From: Lentisphaerota bacterium
Lineage (GTDB): Bacteria; Verrucomicrobiota; Lentisphaeria; Victivallales; Victivallaceae
Length of the DNA stretch: 49,676 nt
Assembly (NCBI GenBank): GCA_015061615.1
Contig: SUWE01000018.1
Location: 1 to 49,676, forward strand
Reading direction: 5' to 3'
The notes under the pieces were generated by a model. That model was not told the DNA's origin. It saw only the letters and a list, made by a program, of their open reading frames with translations, and did not search any database. Position numbers and translations under genes: made by a program. Below are positions 1 to 49,676 of the stretch, one piece after another. The stretch's first letter is position 1; each line of letters opens with the position of its first letter.

Positions 1-1265
1 AGCAGAATCAGCATGCAAAACAATCCCGTCAACCCGACCGGCAGCATTTGCCGCATTGCCGCAGGCAGCATCAACTGCCTGAAAAGAGTTTTATATTGCT
101 GGGTTTTGGCACTGCCTTCACCGTCTGGTCCAAAATGTTCCTGTGCATTCCGGAAATATATTTCATCGGGATTGGATTTCTGTGAAAATGGCGGATCAAT
201 GCCGATAGTGTGGTCATCCGGCGGAATTTTCGCAACAGAATCCATGAAATTCTGTCTGGCTGCATCATCCGGTAATAATTCTGCGGCAATGTTGCGGGAA
301 ATATCCGTCCGGATGATTTTTGCATCTTCAGCATAATCAACATGGCTCATAATCGTAATAATACCGAGAGTGATAATGACGAAAAAGACATTGGCAAACG
401 AACTGCGCCATGTGCCGAGAATCGTCGCCATCTTTGCTTCATGCGCACTGATGGCGGCATTGTTTGAACCGCACAAACCGCTTGCACGGTGCAGGACCAT
501 AGAACAAAAAGTGGTGAAAAGCATAAAAATATTAAAGTCGCGCAATTTGGAAATATCAAAGGGATCAATGAAACTTTCTCCCGGTACACGATCACTTAAT
601 ACTTGTACGATTTCTTCATTCCAGGAAAATTTCGTCAGGACAAAAACAATGAATATCAAAATCGTCGGGAAAAAGATAATTCCCTGCAAGGTGTCGGTAA
701 TGACAATGGAAAGAGTTCCGCCGCAACAGATCAATGAAATTGCCAACGCAAGAGTTATCAAAACAATAATGATGAAGGTCGGAATTGAAAAAGGACCGGC
801 TTTGATTTCTGCGGGCAGACCGAGATAGCAAATAAAAAATCTTGCCGCAATCGCCGGCATGATCATATTTGCCATCATTTCGGCAATCGACCGGAGAAAA
901 CAGGCGAAAATCCGCAGTTTCCGGGAATAGCGCATTTCCAGAAATTGTCCGATACTCATTGCCCGCGACTGCCGGAAACGGTAAACGCAATATCCGGACA
1001 GTGCCATAACAATACTTAACGGTACCGCCAGAGAATTCCAGAAACTCAATGCAAAACCGGTTTGATACTGCACCTCGACATAGGCGGCAAGTACGACCAG
1101 TCCCAGTGCCGCGGCAATATCACCATTGGCAATCAGATACCGGCGGCACAACCTGCCGCCGACGAGAAAGTCCGCCACTCCGACAATGTACTTACTCACA
1201 TAAAATCCCAGAAACATCACCCCGCCAACCGGCACGATCACGATCAGCCAATCAATCCAACTCAT
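1..1265 (-). CDS. Sodium:solute symporter (SSS family), C-terminus cut by window edge
   Basis: An open frame runs leftwards from the ATG at 1265 to the window edge without a stop, giving about 421 residues of a protein that normally has 500-600. The N-terminus reads M-S-W-I-D-W-L-I-V-I, and several hydrophobic helices follow. The segment G-G-T-L-S-I-V-I-T-D-T-L-Q-G matches the conserved region of sodium/glucose-type cotransporters, where the family usually has a GGxxAVxxTDxxQ pattern. It probably imports a sugar or sugar acid with Na+ across the inner membrane. It is the last visible gene of a leftward operon behind the DUF4380-like and DUF4838 genes, so it likely takes up the product of that locus. 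A soluble insertion of about 80 residues lies near residues 320-400. The family call is good; the substrate is unknown. Confidence 0.85.
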   Translation of the reverse strand, partial: MSWIDWLIVIVPVGGVMFLGFYVSKYIVGVADFLVGGRLCRRYLIANGDIAAALGLVVLAAYVEVQYQTGFALSFWNSLAVPLSIVMALSGYCVYRFRQSRAMSIGQFLEMRYSRKLRIFACFLRSIAEMMANMIMPAIAARFFICYLGLPAEIKAGPFSIPTFIIIVLITLALAISLICCGGTLSIVITDTLQGIIFFPTILIFIVFVLTKFSWNEEIVQVLSDRVPGESFIDPFDISKLRDFNIFMLFTTFCSMVLHRASGLCGSNNAAISAHEAKMATILGTWRSSFANVFFVIITLGIITIMSHVDYAEDAKIIRTDISRNIAAELLPDDAARQNFMDSVAKIPPDDHTIGIDPPFSQKSNPDEIYFRNAQEHFGPDGEGSAKTQQYKTLFRQLMLPAAMRQMLPVGLTGLFCMLIL

Positions 1266-1343
1266 TTTTTACACACCCGTTTTTTTCAGATACCTTATTT
1301 TGCACTTTCCGTTTTTTATGACAAATTTATGCCGAACCTGCGG

Positions 1344-2282
1344 TTAAAGGTTTTGAGTATACTCCCGGAGAATTTTTTTCGCACCAGGAAACGTTTTATC
1401 TTTGAGTTCAAAAATGATGGTGAATGAATTTTTTCCGCCCGGCAAAACTTCTTCGTTGGGACCGATCGGCTCCAATTCGCAAAAATCCCGGCAGTAAAAT
1501 ACACACGCCGTCATGCCCGATTCATTATTGTACCGCCGCTCCGGAAAAACCGGATAGGTGATGGTCAAAAGCAGATCATCCGGCGAGAAATAGTGCAATT
1601 TACCCGACAAAGAATCAAAACTTAATTTCGGATCGACCGGGAAAGGGTGGATCGCAGCATATTTTCCGGTAATTTCCACCGCTTTATCTTGCGGACGCAT
1701 CAACAGCGTGCCGCGATGATAGGAGTAATATCCGGCGGGATAACGGCTGACCCCCTTGCGCGGAATCACACATACACCGCCGGGAGTGACCAGAATCCGT
1801 CCCCAGAAGTTCCACTGTACCGGCGTGGAAGAAATATTTGTCATGATCTGGGTCACGCTCAAGCGGGAATCATTTTCCGATAATTCAAAAATTCTGGTCA
1901 ACTGCACTCCGGTACGCGGATCAGGCTGACTTACGGCAATGGCAGTTGTATTTGAAATTTTATGCAGCTGCCACTTCTTTTCCCATAATAACGGATGGCG
2001 GGGGATGGTGATTTCCGGACCGATGTCAAATCTGCCGCCGGACGGGTCAACTTGTTTGCCGCCATCGGGGAAGTTCCATCCCGCCTGAGCATTGTCCAAA
2101 TAAAGAATATTGCGACCATTCAAGGAATACTCCAGCAATCTGCCGCCGTAAGCCGCGATCACTGCACGGGTATGAGAATTTTTCAATTCAATACAGTTGC
2201 CGTAACCGAAAAAACTGCATACTCCGCCCGACAGCACTCCGGCGACTGACATTACTATTGCTGTGAGAAAACTTTTACGCAT
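1344..2282 (-). CDS. Secreted DUF4380-like (galactose-mutarotase-fold) protein
   Basis: About 312 residues. The N-terminus M-R-K-S-F-L-T-A-I-V-M-S-V-A-G-V-L is a signal peptide, so the protein is probably periplasmic or a surface protein. The body has the beta-rich pattern of aldose-epimerase-like sugar-binding folds, including A-A-Y-G-G-R-L-L-E-Y and W-N-F-W-G-R, and resembles DUF4380 proteins. I chose the ATG at 2282 because a GGAG sits 9 bases upstream. The alternative ATG at 2297 directly follows the stop of the upstream gene and has no visible ribosome-binding site. It lies in the leftward operon between the DUF4838 gene and the SSS transporter, which supports a role in sugar binding or epimerisation. 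No catalytic residues can be assigned by eye. Confidence 0.7.
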   Translation of the reverse strand: MRKSFLTAIVMSVAGVLSGGVCSFFGYGNCIELKNSHTRAVIAAYGGRLLEYSLNGRNILYLDNAQAGWNFPDGGKQVDPSGGRFDIGPEITIPRHPLLWEKKWQLHKISNTTAIAVSQPDPRTGVQLTRIFELSENDSRLSVTQIMTNISSTPVQWNFWGRILVTPGGVCVIPRKGVSRYPAGYYSYHRGTLLMRPQDKAVEITGKYAAIHPFPVDPKLSFDSLSGKLHYFSPDDLLLTITYPVFPERRYNNESGMTACVFYCRDFCELEPIGPNEEVLPGGKNSFTIIFELKDKTFPGAKKILREYTQNL

Positions 2283-2297
2283 CGCAATTTGCTCCAT

Positions 2298-4553
2298 TCA
2301 TTTTGCCGGAATCAATTCCAGAGCATCAACATACAATTTTTTTACCGGACCATTGGGGGCGGCAAGATTGAAAATCAACAGCTGTTCGCCCTTGTATTCC
2401 ACTGTACCGCCGGTGATCCAGCGATACTCTTTTTCGGACAATTCTTCCGCATTGATCCGGCGGATGGTGGTGATTTTCATGATTGACTGATTTTGCGCTC
2501 CGAAAGCTGCCGCATAGCCTTTTTTGCCGTTCATTTCCGCGCGCACTCTCATGCGTATACGGTATTTGCCGGGAACAAATTTCGGATAATCACGCATCCG
2601 CCACTGCACATACCAATTACCATCGGGACGCTGCACAAGAACTTCGCCAGTCAGCGATTTTTCATCTTTTACCCGCTCCAGACCGGTCTGATCTTTTCTG
2701 GACATAGCATAACATGATTGCATAGCGGGCAGGATGACCGTCCCGGCGGGGCGTTTTTTAATGTAGTCGATCAAGCCGATTTCATACTCAAACTGGTCAA
2801 GCTGACTGTCTGCCTGACCTTCGCGCGATTCAGAAATGCCGCTGACTTTGTATTTTTTCAACAGTCTCCGCAATTCCGTGATTTTTGCCAGGTATTCTTC
2901 AGCGGATTTTGCAGCACCGACCCCCTGTTCGATCGCATGCCAGAGTATACACATTTTTTCAAACTCAACTTCTTTGATCACCAACGGGTCAGTCGCCGCG
3001 GCAAGAGCCTGTTCAATCAATTTTTCAGCGGCAGGGCCGAATTCAGCGGAAAAAGTGAAGTTGCTTCCGGGTTTATTTGCCGCATGGTGTCTTTCCCATT
3101 CCCGGATAAGCAGATCGTTGTATTTCAGTATAAAAGGAGCAACTTTTTCGCCGTAAAATCCGTTGATGTAATCTTCGGCAAGTTTTTTGATATCCCAGTT
3201 CGGATTCCACATTAATTTCTGAGTTACCCAGGTGCGCATTGCCGCCAGTGAGCCGAGTTCATTACTGTAATTGGCAAGCATCATAACGCCCTTGACTTTT
3301 TTATCCCGGAAATAACGGATACTGTTTTCCAACACCGGCAAATCGGCACGCGGTTTCAGATAAAAACGGAAATTGGTCATGTGATCCCAAATCAGAACAC
3401 CGCCCTGCGTAATTTCCGCCCATTTATTGATATACGCATAATCAGGAGTATCTTTGATAAAATCAAAAGGATAAGTATTGATTCTGTTGAAAGTCATAAA
3501 ACGGATCATCACATTGGGGGCAGGGCGCACATGACGCGGCGGCTTCATCGACCAGCGGTAGGCGAGGGTGCTGATCGGTACATCGGGGTAGACTTTGCCT
3601 ACTTCTGCGGCGACCGCGTTGATAAAGTGGATGACCAGACCGCTGGGCGCGCCTTCAAGTTTCACAATTTTTGCACATTCAGGACATTCGCAATAGTCAT
3701 CGTTGTCGGCTTGACTTATGGTGAGAAACTCCATATCAGGCTGTTCGCTGATTGCTTTGATCGCCTGCCGGGCAACGATTTTGCGTACTTCGGGATTGGT
3801 CATACAGAACTGTCCGCCTGAGTGAAAATTGGTACGGCTGCCATTGCGGATGGCGAAATATTCCGGATGGGCAGCAAAAAAATCCTGCCGCCGCATAAAA
3901 CGGTGTATCATGGTATGCTGAAAATATTTCGGACTCTGCCGCAACTGGCGCAATTTATTTGCCTCTGCCCACTTTTCATTGATGACCCTGTAACTTTTGA
4001 ACGCCCAGTCGGAATAAACTATCCGCTGATAAAATGGCGGTTGATAACTGCGCGGAACGACCTTCGCCTGAGTGATGATCCCGGCGGGGGAAATCGCTTT
4101 CTGATGTTTATGATAATAACGCCACGAAAGGTCTTCTTCCAGAAATGATGTCACCGCGTTGAGCAGCCCGTCGGGACAACTGGCGGAAAGGACAATGTTA
4201 AGTTTCTCATCCACAGAAATTTTATAACCGTCCGCCCCCAGACCGACGGCTTGGTCATCAAGGGTAATTTGCAAGGGGGCATCGGCTGAAAAATCACAAC
4301 CGCTGACCACTTTCCAGTTGGCTTTCAGAAAATCCGCCGCTTTTCCCGGCACTCCGCTCAAACGGTAGTTGCTTTTGCCGTTGACGGTAAGCCGGATGAT
4401 TTTTCCTCTGCCTGCGGGAGCAAGTTCATTTTTCCATGCTCCGGATAATGAAAAGCTCAGTAACAGCATCACGGCTGTCAGTAAAACGACCATGCCGGAA
4501 CGGCTTGAGTCCGGTACCGCAGAAAAGAAAAATTTTTTCCAGGAAGCTCTCAT
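2298..4553 (-). CDS. DUF4838 domain secreted glycosidase-like protein
   Basis: A 751-residue protein. It has an N-terminal basic stretch and hydrophobic segment (about residues 18-40), so it is exported or anchored. An alpha-glucuronidase/GH20-like N-terminal beta domain (about 50-150) precedes a TIM-barrel-like DUF4838 core (about 160-480). The hallmark Cys-containing motif D-N-D-D-Y-C-E-C-P-E-C-A is present, together with H-P-E-Y-F-A-I-R and F-C-M-T-N-P-E. The C-terminal 130 residues look like a carbohydrate-binding jelly roll. DUF4838 proteins occur in polysaccharide loci of Bacteroidota and PVC bacteria, but their substrate is not settled. An AAGGAG ribosome-binding site precedes the ATG. 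The gene has its own predicted promoter and a copy of the 43-bp element, so it can be transcribed separately from the pseudopilin upstream. Confidence 0.8.
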   Translation of the reverse strand: MRASWKKFFFSAVPDSSRSGMVVLLTAVMLLLSFSLSGAWKNELAPAGRGKIIRLTVNGKSNYRLSGVPGKAADFLKANWKVVSGCDFSADAPLQITLDDQAVGLGADGYKISVDEKLNIVLSASCPDGLLNAVTSFLEEDLSWRYYHKHQKAISPAGIITQAKVVPRSYQPPFYQRIVYSDWAFKSYRVINEKWAEANKLRQLRQSPKYFQHTMIHRFMRRQDFFAAHPEYFAIRNGSRTNFHSGGQFCMTNPEVRKIVARQAIKAISEQPDMEFLTISQADNDDYCECPECAKIVKLEGAPSGLVIHFINAVAAEVGKVYPDVPISTLAYRWSMKPPRHVRPAPNVMIRFMTFNRINTYPFDFIKDTPDYAYINKWAEITQGGVLIWDHMTNFRFYLKPRADLPVLENSIRYFRDKKVKGVMMLANYSNELGSLAAMRTWVTQKLMWNPNWDIKKLAEDYINGFYGEKVAPFILKYNDLLIREWERHHAANKPGSNFTFSAEFGPAAEKLIEQALAAATDPLVIKEVEFEKMCILWHAIEQGVGAAKSAEEYLAKITELRRLLKKYKVSGISESREGQADSQLDQFEYEIGLIDYIKKRPAGTVILPAMQSCYAMSRKDQTGLERVKDEKSLTGEVLVQRPDGNWYVQWRMRDYPKFVPGKYRIRMRVRAEMNGKKGYAAAFGAQNQSIMKITTIRRINAEELSEKEYRWITGGTVEYKGEQLLIFNLAAPNGPVKKLYVDALELIPAK

Positions 4554-4613
4554 TTTTTTACTCCTTGTTTTGGGGATTTACAGCAAAGATTTTTTTTTGC
4601 TTCTTTGAAGCAT

Positions 4614-4642
4614 AATATATCACCATTAACGGGAAATGTAAA
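4614..4642 (-). promoter_or_regulatory. Predicted promoter of the DUF4838 operon
   Basis: Read leftwards, a -35 TTTACA (4642-4637) and a -10 TATATT (4619-4614) are separated by 17 bp, about 60 bp before the DUF4838 ATG. The -35 box lies at the downstream end of the duplicated 43-bp element, the geometry of an activator bound against the -35. The promoter at 6837-6864 has the same hexamers. Confidence 0.6.
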
Positions 4643-4678
4643 TAGTTGAAAAATTACAATTATAGCACTATTGTAAAC
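4636..4678. repeat. 43-bp duplicated operator-like element, copy 1
   Basis: Bases 4636-4678 are identical over 43 bp to 6858-6900. The element holds an inverted repeat, TTACAAT / ATTGTAA with a 9-bp spacer, and TTTACA at both ends of its minus strand. An 11-bp tract, TTTAGCATAAA, follows 24 bases beyond each copy at identical spacing (4703-4713 and 6925-6935), while the sequence between diverges. That is the pattern expected of conserved regulator contacts. The likely ligand is the AraC protein encoded at 6946. Confidence 0.7.
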
Positions 4679-4778
4679 TAAATTGATGAAAAACACCGCT
4701 TATTTAGCATAAAAATAAATTTTCATCCACTGTATCGGCTGATCGCAATAAATAAAAAATTATTCAGGTGCAGTCGGA

Positions 4779-5861
4779 TCACACAGTGACTTTGGCAATG
4801 CAAACCTCTGTTTGCATTCCGGAATCAGTAAAAATACAGGCATCGCTGATAATGGAACATTTTCCGCATTCAGCAGTATGAAAATTTCCGTAAAGACCGG
4901 TATTGGAATATCTTTTTTTCATCGGCAAAATAATCATTTCGGCAGATTTTTTCAATCGCAGTTTTTCTCCGCAAACAACTGCTTCGCTTGCCCACAACGG
5001 GGCGCGGTAACGGAAAACTCCGGCATTTTCGCAACTTTTTCTGGTGTAGGCAAGATAAAGTTTATCACCGGGGCAGAACCAATGCTGCTGGGTGGAGGAG
5101 GTGACAAATTCACTGCCATCATCAAACAGCCACTTTTGCGGGCGGGAAAAATTCAGACCGTCGTCGGAAACGGCAAAATATCCGTTCCCGTCTTCGGCAC
5201 GGATAGTCAGAAAAAAACGGTTTTCATAACGGATAATTGATGGCTCGATCAACCCTCTGCCTGTGGCATTGGTCATCGAATTTCCTTCGGTGATTGAGGC
5301 GATTTCAAAAGAATCGGAAAGGGAAATCTTCAATACCTGCACGGCAAAACGGGAGTCCGGGGGGAGGATATCAAAATAGATCGGGAGCAAAAATTCTCTT
5401 TCTCCGGTAAAACACAGCTGGGTACAAGCCGCACGCCACTCGACATGCGGATTACCGAACATCCGGACAGGATAAAAGCTCTTTTCTTTGCTGTCATAAA
5501 CGGTATAATAACTTCCTCTGACAATGTCGGAAAAAGCACACATTTTTTTCTTATGATATCTGGCGGTGCAGCCGATAAAAAGGACATGCCGTTTATCCGG
5601 GAAGGTAAAACAACGGACATCTGCAATTCCGATGATATTGTCTCCTGCGATGACTTTACTTTCAAATCCCGGTACATTACGCGCTTCGTTCCAGCTGATT
5701 CCGCCGTCAAAACTTTCGCAAAATTCACATGCCCCGTAGCAATCGGAACTGAAAATACGTTGAAAACTCATTAATAAATGGTTTTCACTTAAAACAGCGA
5801 CGGCGGGATGAAAAGCATTGTTCCCGCACGCCGCCGGAATGGATAAAAAATCTATATTCAT
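4779..5861 (-). CDS. Sialidase-like (BNR/Asp-box) beta-propeller protein
   Basis: A 360-residue protein with an Asp-box, S-F-D-G-G-I-S-W (SxDxGxxW), near residue 55 and repeated strand patterns such as A-V-S-D-D-G-L-N-F, typical of six-bladed sialidase/glycosidase propellers. I see no signal peptide from the ATG at 5861, so it may be cytoplasmic. A TTG at 5894 would add 11 residues but also gives no clear leader. Propellers of this kind either cleave terminal sugars or are catalytically dead; the arginine triad of true sialidases cannot be confirmed by eye. It lies downstream of the pseudopilin gene, separated by a hairpin at 5930-5949, and upstream of the DUF4838 promoter. Confidence 0.65.
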   Translation of the reverse strand: MNIDFLSIPAACGNNAFHPAVAVLSENHLLMSFQRIFSSDCYGACEFCESFDGGISWNEARNVPGFESKVIAGDNIIGIADVRCFTFPDKRHVLFIGCTARYHKKKMCAFSDIVRGSYYTVYDSKEKSFYPVRMFGNPHVEWRAACTQLCFTGEREFLLPIYFDILPPDSRFAVQVLKISLSDSFEIASITEGNSMTNATGRGLIEPSIIRYENRFFLTIRAEDGNGYFAVSDDGLNFSRPQKWLFDDGSEFVTSSTQQHWFCPGDKLYLAYTRKSCENAGVFRYRAPLWASEAVVCGEKLRLKKSAEMIILPMKKRYSNTGLYGNFHTAECGKCSIISDACIFTDSGMQTEVCIAKVTV

Positions 5862-5929
5862 TACTGAAAAAATAATGTCTGCCAAAGGGAGCAATTCCCA
5901 AGATCAAAAAAATATACGAAATATTAGTT

Positions 5930-5949
5930 CAAGGCATTTTTATGCCTTG
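5930..5949 (-). promoter_or_regulatory. Intercistronic hairpin after the pseudopilin gene
   Basis: A perfect 8-bp stem (CAAGGCAT / ATGCCTTG) with a TTTT loop sits 15 bases after the pseudopilin stop. No U-run follows on the minus strand, so it is more likely an mRNA-stabilising or partially terminating hairpin than a full terminator. It would allow more pseudopilin than downstream enzyme. Confidence 0.45.
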
Positions 5950-5963
5950 CTCTGACAAGCTGC

Positions 5964-6731
5964 TTATTTGTAGGTGTTCTGATTGCCTGCGGCATCAAGA
6001 ACTACTACTTCATAAGGACCGCCATTGCACTTTTCCGCAATCGGCACAAATTCCGGTGCGGTCAAACCGACAGCATGACCATCCCAGAAAGCGGTGTTCG
6101 CCACTTTGCCGTGAATAGTTTTAATATTACCTCTTGAGTTGTTCACAGTATTCCAATTCCAGGCGGTAGCCATACTGTTGGGAGTGCCTTTGTCAGCGCA
6201 AGTACTACTGGAGGCGAAGCCGGTATCAACCAGAGTCAGAGAGGAGGACGGTGAGGGAATCTTTTTCAGCACCACAAAATGATTCGTACTGTCGTAAAAA
6301 AATGCACCTGTAGGAACAGTATACGGCTGAATGCCGAATGAACCGTACATATTGTAGTGACTGAGACCGCCGGCACTGGCTGGCAAGTAATCTGTCGAGG
6401 GGCAGATGTAGTGGTCAGGAGCAGTAGTCGGATTCCCGGGGATAGTACCCCAGCCGGTCATCGTTTCGGCTCCAGTTGTCGGTGTTGAAGCATAAACCCG
6501 TCCCCAGCGATGATTGCCGATCACGGACGGCATAACATCGTCACTGCCCTGTGCGTACATTAAAAATGCCATGCAGTTCTGTTTGAGATTGTTAAGGCAA
6601 CCGGCTGCCCGTCCTCTTTCCCTTGCACTGTTGAGCGCCGGCAACAATATTGCTGCCAGAATGGCGATGATTGCAATAACGACGAGCAATTCGATAAGAG
6701 TAAAGTAACCTTGTTTCTGCGATGAACTCAT
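5964..6731 (-). CDS. Pseudopilin (prepilin-type leader, C-terminal xDGH motif)
   Basis: A 255-residue protein with a short leader, then [17 protein letters not shown] as the N-terminal pilin helix, and [18 protein letters not shown]. Near the C-terminus, A-F-W-D-G-H matches the xWxDGH/H-X9-DG signature common in PVC pseudopilins of the DUF1559 type. These are processed by a prepilin peptidase and inserted in the inner membrane, where they act in type II secretion or type IV pilus-like machines. The residue before the F-T-L-I-E motif is Tyr, not the usual Gly. The gene is first in the leftward operon and directly divergent from an AraC gene. No pilus assembly genes are in the window. Confidence 0.88.
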
Positions 6732-6772
6732 TTTTTTAACTCCTTTTCAAACTCCTTTTTTTTCCGATCTCT

Positions 6773-6804
6773 GCCATTTCCGGAAATGTTTTCATGAAAA
6801 TGGC
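6773..6804 (-). promoter_or_regulatory. 5'UTR inverted repeat upstream of the pseudopilin gene
   Basis: The leader between the predicted promoter and the ATG at 6731 contains a 14-bp perfect palindrome, CATTTCCGGAAATG (6775-6788). An alternative stem pairs GCCATTT (6773-6779) with AAATGGC (6798-6804). It could be an mRNA hairpin or a protein-binding site; I cannot tell which. Confidence 0.35.
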
Positions 6805-6836
6805 GGACAAAAAACCATTTTTTGCCCTCTTACAAT

Positions 6837-6864
6837 AATATATCATCAAAAATTTTTATGTAAA
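6837..6864 (-). promoter_or_regulatory. Predicted promoter of the pseudopilin operon
   Basis: Read leftwards, -35 TTTACA (6864-6859) and -10 TATATT (6842-6837) are separated by 16 bp. The hexamers and position next to the 43-bp element match those of the DUF4838 promoter. This leaves a 5'UTR of about 100 bases. Confidence 0.6.
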
Positions 6865-6900
6865 TAGTTGAAAAATTACAATTATAGCACTATTGTAAAC
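6858..6900. repeat. 43-bp duplicated operator-like element, copy 2
   Basis: Identical to 4636-4678, and located between the divergent pseudopilin and AraC genes. On the plus strand the same bases contain TTGAAA (6868-6873), 17 bp, then TATTGT (6891-6896), a plausible promoter for the AraC gene itself. A single bound regulator could therefore control both directions and autoregulate. Confidence 0.7.
6868..6896 (+). promoter_or_regulatory. Possible AraC gene promoter inside the 43-bp element
   Basis: TTGAAA, 17 bp, TATTGT, placing a start near 6903, about 40 bases ahead of the ATG at 6946. The overlap with the element suggests autoregulation. Confidence 0.4.
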
Positions 6901-6945
6901 AAAAATACAAAAATATTGTCAGTTTTTAGCATAAAGAGTGTGATT

Positions 6946-7809
6946 ATGAAAAATTTTCAAATTTCCAAAACCGAGTTGCTGCGCCGTTGTACGGAAGTGA
7001 AAAATGAGCTTGATTGTCCTGCATTGCTCTATTTTGATGCACCGGAACATCAGATAATTCATGCTGTGCCGCGTTTGATATTTCAGGTAAGCGGTACTGC
7101 CCGGCACAGTTTCGGGGCAGAAGTAAAAATGGATGTTATAGATTCTCCCAAACTGTTGTATTGTTCCCGTTTCGGTTATTTGCGTTCGGACTATTCTACG
7201 CCGGGGTGCAGTATATCTTTCAGTTATTATCCGAACTATATCCGTGCCATGCACATTGATTATGACGGAGTAAATCAGCCGCCGACTATGCGGGATGTTT
7301 ACTATCACAGCAGTAATCCGTTATCCGAAGCCGGGATGGAGCTGCTCAACTGCATTGAGATGCTGCACCGTTACGATAAGGATGAAATTGCCGGGAAATT
7401 GCTTGCTCCGCTTTTTCTGCTGACGCTGGATGAGTTGCAGGGCAGTGAAAGTTCATCTGTTTTGCATGTGCGGTCATTGTGGAACGAGATCAACAGTTTT
7501 CTTCAGGAACACCGTACCGAGGTTGTCAGCCGGAAGCAGCTGGCAAAAAAATTCCACATTTCGCCGGGGTATGTTTCCAATTTAAGCAAAAGGTATATGG
7601 GGATGAGTTTTTCCGAAACCAAACTGCATTATCAACTGGAACATGCGGAAAATCTGCTTCGCAACACGCTGTTGAATATTGATGAAATAGCCTCTGAATG
7701 CGGTTTTAACAGTTCAAATTATTTTATCCGTTGTTTCAAAAAAGTTTACGGACAAACGCCGCACGTTTACCGCTACAATGCCCCTCTGAAAAAGAATGAA
7801 ACGGAGTAA
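6946..7809 (+). CDS. AraC-family transcriptional regulator, module 1
   Basis: About 287 residues. The last 100 carry the paired helix-turn-helix of AraC/XylS proteins: S-R-K-Q-L-A-K-K-F-H-I-S-P-G-Y-V in the first and I-D-E-I-A-S-E-C-G-F-N-S-S-N-Y-F in the second, ending F-K-K-V-Y-G-Q-T-P. The N-terminal 170 residues are a ligand-binding domain with weak cupin character. I chose the ATG at 6946 (AGAG upstream). An in-frame start at 6868 would place coding sequence across the 43-bp regulatory element. The gene is divergent from the pseudopilin operon and is the obvious candidate to bind the duplicated element. The inducer is unknown. Confidence 0.88.
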   Translation: MKNFQISKTELLRRCTEVKNELDCPALLYFDAPEHQIIHAVPRLIFQVSGTARHSFGAEVKMDVIDSPKLLYCSRFGYLRSDYSTPGCSISFSYYPNYIRAMHIDYDGVNQPPTMRDVYYHSSNPLSEAGMELLNCIEMLHRYDKDEIAGKLLAPLFLLTLDELQGSESSSVLHVRSLWNEINSFLQEHRTEVVSRKQLAKKFHISPGYVSNLSKRYMGMSFSETKLHYQLEHAENLLRNTLLNIDEIASECGFNSSNYFIRCFKKVYGQTPHVYRYNAPLKKNETE

Positions 7810-7817
7810 ACACGGCG

Positions 7818-7930
7818 GAGCGTTTTCGGTGGTTATTTATTCAATAGCCACGCTCAAACTGCCGCTTTGATCTCATCAACGCTGATTTTTCAATCTCTTT
7901 TTGATCGACTTTTGCAATTACCTCATTTGA
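7818..7930 (+). repeat. Dispersed intergenic repeat, copy A
   Basis: From GCGTTTTC at 7820, this segment matches 49589-49673 with only a few differences. It includes a stem GTGGTTATT / AATAGCCAC with a TATTC loop. Its right part (about 7904-7930) matches 47905-47930 in copy C. It lies between the AraC stop and the predicted promoter of the smORF at 8000. It has no coding potential and no transposase. Confidence 0.65.
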
Positions 7931-7954
7931 TAAATTCAATGATGGTGATATATT
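7927..7954 (+). promoter_or_regulatory. Predicted promoter of smORF and pseudouridine synthase genes
   Basis: TTGATA (7927-7932), 16 bp, TATATT (7949-7954), then AAG. It is similar to the promoter at 23710-23737. The -35 box lies at the edge of the dispersed repeat. Confidence 0.5.
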
Positions 7955-7999
7955 AAGTAAGTCGTATTTTTATGATCGAAAAGCTGTAAGGAAAACAAA

Positions 8000-8176
8000 A
8001 TGGGCATTTTCATCGCCGTAATTGCCATAATAGTGATAATATTGATCGTTGCCGGAATTTTCTTTTCGGCACTGGTCGACGTCCTTGCCGCCATCGGTCA
8101 TGCTTTTATGGCAATATTCCGGATATCCGGGAAAATCGCCGCATTTTTCAAAGCAGCACCCAAATCAGCAAAGTGA
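8000..8176 (+). CDS. Small hydrophobic membrane protein, 58 aa
   Basis: ATG at 8000, stop TGA at 8174-8176. Residues 3-24 are almost entirely Ile, Val, Ala, Leu and Phe, so one transmembrane helix with a short outward N-terminus is expected. The tail ends in a basic, Ala-rich stretch, K-A-A-P-K-S-A-K. AAGGAAA lies 7 bases before the ATG, and a predicted promoter is about 45 bases upstream. The next gene starts 9 bases after its stop, so the two are probably cotranscribed. I do not recognise a family. It could be an unrelated leader ORF, but the ribosome-binding site and helix argue for translation. Confidence 0.6.
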   Translation: MGIFIAVIAIIVIILIVAGIFFSALVDVLAAIGHAFMAIFRISGKIAAFFKAAPKSAK

Positions 8177-8185
8177 GACAGAATA

Positions 8186-8890
8186 ATGATACGACTTGAC
8201 AAATTTATTGCCGATGCCTCCTCTTTCAGCCGTAAAGAGGTGCGGGAACTTGTCAAACGGAAAGCTGTCACAGTCAACGGAACAGTTGCCAAAACTCCCG
8301 ATATGAAAGTCGATGAAAGGTGCGACTCCGTGTCTGTCAACGGCAAAAATATCTTTTACCGCAAATTCATCTATCTCATGCTCAATAAACCGCAGGGATA
8401 TCTGAGCGCCACCGAAGATGACCGCGACCCCGTCGTAGTGGAACTTGTTCCGGAGGAGCTGAAACATTTTGCTCCTTTCCCCGTCGGCAGACTGGATAAA
8501 GATACCGAAGGATTACTGCTGCTCACCAATGACGGACAATTCGACCATGAACTTATGTCTCCGCGTAAAAATCTGTATAAACGCTATTATGCGGAACTGG
8601 ATGTTCCTGCGAATGAGGAGGATATAAAACTTTTTGCTTCCGGTATGCAGTTTAAGGAGTTCACCGCAAAACCGGCACTTCTGGAAATCGATCCTGATGA
8701 TCCGCACAAAGTTTATGTGGAAATCGCCGAGGGGAAGTTCCATCAGGTCAAGCGCATGTGCGAACGTTCCGGAAAAAACGTCCTCTATCTGAAGCGCGTT
8801 GCCATCGGCAAACTGAAACTCGATGAATCCCTTCCCGTCGGCTCCGTCCGCGAACTTACTGCAGAGGAACTTGCAATTTTCGGCAGATAA
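8186..8890 (+). CDS. rsuA: RsuA-family 16S rRNA pseudouridine synthase
   Basis: A 234-residue protein, close to the usual 230-240 for RsuA. An S4 RNA-binding domain (1-60; I-R-L-D-K-F-I-A-D and V-T-V-N-G) precedes the catalytic domain with L-N-K-P-Q-G-Y and the active-site loop G-R-L-D-K-D-T-E-G, whose Asp104 is the catalytic nucleophile. The C-terminal motif G-K-F-H-Q-V-K-R-M is also typical. RsuA isomerises U516 of 16S rRNA; the related RluE/RluF modify 23S rRNA, and choosing between them needs alignment. It follows the small membrane protein by 9 bases and is followed by a terminator-like hairpin at 8901-8938. Confidence 0.88.
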   Translation: MIRLDKFIADASSFSRKEVRELVKRKAVTVNGTVAKTPDMKVDERCDSVSVNGKNIFYRKFIYLMLNKPQGYLSATEDDRDPVVVELVPEELKHFAPFPVGRLDKDTEGLLLLTNDGQFDHELMSPRKNLYKRYYAELDVPANEEDIKLFASGMQFKEFTAKPALLEIDPDDPHKVYVEIAEGKFHQVKRMCERSGKNVLYLKRVAIGKLKLDESLPVGSVRELTAEELAIFGR

Positions 8891-8900
8891 TACTCCATCA

Positions 8901-8938
8901 AAAAAGTGTCGCAGAACCTTTAATTTCTGCAACTTTTT
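8901..8938 (+). terminator. Terminator-like hairpin after rsuA
   Basis: The stem GCAGAA / TTCTGC is extended, past small internal loops, by AAAAAG / CTTTTT. It begins about 10 bases after the rsuA stop and ends in a T-run. Confidence 0.5.
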
Positions 8939-8990
8939 CAGCCGGACAATGTTTCCGCCGACGGCACAGGGTTTGAGAAACGTCAAACTG

Positions 8991-9017
8991 TTTTGAAAAA
9001 CTTTTGAAATTGCCTCC
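8991..9017 (-). repeat. Dispersed CAAAAGTT repeat fragment, inverted copy
   Basis: Read on the minus strand, this begins GGAGGCAATTTCAAAAGTT. Its first 19 bases closely match the left part of copy C at 47811-47828, and the same word family recurs at 49531. Similar CAAAAACTTTTG words occur at 16193-16218. It lies between the rsuA terminator and the amidohydrolase promoter. Confidence 0.5.
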
Positions 9018-9038
9018 AAAGAAAATAACGGAAAAAAC

Positions 9039-9066
9039 TTGCAATTTACGGAAACTGTATTATGTT
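9039..9066 (+). promoter_or_regulatory. Predicted promoter of the amidohydrolase gene
   Basis: TTGCAA (9039-9044), 16 bp, TATGTT (9061-9066), about 50 bases before the ATG at 9118. Confidence 0.45.
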
Positions 9067-9117
9067 AACAGCCGGTATCATCAGAGCAGCAGATAATTTT
9101 CGGAAGGTTGGTAAAAA

Positions 9118-10023
9118 ATGCTTATAGATGCTCACGCTCATATTTATGAATATCTCCGTCCCTATGGACCGTTCGGTGAGGGCAGAGCGGTCGGCAAAGG
9201 TCGTTTGCGCTGGCCGGACGGTACGGAAGAACAGTTTTTCCCGCCTGAATACGGCGATACCGGTTTTGCGGCGGAGTCTCTGTTGAAGGTCATGGATGAA
9301 AACGGTATTGATAAAGCCCTGCTGCTTCAGTCTCAGAATTACGGATATCAGAATGATTATATTTTTGAGACGGTTGCAAAATATCCGCATCGTTTTACCG
9401 GATGCTGTATATTCGACCCTTACGGCAGAAGAGCGATGGAACTTTTCCGTTATTTTGTGGAAGAAAAAGGGGTGAAAATCGCCAAATTTGAAATCAGTGA
9501 AACCTGGGGATTGTCGGGGATCCATCCTGATTTGTCACTGGATTCCCATGTGTTTATGCCGGTTTTTGAGTATGCCGCCCAAAAAGATATCATCATAGTT
9601 ATTGATACGGGAATGCGCAACAGCCGGGCGTGGCAGGTTTATCCTCTGCTGAGGGTGAAGGCGCGTTTCCCGAATCTGCGCATCGTGCTTGCTCATGCGC
9701 TTTTTCCCTGTGCAGACGGATTCAATGAGACGCGTTTATCCATGCTCAGAGAGATAGCGGACGGAAATACATGGTTTGATATATCCAGCGTTTTCGGAGG
9801 GGAAAAATATCCCTTTACCGGAACGCAGGAGTTTTTGCGCAAACTGTGCGATATTGTCGGCACGGCAAAGATGATGTGGGGTTCGGATGCTCCCGGAGCG
9901 CTCCTGTCCGAACCGGATGCTTACCGTAAGAAGCTGAATTATCTGCGTGACGGCGGATTATTCTCTGCGGCAGAGTTGGAAGATATCCATTACCGTACTG
10001 CTTCATCCCTTTACGGAATGTAA
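9118..10023 (+). CDS. Amidohydrolase-family metal-dependent hydrolase
   Basis: A 301-residue protein. It opens with I-D-A-H-A-H, the first metal-binding HxH of the amidohydrolase_2 (TIM-barrel) family. Later come the metal-ligand candidate A-H-A-L-F-P near residue 195 and the C-terminal active-site Asp in M-W-G-S-D-A-P-G near residue 255. Family members decarboxylate aromatic acids or hydrolyse lactones and amides; the substrate here is unknown. The gene stands alone with its own promoter; the next gene converges on it. A GGAAGG ribosome-binding site precedes the ATG. No signal peptide, so it is cytoplasmic. Confidence 0.82.
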   Translation: MLIDAHAHIYEYLRPYGPFGEGRAVGKGRLRWPDGTEEQFFPPEYGDTGFAAESLLKVMDENGIDKALLLQSQNYGYQNDYIFETVAKYPHRFTGCCIFDPYGRRAMELFRYFVEEKGVKIAKFEISETWGLSGIHPDLSLDSHVFMPVFEYAAQKDIIIVIDTGMRNSRAWQVYPLLRVKARFPNLRIVLAHALFPCADGFNETRLSMLREIADGNTWFDISSVFGGEKYPFTGTQEFLRKLCDIVGTAKMMWGSDAPGALLSEPDAYRKKLNYLRDGGLFSAAELEDIHYRTASSLYGM

Positions 10024-10289
10024 ACAACGCAATTTCTTTAACTCATTGCGGATACAGGGATACTGCAAATAAAAAGCTAGGGGAATTAAAAATAATGCTA
10101 ACTCGCTCTCTGTTTTTTTTGAGCGAAATGCAGGTGCTTAATCATCAATGATTTACAATCAGGATTTTTTGATTGGAGAAAAATAGTCATGGTTTTATGT
10201 ATAAGCTAATTGCAAAATGTAAGATTAAACCTTTTGAAAAATTTTGCTCTGCACCAGAATAACGGGTTATCCAGCGCTGAGCATCTCTG
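10024..10289. other. Intergenic region, no gene seen
   Basis: AT-rich spacer between converging genes. It holds a weak stem, CGCAAT / ATTGCG, just after the amidohydrolase stop (no U-run) and a CGCTC/GAGCG pair around a T8 run near 10105-10130 that could terminate transcription. A 16-bp palindrome, GTCAAAGCGCTTTGAC (10289-10304), overlaps the sbcC stop. No supported ORF. Confidence 0.5.
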
Positions 10290-12880
10290 TCAAAGCGCTT
10301 TGACGCCTGGACCTTGCAGAGTACTGCGGCCGCCGCCTGATTTATTGACTTCAATAATGCAGGGGATTTTTTCTGAGAAAGCTGCAACATGACTGATGAC
10401 GCCGACAAGTTTACCGCGACTGCGCAAGCTGTTCAACGCATCAAGGGCGGTATCCAGTGTTTCAGCATCCAGAGTGCCGAATCCTTCATCCAGAAAGAGC
10501 GAATCCACCCGGATCTTTTCGCCTGCCATCTGCGCCAAACCCAATGCCAGTGCCAGTGAAACCAGAAAGCGTTCTCCGCCGGAAAGAGTCTTGCAGCCTC
10601 TTATTTCGTCGCCCTGATCCTTGTCTGCGACATCAATGCCCAATTCCTCGGTTTTACTGCGCAGCAAACGGTAGCGGCCGCTGAGCTTTTCCAATTCAAG
10701 ATTGGCAAGCACCAGCAGATGTTCCAGCGTAATTCCCTGAGCAAAGCGTTGGAAGCGGTCTTTTACCCCGATAAGATCATACAGTTTGTTCCACAGCTCC
10801 ATTGCTTTTTTCTGTTCGAGGAGTTTGGCGTGCTGTTCAGCCATTTTCTCCTTGTTTTCATCATTCTGCCTGATTCTCTGTCGGAGACCGCCGACAAATT
10901 GATTTTTTTCTAACAACTGTTCTGAAACGGCGGTCAATTCAGCAGAAATTTCCTCCTTGCTCTTTTTTCCGGCAAGAAATTCAGAGAGTGTTTTGATCTC
11001 TTTCTCGCAATTTTCTCTGGTCTCGATCAGCTGTTTGCGGCGGGATTTCAAATTTGCATCTGCGGCAGAAAGTTCAGTCATTTCCTCGGCAGTAAGGACA
11101 AAAGTATGGAATTCTTCTTCGGTCACGCCGGCAGTTTTACAAGCAAAATTGAAACTCTCTCTGGCAGTGATGATTTGTTCATTCAGTTCGGAAATATTCA
11201 CTTTCAACTTTTGAATATTTTCGACAGTGTTGCTGCGCTTAGTTGAAATTTCTGTAAAGGTTTGTTGAGCTTTTTCCCGTGCGGTTGCAAAGTTTGTCCG
11301 GATTTCTTCGGCTTTACGCGCTTCTTCTGCCGGATTTTTATCCCCGAAAAGTTTCGCTCTCTGCGCCTTGTTTTCAGCATATTTTGCGACCTCAGCTTTC
11401 CAGTTCTGTTTCAGATTTCTGCAATTTTCAAGCAGAGATTTCTGTTCAGTGCGCAAACGCAGAATGATATTTTGCAATTCATTTTTCGTTTCGTTAAAAA
11501 TTGCCGCTGCACTCTGGAACTCGGAATATTTCTTGACACGCAATGCAAATTCCTTTGAAAGAGTATAGGTCTTTTTGTCCCAGGTCAAGCCGAATGGGGC
11601 AAGGGCCTCGTCAATATTTTTGGCAGTTTGAACCAGATCGTTTTGCAGTTTCTGCTCTCTTTGAATAAGTTCTTTTTCACTTTGCTGTTTGTTGTCAAGC
11701 TGGATTTTCTGCTGCTCTATGATGCTTTGGACTTGCAGTTTTGCATTATTGCAGTCTTTGAGCATATCGCTTACTTTCTGCAAAGCTTTTTCCGCTTTAT
11801 CAATATCCGCAAGCCGCTTATTCAACTCCTGCAGTTTTTCAAACTCTTTTTCAGGTTCAGGGATATTGCCAATTGCAAAAGGATGCTCTTTTGCTCCACA
11901 CAGAGGACATTCTTTCCCATCCTGCAGCTGTTTGCGGTGTTCTTCAAGGGATTTGCAGAGCAATGTCTGTTGATAAAGCTGATTATGGGCATTATACAAC
12001 TCCTGCCATTGTGCTTTGGCAGTTCCAGCAAGAGCATCATCAATACGCCGTTTGGCGATGATTTCATCGGCGGAAATTTTTTCAAAATTTTCAACTTCTC
12101 TGGCAAGGATTTCTTCTTTTTCTGCGATAACTTTCTGAAAAACAGCAAGTTCTTTTTGGATGTTGTTTTTCTGTTTTTGACACTCCGTCAATTCAGATGA
12201 ATATGCTTTGTAATTTTTCAGCCATTCTTCACAAATTTTTTGAATTGCAGGCAACTCTCCATCATTGGCATGATTAGCCAGATACGCAATAGCCTCGCTG
12301 TGATTTTTTTCCAATTCAGTCAGTTGGCAGTTGGTTTCAGCAAGTTTACGGCGGCAATTCAGGGTGTTGCGAAGTTCGCTCCTTCTGCTTTTTTCAGCGG
12401 CGGAAACGCTTGAATCCAATGTCCTGATGATGGTATCAAGTTCATTGACAGCAGCAAAGAGCTTGGCAAGTTCGCCGAACTCTTTTTCATATTTTTCGGC
12501 ATTTGCGGAAGCAGTTTCAAGATTCTGTTTGTTTTCAGAATAAATCTTTTCCTGTTCCTGCAACAGTTGCTCATTTTTCTGCAGAGCCGTTACGGCAGCT
12601 GCCAGCTGATCGCTCAACTGTTTGTAAGGACGGTATTTATTGTCAGCATCAAGTACTTTTTTTCCGTCTTCAAAACGTTTTTTCAGTACGGCAAAGTTAA
12701 GTTCATCCTGAGTTAAAACTTTTTCATCTTCACAACATTTTTCAAGATTTCCGGTAAAAAATTCAAGCTGCTGAAATTTTTGTATCAGCTGATTCAAAGC
12801 GTTCTGTTCAAGGGTATGAGCGGCGATTTCCTTATCCAATGTTTCAATCTGCTGACTGATTTGTTCATTACACAAGGCGG
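10290..12880 (-). pseudogene. sbcC: sbcC remnant: SMC-like exonuclease subunit lacking its N-terminal ATPase half
   Basis: The frame encodes a long coiled coil, a Cys hook C-P-L-C-G-A-K-E-H-P, a second coiled coil and the C-terminal ATPase lobe with signature L-S-G-G-E-R-F and Walker B S-L-F-L-D-E-G-F-G-T-L-D, ending G-V-I-S-H-V. These are SbcC/Rad50 features. The normal N-terminal 150-200 residues, with Walker A and the first ABC half, are missing. Recognisable SbcC sequence begins near 12880 (N-E-Q-I-S-Q-Q-I-E-T), and upstream in the same frame up to 13133 the translation is unrelated. Without Walker A the product cannot form the ATP sites needed for SbcCD nuclease, and no sbcD is nearby. 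The open frame is intact after the break, so the truncation looks recent. It is probably a pseudogene; an intact copy may exist elsewhere. Confidence 0.78.
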
Positions 12881-13118
12881 AACTCCAATGTTCATTGGAG
12901 GTTGCGCTATTAACTTGGGTGGACCGGCAAGCTGGATTGCAACCGGTTCGTTTATACTGATAAAATATGCTGTAATGACAGGCTGGAAGCAGTATCAGAT
13001 CCAAGAAGCACTGGCTGTTGAAATGCGTTGCAAGCAAGCGGAGAAAAATACTCGATTCCGAATATTGAAACGCCAAAGCGAACAGAATACTGAAAAACTT
13101 CAGAGTTTTCTTATTTAA
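12881..13118 (+). pseudogene. C-terminal remnant of a membrane protein
   Basis: On the plus strand, opposite the non-SbcC part of the sbcC frame, a reading frame gives G-G-T-P-M-F-I-G-G-C-A-I-N-L-G-G, a hydrophobic helix (W-I-A-T-G-S-F-I-L-I-K-Y-A) and a charged tail ending at the TAA at 13116-13118. This looks like the last helix and tail of an integral membrane transporter, possibly MFS. There is no start of its own, and the upstream frame runs into sbcC antisense. It is best read as a fragment brought in by rearrangement. Confidence 0.45.
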
Positions 13119-13260
13119 CCATACAGCGGGCATTGGCTGTATTTATGTCAATTCCCCAGATGGGGTATGAAATCTCTGTGTTCAGATGGGGCTGCAGCAT
13201 CTTGGGGACCCGGATGCGGAAATACCACCGGCCTTTTCTTTCCTGCAAGTAACGATTCAT
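13111..13260 (-). pseudogene. Tyrosine recombinase N-terminal fragment (DUF6538-like)
   Basis: The 49 residues from the ATG at 13260 read M-N-R-Y-L-Q-E-R-K-G-R-W-Y-F-R-I-R-V-P, then a stretch with T-A-N-A-R-C. This is the pattern of the small N-terminal domain (DUF6538-like) of phage and island integrases. An AGAGG lies 8 bases upstream. The frame stops at 13111 without the SAM-like or catalytic domain, just where the membrane-protein remnant ends. It lies downstream of the initiator tRNA and on the same strand, the usual place for an integrase beside its attachment site. Confidence 0.6.
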
Positions 13261-13403
13261 GTCGAAACCTCTGACTGTGCAAAAGAGGTAGCGGTCAATT
13301 CTCCACATTGTGGGATAAATGTGGGAAAAATGTGGAGCAAACCCTATCCCGCTACCAAATTGATGAAAGTGTCAGAAAATAGCGAAAAAGGGGCAATTTG
13401 AGC

Positions 13404-13430
13404 ACAAAAAAACCGTCTTATCAGACGGTT
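13404..13430 (-). terminator. Rho-independent terminator of the tRNA gene
   Basis: A perfect 8-bp stem (AACCGTCT / AGACGGTT) with a 4-base loop at 13411-13430, followed on the minus strand by seven T. It lies 12 bases after the tRNA 3' end. Confidence 0.85.
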
Positions 13431-13441
13431 GAATATGCGAT

Positions 13442-13516
13442 TGGTAGCGGGGGCTGGAATCGAACCAACGGCCTTCAGGTTATGAGCCTGACGAGCTACC
13501 ACTGCTCCACCCCGCA
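13442..13516 (-). tRNA. Initiator tRNA-Met (CAT), CCA encoded
   Basis: The minus strand folds into a full cloverleaf. The acceptor has GCGGGG paired with CCCCGC (positions 2-7 and 66-71), the D stem is GAGC/GCTC, the anticodon loop is CTCATAA, the T stem is GTTGG/CCAGC with TTCGATT, and the end is A-CCA. Initiator marks are an unpaired 1-72 end (T against T) and A11:U24. The anticodon stem is TCAGG/CCTGA, so two of the three initiator G:C pairs are kept and the third (29:41) is A:U. It has its own promoter and terminator. Confidence 0.93.
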
Positions 13517-13538
13517 ACATTCTTTGCGTTATGTGTAT

Positions 13539-13566
13539 AATATAGCACCGTATCCAGATTTTTCAA
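13539..13566 (-). promoter_or_regulatory. Predicted promoter of the initiator tRNA
   Basis: On the minus strand, TTGAAA (13566-13561), 16 bp, TATATT (13544-13539), about 22 bp before the tRNA 5' end. Confidence 0.55.
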
Positions 13567-13618
13567 GCCGTTTTTTTATTTTTTACACTTTTTTGGTGCT
13601 GTTCCGCGAAAACTGTGC

Positions 13619-14389
13619 TTATTTGATAACCACATTACGCCCGTCAAGCGTGACTTCCATGCCTCCTTTGGCACGCGTTGTCCATGCTCTGACATATTTG
13701 CCATTTTCGACGACTTCCACTACGAAAAGCAAAACTTCGGATGTTACATCTCTCAGCCACAATCCACGACCATCCAGTACCGCTGTATCCAATGGGGTAT
13801 GACTGCTTGACAGCAACTGTTCAAACAGTTTATTGGTATTCTGGCGTTGTTTATTACTTTCACTTAAAATGAGTTTAGCTTTATTTATCAACTCATTTGC
13901 ACGCTTTGCATTCCGCATTCTGATATATGCCCAGGCATCTTTTCTTGCTTTTACATACATATCGTTCATATCATTGACTTTCCAATGCAGATCGGCGATG
14001 TCTTTTAAAAGTTTTTCCAGATCATCGGATGCGGCAAAGGCATAATAAGTCCATTTGCCGCCTGCGTGTGTTTTATGATGGATAATCAACTCTGTCTGTT
14101 TTTTTGCATTCCATTCTGCCTGAAGTTTTTTTGCTTTTCCGATATCGGGAGCATTTTGTTTTTTTGCGATATATTCTTCAAGCTTGCCAAATGCTTCAGG
14201 CTCGCGGTTAGAATACATTTTTATGATTGAATTCAGGTTCATGTTCTGAAGTTTCAGTTTTTTATTCAATCGGGATTCCAACTCATCCATTTGTAAAAAT
14301 GGGTCCTGGGCGTTCGCAGTTCCCCATGTGCCGATGAGCGCAAAAAGCATAAGTACAGTACAAAAAATTCTTGAAAATATCGTTTTCAT
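13619..14389 (-). CDS. Secreted helical protein of unknown function
   Basis: 256 residues. It opens with a signal peptide, M-K-T-I-F-S-R-I-F-C-T-V-L-M-L-F-A-L, and a likely cleavage after T-A-N-A before Q-D-P-F. The mature part is mostly charged helix with coiled-coil character (about 35-200), followed by a short beta-rich end with D-V-T-S-E-V-L-L-F-V-V-E-V. I do not recognise a family. It starts 21 bases after the stop of the 409-aa gene on the same strand, so the two are probably one operon and may act together outside the cytoplasmic membrane. Confidence 0.7.
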   Translation of the reverse strand: MKTIFSRIFCTVLMLFALIGTWGTANAQDPFLQMDELESRLNKKLKLQNMNLNSIIKMYSNREPEAFGKLEEYIAKKQNAPDIGKAKKLQAEWNAKKQTELIIHHKTHAGGKWTYYAFAASDDLEKLLKDIADLHWKVNDMNDMYVKARKDAWAYIRMRNAKRANELINKAKLILSESNKQRQNTNKLFEQLLSSSHTPLDTAVLDGRGLWLRDVTSEVLLFVVEVVENGKYVRAWTTRAKGGMEVTLDGRNVVIK

Positions 14390-14410
14390 TTCTTTACCTC
14401 AATAAAAATA

Positions 14411-15640
14411 TCAGTCTTTAACTGCGCCGACACCGTAACAATAACTGCAGGAGCCTTGACCGTACCCGCGTGCATCTCTTCCTGAACCATCACAGACAGG
14501 GCAAATCCGATCATAGCCTGCAGCTTTTACTCTTTCTAATCTTGCTCTTTCTGCTCTTTCTGCTGCTTCGGCTTCTCTTGCTCTTGCTCTTTCTTCCTGT
14601 ATACGGACTTTTTCTGCATCCCATTTTTTATTGATATTGGCAAGAATCGCATTGGCGTTTTTAGCGTAGATGGAGTCAGAATAGGCTTGTGCTGCTTTTT
14701 GTGCAAGTCTGACGATTCTTTCAGGATCTTTGCGGAAATCCCCTGCCAGCTGTACGATCAGATTGAGATCTTTTCTGACCTGCAGATTATATTGGTGGAA
14801 CTCTTTTATCTGGTGCAATTCAGCTAACTGAGGATGTTGGGGATATGTGGAAATCAGTTTTTCAAGATTGGCAATCTCTTTTGCGTGCTTTTTGGATGAT
14901 TTTGAATTTTTCAGCGCAGTCCAGACAGGGAGTTCCTTTTTTGCATTGGCAATGACCGAGTTCAGTTCAGTGAAATCAGATACAATATCCTTATACACCT
15001 CAAGCATTTTTTCGCCGTGGGATATTCTTGTATCTATCGGTTCGGTTTTCAGTTTTTCCATTTCCTGCGGGAAACTGTTTTCAAGCATTCCATTCAGTTT
15101 AGCGCCAAGTGCGGTAACTTTTTCTGTGATCAAGTCAAGTTTCGGGAATTGATTCTGTTGTTTGCGGAAAGCAGTAATCGCTTCTGAAACCGACATTTGC
15201 ATAATATTTTTCTCGTACTCTTCAAAGGTCGACAGCACCGTATTTTCCCATCTTTTGAAGCTGAGTTTGACCGTCGCAAACTTTTTGGAGGTGTAATCTT
15301 TTTTCAGTTTCGCAAGAGCCTGCAGGCGTTTGATCAAATCGGATTTATCAATCGCATTGAGATCGGCATTGAATTTTCTCTGTGCTTTTCTGCTTTTGGT
15401 GCGGACGATTTTTTCATACGCTTTGATTTCCTCAGAATACATCTGACGGCTTGCAGGCTTGAGTTCTTCAGGTTTGAAAATGATCTGTTTGCCCTGATGT
15501 TTGAAAACCAGTCCATGTTCAGTGGCTTTCACAAAAAATGCGTGACGGTACTCTTTGTTGTCGAGTGTCCAGATATTGTCTGAATAAAGTGTTTGCGGCA
15601 TAAAGAGTGCCGCAAGAATCATCAAGTACAGGTATTTCAT
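14411..15640 (-). CDS. Secreted protein with SHD1-like N-terminus and CxxCxGxG zinc motifs
   Basis: 409 residues. A signal peptide, M-K-Y-L-Y-L-M-I-L-A-A-L-F-M-P-Q-T-L, precedes W-T-L-D-N-K-E-Y-R and F-K-H-Q-G-K-Q-I-I-F, resembling the SHD1-like domain of PVC secreted proteins. A long helical region (about 75-370) with an Arg/Glu/Ala-rich stretch follows. The C-terminus carries two DnaJ-type knuckles, C-P-V-C-D-G-S-G and C-S-Y-C-Y-G-V-G, able to bind one zinc. That zinc module is usually cytoplasmic, so finding it behind a signal peptide is odd. The start ATG overlaps the stop of a possible 43-aa ORF upstream (ATGA). The function is unknown. Confidence 0.7.
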   Translation of the reverse strand: MKYLYLMILAALFMPQTLYSDNIWTLDNKEYRHAFFVKATEHGLVFKHQGKQIIFKPEELKPASRQMYSEEIKAYEKIVRTKSRKAQRKFNADLNAIDKSDLIKRLQALAKLKKDYTSKKFATVKLSFKRWENTVLSTFEEYEKNIMQMSVSEAITAFRKQQNQFPKLDLITEKVTALGAKLNGMLENSFPQEMEKLKTEPIDTRISHGEKMLEVYKDIVSDFTELNSVIANAKKELPVWTALKNSKSSKKHAKEIANLEKLISTYPQHPQLAELHQIKEFHQYNLQVRKDLNLIVQLAGDFRKDPERIVRLAQKAAQAYSDSIYAKNANAILANINKKWDAEKVRIQEERARAREAEAAERAERARLERVKAAGYDRICPVCDGSGRDARGYGQGSCSYCYGVGAVKD

Positions 15641-15768
15641 ATTAATTGCTCCTGTTTTTTATAATTGCTTATCGTTTCATTTTTTTGTAAAAAATCCAAG
15701 CTGTGGGAGCGTATTGCGGGATCATGTCCTTTCTCAAATACCAACTGAAGATTTTTCCTGACTGCCAT
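15637..15768 (-). CDS. Possible 43-aa leader ORF coupled to the 409-aa gene
   Basis: The ATG at 15768 has a GAGGTG 4 bases upstream. The frame ends in a TGA that overlaps the next ATG (ATGA), the arrangement of translational coupling. The protein is hydrophilic, with M-A-V-R-K-N-L-Q-L-V-F-E-K-G-H-D at its N-terminus, and has no recognised domain. It could equally be chance, because the frame stays open further upstream to 15864. Confidence 0.35.
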   Translation of the reverse strand: MAVRKNLQLVFEKGHDPAIRSHSLDFLQKNETISNYKKQEQLI

Positions 15769-15827
15769 TTTACACCTCATATTAAGTACAGCAGTTATTG
15801 ATATAAAAACAGGGCGTACATCAAAGT

Positions 15828-15940
15828 ATGATAAGAGGTACGCCAATACCCACAACACAAACAATGAATACGCCCGAATAATATCGGACGTATCCTTTCC
15901 GTTGTTGTGTTGTAGAAATAATTTGGCGTTTTCTTATCAT
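15828..15940. repeat. 113-nt long imperfect hairpin, possible structured RNA or MITE
   Basis: Four paired blocks nest in order: ATGATAAGA (15828) with TCTTATCAT (15932), CGCCAA with TTGGCG, ACAACACAA (15852) with TTGTGTTGT (15905), and ATACG..CCGA with TCGG..CGTAT around an ATAATA loop (15878-15883). About 33 of the 113 positions form pairs in register on each side. It lies upstream of the 43-aa/409-aa genes and codes for nothing obvious. Confidence 0.6.
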
Positions 15941-16346
15941 TCAACAAAAAAGATACGAATCAATCTATCTTCAATTTTATTTTTAATGCAGCTTCTCTAT
16001 TTCGTCAATAATCTGCTTCTCCTGTTTAACGATACCGGACCACCCAGAATCTTTTGTAATATACACCCGGAATTTGCAATTTCAATTAATATTTCTATAA
16101 TAGTCCAAATAAATCAGTGAGATCAGTATAAATAACGCTTGTAAAAATCAACGAACGGTTATTTTGATGCCTGCGTGTGTTTGAGGTATTTTCAAAACTT
16201 CTCAAAAACTTTTGAACTTGCCGTTACCTATTGTATTCCGCATATTGTTTACAATCTTACAAAAAGTTTTCAAAAAGTTTTGAAAAAAATGGAAAATATT
16301 TTTTTCTGGCAGAATAATGACATTATATGTTTGTATTTTTTTTCAA
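15941..16346. other. AT-rich intergenic region, no gene seen
   Basis: It contains CAAAACTT/CAAAAACTTTTG words near 16193-16218, related to the dispersed repeat family, and a TTTTCAAAA/TTTTGAAAA inverted repeat near 16267-16286. I see no supported gene or clear promoter. Confidence 0.45.
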
Positions 16347-16919
16347 ACTGTGATATTTTATTCAGTTGGCTGAACTTTTGTGAAAAATCAAACCTGCGGT
16401 GGCGCATCGTGGACAATCTCGCGCCTTGCTCCTGCGCTGGTGCAGTCGAGTACAGTCGTACACTCCTGCACCATGCTCGTCGCAAAACACGACCTTGTCG
16501 CACGCTGCATCCACCGATTGCAAACAAACCGCATTATCGGGGGGGGGGCAAACTTGCACTCGGCGGTTGCAGTCGATTTTTCGGAGACCTCGCTCTGCGG
16601 CATTCCGTCGGCTTACGCCTTACTCATGCCTTGAGTGTGGTAGTTGTTTGTTATTGTACTTGCACTCGGCGGTTGCAGTCGATTTTTCGCCAGACCACGC
16701 TCTTCGGGCTTGCGTGCGGCTTACACCGTACTCATCCCTGGGAGAGAGGTTGTTTTTATTTTAAGAAGAACAACCTGTCCCGTTGCAGCTTTGCGAAGAT
16801 TAAAACACGATCGATTGCAAACAAACCGCATTATCGGGGGGGGGTATCGTAGTCAATTTCGTACCTTGCTTCTGCGCTGGTACAGTCGAGTACAGTCTTT
16901 TTTTTACTGTGATATTTTA
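16347..16919. repeat. GC-rich noncoding repeat block with poly-G tracts, flanked by 14-bp direct repeats
   Basis: The 14-bp word ACTGTGATATTTTA occurs at both edges (16347-16360 and 16906-16919). Inside, about 33 bp ending in runs of 10 and 9 G are duplicated (16515-16550 and 16812-16844). A 32-bp unit is exact at 16552-16583 and 16658-16689. A third pair, around GCGCTGGT.CAGTCGAGTACAGTC, is at 16433-16457 and 16874-16897. No supported ORF. The block ends 35 bp before the kinase ATG. Confidence 0.65.
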
Positions 16920-16953
16920 GGAAAATGAGTAACATTATTTGACGGAGAAAAGG

Positions 16954-19788
16954 ATGCATTACCTTGATACAGGTGACATTTTTGCAGGATACAAGATAAT
17001 TGCCATGTGCGGCAAAGGCGCTTCGGGCGTCGTCTATCTTGCCGAAGACCCTGTCGGCAGAAAGGTTGTTCTCAAAATCGTTGAATCGTTCCTTTATTCT
17101 GAACGGGAACTTGACGGATTGCGCAACTACATGATGATTTCAGGCGACCATCAGGGCTTGCTGCGCATTTATCATATCGGCAAAGAGGATAACCGCATTT
17201 ATTATACAATGGAAGCCGCCGACAATATCCTTGATAACGGCAATTATCTGCCGGCTACTCTGGGCAACCGTTTCCGACTCAATGAGCGTTTCACCCCTGA
17301 AGAGGCGGTCGATATCATGCGTGAACTGCTTGCAGGGCTGAAATTCATGCATCAGGCAAATCTTATTCACCGTGATATCAAGCCAGATAATATCATCTTT
17401 GTCGGCGGCAGAGCAAAACTCAGTGATCCGGGACTGGTTGCCAAAGCAGGGGCGTCTGTAACTTTCGCAGGAACTATCGGTTTTATTCCGCCAGAGGCAT
17501 TTGATCAGGAAATGAAACCTTCCCCTGCTACCGATATTTATGCCATCGGAAAAGTTTTTTACTGCATGACCACTGGTTATTCCCCGGGACAATACCCGCA
17601 ACTGCCGATGGATATGAGAGTCGAGGTGTGCCGTCAGCTTTATCCGGCTTTGAACAGAATGTGCAACCGCAATCCCTCCAAAAGATTCAAAGATGTCGAT
17701 GAACTTCTGAAAAATCTGCCCGAAAAGATGGAGCCGCCCAACTTTTTTGAACGCACCCGGGAAAGATTCCGTATCTGGAAACAGCTCAATCGTGAGTGTT
17801 ACCGCAGGATAATTTTTGTCATCATTTTCTTCACCGTTCTTGCCGCCGCCGCTCTCTGTTTCAGCAAAGTATATCAGGAACGGCAGGAAAAACTTGCACT
17901 TTTGCAGAAAGCTGAAACGGAAAAATTCCTTGCACTCAACAGCAGCCGCCGTGAAATGCTCGATTTTCAGCTTCAAATCTATTTTCCTGAAATATATCCT
18001 GTATTTCAGCAGAAATTCGGTGCTTTGAATGAGGCTTACGGGAAGAATAATTATTCTGAAAGTTCCCGTTTGAGCAGGGAACTATGGGATTTACTGGATT
18101 TTACAGCAAGAAAAAATATGCCGGAAATACCCGGAAAAAGCGGTGTATTCAAAGCCGATTTCAATGCCGCAGGAGCCGCACACAGCTTTCTTGACACCCC
18201 GATAGCAGAGTATCTTGACAAAGAGATATCAACGGATTTCAGGAAGAAACTCAAAGCCCATGAAGACAGACTTTACCCGCATTGGAGCGGTGTCCGCTGC
18301 GGCGTGGAGTGGATAAATATCCAGAACTACTACGCCCCGATGAGTTTCGTTCCTGCCGGTGCAGTCAGAATGGATCATTCGGGTGAAGTCGTCAAAATTC
18401 CGTATCATTTCTGGATAAGTCAGAAAGAGATGGTGCATGAGCAATTTACCCGGATATTGAATATCGCTCCGCAATTATCCCCGTTTTCCAATACTCCGAT
18501 CGAAAGATGTATCTGGAACGATGTGCTTTTTTTCTGTTACATAAAAACTCTTGACTGGCGCGATTCGGGTGTTCTGCCGCCGGGATATATCGTCAGACCG
18601 CCGACCGAAGAAGAGTGGGAATATGCCGCAAAAAATGCGTGGCTGGGCAAGGATGATACCCCATTTGAAAAACGGACCTTTTTCAAGAAAAATTCAGGCA
18701 ACCGCACTCATCCGTCAGGCGCGCTGCTCCCCAATAAACTGGGACTTTACGATATTTACGGCAATGTGCGTGAAATGGCTGTTCTCAAGAATGTTGAAGA
18801 TGGTGCGCAGAACTCCGTAGTTACCCGCGGCGGCTCTTTTATGACAGCTGCTGAAAAACAATGTTACGGGCGTATTTTCCAGTTGAAAATGCAGAATATT
18901 CCGTATGATGCAGGTTTCCGTATCGTCTTTGCCCCGGGCACACTGGATTTTTTCGACAAACACTTTTACCGCACCGACAATGCAGGCTTTTTCCGTGACC
19001 GGGGCAAAGTCTTTGAAGCTTTCGGCGGAAATCTCGGCTCTCTGGATTGGGAAAAATCCCGCAAACTCTGCTCTCTGCTCGGTGGACGCCTCGCGGAATT
19101 TGAAGATCAGGCGCAACTGGAACTTATAAATAAAAAAATCACCCTTGCAGGTCTCTGGCAAACCTGTATCGGGGGAAAGAAGATCGACGGCAAATGGCAC
19201 TGGCTTCACAGCGGTAAAGAGATAAATTTCGGTTCATGGCAGAAATCCCGCAATAATGAAAAAGATGACAGACTGGCATTTTACAGTAAATATCTTTCCC
19301 CTGTAAAAGATAATGCCGTTGGGGTATTTCTCTGCGAATGGGATGAAAAGGATTTTGAAAAACGCAATGAACAGCTTAAAACTCTGAAAAAACTTCCCTT
19401 TGAAAGTGATCGTTTTGTTTACAAAGATAAGATGTATATTCTTTTTAACTGCAATCTTCTGTGGTATACCGCCCAGCGGATATGCGAAACTCTCGGCGGA
19501 AATCTCGCCTCTCTGGATACACCTGAACTGCAGGAGTTTGTCAAAAAAAGAGTTGCCGAAAAAACTCAGCGCCAGGTACTGTTGGGCGGTTATGCAAAAA
19601 GAAATGATTTTTTCTGGCTTTCGGGTAAAAAAGCTGAAATCACATTGAAAAAAGATAAAGACTCCCCGATACCGACACAGAACAGAAATTTTATAGCTCT
19701 GAAAGATGGAACTTTTTACAACTGCCAGTATGGTCAGTCGTTTCTTGCGGAATTTCCCGCCAGCTCATTTTCAGCAGCTTCTTTGTAA
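16954..19788 (+). CDS. Receptor-like Ser/Thr kinase with SUMF1 and two C-type-lectin-like domains
   Basis: 944 residues from the ATG at 16954 (GGAG 6 bases upstream; a TTG at 16939 is less likely). Residues 10-265 are a Hanks-type kinase with glycine loop G-K-G-A-S-G-V, Lys41 and catalytic H-R-D-I-K-P-D-N (Asp141). The metal motif reads D-P-G instead of D-F-G. One TM helix (about 285-303) leads to an extracytoplasmic half. A formylglycine-generating-enzyme fold (SUMF1, about 460-660) is shown by R-P-P-T-E-E-E-W-E-Y-A-A, D-I-Y-G-N-V-R-E and T-R-G-G-S-F-M. Two C-type-lectin-like repeats follow (about 680-797 and 820-935), with C-x3-G-G and A-Q-R-I-C-E-T-L-G-G-N-L-A. The domain order suggests a surface ligand sensor. 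The 3' end overlaps the opposing sigma gene by 55 bp. Confidence 0.88.
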   Translation: MHYLDTGDIFAGYKIIAMCGKGASGVVYLAEDPVGRKVVLKIVESFLYSERELDGLRNYMMISGDHQGLLRIYHIGKEDNRIYYTMEAADNILDNGNYLPATLGNRFRLNERFTPEEAVDIMRELLAGLKFMHQANLIHRDIKPDNIIFVGGRAKLSDPGLVAKAGASVTFAGTIGFIPPEAFDQEMKPSPATDIYAIGKVFYCMTTGYSPGQYPQLPMDMRVEVCRQLYPALNRMCNRNPSKRFKDVDELLKNLPEKMEPPNFFERTRERFRIWKQLNRECYRRIIFVIIFFTVLAAAALCFSKVYQERQEKLALLQKAETEKFLALNSSRREMLDFQLQIYFPEIYPVFQQKFGALNEAYGKNNYSESSRLSRELWDLLDFTARKNMPEIPGKSGVFKADFNAAGAAHSFLDTPIAEYLDKEISTDFRKKLKAHEDRLYPHWSGVRCGVEWINIQNYYAPMSFVPAGAVRMDHSGEVVKIPYHFWISQKEMVHEQFTRILNIAPQLSPFSNTPIERCIWNDVLFFCYIKTLDWRDSGVLPPGYIVRPPTEEEWEYAAKNAWLGKDDTPFEKRTFFKKNSGNRTHPSGALLPNKLGLYDIYGNVREMAVLKNVEDGAQNSVVTRGGSFMTAAEKQCYGRIFQLKMQNIPYDAGFRIVFAPGTLDFFDKHFYRTDNAGFFRDRGKVFEAFGGNLGSLDWEKSRKLCSLLGGRLAEFEDQAQLELINKKITLAGLWQTCIGGKKIDGKWHWLHSGKEINFGSWQKSRNNEKDDRLAFYSKYLSPVKDNAVGVFLCEWDEKDFEKRNEQLKTLKKLPFESDRFVYKDKMYILFNCNLLWYTAQRICETLGGNLASLDTPELQEFVKKRVAEKTQRQVLLGGYAKRNDFFWLSGKKAEITLKKDKDSPIPTQNRNFIALKDGTFYNCQYGQSFLAEFPASSFSAASL

Positions 19789-20366
19789 GAGGCGATCAAT
19801 TTTTGCAATTTTTTCGTTATCCTTGAACGGATGACATAGATATTGTTCGCGGACTTGCGGGTGATTTTTGCAACCTCTTCCACTGGACGGTTCTGGATAC
19901 TGGACATGTAAAATGCCTGCCACACTTCGGTATCGACACTGTCTTTTACCTCATCCATCGCTTTCTGAAGCAGAAAATCCTGCCATTCTTTCATAAAAAG
20001 AGCATCCACTTCCGCAGGGTATTCTGCATCGGTCAGAACGGCTGATTCAGGAGTTTTATTGTTTCGGTTGAATATCCTGAAAGCGGAAAGATTGGCGATT
20101 TTACTCAGATAACTGCGGAATTTTCCCCGTTCACGGTCATAGAAAAATGTATCGAGTTTCTGCCAGAAGATCGTCATTACTTCCACCATAAGGTCATCGC
20201 AATCTTCATGAGAGAGATTCCGTTTTTTACCGATATCCCGGATCATGCCTGAATACTTATTGAAAAACTCGTTCCATGCCTCTTCACTGCCTGACTTGAC
20301 CCGCTCGAGAAATGATGTGTGAGTAGTATAATTTTTCCAATTTCCGGAAAAGTAATATGATTTCAT
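19734..20366 (-). CDS. ECF-type RNA polymerase sigma factor
   Basis: 210 residues. The sigma-2 region lies at about 20-95, with W-N-E-F-F-N-K-Y-S-G-M-I, the acidic D-C-D-D-L-M-V-E-V and F-R-S-Y-L-S-K-I-A-N. The sigma-4 helix-turn-helix lies at about 145-200, with R-P-V-E-E-V-A-K-I-T-R-K-S-A-N-N-I-Y. These are the two domains of ECF sigma-70 factors. The linker between them is somewhat long. No anti-sigma gene is adjacent. The convergent, overlapping Ser/Thr kinase is the nearest candidate to control it, as kinase-ECF pairs are known in planctomycetes, but that is inference. The final 20 residues overlap the kinase 3' end in antisense. Confidence 0.85.
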   Translation of the reverse strand: MKSYYFSGNWKNYTTHTSFLERVKSGSEEAWNEFFNKYSGMIRDIGKKRNLSHEDCDDLMVEVMTIFWQKLDTFFYDRERGKFRSYLSKIANLSAFRIFNRNNKTPESAVLTDAEYPAEVDALFMKEWQDFLLQKAMDEVKDSVDTEVWQAFYMSSIQNRPVEEVAKITRKSANNIYVIRSRITKKLQKLIASYKEAAENELAGNSARND

Positions 20367-20493
20367 CCAATTATCCTGTGTTTTCAGAAGTTCCTATGTA
20401 ACATAATACCATTTTGGATTTTTGCAAGAGGGGCTGTCAAAAAAATTGAAAAGATGAGGTGAGATCGGCTCAATATACCGTCGATGAGATGAA

Positions 20494-20539
20494 AAAAATT
20501 GTTTTCGGGTGTTTCCCATAAGCGGTAACACCCGAAAAC
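20494..20539 (-). terminator. Rho-independent terminator after the 155-aa gene
   Basis: A perfect 13-bp stem (GTTTTCGGGTGTT / AACACCCGAAAAC, 20501-20539) with a 13-base loop, followed on the minus strand by AA and seven T. It lies 12 bases after the stop at 20551. Confidence 0.85.
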
Positions 20540-20550
20540 GCTCCATTCTT

Positions 20551-21018
20551 TCAAATCCTGCCGAAGCCCATGCTCAGCAAATCCAGACAACTGAACTTTT
20601 CGCCCATCGTTGATATTGCCATATCCGCATTTTCCGACAGGCAGATCATCGTTATCAGCGCAGCTTTATTATTCTTTTTCCGCAATTCCCGCGGTTCAAC
20701 ATACAGTGTTTCTTTCAACAGCTGCATAAGATAACTCTTCTCATGCAGAAAACGCTGCGGTTTTACCGGATAAAATCTTTCGATACGCTTCTTCAGCCGG
20801 GTATAATGACGGAGTTTTCCTGAAACTTTCTGCCGATCCGCACGGGTCTCATTTGGAGTCAATCTATTGCGTCTTTGATAATGCAGTTTCATTGCTTCAG
20901 CGTAACAGCGGGGAACTCCCTGCTCCAACTTTTCCAACTGCTCTGAAAGAGACTTTATCTTTCTCTCACAATATGCCCAGTTGCGGACTTCTTTCGGTAC
21001 ATTGGGATAAATGATCAT
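20551..21018 (-). CDS. Hypothetical basic helical protein, 155 aa
   Basis: From the ATG at 21018, which has AAGGAAGG upstream, the protein is rich in Lys/Arg and helix: K-S-L-S-E-Q-L-E-K-L-E and R-R-N-R-L-T-P-N-E-T-R-A-D-R. It ends with a less charged segment containing A-A-L-I-T-M-I-C-L. A longer form from 21099 adds 27 very basic residues without a better start. No family recognised. It is monocistronic: terminated at 20494-20539, and its own upstream region (21019-21290) is noncoding. It may be a nucleic-acid-binding protein, but only its charge suggests this. Confidence 0.5.
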   Translation of the reverse strand: MIIYPNVPKEVRNWAYCERKIKSLSEQLEKLEQGVPRCYAEAMKLHYQRRNRLTPNETRADRQKVSGKLRHYTRLKKRIERFYPVKPQRFLHEKSYLMQLLKETLYVEPRELRKKNNKAALITMICLSENADMAISTMGEKFSCLDLLSMGFGRI

Positions 21019-21294
21019 TTTGCGCCTTCCTTTGAAAAGCCGACGCACCAAGAGGCGTTGACGGAATAATTTCCGTCCGGATAATTTTTTGATGAACAAA
21101 ATGTTTCATCCGCATCCGCATTTCTTTCACCGTGAAAGAATGCGATTCACCGTGGGTATCCGACCTCGGTTGACAGGCATTGATTTCAATGCCACTCCTG
21201 ATGCAATCTTCTTTTAATGTAATCGTACCGCTGTTATTTTTCAAGCAAAATTCCGTATTTTTTTGTTTTATTTCTTGCATTACTGATCATTGTG

Positions 21295-21323
21295 TTGTAC
21301 TTTATTCCGTAAACTGTTAATAT
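21295..21323 (+). promoter_or_regulatory. Predicted promoter of the lemA operon
   Basis: TTGTAC (21295-21300), 17 bp, TAATAT (21318-21323), about 30 bases before the lemA ATG. Upstream, 21122-21140 holds a stem TTCTTTCA / TGAAAGAA and 21176-21193 a stem GGCATTG / CAATGCC; their role is unknown. Confidence 0.5.
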
Positions 21324-21354
21324 TTACTTTATGTATGTAAAAGGAGTGTATCAC

Positions 21355-22020
21355 ATGGCTAATGAACTTGATGAATTGAACGATTTCGTAAATCCCGCCG
21401 GCAGAGATGTCAATGTTATTGAAAAGCAGCTGCCTGTCAAGGTCGGTTTCGGTTCTCTGCTTTTTGAGATACTGCTCTGGTGTCTGGGAATCATTCCCGG
21501 AGTCATCTTCCTTTTTATGAAAATCAATGCCGCCAACTATTTCAGTCAGCTTCAGCAGAAAATCCAGGCGGATGCTTCGCAGATCGACAACTTTCTTGAA
21601 CAGCGTGTGCAGATACTCCAAAATGTCGCTCCTTTGGTCAGCAAAGCCATTGATCTGGATAAAGACGTTATGAAATCTGTCGCCGCCTACCGCAGCGGAC
21701 TGGCTCTTGATGATGCCGGAAGAAATCAGCTTTCTTCCGACCTCGACAGTTCATTTGCCCGTCTTTTCCCGCAGATCGAGGCTTATCCGGAATTGAAAGC
21801 ACACTCCACCATCGCCGATGCCATGCGCCAGAACTCTTATTTGCAGCAGGAAATTACTGCGGCACGGACTCTTTACAACGACACCGTCACCCTCTGGAAC
21901 ATTTCCCTCTATGAGTGGCCGACCAAAATGATCGTTGCCGCAAAAAAAGGTTACACCACGCGTATTCCCTTTGCCGCTTCTGCTGAAGTCAAAGCCAAGG
22001 CGCGGGAAGTCTTCTTCTGA
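21355..22020 (+). CDS. lemA: LemA family protein
   Basis: 221 residues from the ATG at 21355, which has AAGGAG 9 bases upstream; an ATG at 21331 precedes that site and is unlikely. A TM helix at about 36-55 is followed by the long alpha-helical LemA body, with Q-I-D-N-F-L-E-Q-R, L-P-Q-I-E-A-Y-P-E-L-K-A and T-L-Y-N-D-T-V-T-L-W-N. LemA proteins are membrane-anchored helical bundles exposed to the periplasm or cell surface; their molecular role is not settled. The gene overlaps the next one by one base (TGATG), which suggests the two proteins work together. Confidence 0.85.
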   Translation: MANELDELNDFVNPAGRDVNVIEKQLPVKVGFGSLLFEILLWCLGIIPGVIFLFMKINAANYFSQLQQKIQADASQIDNFLEQRVQILQNVAPLVSKAIDLDKDVMKSVAAYRSGLALDDAGRNQLSSDLDSSFARLFPQIEAYPELKAHSTIADAMRQNSYLQQEITAARTLYNDTVTLWNISLYEWPTKMIVAAKKGYTTRIPFAASAEVKAKAREVFF

Positions 22021-23705
22021 TGACCTCTTTTCACTGCGATCCGGTAGCTGCTTATCAGGAGCGCTATTACTCTGACTTTACTGCCGCTGCCGGACAACTT
22101 TTTGACGATGCCGTCGCCGCTTCGGGGATCGACCTTGAGGAAAACCGTCATCTTGCTTCGGAAATCTACCGGCTGCTGGAACAGTACAGCAATGCTGATT
22201 CCTGCAAAATCCGCTGGTGTGCTTCGCAATGGATTCTGATTATTGCTGCTGTTGTCTGGGGTGGAACACTCTGGTATTTTGCCGCTCAGGATTCTCTGCC
22301 CGCGTGGCACTGGGCGTTGTTTGTTCCGGCAATTATCCTGATGATTTTCTTATCTTTCGGCAAAATCATCCCCCGTATCACCGCTCTGGATAAACAAATT
22401 GCCGCTCTGGAGTCGGCAATACGTTCCAAATCTGATCAGGCAAGGGGAAAACTTGCTCCGCTTTTTGAGTATTTCGACTGGAAGACTTTGCCCTCTCTGG
22501 TTTCAAAGATACTGCCTTTTCTTGAGTTTGACGGCTATCTCAATTTGAACCGTCTTGCGGATATGGAGGCAAATTTCGGTCAATATCTGCCCCGTGATGA
22601 TGATTCTTCTCTTTTTGCCGCTGAATCCGGAACTTTTTTCGGATATCCCTTTGTCCTTGCCCGTTTTCTGAATTACGAATCTGTTGATAAAACCTGGTAC
22701 GGTTCGCTTGAAATAAGCTGGCAGACGCAGGAAAAGGACAGTGACGGAAAATATTATACTGTCACACACCACGAAACACTCCGCGCTTCAGTTACCCGTC
22801 CGGCTCCTGATTTTTACACCAACAGCGCGCTTTTCACCGGGCATCATGCGGTGCCGGAACTCGATTTTTCCCGCGAACCATCGGAACTTTCCGGAGCAGA
22901 GGGATTCTGGGCGGAACTCAGCAAAAAACGGGTGTTGAAAAAGCTCCACCGTTTTGCTCAGGATCTTGAGGATTCAAGCAATTACACCATGATGAGCAAC
23001 CGCGATTTTGAAGCGCTCTTTCACTCCGTTGACCGCAGTTGTGAAATCGCTTTCCGTCAGCTTTTCACTCCGCTTGCCCAGCAGAACATGCTTAAACTGC
23101 TCAACGACAAAAGCTGCAGTTTCGGGGATGATTTTTACTACTTCAAGCAGGGAAAAGGCAGTTGCATCGTTCCGCAGCATCTTGAAGATACTCCGCTTGC
23201 GGCAGCTCCGTTTCACAGCGGCGAATTTGATTTCGTCAAGGTAAAAGAGCAGTTCCGCAAAGAAAGTACCGGTTTCTTCCGCTCGGTTTACTTCACCTTT
23301 GCGCCGCTGATGACGATCCCGCTTTACAATGAGCCGCGCGCACCGGAAAATATTCCTGAAGCAAAAGGAATATCTGAAGCAGAGATGGAAACCGCAGTAA
23401 ATTATATCGGCGGAGCGTACTTTGCCCATCCTGCAAGCATCACTCATAACATTTTGCGGGTGCGCAAGTTCAAAAGAGCGCGCGATTTTGTTTCCGCTGA
23501 AGTCGATGCTCTGGGATTCAAAGGCATTGATCGTGTGAAGTATGTTCCGGTATGGGGTGGCGACGGCAGAGAGCATCTTGTTCCGGTGGAGTATGTCGAG
23601 TATGTTCCGGTGACAAAACGAACTGTGATATACGCGGCGGATGAGGAGCATTTTCAGTCGGAAAAAGTTCTCTGTTGCCGCCGGGGAATAGCTTTCTGGT
23701 GTTGA
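22020..23705 (+). CDS. Membrane protein translationally coupled to lemA
   Basis: 561 residues, start ATG overlapping the lemA stop (ATGA). Two TM helices at about 70-88 and 95-113 form a hairpin; the remaining 440 residues are soluble and mixed alpha/beta. The C-terminus has Y-V-P-V followed later by Y-V-E-Y-V-P-V-T, a small repeat. It resembles in layout the DUF3137-type partners that accompany LemA in other bacteria; I cannot confirm the family from sequence alone. A predicted sigma-70 promoter for the next operon starts five bases after the stop. Confidence 0.65.
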   Translation: MTSFHCDPVAAYQERYYSDFTAAAGQLFDDAVAASGIDLEENRHLASEIYRLLEQYSNADSCKIRWCASQWILIIAAVVWGGTLWYFAAQDSLPAWHWALFVPAIILMIFLSFGKIIPRITALDKQIAALESAIRSKSDQARGKLAPLFEYFDWKTLPSLVSKILPFLEFDGYLNLNRLADMEANFGQYLPRDDDSSLFAAESGTFFGYPFVLARFLNYESVDKTWYGSLEISWQTQEKDSDGKYYTVTHHETLRASVTRPAPDFYTNSALFTGHHAVPELDFSREPSELSGAEGFWAELSKKRVLKKLHRFAQDLEDSSNYTMMSNRDFEALFHSVDRSCEIAFRQLFTPLAQQNMLKLLNDKSCSFGDDFYYFKQGKGSCIVPQHLEDTPLAAAPFHSGEFDFVKVKEQFRKESTGFFRSVYFTFAPLMTIPLYNEPRAPENIPEAKGISEAEMETAVNYIGGAYFAHPASITHNILRVRKFKRARDFVSAEVDALGFKGIDRVKYVPVWGGDGREHLVPVEYVEYVPVTKRTVIYAADEEHFQSEKVLCCRRGIAFWC

Positions 23706-23709
23706 ACCC

Positions 23710-23737
23710 TTGACATTTTTTCCGGAAACAGTATATT
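23710..23737 (+). promoter_or_regulatory. Predicted promoter of the symporter-addBA operon
   Basis: TTGACA (23710-23715), 16 bp, TATATT (23732-23737), the best sigma-70 match in the window. GGAGG follows at 23756-23760, ahead of the ATG at 23766. Confidence 0.65.
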
Positions 23738-23765
23738 AAGTGAATAATCAACAATGGAGGTAATT

Positions 23766-25088
23766 ATGAAAATTTTCAGTTGGTACAGCCGTATTCCGCT
23801 GGTATGGCGCAATCTCGGTGCTTTCGTTCTCGGATGTCTTGCAGGAATCATCCTCTACAAAGTCAATCAGCTTTGCGGCGGAAAAATTCTTGAAAATGTC
23901 GTTGCAGTGCTTTCACCTTTCGGTTCAGTATTGGTGAATATGCTGAAAATGATCGTGATTCCGATCATCTTCTTTTCGCTTATTTACGGTGCCGCCAGTC
24001 TGCCGGTGAAAACTTTCGGCAAAATGGGGGCAGGGGTTTGCTCCTGGTATTTCTTCACTTCGCTTTATGCGGCAGTTTTCGGCTGTATCATAGCGTTGCT
24101 TTTCAATCCGAAACTGACTGCAGCTGGTGAACTTGCAGGTAAATTTGCTTCACAGGTCGAAGTCATGCAGAGTTCTGCTGCTTCAGGCAACGCCTTTGTC
24201 AACATCATTCTCGGACTTTTTGCCAATCCTTTCAAGGCACTTGCCGAAGGAAACTTTCTTGCGATCATCGTATTTTCCATCATGTTCGGGCTGGCGGCGC
24301 GCGTGGTGATGGATTCCAGTGAAAGTGAACGAATCCGCACCCTCGTCGGCAGAATGCTTGAAACCGTTGAGGCATTGCAGGCAACTGTTTTCAAAATGAT
24401 CGACTGGGTCATGGCATATTTCCCCATCGGTATTTTTGCTCTTACTGCCTGTAACTTCGCAGTTTACGGAATCGGTTTGTTTTTTTCATATTTTCAGGTC
24501 GCACTCTGTGTCATCGTTGGAATTTTCCTGATGATATTTATCTGTTATCCGCTGGCGATAGCGGTCATCTGCCGTGAAAATCCTTTCCCTGTGATGTGGA
24601 AACTGCGTGAACCTGTTCTGACCGCTTTTGTCACCCGTTCCAGTGCGGCGGCGCTGCCTGTCTCACTGAAAGCCGCCCGCAACAATCTTAAAGTCAAGGA
24701 TGAACTTGCCAACTTCACCCTTTCGCTCGGAGCTACGGTGAATATGGATGGTGTCTGTATCCATCTGCCGGTTTTTGCAGTGCTGGCGGCAAATCTTTTC
24801 GGTTTTGAACTTACCATTGCCCAGATGCTTATGCTTGTTATCAGCGTGGTATTTGCTTCGGTCGGTGCCGGCGGCGTTCCCGGCGGAAGTATTTTCCTGC
24901 TCTTTCTTGTTCTGGAACGTTTCAATCTTACTCCGGAACAGACTTCGACCATCATCGCTCTGGCTCTGGGGATAAATCCGCTTCTGGATATGTTTGAGAC
25001 TGCCTGCAATGTGGCAGGGGATAATGTCGGAACTTATGTTGTCGGCAAAAAACTGAAAATGCTCCGCACGGACGGAGAGGATAAGTAA
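23766..25088 (+). CDS. Dicarboxylate/amino-acid:cation symporter (DAACS family)
   Basis: 440 residues from the ATG at 23766, directly after GGAGG; the ATG at 23754 lies within the ribosome-binding site and is rejected. About eight TM helices are visible. The re-entrant and substrate motifs of the family are present: serine-rich T-R-S-S-A-A-A-L-P in hairpin 1, N-M-D-G-V in TM7, G-A-G-G-V-P-G-G in hairpin 2 and L-D-M-F-E-T-A-C-N-V-A-G-D in TM8. It imports glutamate, aspartate, C4-dicarboxylates or serine with Na+ or H+. It is first in a tight run of five same-strand genes. Confidence 0.9.
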   Translation: MKIFSWYSRIPLVWRNLGAFVLGCLAGIILYKVNQLCGGKILENVVAVLSPFGSVLVNMLKMIVIPIIFFSLIYGAASLPVKTFGKMGAGVCSWYFFTSLYAAVFGCIIALLFNPKLTAAGELAGKFASQVEVMQSSAASGNAFVNIILGLFANPFKALAEGNFLAIIVFSIMFGLAARVVMDSSESERIRTLVGRMLETVEALQATVFKMIDWVMAYFPIGIFALTACNFAVYGIGLFFSYFQVALCVIVGIFLMIFICYPLAIAVICRENPFPVMWKLREPVLTAFVTRSSAAALPVSLKAARNNLKVKDELANFTLSLGATVNMDGVCIHLPVFAVLAANLFGFELTIAQMLMLVISVVFASVGAGGVPGGSIFLLFLVLERFNLTPEQTSTIIALALGINPLLDMFETACNVAGDNVGTYVVGKKLKMLRTDGEDK

Positions 25089-25130
25089 ATAAAGAAGTTT
25101 TTCATCAGAAAAAGAAAGGGGGGAGATCCG

Positions 25131-26120
25131 ATGAAAAAAATTATTGCTGTACTGCTGTTGACTTCGTCGCTGGTCACCGTCGCTGAATGTGCGGAAAAGA
25201 AGTTTGTTTCAGTCGTCGGGTATGTGCGCGGCAGAAGTAAAACCACTTTGAAAAACAAATACTCCGGCTATGTGACCAAAGTTCACTATTATTCCCAGTC
25301 GCGGGTCAAAAAAGGTGACGTCATCCTTGAATATGATGACTGGGAATTGCGGAGCAAAATCGCCAAAAAAGAAAAAGAGATCGCCAAACAGCGGGTCACG
25401 CTCGAACTTAAAGAGATCGCGCTGAAAATGGCAAAAATCAATCCTCTGCCGTCAGAGTGGCGCAATCTGGCATCCAAACACAAAGCCGCCGCAGAGAGTG
25501 TCCGCCGTTTCAACCACGAGCTTGAAGTTTACCGCAAACTTTACAGCAACAAGGCGATATCCGATCTTGCCCTGCGCGAAAAACGCGAAGCTCAGGCAGA
25601 CCGCGAAGCCGATCTCGCCTGTCTTGACAACGATATGCGGATCGTCAGTCAGGGGCTTGCCGGATTGTATTTGCTTAAAGCGGAAAGCGAACTTGCCGAA
25701 GCGCGCGCCGCACTTGAGGTGATGCTCGCCGAACTTGCTTCGCTGGAAGAAGAACGCAAATATTACAAAATCGTCGCTCCTTATGACGGATTGTGCATCA
25801 CCGATTCCGATACCATCGGCGGCTATTACACTGCCGGAACTGCTGCTGCGGCGGTTCATAAAGATGCCAAAAAGCGTATTTACGCCATGGTCCGTGTTGA
25901 AGATCTGCCTTATGCAAAAGAGGGAACAGTTTACCGTTTCCGCAGTAATCAGTACGGTTATAAATCAGATTTGCTTTTTGAAGTGCGGCTTTACAAAATC
26001 GACCGTTCCCGTAAGGTATACGGCGACGGCAGTTTCTTCCAGTGCAAATTCGATGTTGTTACAGAACCTCAGCCGTTGCGCATCGACTCTATCGGCACGA
26101 TCGAAATACCCGCAGAGTAA
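25131..26120 (+). CDS. HlyD-like periplasmic adaptor (membrane fusion) protein
   Basis: 329 residues. A signal peptide, M-K-K-I-I-A-V-L-L-L-T-S-S-L, precedes a lipoyl-like half (G-Y-V-T-K-V and V-K-K-G-D-V-I-L-E-Y), a long coiled-coil hairpin (about 75-205), the second half-motif Y-Y-K-I-V-A-P-Y-D-G-L and a beta-barrel. This is the order of HlyD/RND-type adaptors. No ABC, MFS or outer-membrane partner is adjacent; the next genes are addBA. A partner must be elsewhere, or the protein is an orphan. Start chosen from GGGGGAGA just upstream of the ATG. Confidence 0.75.
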   Translation: MKKIIAVLLLTSSLVTVAECAEKKFVSVVGYVRGRSKTTLKNKYSGYVTKVHYYSQSRVKKGDVILEYDDWELRSKIAKKEKEIAKQRVTLELKEIALKMAKINPLPSEWRNLASKHKAAAESVRRFNHELEVYRKLYSNKAISDLALREKREAQADREADLACLDNDMRIVSQGLAGLYLLKAESELAEARAALEVMLAELASLEEERKYYKIVAPYDGLCITDSDTIGGYYTAGTAAAAVHKDAKKRIYAMVRVEDLPYAKEGTVYRFRSNQYGYKSDLLFEVRLYKIDRSRKVYGDGSFFQCKFDVVTEPQPLRIDSIGTIEIPAE

Positions 26121-26135
26121 AGGAGCAGTACGCTT

Positions 26136-28634
26136 ATGCAGATAAAATTCGGAATGTATTTTGACGGCGGGCGCTGGAGTACGGGCAAATCCGCCGTTCT
26201 CGGTGAAATCACCGCCGGTCCGCTGCAATTTGCGGCGCTGCTTGAGGAGTTCACCTGTCTGGACGGTATAAGAAAAACCGTTCCGCACCGCATTAATGAG
26301 TACCGGGAAAAAATCGCCGCTCTGGATCCGCCGTGGTGCCGCAAATCTTTTTCCTCCGATCCGTGGTCGACCGCCAAAAAACTCCTTGAGTGGCGCAATG
26401 AGATGTTTGAAGCCGGATGGGACGGGAAAAGTGCCGCGTCAGACCGGCAGAAAACCCTTGCCGCACTGGAAAATTTTGAACACTCAAGCGACTTTCTCAC
26501 CGACCGTCTGCTCAATATCATCAATGCGCTCGACGGAATATCATTCCCCCATACTCTGATACTTGATGAACCGTTTGAAGATCTGCCTTATCTCTGGCAG
26601 ACGATCATTAAAAAACTGGAAAATGCAGGAGCAAAAATCGTCCATAACGGAGAAGCTCCATTGCTTTCACCCCGCCGTATTGCCCTTTACGGTGCCGATG
26701 AGACCGCGCTTGCCCGCGTCTGCGCCCGCTATCTTGCCGCCGGAAACAACGGAAAAGTTGCCGTTATCTGCGAAGGTGACAGTTCCATTCTCGACGGGGC
26801 GCTCCATCAGACCGGTTCAGGAATGATAGGCTCATCGTCCCGTTCCCGCTGGCGCGAATCGCTTCAGCTGCTTCCGCTCTGGCTGGGAACTCTCTGGAAA
26901 CCCTTTGACCCTGCCGGATTCATGCAGCTGCTTACGATCGCCGGTTCCCCTGTTCCGCGCAGACTTGCCCGCTGCCTTGCCGCCGCCGTGGCAGACGAAC
27001 CGGGCTTCGGCGGTCAGGCGTGGCAAAATGCGTGGCAGAAGATCACTGCTGAAGCGGCGGATGATCCGGATATCCTCAGTGAAAATATGATAAAGTGTCA
27101 CGAAATCCTTGATAACGGATCGTTCATCCGGCAGGATAGTGTTCCGGCACCGGTGATCATCGACCGCTGTGAATTTTTCTGCAAAATGCTTGCGGGCAGG
27201 TGCAAAGATCACGGAGAATTGAACATTGCGCTGGCTCATGCCAAAACTCTGAAAGAGATCATGCTTCTTCGCGGCAGTGAAGATATCCGCCGTCAGGAGC
27301 TTGACCGCATCATGGATTCCATCATCAGCAGCGGAACTGTTGCTGAAAGCTGCCGCGAGGTGACCGGTTTTACCGTGTTCACCAATCCGGGGATGGTCGA
27401 TGAGGTTTTTGAAACGGTCATCTGGTGGAACTTTGTCAGTGCATCAAATGCAAAACAAAGTTGTTGGAGCAATGCGGAAAAGGCATTTCTGCCGCATTTG
27501 GACAACGCCGCCATGCGCCGCCGGGAAAACCGTTCATGGAACAACGTTCTGCGTAAAACCTCCAAAAATCTCATCCTGATGATCCCCACTGTATATGACG
27601 GTGAGGAGGCGGTGATGCACCCGTTCGGTGATGAACTCAAACTCTCTGATGAAGAAAAATTCACTGTCGAAACTCTCGTTTCCCCCGACGGCAGGTGGCA
27701 GCTGGCTGACCGCAGTGCGGAACTGGAAAAAGCTCCTGTTTCCACTCCTTCAGGTACGGCGGATATTCCGGAAAATGATATCGGTATAAAATATGATCTG
27801 TCACCGACTCAGATGGAAGAGATGATCTCCTGTCCCCGCCGGTGGTATTTTGAAAGATTTCTCCGTCTGAAAACTCCGGACGGACTGGCGGTCACTTCCA
27901 AATCGCTGATGATGGGAAAACTTGCGCACAAGATCGTGGAAAATATCTATGCCGGTAAAAAACGAATTGATGAAGATGAGGCATTCCGTCTTGCCGGAAT
28001 TGAGTTTGACCGTCTTGCACCTTCAATGGCGGCGGAACTGCTCCTGCCGGGCAGCAGCACCGAGTGCAAACGGCAGAAAAATATTCTGACCGGGTCAGTA
28101 AAAAATCTTGTCCGTCAGATCAATGCCCGCAACCTTGTTGTTACCGGCAGTGAGACCGGATGCAGCGGAAATATCCACGGCATTGATTTTACCGGAAGGC
28201 TCGATCTTGAACTGCGTGATGAACAGGGAAATTTGTACATTATTGATATGAAGTGGAGTTTCGATAAGAATTACGGCGACAAACTGCGCTCCGGCAAATC
28301 GGTACAGTTCGCGGTATACTCCGCGCTTGCAAACAAGACAAATTCACCGGTCAGATGTGCGTACTACATTTTCCCGACAAGTCAGTTGGAGGAGGAGTCT
28401 GCGGAGTCTCCCGTCGATTGGGCTGAGGTCAGACAGAGATCGGTTGAGGCATGGAACAATGCGCTGGATACCATCCGCAGCGGCAAAGTTCCGCGCGGAT
28501 TTACTGAAGATGAACTGGATAACTCCACGTCACTTCTGCCGATAGCCGCAAAGTGCAAATACTGTCAATTTGCGGCATGGTGCAGTTTGATCGTTGATGA
28601 TGAAAAAGCGGAGGAGGCAGCTGGCGATGAATAA
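26136..28634 (+). CDS. addB: AddB-like PD-(D/E)XK nuclease subunit
   Basis: 832 residues, short for AddB (usually 1000-1160). The C-terminal RecB-type nuclease domain (about 560-820) has T-G-R-L-D-L-E and I-I-D-M-K-W, giving the D and DxK catalytic residues. It is bracketed by the AddB iron-sulfur staple: a Cys in C-P-R-R-W-Y-F near 565, and C-K-Y-C-Q-F-A-A-W-C (CxxCx5C) near 807-816. The middle is a degenerate helicase. The N-terminus has G-R-W-S-T-G-K-S, matching GxxxxGKS, which may be a Walker A or chance. With AddA it would process double-strand breaks for RecA. The last 8 bases overlap the addA start, indicating coupling. Confidence 0.82.
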   Translation: MQIKFGMYFDGGRWSTGKSAVLGEITAGPLQFAALLEEFTCLDGIRKTVPHRINEYREKIAALDPPWCRKSFSSDPWSTAKKLLEWRNEMFEAGWDGKSAASDRQKTLAALENFEHSSDFLTDRLLNIINALDGISFPHTLILDEPFEDLPYLWQTIIKKLENAGAKIVHNGEAPLLSPRRIALYGADETALARVCARYLAAGNNGKVAVICEGDSSILDGALHQTGSGMIGSSSRSRWRESLQLLPLWLGTLWKPFDPAGFMQLLTIAGSPVPRRLARCLAAAVADEPGFGGQAWQNAWQKITAEAADDPDILSENMIKCHEILDNGSFIRQDSVPAPVIIDRCEFFCKMLAGRCKDHGELNIALAHAKTLKEIMLLRGSEDIRRQELDRIMDSIISSGTVAESCREVTGFTVFTNPGMVDEVFETVIWWNFVSASNAKQSCWSNAEKAFLPHLDNAAMRRRENRSWNNVLRKTSKNLILMIPTVYDGEEAVMHPFGDELKLSDEEKFTVETLVSPDGRWQLADRSAELEKAPVSTPSGTADIPENDIGIKYDLSPTQMEEMISCPRRWYFERFLRLKTPDGLAVTSKSLMMGKLAHKIVENIYAGKKRIDEDEAFRLAGIEFDRLAPSMAAELLLPGSSTECKRQKNILTGSVKNLVRQINARNLVVTGSETGCSGNIHGIDFTGRLDLELRDEQGNLYIIDMKWSFDKNYGDKLRSGKSVQFAVYSALANKTNSPVRCAYYIFPTSQLEEESAESPVDWAEVRQRSVEAWNNALDTIRSGKVPRGFTEDELDNSTSLLPIAAKCKYCQFAAWCSLIVDDEKAEEAAGDE

Positions 28635-31600
28635 TATCGAATTGATGAAGGCAAGTGCCGGAACCGGCAAGACCTATTCTCTGATGAAAAAACTCAGCAA
28701 GTTTATGAAAGAGGGACTTCAGCCGGAAAATCTGCTTGCGGTCACTTTCACCAATGCGGCGGCGGCGGAACTCAAATCCCGCATCCGTCAACAGCTGCTT
28801 GAAGACGGCAGACCCGATCTTGCCCAGCGGGTATTTGACGCCATGATCGGAACTGTCAACGGTGTCTGCGGACAACTGCTTGCCGAATATGCCATTGAAG
28901 CGGGCATGTCTCCGGTTCAGGATGTCATTCCCGAAGAAGATTCCACGGTGATCTTTCAGAAATCTGTGGATTTTGCATTGGATAAATACAATGATCCTGA
29001 GTTTTTTGCCCTCGCTTCACGCTTGAACATGAATCCGACCGAAGGCGAAAAAAACAGTGCTTTTTCCAAAGTCCACGATTGGCAGGACGATGTTAAAGAT
29101 ATTCACAACCTTGCCCGTGCAAATTGTCTGGATAGAGAGGCTCTTTTGAAATGTGCCGAAGAAAATATCGCCGCATTGAAAGAGATTTTCCCCGGAACTC
29201 TGCCGCTTTCCTTTGAAGATATCCGCAAAAAATTGAAAGATCAATTGGACTCCCTGCCGGATGGGTGCATCAAAAATAAACCCACCCGTGTCAAGGTGGC
29301 GGAGCTTAAAGAGTTCTGCAAATCTTCCTCCTTTACCTCTTGGAACGAGGTTCTGAAAACTCTTGATTTGCGCGGAGGAACAAACGATATCAAAGCCGGT
29401 TTCCCGAATGAGTTTTTTGAAGAATTGCAAAATAAAGTTTACTCAAGCAGAGAACTTTTTGAAGACCTTGCCGCGATGATACGCACCGTCTTCGCCTGTG
29501 CCGCTGACGCTTTGGATGCTTATTCCCGATACAAGAAAAATGCCGGACTGGTGGATTTTATTGATCAGGAGCGCAATGTACTTGATCTTCTGAACAGCTC
29601 CCCCGCTTTCCGTTCCATGCTCTCTGAACGGCTGGAAAAGGTGATGGTCGATGAGTTTCAGGATACCAGTCCCATTCAGCTGGCGCTTTTCATCAAACTC
29701 AACGAGTGTTCCGGAAACGGTTCGGTCTGGGTGGGCGACCCCAAACAGGCGATCTACGGTTTCCGCGGAACCGACCCCGAACTTATGGCATCGGCGGTCG
29801 CTGCCATTCCCAATCCCCGGACTCTGCATGAGTCGTGGCGCTCAAAGGAAAATCTTGTCCGGCTTTCCAATGAAATATTTTCCAGAACCTTCGACCTTCC
29901 GGCGGACGAGGTCGTGCTGCAAATCCCGGCGGCAAGAAAAGAGGAGGCCGCCGGAGGTGATATCAGTACATGGATACTGCACGGAAACAGCCAACCCCTT
30001 CAAATGCAGGCATTGGCAAAGGGGATCGCTGAGCTGATAAGAGCAAAAAATATTCCGCCCGGTAAAATCGGTGTCCTGCTCCGTACACGGGAACCTAACG
30101 GAACGCGGCAGCTGGTAACTGAATTGCAGAAGTGGAACATCGCCGCATCTGAAGCCGGCGGTGAACCTCTCAAAGATACTGAGGAGTACGCGCTGGTCAC
30201 AGCAGGATACCGCGTTGCCATCGACCCGCAGGATACCGCCGCCAAAGCGGTGCTTCTGGCTCTGCTGGATGAAAACGGTGATTATTTTGCCCGTATCCAC
30301 AAGGCAAAATGCGCCTTTGATGCCCTTGATGATGCAGAAAAAAAGGGCAAATGTTTCATTGATACTCTTGATGAAAACGCAATTTTCAGCAAATTGGCAA
30401 AAGCTGATGATGCTGCGCCGCTTGAGGTGCTGGATAAGGTCATATCTGTTCTGGAACTTGACCGCCGTCTGGGGGCAAAGAGTTTTCCGGAACAGCGGAT
30501 GCGCAATCTTCAGGAGCTTCGCAAACGATGTATTGATTATATGAAACATGCCGGTACGATGCACACTCCGGCAACTCCCGCAGGATTCATCGCTTATCTG
30601 ACCTCTGCGAATCTTTTGCAGGCAAAAGGCGGGGAGGGGAACAATACGGTCACTGTCACAACTTATCACAGCGCCAAAGGTCTGGAGTGGCCCGTCGTCA
30701 TCCTTGCTTCGCTGGATTTCGACCGCGATACCGAAGTGTTCAATAAGCCGCGCGTTCTGGGCAGTGCGCAGTTCGATTTCAACGCTCCGCTTGCCGGCCG
30801 TTCCATACACTACTGGCCAAACCCCTTCGGTAAAAAAGATGCCGGACTTGATCTTTCTGCACTTGAACGGACGAAAAAGTTCGTTTTTCAGGATGCTGAG
30901 GAAAAGAAACGGCTCTTTTACGTCGGCTTGACCCGTGCGCGTGATGAGGTGATCTTTACCATGCCTATGAAAAACGACGGCGTGGTCAGAAAGCAGTGGC
31001 TCGACAATCTTTCTGCGGCAAATATTTTCCAGCTGCCTTCTGAGTTCGGCGCTGATGCAAAACTTACCGCCGGAACGGCAGAGTTCCCGTTGAAAGAGTA
31101 CAAAGTCATTGAACCTGAAGAAGATATCGTGCCGCTTGATTCCCTGCCGTGTTTCGTCGATAAAAAGTGTGATTTTGAATCTGCCGGACACTTTCCGGCT
31201 TCGATCGCTCCGAGTCTGGCGGAAGGGCTTGCGGGAAAGGCTGAACTTCTGTGCAGTTTCGGGGCAGTGAATACCGTCAAATGCGGCGAAGACGAGTGCC
31301 GTCTGCTGGGCAATGCGTTCCACAGTTTTATTGCGCTGAATGTGAAAGATAATGCGCTGGAAACTGCCGAAAGACTCCTGAAAAACTATCAGGTATCCCA
31401 CTGCATGAGCGCAAAAGATATGGTCGCAAGCACAGAAAGATTTTACAACTGGCTCCGGGAAACGTGGAAAAATGCCGTTATAAGCTGTGAACTGCCGATG
31501 CGTTACATAGATGAAAACGGTACTGCGTATCAGGGATTCATCGACATGCTTCTGGAAACTCCCGAAGGGTATATAATCATCGACCACAAGACCCACCCGC

Positions 31601-31755
31601 GCAAGGATAATGCGGCGGAGTATTGTTCAACAAAGTGCGCTCCGCAGCTGCGCCTTTACAGGAAGGCGGTGGAAGAAGCTACCGGAAAAAAAGTGATAAA
31701 ACTGATAATCCACCTGCCGAATCTGGGGTGCTGTTACAGTATAGGTGAGGAGTGA
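28627..31755 (+). CDS. addA: AddA-like UvrD-family helicase-nuclease subunit
   Basis: 1042 residues from the ATG at 28627 (GAGGAGG 9 bases upstream). Helicase motifs in order: Walker A A-S-A-G-T-G-K-T (Lys15), motif Ia T-F-T-N-A-A-A-A-E-L, motif II V-D-E-F-Q-D-T-S near 340, motif III G-D-P-K-Q-A-I-Y-G-F-R near 368, motif V T-Y-H-S-A-K-G-L-E-W near 679 and motif VI Y-V-G-L-T-R-A-R near 766. The C-terminal nuclease is seen in G-N-A-F-H-S-F, G-F-I-D-M-L-L and I-I-I-D-H-K-T (catalytic DxK near 982). It is the 3'-5' translocating motor and nuclease of an AddAB-type recombination complex. Strong match. Confidence 0.92.
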   Translation: MNNIELMKASAGTGKTYSLMKKLSKFMKEGLQPENLLAVTFTNAAAAELKSRIRQQLLEDGRPDLAQRVFDAMIGTVNGVCGQLLAEYAIEAGMSPVQDVIPEEDSTVIFQKSVDFALDKYNDPEFFALASRLNMNPTEGEKNSAFSKVHDWQDDVKDIHNLARANCLDREALLKCAEENIAALKEIFPGTLPLSFEDIRKKLKDQLDSLPDGCIKNKPTRVKVAELKEFCKSSSFTSWNEVLKTLDLRGGTNDIKAGFPNEFFEELQNKVYSSRELFEDLAAMIRTVFACAADALDAYSRYKKNAGLVDFIDQERNVLDLLNSSPAFRSMLSERLEKVMVDEFQDTSPIQLALFIKLNECSGNGSVWVGDPKQAIYGFRGTDPELMASAVAAIPNPRTLHESWRSKENLVRLSNEIFSRTFDLPADEVVLQIPAARKEEAAGGDISTWILHGNSQPLQMQALAKGIAELIRAKNIPPGKIGVLLRTREPNGTRQLVTELQKWNIAASEAGGEPLKDTEEYALVTAGYRVAIDPQDTAAKAVLLALLDENGDYFARIHKAKCAFDALDDAEKKGKCFIDTLDENAIFSKLAKADDAAPLEVLDKVISVLELDRRLGAKSFPEQRMRNLQELRKRCIDYMKHAGTMHTPATPAGFIAYLTSANLLQAKGGEGNNTVTVTTYHSAKGLEWPVVILASLDFDRDTEVFNKPRVLGSAQFDFNAPLAGRSIHYWPNPFGKKDAGLDLSALERTKKFVFQDAEEKKRLFYVGLTRARDEVIFTMPMKNDGVVRKQWLDNLSAANIFQLPSEFGADAKLTAGTAEFPLKEYKVIEPEEDIVPLDSLPCFVDKKCDFESAGHFPASIAPSLAEGLAGKAELLCSFGAVNTVKCGEDECRLLGNAFHSFIALNVKDNALETAERLLKNYQVSHCMSAKDMVASTERFYNWLRETWKNAVISCELPMRYIDENGTAYQGFIDMLLETPEGYIIIDHKTHPRKDNAAEYCSTKCAPQLRLYRKAVEEATGKKVIKLIIHLPNLGCCYSIGEE

Positions 31756-31758
31756 AAA

Positions 31759-32454
31759 ATGATAAAAGTTGCTCAATGCTGGGATGACGGAGTTGCCACT
31801 GATATCCGTCTGGTGGAAATTTTCCGCAAATATAATGCCAAAGCCACCTTCAACCTCTGTCCGGGGGCGATGGAAGAAAATACCGTAAAACCATATTGGC
31901 TCGATCAGAAAGCCAAAGCGTGGAGTTTCAACGGATTCCACGGCGGCAGGGTCGGCAGAAAAGATTTGCATGCTGTTTATGACGGATTTCAACTGGCAAG
32001 TCACTGCATGATGCATGAGTGTGCCGGAGCTGTTTCAGATGCTGAGTTCCTGAAATCCGCCGTCGATGCCCGCAATTTTCTGGAAGATACCTTTCAGCAG
32101 GAGTGCCGGGGCTTTGCGTGGCCCTGCGGCAGACATACTCCGGAAACGGAAAATCTGCTTGCTGAAGCCGGATTTGCCTACGGCAGAACAGTCGGCAATA
32201 CCTCTGATTTGCGGAGAAATACCAATATGATGGCGCTTGACAGCAGTTGTCATTTTCATAATCCGATGTTCTGGAAGATTTTTGAAGATGCAAAGGATAG
32301 CGGAGTATTCTATTTCTGGGGACACTCCTATGAGATGATGGAGTATCCGGCTTTGTGGGAGCGCTTTGAAGAAAAAATCAAACTTTTGAGCGAAGACCCC
32401 GAAGTTGAGTGGGTGGATGTTGTCGATATCGCAGAAATATTGAAACAGAAGTAA
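31759..32454 (+). CDS. Polysaccharide deacetylase (NodB-like)
   Basis: 231 residues, three bases after the addA stop. The NodB-fold motifs are Q-C-W-D-D-G (catalytic and metal Asp), A-S-H-C-M-M-H (metal-binding HxxxH) and F-A-W-P-C-G-R. The C-terminal Y-F-W-G-H-S resembles the last conserved motif, and V-D-V-V-D follows. No signal peptide is seen, so it acts in the cytoplasm or is exported by another route. Enzymes of this family remove acetyl groups from chitooligosaccharide, peptidoglycan or related sugars. Its place at the end of the addBA operon looks incidental. Confidence 0.8.
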   Translation: MIKVAQCWDDGVATDIRLVEIFRKYNAKATFNLCPGAMEENTVKPYWLDQKAKAWSFNGFHGGRVGRKDLHAVYDGFQLASHCMMHECAGAVSDAEFLKSAVDARNFLEDTFQQECRGFAWPCGRHTPETENLLAEAGFAYGRTVGNTSDLRRNTNMMALDSSCHFHNPMFWKIFEDAKDSGVFYFWGHSYEMMEYPALWERFEEKIKLLSEDPEVEWVDVVDIAEILKQK

Positions 32455-32782
32455 TTTTGAATTGCAAACTGCCCCCTGCGGTTTGCGAACCAGCAACGGT
32501 CTTGATGCCCGCTGTGGCGCACTGTCCGTTGGGTGCGGCACTTTGTCAGACTCGTCCGACAAGTCGGACAGGTCGGACGGATTTGGGTGTGCCGCGTTTG
32601 CAAACAGCCCCCTGCGGCTTGCAGTAAGTGGTTTGTTTGCAAACTGCAACACTTTTGATACCCGCAGTGGCGTGCTGTCCGCTGGGTGCGGCACTTTGTC
32701 AGACTCGTCCGACAAGTCGGACAAGTCTGACTGATTTGGTGTGCCGCGTTTGCGCTCAGCCCCCTTGTTTTGCAACCGATTT
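32455..32782. repeat. 153-bp-period direct repeat with nested GTCCGAC hairpins
   Basis: This is the gap between two converging genes. A 40-bp stretch ending ...GTCCGACAAGTCGGACA (starting 32531 and 32684) is repeated exactly 153 bp apart, and flanking sequence is similar over about 115 bp. The second copy folds into a nested stem: GTCAGACT / AGTCTGAC outside GTCCGAC / GTCGGAC. It could terminate both genes. No ORF is supported; the short frames come from the repeat. Confidence 0.6.
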
Positions 32783-34987
32783 TCAGTCGTTGTCATTGCC
32801 GGTGACTTCGATCACGGCGAAATCATAGGGGGCGATATCCAGGGTGATTTTGCCGTCTTTCACTTCAACAGCTTTTCCGCTCTGGCGGTCAATGACTTTC
32901 AGTTTGCTGTCAATTATCTTTTCCGGCAGTTCAACGGTGAATTTGCCTTCACTGAACTGAACATTGCTGATCAGGAGCAGATAACGTTTCCAGCGGGGAA
33001 TTTTGCCGCCGATATCCGGGTCGAACTGCTGGATATGTTCATAGTAACCGACTTTTACATTTTCATCGGAACTCTTGAACAGTTTGTTTTCCCAGTACGG
33101 CACGAAGTCGATAATGTAATCGGTGGTGTCTTTCATGCCGAATTTCTGACGGATGGCATCAAATTTGATGATTTCACGCGTATCGCACCAGAGCGGCCAG
33201 TAACTGTAATCGAACTGGATGGTGTAACTGAGCATGGTACGCGTACCGATTGTGGCTTCTTTGAACACCTTTCCGTCACGGGCGCGGAGTTCCGGCAGCA
33301 ATACGGTGGGAACTCCCCACTGACGGGCGAAGTTGACTTTGAGATTGTCGATATCTCCCCAGATGTAGGCGTAATAGTATTTCCCATCCTGAGAAATATC
33401 ACGGACATCCGGCTCTTTGTACCAGTAAAATTCATTTTCACCGATCAGGCGGCTGTCAAAAAGCGACATTACCGGAGCGCCGCCGCAGTGTCCCATCATA
33501 AAAGCTTCCGGATTATTATTGCGTACCAGCGCACGGATGCGTTTGAACATTTCGCGGAATTCCGTGATATAATAGTACGGACGGAGTTTTCCTCTGTCAT
33601 CCGGCATTCCGCCCTGCGGTCCGGGACGGAAGTCGATCGTGGGTCCGCAGCAATCCACATAAAGTCCGTCGCATCCGAGGTCGATCATGGCTTTTATCTG
33701 CGCGATATGATGATTGCGGATCTCCGGAACCTGTGCGACAAATTCCGTTGCGACTTTGCCTTTGAGCAGTTCATCATTCTGCGCCTTGTTGCGTTCAGCG
33801 GCAGAGGTGAAAACGGTCGCATCTTTCGGCAGAACCGGAACCTGATTCAAATAGGTGCTTTGGGGGAGTACCTTGTGTTTATTGGCGAGTTCACGCAGAT
33901 AGGGGTCGATCAGCAGCAGTTTTTTGCCTTTGTATTCGGTTTCAATAGTGTGGGAATACATGATCGGATTGGTGTAATGCAGAATTTTGCGTCCGGCTTT
34001 TTTGTCAAATTCAGCGATTTTTCTGACCATTTCCGGCTGCCAGTGCCAGAGGTTGTTGTGGCATTCGGTACGGTTTGCGCGCCAGAACTGCCAGTAGATC
34101 AGATGGGAATTATCTGTCGGATTGAAGTTGTTGTATCTGGTTCCGTATCTCCACGCTCTCCAGTCAGAAGGCATCCGGCGCACCGGGGTCACGTTGAAGA
34201 AGAAACGGTAGGTGACCGGTTTTTCCAAAACAGTTTTATAGTTGATTATATTGACTGTCAGCACTCCGGTTTTGGAGTCGAAAATGTACTCATCACCCTC
34301 TTTGACGTGCCAGTTGTGGACGCCGGGCGAGAGAATTGACCAGCCGTAATTGGTGTTGCCCGCCCAGAAGATAGTGCAGTTGCCCGGTTTGAAAACTCTG
34401 CCGTCTTTGAGATTGAGAAAATGGCGTTTGCGTTCAGCATCCAGACCGGAAACAAGCCGGTTCGGTAATTCCGCACAGGCATAGACCAGTTTGTCATCCG
34501 GCAGATTCAGAGGGAACTTCAGGGAAAGACGGGAAATTTTCGCCGCTTTTTCCGGAGTCAGGGTCAGATCATAGACCATCGTTCCGTCAAAATCCACTGT
34601 GAGATCGGCTTTGAGTGCAAAATCCTTTGCCTTTGCCGAAACGGTTCCGGTGATGGAGTTTTTTCCTTTTTTGGCGATTTTTGCCTTGCCGTACTCCAGA
34701 GCCGCACCGTCAATGATCAGTTCCGGAGCGGAGGCAAAAACATTTTTGCTTTTGACGACCGCCTGAACCGGCAGGAGAGTTTTTGAGGATAACTCCGTGC
34801 GTTTGCCATCCTGCATGATCACTCTGCCGAACAGCTGTAACGGTTTGAGTCCGTAGCCGGGTTCGACAAAGTCCGGGGAAAGACCTTCCATTCCGTAGGT
34901 ATTTGTTGCCCAGTCCGGCTTTTTCACTTCAGCGGCAAAGAGTGCCGCGGCTGCCGCAAATGACAGCAGGAAAAAATAGTTTTTCAT
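32783..34987 (-). CDS. Secreted DUF6067/GH-like TIM-barrel protein, 734 aa
   Basis: A signal peptide (first 19 residues, ending A-L-F-A-A) precedes an N-terminal beta-sandwich (about 20-260) with L-S-L-K-F-P-L-N-L-P. A TIM-barrel-like domain follows, containing K-I-L-H-Y-T-N-P-I, G-C-D-G-L-Y-V-D-C-C-G-P, the candidate acid pair E-N-E-F-Y-W-Y-K-E, and D-Y-S-Y-W-P-L-W. The C-terminal 100 residues form a small beta domain. The layout is close to GH123/DUF6067 and GH36-like clans; I cannot name the family. It is the last gene of module 2, 36 bases after the pseudopilin start region, so one leftward mRNA covers the three genes. Confidence 0.65.
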   Translation of the reverse strand: MKNYFFLLSFAAAAALFAAEVKKPDWATNTYGMEGLSPDFVEPGYGLKPLQLFGRVIMQDGKRTELSSKTLLPVQAVVKSKNVFASAPELIIDGAALEYGKAKIAKKGKNSITGTVSAKAKDFALKADLTVDFDGTMVYDLTLTPEKAAKISRLSLKFPLNLPDDKLVYACAELPNRLVSGLDAERKRHFLNLKDGRVFKPGNCTIFWAGNTNYGWSILSPGVHNWHVKEGDEYIFDSKTGVLTVNIINYKTVLEKPVTYRFFFNVTPVRRMPSDWRAWRYGTRYNNFNPTDNSHLIYWQFWRANRTECHNNLWHWQPEMVRKIAEFDKKAGRKILHYTNPIMYSHTIETEYKGKKLLLIDPYLRELANKHKVLPQSTYLNQVPVLPKDATVFTSAAERNKAQNDELLKGKVATEFVAQVPEIRNHHIAQIKAMIDLGCDGLYVDCCGPTIDFRPGPQGGMPDDRGKLRPYYYITEFREMFKRIRALVRNNNPEAFMMGHCGGAPVMSLFDSRLIGENEFYWYKEPDVRDISQDGKYYYAYIWGDIDNLKVNFARQWGVPTVLLPELRARDGKVFKEATIGTRTMLSYTIQFDYSYWPLWCDTREIIKFDAIRQKFGMKDTTDYIIDFVPYWENKLFKSSDENVKVGYYEHIQQFDPDIGGKIPRWKRYLLLISNVQFSEGKFTVELPEKIIDSKLKVIDRQSGKAVEVKDGKITLDIAPYDFAVIEVTGNDND

Positions 34988-35023
34988 GTTGATAAAATTC
35001 CTTTCGGTAATATGGTTGAAATT

Positions 35024-35821
35024 TCAGAGTACAAAACTGCCAAGCGGGGCGCGGACACTGCTGAAGGCTGAAAAATAGGTGTTGCCGTTTACCAGTGTGT
35101 TGTAATTGCCAAGAACACCGACATCCTCATACGCTGTCGGGAACACGTTGCTGCCGTTGACATAGAGAACGTTGCGGCTGCGATGCGAAAGCACACTGCC
35201 ATCGACCCATAAAATATTGACTGTGCCGCTGTGGACGGGCATCAGCTGACTTGTTCCCATATTGCGGGTTGAACCCATATTGCGTTTGCTTGTCCACTCC
35301 TCCCACGGAACACCGTTTTGCGGCTGACGGGTGTCGCCCATGTAGATCGTCTGCGAAGGAAGTTTGATTTGTGAAGTTTTGGCAGGCGAATTTATATTCT
35401 GATTGCTTGAATTGTAAGTTCCGCAGACTGAAGCCGCATTTGCTCCATAGGCATTGCCGGCTTTTTTTACATTGTATTCACTCTGTTTGGGGATCATGGG
35501 GCAATTCATCACATCAACGGAGCCGAGGTAATTATCCGCAAAAAATTCAGTCCACTCGACATTGCTCCCGGATGCACCGCGAATCAGATTTATGGTGTGG
35601 TAATAGTCGTCATGGGCATCGGTGTACATCATTCCGGCAGTTCCCAGCTGTTTCAGATTTGAAATACAGCTTGCGGTGTTGGCACGGTTTCTTGCGGAAT
35701 TGAGCGCCGGGAGCAGAATAGATGCCAGAATCGCAATAATGGCAATTACAACCAACAATTCAATAAGGGTGAAACTGTTCCTCGCTTTGAGATGACGGAA
35801 GATTTCATTTTTGTTTTTCAT
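35024..35821 (-). CDS. Pseudopilin, module 2
   Basis: 265 residues. The leader [15 protein letters not shown] is basic, then S before [35 protein letters not shown] follows the helix, as in the other two. The C-terminal V-D-G-S matches the xDG site of H-X9-DG pseudopilins. It is processed and inserted in the inner membrane by the prepilin machinery, which is not in this window. The residue before F is Ser, not Gly. It lies 17 bases after the GH99-like stop and is cotranscribed with it. Confidence 0.88.
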
Positions 35822-35838
35822 GGAATGCCTTCTTTCTT

Positions 35839-36972
35839 TTATTTTGCGACTTTTGCAACTTCTTCCAGATAGCCGTATTTGTTTACGGTATCGGGTTCAA
35901 GGTAACTGCCTTCGGTCCACTCGTTCCATGCGTTGATAAAGAGGATGCGTTCACTTTCCGGTCTGCCGTCCATAAGAGAAGCGGCATCACGCAACTCACC
36001 GCCGAACACCTCCGGAGTCGCCTCGATGACCGGCAGCCACGGATAGAATCCGTTTTCGTAAGTGTCTGACTGGATGGTGCGGGGACTGGAATCCCACCCC
36101 ATTGTCACCACCGGATAGTACGGTGCAGGCAGAGTATTCAACGCTTTCTGAGCTTTGGGATAATAGAAGTCGAAACATGCCCGGTGATCCATGCGCGGGA
36201 AGGGGCGCTGTTCCATCGGGAACTGGGTGAACATCGGCACATTGTAACTGGTGTAGCTTGAAAAACCGATTCTGGTGTGCCATTCGGTCTGAGGGCAGAC
36301 GGTATGGGGATCGGCTTCAAGATTGTCGAACCAGATCGCATTCACATGCACTTCACCGATTCCGGCGGCGATCGCTTTTTTCTGAAGCAGGGCGAGCGCT
36401 TCGGCAGTTTTTTCCACGCCGCCCATCTGAATGATGAAACGGTTCACTGCGTAGATGGAAAAGTAGGGTTTGCCGTCAACTTTCCAGTAATCCTCATCTT
36501 TGAAAAAGTTTTCGATGATATAGTCCCAGACGGTTCCGATCTCTTCAAAAGTGGTGTCCCACGGAAAGTGGGTTTCATAATTGCCGCTTTTGATGGCGGG
36601 GTGAAAGTTCATCCAGTTATGATTTGCCCACATTAAAGCGAACTTTATGCCGGTGCGTTTTTTCATGCCGAGGAAACCTCTTTTCAACGCGCCTTCCAGA
36701 TAAGGTTTGCCGGCGTACCAGTACCAGTCGAAGATAAAGGCGTCAATGCCGTACTCAAGGGCGCAGCGGCACTTTTTTTCCATATTTTCCGGAATGGACT
36801 CATCTTCGTAACCCCAAAGCGGGATTTTCGGCTGATTGTGACCTTCAAAACGGCTGACGGCACGTTTCATAAGCTCCCATTCGGTCCAGTTTTTTCCGTG
36901 GAACTGTGCGTTGCGTTCCTCAACATGCCAGTTGGGGAAATAGTATACTGCGGTTGTGATTTTTTTACCCAT
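35839..36972 (-). CDS. GH99-like (WbsX-type) glycosidase-like protein
   Basis: 377 residues from the ATG at 36972, which has GGAGG 7 bases upstream; upstream frame to 37110 is not needed. The N-terminus is V-Y-Y-F-P-N-W-H, then [20 protein letters not shown], and near the end [15 protein letters not shown]. These are hallmarks of the WbsX/GH99-like fold. GH99 enzymes cleave mannan-type links endo-fashion; WbsX relatives occur in O-antigen clusters. There is no signal peptide, so it is cytoplasmic. First gene of module 2, divergent from the AraC gene at 37124. Confidence 0.82.
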
Positions 36973-37003
36973 GTGATTCCTCCGTAAAAGTTGTACACCA
37001 TTT

Positions 37004-37032
37004 ATTATACAGCAGAAAAGCGTTTGCAACAA
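37004..37032 (-). promoter_or_regulatory. Predicted promoter of module 2
   Basis: On the minus strand, TTGTTG (37032-37027), 17 bp, TATAAT (37009-37004), about 30 bp before the GH99-like ATG. I found no copy of the module 1 43-bp element here. Confidence 0.55.
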
Positions 37033-37123
37033 GTATGTTTTTCTAAAAAAATAGTATATTCGCGTAAAATGTATTTGTAAAAAATCTGTTCCGGTACTAT
37101 ATTCAGTCAAGGAGATAACAATT

Positions 37124-37990
37124 ATGTATTATGCTTTGAAAGGGCGTTCCGAATACCGCGGATATCCGCTGCTGCTGTTCAGTACGGCGCAGGGCGGCGG
37201 CTCCGACCAGCCGCATACGCACGACTTCATCGAGATCGCACTGGTGCGCCGGGGATATGTGACCCACTGTGTCTACGGCAGAGATGATATCGTATCGCGG
37301 GAAACACTTATGCGCGGTGATCTCTTTATCATTCCGCCGGGGATAAGTCACCAGTTCCAGAACAAGCAGGATATAAAACTCTACACAATGGCGTTTCTGC
37401 CGGAACTGCTCACTGCGGAGGAGATGAAAATTCTCAGAGCATTGCCCGTTTTCAGCAAACTCGGTTCGCACGCGTGGCAGGAGACTCCGCGGATACATCT
37501 TCTGCCGCTTGAATTTGCGAAAATGGAAAGTCTTTTGCAGAAGGTGATGAGTGAACTCTCTTCGCCGCGTGACCGCGAAGTGCATTATCTGCTTGCCAAA
37601 AGCCTTGTTATCGAGTATCTTATCGCCATCGGAACGCATGATGCCGAAAGGTGGAGCCGCGCTCCGGAGGATGCCGACCGCATGATACTTCAGGCGATAA
37701 GCGAGATGGAGCGTCACCCCGAAAAAAAGTGGCTGCTTGCCGATCTTGCGCGCCGTTACGGAATGTGTTCATCCGGATTCGGACGTAAATTCCGCGAAGT
37801 CACCGGGATATCCCCGTTGAAATACTGCCGTCTGCTCCGTCTGGAACAGGTGCGCGAAGAGTTGCTCACCACCGGAACCGCCGTTGAAACTCTGGCGGAA
37901 AAATACGGCTTTACCGACAGCAATCATTTGATAAAACTTTTCAAAAAACGCTACGGTATGACTCCGCTTGCTTTCCGCAGGACGATATAA
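37124..37990 (+). CDS. AraC-family transcriptional regulator, module 2
   Basis: 288 residues with AAGGAG 9 bases upstream. The N-terminal cupin has P-H-T-H-D-F-I-E-I-A, then R-G-D-L-F-I-I-P-P-G. The C-terminal double helix-turn-helix has W-L-L-A-D-L-A-R-R-Y-G-M and V-E-T-L-A-E-K-Y-G-F-T-D-S-N-H-L, ending F-K-K-R-Y-G-M-T-P. Divergent from the GH99-like operon across a 150-bp intergenic region, so it likely activates that operon on an unknown sugar ligand. Confidence 0.9.
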   Translation: MYYALKGRSEYRGYPLLLFSTAQGGGSDQPHTHDFIEIALVRRGYVTHCVYGRDDIVSRETLMRGDLFIIPPGISHQFQNKQDIKLYTMAFLPELLTAEEMKILRALPVFSKLGSHAWQETPRIHLLPLEFAKMESLLQKVMSELSSPRDREVHYLLAKSLVIEYLIAIGTHDAERWSRAPEDADRMILQAISEMERHPEKKWLLADLARRYGMCSSGFGRKFREVTGISPLKYCRLLRLEQVREELLTTGTAVETLAEKYGFTDSNHLIKLFKKRYGMTPLAFRRTI

Positions 37991-38036
37991 TGGATTTTAT
38001 TTTTTGTGATTCTGTGCTGATGCAGTTGGCTGAATG

Positions 38037-38522
38037 TCAATAAAAGAGGGCAATCTGATGCTCATCAACCCCTTCAAAAAAGTGGTCTTTCAAGGTTCCT
38101 TCCACATGAAATCCGCAAGATTGATAAAACTTTAATGCTCCAGGATTGATGGAGGAAACACAGGAAGCCACTTTCCGCATATTCTTTTTGCGCCAGAATT
38201 CATCTGCCGCGGCAAAGAGTTTTCTGCCTACGCCCTTTCCGGCGCACTCTGGCAGAACTCCGATTCTCATCAGAGTTCCCAAACGCCGTTTCAAAGCTGC
38301 AGATACTGTTATACAACCAACGATACGGTTGTCGATTTCTGCAACAAAGCTGATATTTTCATAGTCTGCGGTCGTTGTATGCCGCATACTGGCAAGCCAG
38401 TATTCAGGCGGTTGCGGAGAAGAAATTTCCATCCGCTCTTTGAGATAGGATTTGAAGCTTTCAAAATAAACCACCGATGCCTGTGCAGCATCGGTGTCGG
38501 TAAATTCTCTGATAATGACCAT
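38037..38522 (-). CDS. GNAT-family N-acetyltransferase
   Basis: 161 residues. The acetyl-CoA-binding region has I-G-V-L-P-E-C-A-G-K-G-V-G-R-K-L, close to the Q/RxxGxG/A pyrophosphate loop (here A-G-K-G-V-G), followed by N-P-G-A-L-K-F-Y-Q-S-C-G-F. Full length for the family. The gene starts two bases after the stop of the 569-aa gene and is the last of module 3. The substrate is unknown; an amino sugar is possible given the neighbours. Confidence 0.82.
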   Translation of the reverse strand: MVIIREFTDTDAAQASVVYFESFKSYLKERMEISSPQPPEYWLASMRHTTTADYENISFVAEIDNRIVGCITVSAALKRRLGTLMRIGVLPECAGKGVGRKLFAAADEFWRKKNMRKVASCVSSINPGALKFYQSCGFHVEGTLKDHFFEGVDEHQIALFY

Positions 38523-38524
38523 TT

Positions 38525-40234
38525 TTAATCCATTATCTTGAAAAGTTCAACGTTGTCGAAGTAGATTTCCTGACCTTTCCCTCCGGTAACGCCGAGCATC
38601 AACTCCAGAAATTCGGCATTTTCCGGCACCGTGACCACAAACTCCACGGTTTCCGGTTTATCGCCCTGACGGTGGAAAAGGTACTGTTTATTCAGGTAAT
38701 CGGCAAAACGGTCATTGAAAGGTTTGCCCTGACGGACAAAATTTCTTTTCCATTTGACGCTGAATGACGCTTTGACGGTACTGCCCGGAGTGATGTTCCA
38801 CGCGGTACAGCGGGCAAGATACATTTGACCGGGCTTGACCGGACGGCTCTGGTAAATACAGCCGTTGATCACATCTTTTGCCGCGACAACAGCATTGCCG
38901 TTGATCTCTTTGCGGGCAAAAGTTCCCTGATTTTTGGCACCGTGCCACTCACCGAAACCGGGGATCTTCTGACCTTTTTCCGGCATTTTGTCGTAAGTTG
39001 AATTGTAGATGATATTATTCAGCTTTTTGGCGGCGATAATTTTTTTCACCTCTGCAAGCTGATCCTGACTGGCGATCAAATCCAGTTCCGCAGTTACCGC
39101 CGGCGCCACGGAGGAGATATTGATCGGTTTGGACGGGTGATGGCTGGGGTACCAGACGTAACGCTCATGCCACATCCAGACATACTTATCTGCCACTTCC
39201 ATTGCATTGATAAGGTTGCGCTTCAACAGCTGGACGCCGCCGAGTTTTTCCAGATCGGGAAGGAGCTGATTATTCCAGTAATTGAATTTTTCAGCGAAGT
39301 GGGGATCGACATAAATTCCCGGAGCAACGAAGGTCTGAGCCCGGTATTTGGCAAGGTTTTTGGGGTCGATAAAACGGAGGAAATGCTTTTTTACATCGAT
39401 GGCAAGGTGGTAAAACTCCACCTCATCATTGGCGCGGTAAGCGCAGCTCTCATCGCCGTCATGGATTTTGACCGAGGGAGGCAGCACATCGTAGATACCG
39501 TTGACAAAGGGAGCTACCATATACTCCGCTTCTTCGGGGCGCGCCTGATCGTTTTTGTGTCTGGTAAGGGATATCCACCAGTAGCAGAGCATTTCCATAT
39601 CGGGAAATTCACCGAAAATCGCCTTGCCGAACTCCTGACCGCGCTGACGGATCTTGGCGTGGGTTTCGGCGAGGGATTTGCCCTTTTCCGGCTTGAATTG
39701 CCACATGGTGTTTTTGTGGTACTCTTCAATATCGAATTTCATTCCCACCAGACCGGATTCTTTTGCGACCCGGGCGGCGATCTTGTGGTTGTGGCAAACG
39801 GTTTCCCAGCCTTTGTCATCGAACCAATCCACGTTGCCGGGGCTGACCGTCAAGCCGAGAAAGTTATCGGTGAATTTTTTGAATTTAGTGCTTTTGAGGT
39901 TGGCAATATCATCTTTGAAATACTCATATTTGAGCTTTCTGCCGCCGAAACAGGCATTGATATTGACAGGTGTTCCTTCGCATTTGGCAGCATCGGTAAT
40001 GAAACGGATGATGATACCGCTGCCGGGGATGGATTTTTCCAGCATTTCCACGTTGTTTTTGATATACTCAGTGGACATCTGGAATTTGCGGTCAGGTTTC
40101 GCCCCTGCGGGAACTCCCTGATACTGAAGTCCCCAGCCGTCGTGAACAAGTTTCACTTTCGGCAGTTGATAATAGTCAGCTGCTGTCAGAAGCGCAGCAG
40201 CAAGAATGGTTAAAACGGTAAAGGGTTTTTTCAT
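38525..40234 (-). CDS. Secreted glycosidase-like protein with C-terminal carbohydrate-binding domain, module 3
   Basis: 569 residues. The signal peptide is M-K-K-P-F-T-V-L-T-I-L-A-A-A-L-L. A TIM-barrel-like domain follows (about 25-370), with G-L-V-G-M-K-F-D-I-E-E-Y as a likely catalytic strand and M-L-C-Y-W-W-I and Y-V-W-M-W-H-E-R-Y further on. The C-terminal part (about 420-569) is beta-rich, with N-A-E-F-L-E-L-M-L-G-V and Y-F-D-N-V-E-L-F, as in CBM jelly rolls. The family is not recognised. It sits between a pseudopilin and a GNAT gene, probably on one transcript. Confidence 0.62.
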   Translation of the reverse strand: MKKPFTVLTILAAALLTAADYYQLPKVKLVHDGWGLQYQGVPAGAKPDRKFQMSTEYIKNNVEMLEKSIPGSGIIIRFITDAAKCEGTPVNINACFGGRKLKYEYFKDDIANLKSTKFKKFTDNFLGLTVSPGNVDWFDDKGWETVCHNHKIAARVAKESGLVGMKFDIEEYHKNTMWQFKPEKGKSLAETHAKIRQRGQEFGKAIFGEFPDMEMLCYWWISLTRHKNDQARPEEAEYMVAPFVNGIYDVLPPSVKIHDGDESCAYRANDEVEFYHLAIDVKKHFLRFIDPKNLAKYRAQTFVAPGIYVDPHFAEKFNYWNNQLLPDLEKLGGVQLLKRNLINAMEVADKYVWMWHERYVWYPSHHPSKPINISSVAPAVTAELDLIASQDQLAEVKKIIAAKKLNNIIYNSTYDKMPEKGQKIPGFGEWHGAKNQGTFARKEINGNAVVAAKDVINGCIYQSRPVKPGQMYLARCTAWNITPGSTVKASFSVKWKRNFVRQGKPFNDRFADYLNKQYLFHRQGDKPETVEFVVTVPENAEFLELMLGVTGGKGQEIYFDNVELFKIMD

Positions 40235-40261
40235 GATACAAAATTCCTGTAATAATTGATT

Positions 40262-41077
40262 TTATTTATCGTATTCATCAGCCCAGTTGAGTTTTTTACC
40301 CGAGAATGAGCCGTCATCATTGCTGTCAAGGCAGATATTGCCTCGGACATTTTTAACACTGCCGTCACACATTGCCACATTCATACCGACACTTGACGGT
40401 ACATCATCACCTTTTTTAGCGGCATCATATACCAGAATATTGCCAGCGGAATGGCGATATCCGACTCTGCCGTAACTGCTGGCATCTATGCCGCTGTACC
40501 ATGTTTCAATTTCGGCATGCTCCAGAAAAAGATAAACCTGACTTGCCCGCTGGATGGAACCAGCTTTACTGGAGTTGTTGTTGTGGGGATCGGATTTGTA
40601 TTCGCACCAGTCTTTTCCTGTAACGAATTGATTGGCAGTATAATTTGTTCCAGTACCGCAGTAATTGCCCTGACTGCTCGTGCCAGAGCGCATTGAAGCA
40701 CTGGGGCAGTGAAACAACGGCATTTCCAGTGTTGACGGTACATGATACTGCATTTTGGCATTGACGCGGACATCGTATCCGGCATAACGCGCCAGAAGCG
40801 GTATCCAGCTGTAATAACCAGAAGCACCTTGCCGCGGAACATAATAGTCAGAATCATTCATATACATTCCGTTGAAAGTACCCAGTTGTTTCATGTTGTT
40901 TATGCAGCTTGCTGCTCTGCCGCGTTCACGGGCACTGTTAAGGGCAGGCAGCAGAATCGCCGCCAGAATAGCGATAATCGCGATGACTACAAGCAGTTCA
41001 ATAAGGGTGAAACCTGCGGTTTTTCTGTCAGATTTGTGACAGAAATGCTCACTTTGGAATCTGGTTTGTTTTTCCAT
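40262..41077 (-). CDS. Pseudopilin, module 3
   Basis: 271 residues with an AAGGAAA upstream of the ATG. The leader of 22 residues ends A-G before [17 protein letters not shown], the canonical G/F prepilin peptidase site. Then [18 protein letters not shown], nearly as in module 1. The C-terminus has C-D-G-S-V-K. It is the only one of the three with Gly at -1. It is divergent from an AraC gene and cotranscribed with the 569-aa gene 27 bases downstream. Confidence 0.88.
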
Positions 41078-41139
41078 AACATTTTCCTTTCTGCTGTTAT
41101 GTTTTTTGGATAAAATTTGGAAATTTTTTGATTTTATAT

Positions 41140-41168
41140 TTGTATTTTTCTACATTACATACTATAAT
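41140..41168 (+). promoter_or_regulatory. Predicted promoter of the module 3 AraC gene, with dyad
   Basis: TTGTAT (41140-41145), 17 bp, TATAAT (41163-41168). The -10 lies in an inverted repeat, ACTAT-AAT-ATAGT, which could be an operator for the divergent pair. Confidence 0.5.
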
Positions 41169-41202
41169 ATAGTGTATGAAAGTTAAAAAATAAAGGCATA
41201 AA

Positions 41203-42012
41203 ATGATTAAAAACAGGTACAAAATTATCAATTTTTCCAATCCTTCCCGGGAATTGCCGCCTCCGGAATTGACGATTGTAAATTATGGTTTCAACCGGTC
41301 GCTGGAGTATTGGAACAGTCCCCGCTGTATTTCCAAATTCTGGCGGCTTTACTGGAATGATTCTCCGGGTGCGATTCTGGAATTCAATGATGGTTCGATC
41401 GTCATGTCGCCGGGAACGATGGTACTTATTCCGCCGTATACCATGAGTATGGCTCATACGGTTGCCCCGTTTATCCACAACTTTGTGGAGTTTTCCACCG
41501 GAACATCCTTTGCTTCTGTGAAAAATAAACCGATCATCTTTGAAGCGGAAAAATATACGAAACTGCTCTTTGAGGGGCAATCTGCGGAAAAACAATCTCT
41601 GGCAGTCTATGTGACCATCGGCTCACTGCTTTTGAATATCCCGCCGGAAAACTTCGGTGATCCGGGAACCAACCGGCATCACGCATCCGATGAGAGGATA
41701 CAGAAAGTTCTGGAATATATCGACAAGCACCAGATCCAGAAATATTCCCTCGATGAGTTGTGCCGCTGTGCCAACTTATCCAAGCCCCGTTTTCTAGCGC
41801 TTTTCAAGGCGGAAATCGGGATCACGCCCCGGCTCTACTGGATATTTCACCGGATGGAGCTGATCGGTAAACTTCTGACTGATACCGACATGTCCATATC
41901 GGAAATCGCCGCCCAAACCGGATTCGTTGACCGTTCACACCTGTCGCGGGTATTTTGCAAACACACCGGCATGACCCCTGCGGCAATGCGGAAAAATTAC
42001 CGCCGCCGATAA
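41203..42012 (+). CDS. AraC-family transcriptional regulator, module 3
   Basis: 269 residues. The N-terminal sensing half has M-V-L-I-P-P-Y-T as a cupin-like turn. The C-terminal helix-turn-helix pair has Y-S-L-D-E-L-C-R-C-A-N-L-S-K and I-S-E-I-A-A-Q-T-G-F-V-D-R-S-H-L, ending F-C-K-H-T-G-M-T-P. It diverges from the pseudopilin of module 3 by 125 bases. Its stop is five bases from the stop of the converging GH20-like gene. Confidence 0.88.
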   Translation: MIKNRYKIINFSNPSRELPPPELTIVNYGFNRSLEYWNSPRCISKFWRLYWNDSPGAILEFNDGSIVMSPGTMVLIPPYTMSMAHTVAPFIHNFVEFSTGTSFASVKNKPIIFEAEKYTKLLFEGQSAEKQSLAVYVTIGSLLLNIPPENFGDPGTNRHHASDERIQKVLEYIDKHQIQKYSLDELCRCANLSKPRFLALFKAEIGITPRLYWIFHRMELIGKLLTDTDMSISEIAAQTGFVDRSHLSRVFCKHTGMTPAAMRKNYRRR

Positions 42013-42017
42013 AGGGG

Positions 42018-44678
42018 TTAAAGCTGCAAAAGTGCATATCTTTCTGCAGAATGTCCGCCGAAGTTGAGTTTGAGTTCAAGTTCCGAATCAACTGCGGGAA
42101 TATTATCGCAATGCATTTTTTGTGCAGTATCGAACCATATCCGCTGGATACAGACAAAGATTTCAGAGGCATAATCAAATCTGCCCAATGGCACTCTGAC
42201 CAGAAATTCATCGTCGCCAAGGTCGGTGATTTTTATTCCCTGTGCAGAATTGCAGAAACCGAAACTTTCTCCGTCTGGCTTTACCAGAAGCAGTATGGGG
42301 AATTTTATACCACTTTTGTCCATCAGCATCAATTGCCGCAGTTCCTGTAAAGATTCTTCAGAAATTTTATCATATTTCACCGTGAACAAAAGTTCATTGC
42401 CGACTTTTTTTATCAGGCATGAAAAGGTTTTGGCAGAATAACTTTGATCGGGATTTATAACTGTTCCATCCCATTTGACCGATTCTTTGATCTCTTCTGC
42501 AGTTTTTCCTGATAACTCATTGAGTGCAGCAATGGTTTTTTCCAGTTCAGCAATGCGCCAGCGCAGTTTTTCGGGAAAATATTTATAAACTTCCGCCTCT
42601 GAATGATAGCCGAGGCGGCAGTCACTTTCGCAAAGTTTTATCATTTTTGCCGAGGCATCTTTTTCCACAGCTGCCAATTCGAGCATCTGCGGAATGACGC
42701 AGTTGTTTCCTGTGTGAAGAATCTGCCGCAAATGATAGAAACTCATTATGTGTGAACCTGAATTGATCAGCAGTTGCAAAGCTTCATAAAGATCGCAATC
42801 GCGCTGACGATCAGGATCATCGGCATATTTTTTCCGGAGTTCAGGAATTATGGCTGCGGCATCGTTCCAGATATCCGCCATTATTCCAGTAAGTATTTCT
42901 GCATCGGCGATTGAATGATTGACCAGAGATTCACCGATAGCATCACCGGCAGGGTAAGTTTCAGGCTTCCATGAACGGGGCAGTGAACGGAAAACTTGTT
43001 TTACATGAAGCGGCCAGACGATACCATCATGCATAGGTCCATAATACTGATATTGGATATCCAGCGGATAATTGCTGTATGCTTCACCGAATTTCAGCCA
43101 CATATCTGCAATTTTTTCCGCCATCTCCTCTCCCCATTCAGGACGGGCAAGGGAAATCAGAAAACTTTTTTCATTCTGCGTGAAATCTTCAAATGCAAGT
43201 AATCCAGCTGCATGATTCATCGTGCCTGGGTAGTTGCCGAAATACCAGCATTGGATAACATGCTGAACTCCGAGAGCTTTCATCGCTTTGTATTTTTTGT
43301 AAAGGTTGCCAGGCACAGGCATGAAAGGAATTGTTGCCAGTTCATGTGAACAGCCGACCTGTATTTTTGCTGCAAATCCGCACTTGTTTTTTGCCGCCGC
43401 TGCTATTCTGCCGAAACGGTCGGATGGTCCTATGGCAGAAAGCCAGTAGTCGCCGCCAGCATGAACTTTGCCCGTTTGGGCTTTGGTACAACCAGATTCA
43501 AAGTTGAACGCGATGATTTTATCCTTATCTACAGCAGACGGCAGGTCGAACCACCAATCCTTAATCTGTGCAGGACGGGGAGAGTAAAGCCAGCTGAGTA
43601 CCTCTGCATTGCTGCCTGCATCTTTGATACCATCTTTGATGGCTGAAAGAACGGTATTGAGGATTTGTGAGTTGCTTAATTTGCACTTTTCTGCACAGGG
43701 AAGTTTTCCGTCTTCAAATTCATCGGCATAGCTTAAACAGGATGTCGGTCTTTCTCCGAGAGAAATCAGCATCATACCGCCAAGATTCGGTACATCACGG
43801 AAAATCGAAGCGGCACTTTCCCGCACATAGCGTTTACCCATTTCACTGTTGATGCAGAATGCCTGATAACCGCCGGACAATGATGGCTCGCCCCGCATAT
43901 CTTCATATCCTGACGGAAGCGGATTCGATGCAGGATGCCACGATGCCGGTTCGATGGAAAACACCCAGACTTTGATACCGTATTTGCGGCATTTGTTTAC
44001 AGTGTTTTTCAGTTTTTCAATACGCTTTGTGCGCAAGGAATCTTCAGGGAAAAAGTTTGTTGAAGCAAGTTCTTTCCATGCGATAGTCAACCAGATTCCG
44101 TTAATTCCCTCGGATGCGAGCAGATCAAGATACCCTTCAGGGTAATAATCAATATCATCAATCAATTCATCTCTGAAAAACGGCGGCCGTTTGATCGGAC
44201 CGAAAAAACAGCGGGAAATACGGTTTTTCAGCCACGGCTTTTTTCTGATGGTTCCGATTTTCAGAACAGGGATGTCATTGCCGCGGATAATGTCAATAAG
44301 AGCATATACTGCACGGCGGATACCCTCGGTATCAGCGGCGCAAAGAGTTACTGCTCCATTAGTAACCTCGATTGAAAATTCTTCGCAATCATATGATTCA
44401 TCCTGCTTTGTAATGATAAGAAGCTGGTCTGAATCTTTTTTGATATGTTCCATTTTGAATTTTTCCAACGCATCATATGCACTGGTCAGCAGTCCGTCAG
44501 GATCGGGAAAACCGGGTTCGATTTTCCAACCGTTTCGCAAATCAATGGTGTTGACGGGGAGTTCAGAAAATTCTTTCCAGTGCGGCTGGCGGCGGGGATA
44601 TTTTCTCAATTCGTTCACAAATCCTGGTTCATCTGTGGGAAACGGTGGAATTGGAGCAATATCTTCAAAATGGTACAT
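42018..44678 (-). CDS. GH20/glucuronidase-like glycosidase, cytoplasmic, 886 aa
   Basis: 886 residues with no signal peptide. An N-terminal GH20-like non-catalytic domain (about 80-150), with A-D-T-E-G-I-R-R-A-V-Y-A-L, precedes a TIM-barrel-like region starting N-R-I-S-R-C-F-F-G-P and containing G-I-N-G-I-W-L-T-I-A-W and Y-G-I-K-V-W-V-F-S-I-E-P. A helical middle and a beta-rich C-terminal domain follow. GH20 enzymes use an Asp-Glu pair; I cannot identify that pair here, so the enzyme may belong to a related, uncharacterised clan. It is not in a tight operon; its start lies 180 bases from the divergent Fe-ADH gene. Confidence 0.62.
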   Translation of the reverse strand: MYHFEDIAPIPPFPTDEPGFVNELRKYPRRQPHWKEFSELPVNTIDLRNGWKIEPGFPDPDGLLTSAYDALEKFKMEHIKKDSDQLLIITKQDESYDCEEFSIEVTNGAVTLCAADTEGIRRAVYALIDIIRGNDIPVLKIGTIRKKPWLKNRISRCFFGPIKRPPFFRDELIDDIDYYPEGYLDLLASEGINGIWLTIAWKELASTNFFPEDSLRTKRIEKLKNTVNKCRKYGIKVWVFSIEPASWHPASNPLPSGYEDMRGEPSLSGGYQAFCINSEMGKRYVRESAASIFRDVPNLGGMMLISLGERPTSCLSYADEFEDGKLPCAEKCKLSNSQILNTVLSAIKDGIKDAGSNAEVLSWLYSPRPAQIKDWWFDLPSAVDKDKIIAFNFESGCTKAQTGKVHAGGDYWLSAIGPSDRFGRIAAAAKNKCGFAAKIQVGCSHELATIPFMPVPGNLYKKYKAMKALGVQHVIQCWYFGNYPGTMNHAAGLLAFEDFTQNEKSFLISLARPEWGEEMAEKIADMWLKFGEAYSNYPLDIQYQYYGPMHDGIVWPLHVKQVFRSLPRSWKPETYPAGDAIGESLVNHSIADAEILTGIMADIWNDAAAIIPELRKKYADDPDRQRDCDLYEALQLLINSGSHIMSFYHLRQILHTGNNCVIPQMLELAAVEKDASAKMIKLCESDCRLGYHSEAEVYKYFPEKLRWRIAELEKTIAALNELSGKTAEEIKESVKWDGTVINPDQSYSAKTFSCLIKKVGNELLFTVKYDKISEESLQELRQLMLMDKSGIKFPILLLVKPDGESFGFCNSAQGIKITDLGDDEFLVRVPLGRFDYASEIFVCIQRIWFDTAQKMHCDNIPAVDSELELKLNFGGHSAERYALLQL

Positions 44679-44788
44679 CGTGATTTTTCCTTATATTTAT
44701 TTTCCTGATTAATATACACTGCAAATAAGAAATATACAAATTAATCTTGTGAAAATAGAGACAATGTCCATTATTTACCGCTTATTGC

Positions 44789-44817
44789 TTGCAATAATCC
44801 GGATTCCGGTGTATTTT
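44789..44817 (+). promoter_or_regulatory. Predicted promoter of the Fe-ADH/aminotransferase operon
   Basis: TTGCAA (44789-44794), 17 bp, TATTTT (44812-44817), 41 bases before the ATG. The 17-bp spacer contains CCGGATTCCGG, a short dyad. Confidence 0.5.
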
Positions 44818-44858
44818 ATCAAACCAGCCAAAAAAACAAAAAATAAGGAATTTTTATT

Positions 44859-46076
44859 ATGCGCAGATTTACTCTCCCCCGTGACATTTATCATGGCGAA
44901 GGCGCTCTGGAAGCGCTGAAAGATTTTCAAGGCAAAAAGGCTGTTGTCTGTGTCGGCGGCGGCTCAATGAAAAAGTTCGGTTTCCTCGACAAGGCAGTTG
45001 AATATCTGAAATCTGCCGGAATGGAAGTCCGGATCATCGACGGCATCGAACCCGACCCTTCCGTTGAAACCGTGATGAGGGGTGCCGCTGTCATGCAGGA
45101 GTTCCAGCCCGACTGGATCGTTGCCATCGGCGGAGGTTCCCCCATCGACGCCGCCAAAGCGATGTGGATAAAATACGAACACCCCGAAACCACCTTTGAA
45201 GATATGTGCAAAGTTTTCGGTTTGCCCAAACTGCGTACCAAAGCGCGCTTCTGCGCCGTTTCCTCTACTTCCGGAACGGCGACTGAAGTCACGGCATTTT
45301 CCGTTATCACCGATTACTCCAAAGGAATCAAATATCCGCTTGCCGACTTTGAAATCACTCCCGATGTGGCGATCGTCGATCCGGCACTGGCGCACACCAT
45401 GCCGCAGAAACTTGTCGCCCATACCGGAATGGATGCGATGACCCATGCGGTCGAAGCGTATGTTTCCACCGCCGCGACCGACTACACCGACCCGCTGGCA
45501 ATGGCTGCCATCAAAATGATCAAACGCGACCTTGTCGCCAGCTATGACGGAAATATGGAAAAACGCAACTCCATGCACGATGCCCAGTGCCTTGCCGGAA
45601 TGGCGTTTTCCAACGGACTGCTCGGCATAGTTCACTCCATGGCGCACAAGACCGGTGCCGCTTTTGCCGATTACGGCGCTCACATTATCCACGGTGCCGC
45701 CAACGCGATGTATCTGCCCAAAGTGATCGCCTTCAATGCCAAAAATCCTGCGGCGCTGAAACGTTATGCGGAAATCGCTGATGCTCTCAGCCTCGGCGGC
45801 TCAAGTGATGAGGAAAAACTTGCCCTGCTTATCGGTACGCTCCGTCAGATGAACGATGCGCTGAATATTCCCCAGTGCATCAAAAACTACGGTGCGGACA
45901 GCTATCCCTGCGAAAATGGATTTGTTCCCGAAGCGGTATTCCGTGAACGGCTCCATGATATCGCGGTCAATGCGGTAGCCGATGCCTGTACCGGTTCCAA
46001 TCCCCGTCCGATCAATGCAGATGAGATGGAAAAACTTCTGCTTTGCTGTTATTTTGATACTGAAGTCGATTTTTAA
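44859..46076 (+). CDS. Iron-containing alcohol dehydrogenase
   Basis: 405 residues. NAD(P)-binding G-G-G-S-M-K-K and G-G-G-S-P-I-D-A-A-K lie in the N-terminal half, the usual GGGSxxD type. The metal-binding region has H-T-G-M-D-A-M-T-H-A-V-E-A, and later H-S-M-A-H-K-T-G-A-A and A-H-I-I-H-G; together these supply the Asp and three His ligands. It reduces an aldehyde or oxidises an alcohol in the cytoplasm. The coupled aminotransferase starts 12 bases after its stop, so the pair may convert an amino-alcohol or keto acid. Substrate unknown. Confidence 0.88.
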   Translation: MRRFTLPRDIYHGEGALEALKDFQGKKAVVCVGGGSMKKFGFLDKAVEYLKSAGMEVRIIDGIEPDPSVETVMRGAAVMQEFQPDWIVAIGGGSPIDAAKAMWIKYEHPETTFEDMCKVFGLPKLRTKARFCAVSSTSGTATEVTAFSVITDYSKGIKYPLADFEITPDVAIVDPALAHTMPQKLVAHTGMDAMTHAVEAYVSTAATDYTDPLAMAAIKMIKRDLVASYDGNMEKRNSMHDAQCLAGMAFSNGLLGIVHSMAHKTGAAFADYGAHIIHGAANAMYLPKVIAFNAKNPAALKRYAEIADALSLGGSSDEEKLALLIGTLRQMNDALNIPQCIKNYGADSYPCENGFVPEAVFRERLHDIAVNAVADACTGSNPRPINADEMEKLLLCCYFDTEVDF

Positions 46077-46088
46077 GAGGTGATGACA

Positions 46089-47276
46089 ATGCAGCTTCTC
46101 TCTGATGAAGTAAAAGGATTTCTCGGAAACTCCTCAATGATCCGCCGCATGTTTGAGGCGGGTATCGAACTGAAAAAAACTTACGGCGAAGACAAAGTCT
46201 ATGACTTCAGTCTGGGTAATCCCGATTTGCCGCCGCCGCCGGAAATCAAAGCGGCGATGCTTGATATCGCCGCTGAAAGCGACAAACCTTTTTCCTTCGG
46301 CTATATGCCCAATGCCGGTGAAAATGCCGCAAGAAAAGCGCTTGCGGAACTTGTTTCAAGCGAGCAAAGCTGTGCTGTTCCGGCGGAAAATATCATCGTT
46401 ACCTGCGGCGCGGCGGGCGGTATCAACGCCTTTTTCCGCGCGACACTGACTCCGGGCGATGAGGTGCTGTGCATCGCACCGTATTTTGTGGAGTACGGAT
46501 TCTATGCCGGAAACTTCGGCGGAGTGCTGAAACCGGTCATGGCAAATGAGGATTTCTCTCTGAATATCAGCCGTATCGCTGAGGCGATCACGGAAAAGAC
46601 CCGCGCGATCATCATCAACTCCCCCAACAATCCGACAGGAAAAATCTATTGCAAAGCGGAACTTGAGGCGGTCGCTCAAGTGCTTACTGAGGCAAGGAAA
46701 AAATTCGGCAGAATGATCTATATCGTTTCCGATGAGCCGTACCGTTTCCTGAATTATGACGGAGACGAGGTTCCTTCAATGTTCAATATTTACGACGGAA
46801 CCGCTGTTATCGGTTCATTTTCCAAGACCCTCAGTCTGCCCGGTGAACGCATCGGTTATATCGCCGTCAATCCCGCATTGGAAAATTGCGGCGAACTGCT
46901 CGGCGGTCTGACTCTGACCAACCGCACACTGGGTTTTGTCAATGCTCCGGTGGTGGCGCAGAAACTTATCGCCAAATGCAGCAATGCCAGAATCGATCTG
47001 GATATCTACCGCCGCCGCCGCAACCTGATGGCGCAGATATTGACCGATTCCGGAATCGAGTTCACCATGCCCGGCGGAGCCTTCTATTTCTTCCCGAAAT
47101 CCCCTGTTGCCGATGAACGGATTTTTGTGGATGCACTGTTGAAAGAGCGTATCCTTGCCGTTCCGGGCAGAGGATTCGGTTTGCCCGGTTACTTCCGCCT
47201 TGCCTTCTGCGTGTCGGAAAAGACCATTGCCGACAGCGCAGAATCATTTGCCAAAGCGGTTGCCGCCTGCAAGTGA
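46089..47276 (+). CDS. PLP-dependent class I aminotransferase
   Basis: 395 residues from the ATG at 46089, with AGAGG upstream; ATGs at 46083 and 46080-46082 lie too close to that site. Fold-type I motifs: F-S-L-G-N-P-D near 40, N-S-P-N-N-P-T-G near 180, S-D-E-P-Y near 217 and the Schiff-base site S-F-S-K-T-L-S-L-P-G-E-R-I-G-Y, whose Lys lies near 244. This fits aspartate/aromatic aminotransferase relatives. It is in an operon with the Fe-ADH. The next gene converges on it with a 40-base gap. Confidence 0.88.
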   Translation: MQLLSDEVKGFLGNSSMIRRMFEAGIELKKTYGEDKVYDFSLGNPDLPPPPEIKAAMLDIAAESDKPFSFGYMPNAGENAARKALAELVSSEQSCAVPAENIIVTCGAAGGINAFFRATLTPGDEVLCIAPYFVEYGFYAGNFGGVLKPVMANEDFSLNISRIAEAITEKTRAIIINSPNNPTGKIYCKAELEAVAQVLTEARKKFGRMIYIVSDEPYRFLNYDGDEVPSMFNIYDGTAVIGSFSKTLSLPGERIGYIAVNPALENCGELLGGLTLTNRTLGFVNAPVVAQKLIAKCSNARIDLDIYRRRRNLMAQILTDSGIEFTMPGGAFYFFPKSPVADERIFVDALLKERILAVPGRGFGLPGYFRLAFCVSEKTIADSAESFAKAVAACK

Positions 47277-47316
47277 AAAATCAAGACGGCTGGTGCCGCC
47301 TGAAGCTGAAGCAGTT

Positions 47317-47649
47317 TCAAAGCAGGAGCAAATAGGCGCAGGCGGCGGCACCGGCATCGCTCCCTTCGTAAACGGCATCGGGTGTGCCGAAAGCGGTACA
47401 TCCGATCCAGACTTTTTCATCGCTGAAAACGGCATCGGGTGTGCCGAAAGCGCAGGAGCCGCACCAGATTTTTCCATTTTCGTAAACGGCATCCGGGATT
47501 CCGAAATCCACGCTTCCGATCCAGATCTTGCCGTCGTGATAAACGGCGTCGGGAGTACCGAAAGCGGTGCATCCACGCCATACTTTGCCGTTGCTGTAAA
47601 CCGCGTGCGGAGTGCCGAAACTGACACTGCCTTTGTAGAATTTTCCCAT
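47317..47649 (-). CDS. Small tandem-repeat protein with 19-residue W.G..FGTPDAV units
   Basis: 110 residues. GGAGGTGA sits just before the ATG at 47649, a strong ribosome-binding site. From residue 4 the protein is about five units of 19 residues with consensus K-[VI]-W-x-G-x-x-x-F-G-x-P-D-A-V-Y-x-[ND]-G. The underlying 57-bp DNA repeats are also similar. The tail is Ala/Leu rich. It resembles in style, though not confirmed, the short beta-repeat proteins called four-fold beta-flowers. No signal peptide or TM. Divergent from the second kinase gene. Confidence 0.7.
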   Translation of the reverse strand: MGKFYKGSVSFGTPHAVYSNGKVWRGCTAFGTPDAVYHDGKIWIGSVDFGIPDAVYENGKIWCGSCAFGTPDAVFSDEKVWIGCTAFGTPDAVYEGSDAGAAACAYLLLL

Positions 47650-47748
47650 GAGTCACCTCCGTGTTTTTTGTCGGGATAGTCTGTACGGGGAATAACATAG
47701 CTGTATGTGTCAGACATCCTGTGTCCTGCTTCAACTTTCAAGTATGAA

Positions 47749-47796
47749 ATTTCCGGAATATTTTTCAAAAACGGCATTGAAAAATATTCCGGAAAT
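47749..47796. promoter_or_regulatory. 20-bp perfect inverted repeat between repeat protein and kinase
   Basis: ATTTCCGGAATATTTTTCAA (47749-47768) pairs exactly with 47777-47796 across an 8-base loop, AAACGGCA. It lies in the intergenic region between divergent genes, 100 bp upstream of the repeat-protein ATG. It is either an operator or a transcript hairpin; no run of T follows that would make it a clear terminator. Confidence 0.65.
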
Positions 47797-47811
47797 GCTA
47801 TTTTACGGTGA

Positions 47812-47945
47812 GGCAATTTCAAAAGTTCTCAAAAATTCTTGAAAATTCCCGTTGCGATCTTAAAAAGGGGCGTTTTCATCTCATTAACGGTGTCTTTCCG
47901 ATCGACTTTGGCAATTACCTCATTGACTTTGCAATTACATCATGA
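47812..47945 (+). repeat. Dispersed intergenic repeat, copy C (middle deleted)
   Basis: The left part (47812-47876) matches copy B at 49531-49596, through CAATTTCAAAAG..CTCAAAAATTCTT and GCGATCTTAAA..GGGGCGTTTTC. It then lacks the hairpin of copies A and B and continues with a segment related to copy A (GATCGACTTTxGCAATTACCTCATT). It ends about 30 bases before the kinase ATG. Confidence 0.6.
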
Positions 47946-47973
47946 CACAAACAGAAAACGGCGGGGGGGAATT

Positions 47974-49527
47974 ATGGACAAACAGGTTTTTCACGGATTG
48001 AAACTGGGCGCTTATTGCGGCGCCGGCGGCTATGGAGAGGTCAGACTGTGTGAAGATATTTCAGGCAGGCAGATGGCGGTTAAGATCATCAATAAAAAGA
48101 AGTTCGGCGACTCGTGGCAGCGTGAACTCCAGGGAGTGGTCAACTACCGCCGGATAACGGAAAATGCTCCGGGATTGCTCCGGATATTCCATGTGGAAGA
48201 AGATGAGGAAAACTTTTTCTATACGATGGAAGCGGCAGACTCCGCCTGCGAAAACAAATATGTCCCCGATACTCTGGCACACCGTCTGCAATCCGGCGCA
48301 CTGCCGGAGGATGAGTTGTACGGCACTCTTTATGAAATATTCAACGGAATCAAATTGATCCATGATGCAGGTTTTGTCCACCGGGATATCAAGCCGGATA
48401 ATATCCTTTTTGTCAAGGGAATGCCGAAACTTGCCGATATCGGTCTGCTTTCGTCGCTTTCTGTTTCCAGAAGTATGCTTGCCGGAACGCTTGACTTTAT
48501 TCCGCCGGAAAGACGGGCTGAGGACTCCCTTGAATCGACCGACCCTCTTTCCCGTCAGAGAAACGACCTTTACGCTTTCGGCAAGGTGGTTTACTGTGCG
48601 GCAACGGGGAACGGTCCGCATGAATATCCGGCAACCCCGCCGGATATGCCGCTGACACCGGCACTGAAATACTTTTTCCGCCTTTCCTGCGGATTGTGCA
48701 GTAAAGCTCCGGAACTGCGGCTTGACTCCGTTGAAAAGGTGGAGCAGGAGTTCGCAGATATCAAACATAAACTGGAACACGGTGAAAGTTTCCGGGATAA
48801 GACGGCGTATTGTCTGAAAAAATTTGTTTCAGGCGTGAAGCATACATTTTTTTCTGCCGGACGTTTTTTGAAACGCTACTGGCATTTTGTTCTGCTGCTG
48901 ATTTTGGTAGGCGGTGCAACCGCATACTGGATTTGGAAACCAGCCCCGCCGCTGGACATAAACGATTTGAAAAATAAACAGTATGTCAATGAGGAATATA
49001 ATATTTCAATGACGGTTCCTTATCACTGGGAGATCGTTCCCCGGGGGAACATGGTCGATTTATTCAAAAAAGTGTTAAAAGAAAGTGACGGTAAACATCC
49101 CCTGAACAAGGAACAGTTGGATATTATTATCAAGAGTGCTGAAACCTTCGGTCAGCACATGATTTTATGTGATTTCGATGAGCTTTTCGCTGATAATGTC
49201 ACCATTTCAGTGGCAAATGATATGACTGAAAAATATATCCGGGAAACACCGCTGGAAAATTTCAGGATGATGCTGAAAATTGCGTATGAAGGACAACTGG
49301 GATTCAAAACAGAAATATTCGATGCCGCAAAAATCACATTGGCCGGTCACCCTGCGATCTGTGTTGATGCCGGTATAAATATGGCACCGGGGATAAGAAT
49401 ATTTGCCTTTTGGATAGGGAAGAAGGATAAAATTTTAATAATCAGCCTGACCTCCAAAAAAGATACTTTCACTCAGCGTAAAGCTGAATTTGATGCGGTT
49501 ATCAAAACTTTGAAAATCGGAAAATAA
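47974..49527 (+). CDS. Membrane Ser/Thr kinase with PsbP/DcrB-like sensor domain
   Basis: 517 residues from the ATG at 47974, preceded by GGGGGGGA. The kinase has G-A-G-G-Y-G (16-21), Lys37, H-R-D-I-K-P-D-N (Asp138) and D-I-G in place of D-F-G (155-157). It shares T-M-E-A-A-D and F-V-H-R-D-I-K-P-D-N-I-L-F with the kinase at 16954, so the two are paralogs. One TM helix (about 303-321) precedes an outer 195-residue domain, with Y-N-I-S-M-T-V-P-Y-H-W-E and later A-G-H-P-A-I, resembling PsbP/DUF1795-type folds. The sensed ligand is unknown. No sigma gene is next to it. Confidence 0.85.
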   Translation: MDKQVFHGLKLGAYCGAGGYGEVRLCEDISGRQMAVKIINKKKFGDSWQRELQGVVNYRRITENAPGLLRIFHVEEDEENFFYTMEAADSACENKYVPDTLAHRLQSGALPEDELYGTLYEIFNGIKLIHDAGFVHRDIKPDNILFVKGMPKLADIGLLSSLSVSRSMLAGTLDFIPPERRAEDSLESTDPLSRQRNDLYAFGKVVYCAATGNGPHEYPATPPDMPLTPALKYFFRLSCGLCSKAPELRLDSVEKVEQEFADIKHKLEHGESFRDKTAYCLKKFVSGVKHTFFSAGRFLKRYWHFVLLLILVGGATAYWIWKPAPPLDINDLKNKQYVNEEYNISMTVPYHWEIVPRGNMVDLFKKVLKESDGKHPLNKEQLDIIIKSAETFGQHMILCDFDELFADNVTISVANDMTEKYIRETPLENFRMMLKIAYEGQLGFKTEIFDAAKITLAGHPAICVDAGINMAPGIRIFAFWIGKKDKILIISLTSKKDTFTQRKAEFDAVIKTLKIGK

Positions 49528-49530
49528 AGA

Positions 49531-49676
49531 GCCAATTTCAAAAGTCCTCAAAAATTCTTAAAATTCATCGCTGCGATCTTAAAGCGGGGCGTTTTCGGTG
49601 GTTATTTATTCAATAGCCACGCTCAAACTACCGCTTTAATCTCATCAACGCTGATTTTTTAATCTCTTTTTGAATT
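49531..49676 (+). repeat. Dispersed intergenic repeat, copy B (cut by window end)
   Basis: Starts 4 bases after the kinase stop. The left half matches copy C and the right half matches copy A, including the GTGGTTATT / AATAGCCAC hairpin. It probably precedes another gene outside the window. Confidence 0.65.

Follow-up and report, generated by a model that had tools for sequence, protein, structure and literature searches.

The window, by which we mean the whole stretch of DNA analysed (49,676 nucleotides), is contig 27 of a 2.71-Mb Lentisphaerota assembly of 109 contigs that is 84.65% complete. Read leftward, the locus consists of an araC gene, one copy of a duplicated element, a divergent pseudopilin gene, a tentative BNR-like gene, the other copy of the element, a DUF4838 gene and a DUF4380/mutarotase-like gene. 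Its features are as follows.

1344..2297, minus strand: DUF4380 or mutarotase-like protein, second gene behind copy 1 (DUF4380 E 2.5e-06, NF052227 E 7.2e-05, both sub-cut-off)
2298..4553, minus strand: DUF4838 protein, first gene behind copy 1 (Pfam DUF4838 E 3e-70)
4614..4619, minus strand: –10 TATATT of the DUF4838 promoter, spacer 17
4636..4678, minus strand: copy 1 of the 43-bp element (predicted AraC-type site plus –35), exact repeat, located before DUF4838 and kept in G008, G015 and G021
4637..4642, minus strand: –35 hexamer TTTACA for DUF4838, at 14 bp from the copy 1 core
4657..4678, minus strand: 22-bp core of copy 1, reading GTTTACAATAGTGCTATAATTG leftward
4703..4713, no strand assigned: TTTAGCATAAA tract past copy 1, TAGC to core TAGC 42 bp, probable auxiliary half-site
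4779..5862, minus strand: tentative BNR-like protein, second gene behind copy 2
5964..6731, minus strand: pseudopilin, the first gene behind copy 2, bearing a prepilin-type N-terminal methylation motif
6837..6842, minus strand: –10 TATATT of the pseudopilin promoter, spacer 16
6858..6900, minus strand: copy 2 of the 43-bp element, in the araC/pseudopilin intergenic region
6859..6864, minus strand: –35 hexamer TTTACA for the pseudopilin gene, at 14 bp from the copy 2 core
6879..6900, minus strand: 22-bp core of copy 2
6925..6935, no strand assigned: TTTAGCATAAA tract past copy 2, TAGC to TAGC 42 bp, putatively of the same function
6946..7809, plus strand, ATG at 6946: AraC-family regulator (P0001), 287 aa, C-terminal HTH_18, examined with Pfam and NCBIfam and with PDB relatives for the DNA-binding half

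The two copies form an exact direct repeat of 43 bp, which reaches 47 bp if extended with one mismatch, and both contain TTACAAT-N9-ATTGTAA (4654–4676 and 6876–6898). Rechecking reproduced the coordinates and identity of this duplication as given in the initial annotation, and likewise the leftward TTTACA/TATATT promoters described there, whose –35 forms the left edge of each copy, with spacers of 17 and 16 bp. The same annotation had noted a tract that recurs at equal distance past each copy: TTTAGCATAAA is indeed equidistant from copies 1 and 2, and the DNA in between has diverged. Within the element TAG is repeated 20 bp off (TAGTTG and TAGCAC), and the two halves are not closely alike.

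P0001 carries the C-terminal AraC-type double helix-turn-helix (HTH) domain of the AraC/XylS family (Pfam HTH_18 72.4 bits against a cut-off of 33.6, HTH_AraC 62.7 against 26.6), and its profile matches to solved AraC-type domains include AraC itself (2k9s). No Pfam domain was found at its N-terminus, and the PDB matches span roughly the C-terminal half only. The pseudopilin scores 22.6 with TIGR02532 (cut-off 16.3) and just below the cut-off with Pfam N_methyl, which it passes in the genome search. The BNR-like label of the gene at 4779..5862 is weak because its Pfam BNR match (E 0.15) lies below the cut-off and only one Asp-box is present. Sequence searches of the PDB gave no match for P0003 at E up to 0.01 and none for P0004 at E up to 0.1.

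Three close relatives (G008, G015 and G021) encode an AraC that is 90–92% identical, share the gene order and hold both copies at the same places. We aligned nine copies from this lineage, eight of them distinct (A_G008 and A_G021b are identical). Invariant columns make up 18/22 of the core, 10/14 of the next 14 bp and 5/6 of the –35; the first 10 bases of the –35/–10 spacer have one such column, and the spacer between tract and core has 5 in 24. The core-to-–35 offset is 14 bp in all nine copies, the –35/–10 spacer is 16 bp in the four B copies and 17 bp in the five A copies, and the distance from the TAGC of the tract to that of the core is 42 bp in eight copies and 43 bp in B_G008. Because conservation is blockwise with a fixed phase, this pattern would not be expected from chance or from a recent duplication.

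To look further afield, a profile built from 11 AraC proteins was searched at E ≤ 1e-40 and returned 76 matches in 48 of the 137 genomes of the order, 69 of which were used (the seven omitted include ones with too little upstream DNA). A 22-bp matrix made from eight lineage sites was then scanned over 350 bp upstream of each gene. Among the 65 non-lineage members, seven had a hit at ≤1/500 shuffles and nine at ≤5/500, compared with none and one, respectively, among the 38 AraC paralogues in the own genome; as a sole contrast, 9/65 against 1/38 is weak (one-sided Fisher 0.059). In G004_C15, one of the nine, the best hit lies beside the core on the other strand and the best expected-strand hit is in register. 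The distribution of the site on the tree of the 69 proteins is clustered: it needs 4 changes, whereas shuffles average 12.1 and none of 500 is as low. All eight proteins of the clade to which this AraC belongs (support 100/99) have the site, and four of them are the lineage from which the matrix was made. The sister group (G014_C185, G011_C8 and G024_C358, 33–34% identity in A1) gave no significant matrix hit, and a similar block can be seen by eye. What is conserved across genera is an asymmetric unit, roughly CATTTATAGCACTATTGTAAAC. The palindrome that had been put forward as the unit does not hold outside the close lineage, where the TTACAAT arm is lost and the TATAGCACTATTGTAAAC side is kept; the left arm is already TTATAAT in copy 1 of G008, G015 and G021. 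Since homologous sites do not keep both arms, a palindromic 7-9-7 operator was rejected as the general unit. The TAGCA tract at 42 bp recurs in another genus (G117_C86, G117_C88 and G118_C1) and was not found in the clade member G114_C1.

The distance between core and promoter was examined with a position-blind, sigma70-like score (E. coli-like weights) over 80 bp beyond the core. In a first set of 16 loci, comprising four from the lineage, eight that were significant with the matrix and four picked by resemblance (G032, G115, G093 and G077), the best promoter had its –35 at offset 14 in 16/16 cases, with spacers of 16–18 bp; single promoter scores were modest, 0 to 24 of 200 shuffles being as high. 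This set represents 16 of 21 loci that were compared together with G004, and the five omitted ones (G014_C185, G126_C5, G106_C347, G122_C364 and G116_C93) have offsets of 16, 17, 18, 14 and 9. Because the first set was partly hand-chosen, the test was repeated on every non-lineage member (65, of which 64 were testable), each at its best-scoring site and with its best divergent promoter. Offset 14 was obtained in 20/64, the next commonest offsets in 3/64 each, and the paralogue controls (unrelated AraC genes of the own genome) gave offset 14 in 0/38. Agreement depended on matrix score, with 8/8 at 11 or above, 4/5 between 8 and 11 (hence 12/13 at 8 or above), 1/16 between 5 and 8 and 7/35 below 5. 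The rows are not all independent because several are near-copies (e.g. G117_C88 and G118_C1), and the sister group runs contrary to the rule (offsets of 16 in G014_C185 and 20 in both G011_C8 and G024_C358). Site and 14-bp phase stay constant though the downstream gene varies: pseudopilins (G117_C86, G118_C1), a TIM-barrel protein (G032), proteins with four Asp-boxes (G010, which Pfam BNR_2 confirms, and G074_C16, G115, G093 and G077) and others lie behind the distant promoters. P0004 was considered as a true homologue of these four-Asp-box BNR proteins and set aside, its best E in a ten-protein set being 0.012.

We consider it likely that the repeat is the binding site of the AraC encoded at 6946–7809, joined to the –35 of a promoter that needs an activator, and that a single regulator would thereby serve two operons. 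An AraC regulon with its site beside two –35 hexamers had been proposed in the initial annotation, and this part is well supported by the restriction of close matches to the locus, by its conserved copies in three relatives and by the 14-bp distance. The annotation had added direct activation together with autoregulation, and these fared differently: the geometry fits activation, whereas autoregulation does not stand as it was worded and is a candidate at most: the site lies just upstream of araC, but the four orthologues do not share the same top-scoring rightward araC promoter. Binding by this particular AraC, and activation as opposed to repression, are suggested by geometry, the site being directly upstream of the –35 in a fixed phase, as in araI1/I2 or the MtlR site, which supports direct activation by the adjacent AraC from such a position. 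With the –35 placed at about –36 to –31, the core would cover approximately –72 to –51 and a weaker 14-bp block approximately –50 to –37. As at araI1/I2 and the MtlR site, an AraC dimer may thus occupy two tandem half-sites and touch the polymerase at the –35; the second half-site is only weakly like the first. With two copies of the site, one regulator would drive two operons, the first composed of the pseudopilin and the tentative BNR-like protein and the second of DUF4838 and DUF4380, and its ligand may be sugar-like. The TAGCATAA tract, at 42 bp or four helical turns from the TAGCA of the core, is probably a third, auxiliary site on the same face, and it is kept in copy 1, which has no araC behind it.

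Among the closest known systems is MtlR of Pseudomonas fluorescens, an AraC-type activator of a sugar operon. It acts at PmtlE from a site that lies upstream of the –35, spans 37 bp or more, includes two 15-bp blocks resembling each other (–72 to –58 and –50 to –36) and was tested in vivo and by footprint (PMC4514859). According to the portions of that paper available to us, the block positions are nearly those inferred here. The two cases differ in phylum and regulator, in that the site in this work is a prediction from sequence, and in the weak similarity of the second half-site to the first. In addition, the 42-bp tract has no counterpart that we found in the available portions of PMC4514859.

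It is conceivable, though in our judgement improbable, that AraC binds here mainly to repress the leftward promoters or its own gene, with the ligand releasing it. E. coli AraC itself represses through looping between distant half-sites, as the accessible text of PMC6018408 describes, and a third box is present here at 42 bp; moreover, several distant members have a rightward promoter near the other side of the core (e.g. offset 7 in G010 and 8 in G032). However, the site does not cover the promoter but ends short of the –35, at a constant 14 bp from it, and TTTACA, the –35 in the lineage, is a poor one; each of these features fits activation better. The likeness to E. coli AraC otherwise extends, within the same text, to a regulator gene beside its target operon and to half-sites near RNA polymerase accompanied by one further from the promoter (PMC6018408). 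The differences are that araO2 is ~200 bp off whereas the third box here is at 42 bp, and that P0001 scores 49.6 against the NCBIfam AraC model, far under the cut-off of 208. E. coli AraC recognizes a TAGC box at araI1, araI2 and araO2.

Activation by the adjacent AraC also has to be weighed against binding by some other transcription factor, an alternative that we hold to be more improbable still. The genome has 38 further AraC-type HTH matches, and the assignment of the site to this regulator is sequence-based. Against this, the element tracks the AraC subfamily across genomes, clusters on its tree and occurs nowhere else in the own genome. There, the palindrome has two places with no mismatch (both at this locus), none with one and 10 with two, and the reversed-pattern control gives seven places at ≤2 mismatches; the 18-bp core recovers these two places when up to 2 mismatches are allowed and a further three with exactly 3, against 2 places for its control. 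The genome search proposed in the initial annotation therefore places all close matches at the locus, and the many copies at unrelated loci that would have told against a regulon are not seen in this 85%-complete genome. Across 60 genomes, 21 have a match at ≤1 mismatch. Within the genus, orthologous loci account for two matches in the own genome, two in G008, three in G021 and one in G015, whose second site has two changes. Further matches in the genus at ≤1 mismatch are found in G012 (2), G033 (2) and G020 (1).

The dyad itself carries little of this argument. The palindrome is not exceptional as a dyad: allowing ≤3 mismatches, the window has 2 matches, whereas shuffles average 3.2. An inverted-repeat scan upstream of the 39 AraC genes singled out C36:24130 (0/60 shuffles as high) and C39:244 (1/60); at the window locus the scan covered the operator dyad, yet another inverted repeat in the same intergenic region ranked higher. 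Dyads were abandoned as a criterion because the scan did not rank the operator dyad best, and the evidence for the site is duplication, conservation and phasing rather than the dyad. When locally repeated elements were scored at the 39 AraC loci, that of the window was by far the strongest (44.5; next 19.5, at C87). Several weaker repeated elements (C92, C23 and C1:8365) were rejected as operators because they are the GAG.CAATTTCAAAA termini of a family of repeats. The idea that the duplicated element is mobile, arose by chance or forms an RNA hairpin, with no regulator involved, has almost no credibility left: an exact repeat with a dyad could suggest it, MITE-like repeats exist in the genome and one strand of the copy 1 23-mer folds slightly better than shuffles (z –2.34), but there are two copies only, the three relatives keep both in place although the surroundings have diverged, the other folds are ordinary (z –0.67, –0.05 and –0.22; –2.2 to –8.1 kcal/mol) and the dyad is lost in distant members.

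The divergent pairing of AraC and pseudopilin genes is a more surprising lead than the mechanism of activation, which is of a known kind. We counted AraC HTH matches with a pseudopilin match within 6 kb in two genomes, approximating the gene start as 600 bp before the HTH. In the own genome 26/39 have such a neighbor, the nearest one being upstream and divergent in 24/26 and downstream on the same strand in 2/26 (binomial against one in four, 6.7e-13). In G118, which belongs to another genus, the proportion is 28/53. Here the neighbor is upstream and divergent in 18, downstream in 9 (7 on the same strand and 2 on the opposite one) and upstream on the same strand in 1 (1.3e-5). A speculative explanation, which we consider rather doubtful, is that in this bacterial group many catabolic loci each come with a dedicated AraC activator and a dedicated divergent pseudopilin, that pseudopilins are substrate-specific surface or secretion parts co-induced with the enzymes, and that new operons join by gaining an AraC site at the right –35 phase, as DUF4838 would have done. 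The role proposed for the pseudopilins would resemble that of SusD in Bacteroidetes. Another member of the Verrucomicrobiota, Verruconatronum alginivorum, has 67 homologues of one PulG-like pseudopilin, and a pseudopilin is among its genes over-expressed on alginate (PMC13274419, in the portions available to us). Both genomes thus have many PulG-like pseudopilins, with 78 N_methyl matches in ours; the difference is that AraC is unmentioned in the main text of that study, where we found no AraC/pseudopilin pairing described.

Our search of the literature, mostly outside subscription journals, found no described AraC site for this Lentisphaerae lineage, and for this uncultured lineage the locus now allows a regulator, the site it would use and the two operons it would control to be predicted at base resolution. 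The type of switch is familiar, and the constant promoter distance in distant relatives turns it into a clear, testable prediction in which the 14-bp phase would be a rule for locating targets across the whole AraC subfamily. Finally, the pairing of AraC with pseudopilins offers a testable handle on why these genomes hold 78 to 106 pseudopilin-type genes.

When the window's genome is compared with three relatives that carry the orthologous locus, the 43-bp identity between copy 1 (4636–4678) and copy 2 (6858–6900) is found only in the window's genome. In all three relatives, copy 1 reads ATTATAA whereas copy 2 reads ATTGTAA or ATTGTGA. The identity of both copies in the window's genome may reflect gene conversion. 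One relative, G021, has additional pieces of the locus at L095 (G021:C43) and the end of L096 (G021:C16). On a 4.2-kb contig of G021, the region upstream of copy 1 is identical to the corresponding region of a second relative, G008, and an araC end with 89% identity lies at a contig edge. These extra fragments probably represent a strain mixture in the G021 assembly.

Divergent orientation is the usual arrangement of AraC genes and a nearby pseudopilin gene, both in the window's genome (26 AraC matches have a pseudopilin no more than 6 kb away, and 24 of these are divergent from it) and in G118, from another genus (18/28). Beyond the studied locus, the window holds two further AraC/pseudopilin pairs:

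35024–35821 / 37124–37990, additional AraC/pseudopilin pair
40262–41077 / 41203–42012, additional AraC/pseudopilin pair

The window and other loci, including L111, L130, L135 and L139, share a family of repeats whose inverted ends read GAG(G/C/A)CAATTTCAAAA; its positions in the window are:

9002, minus strand, repeat end
47813, plus strand, repeat end
49532, plus strand, repeat end

At several loci the ends face one another, about 150–170 bp apart, and the family resembles a small transposon-type (MITE-like) element. L130 (G000:C87), where another AraC gene lies, also carries upstream of that gene a 27-bp near-repeat, ATAGTAAAAAAATCCAAAAAAACAGTA, whose other copy is about 1.75 kb away; this is possibly another duplicated operator.
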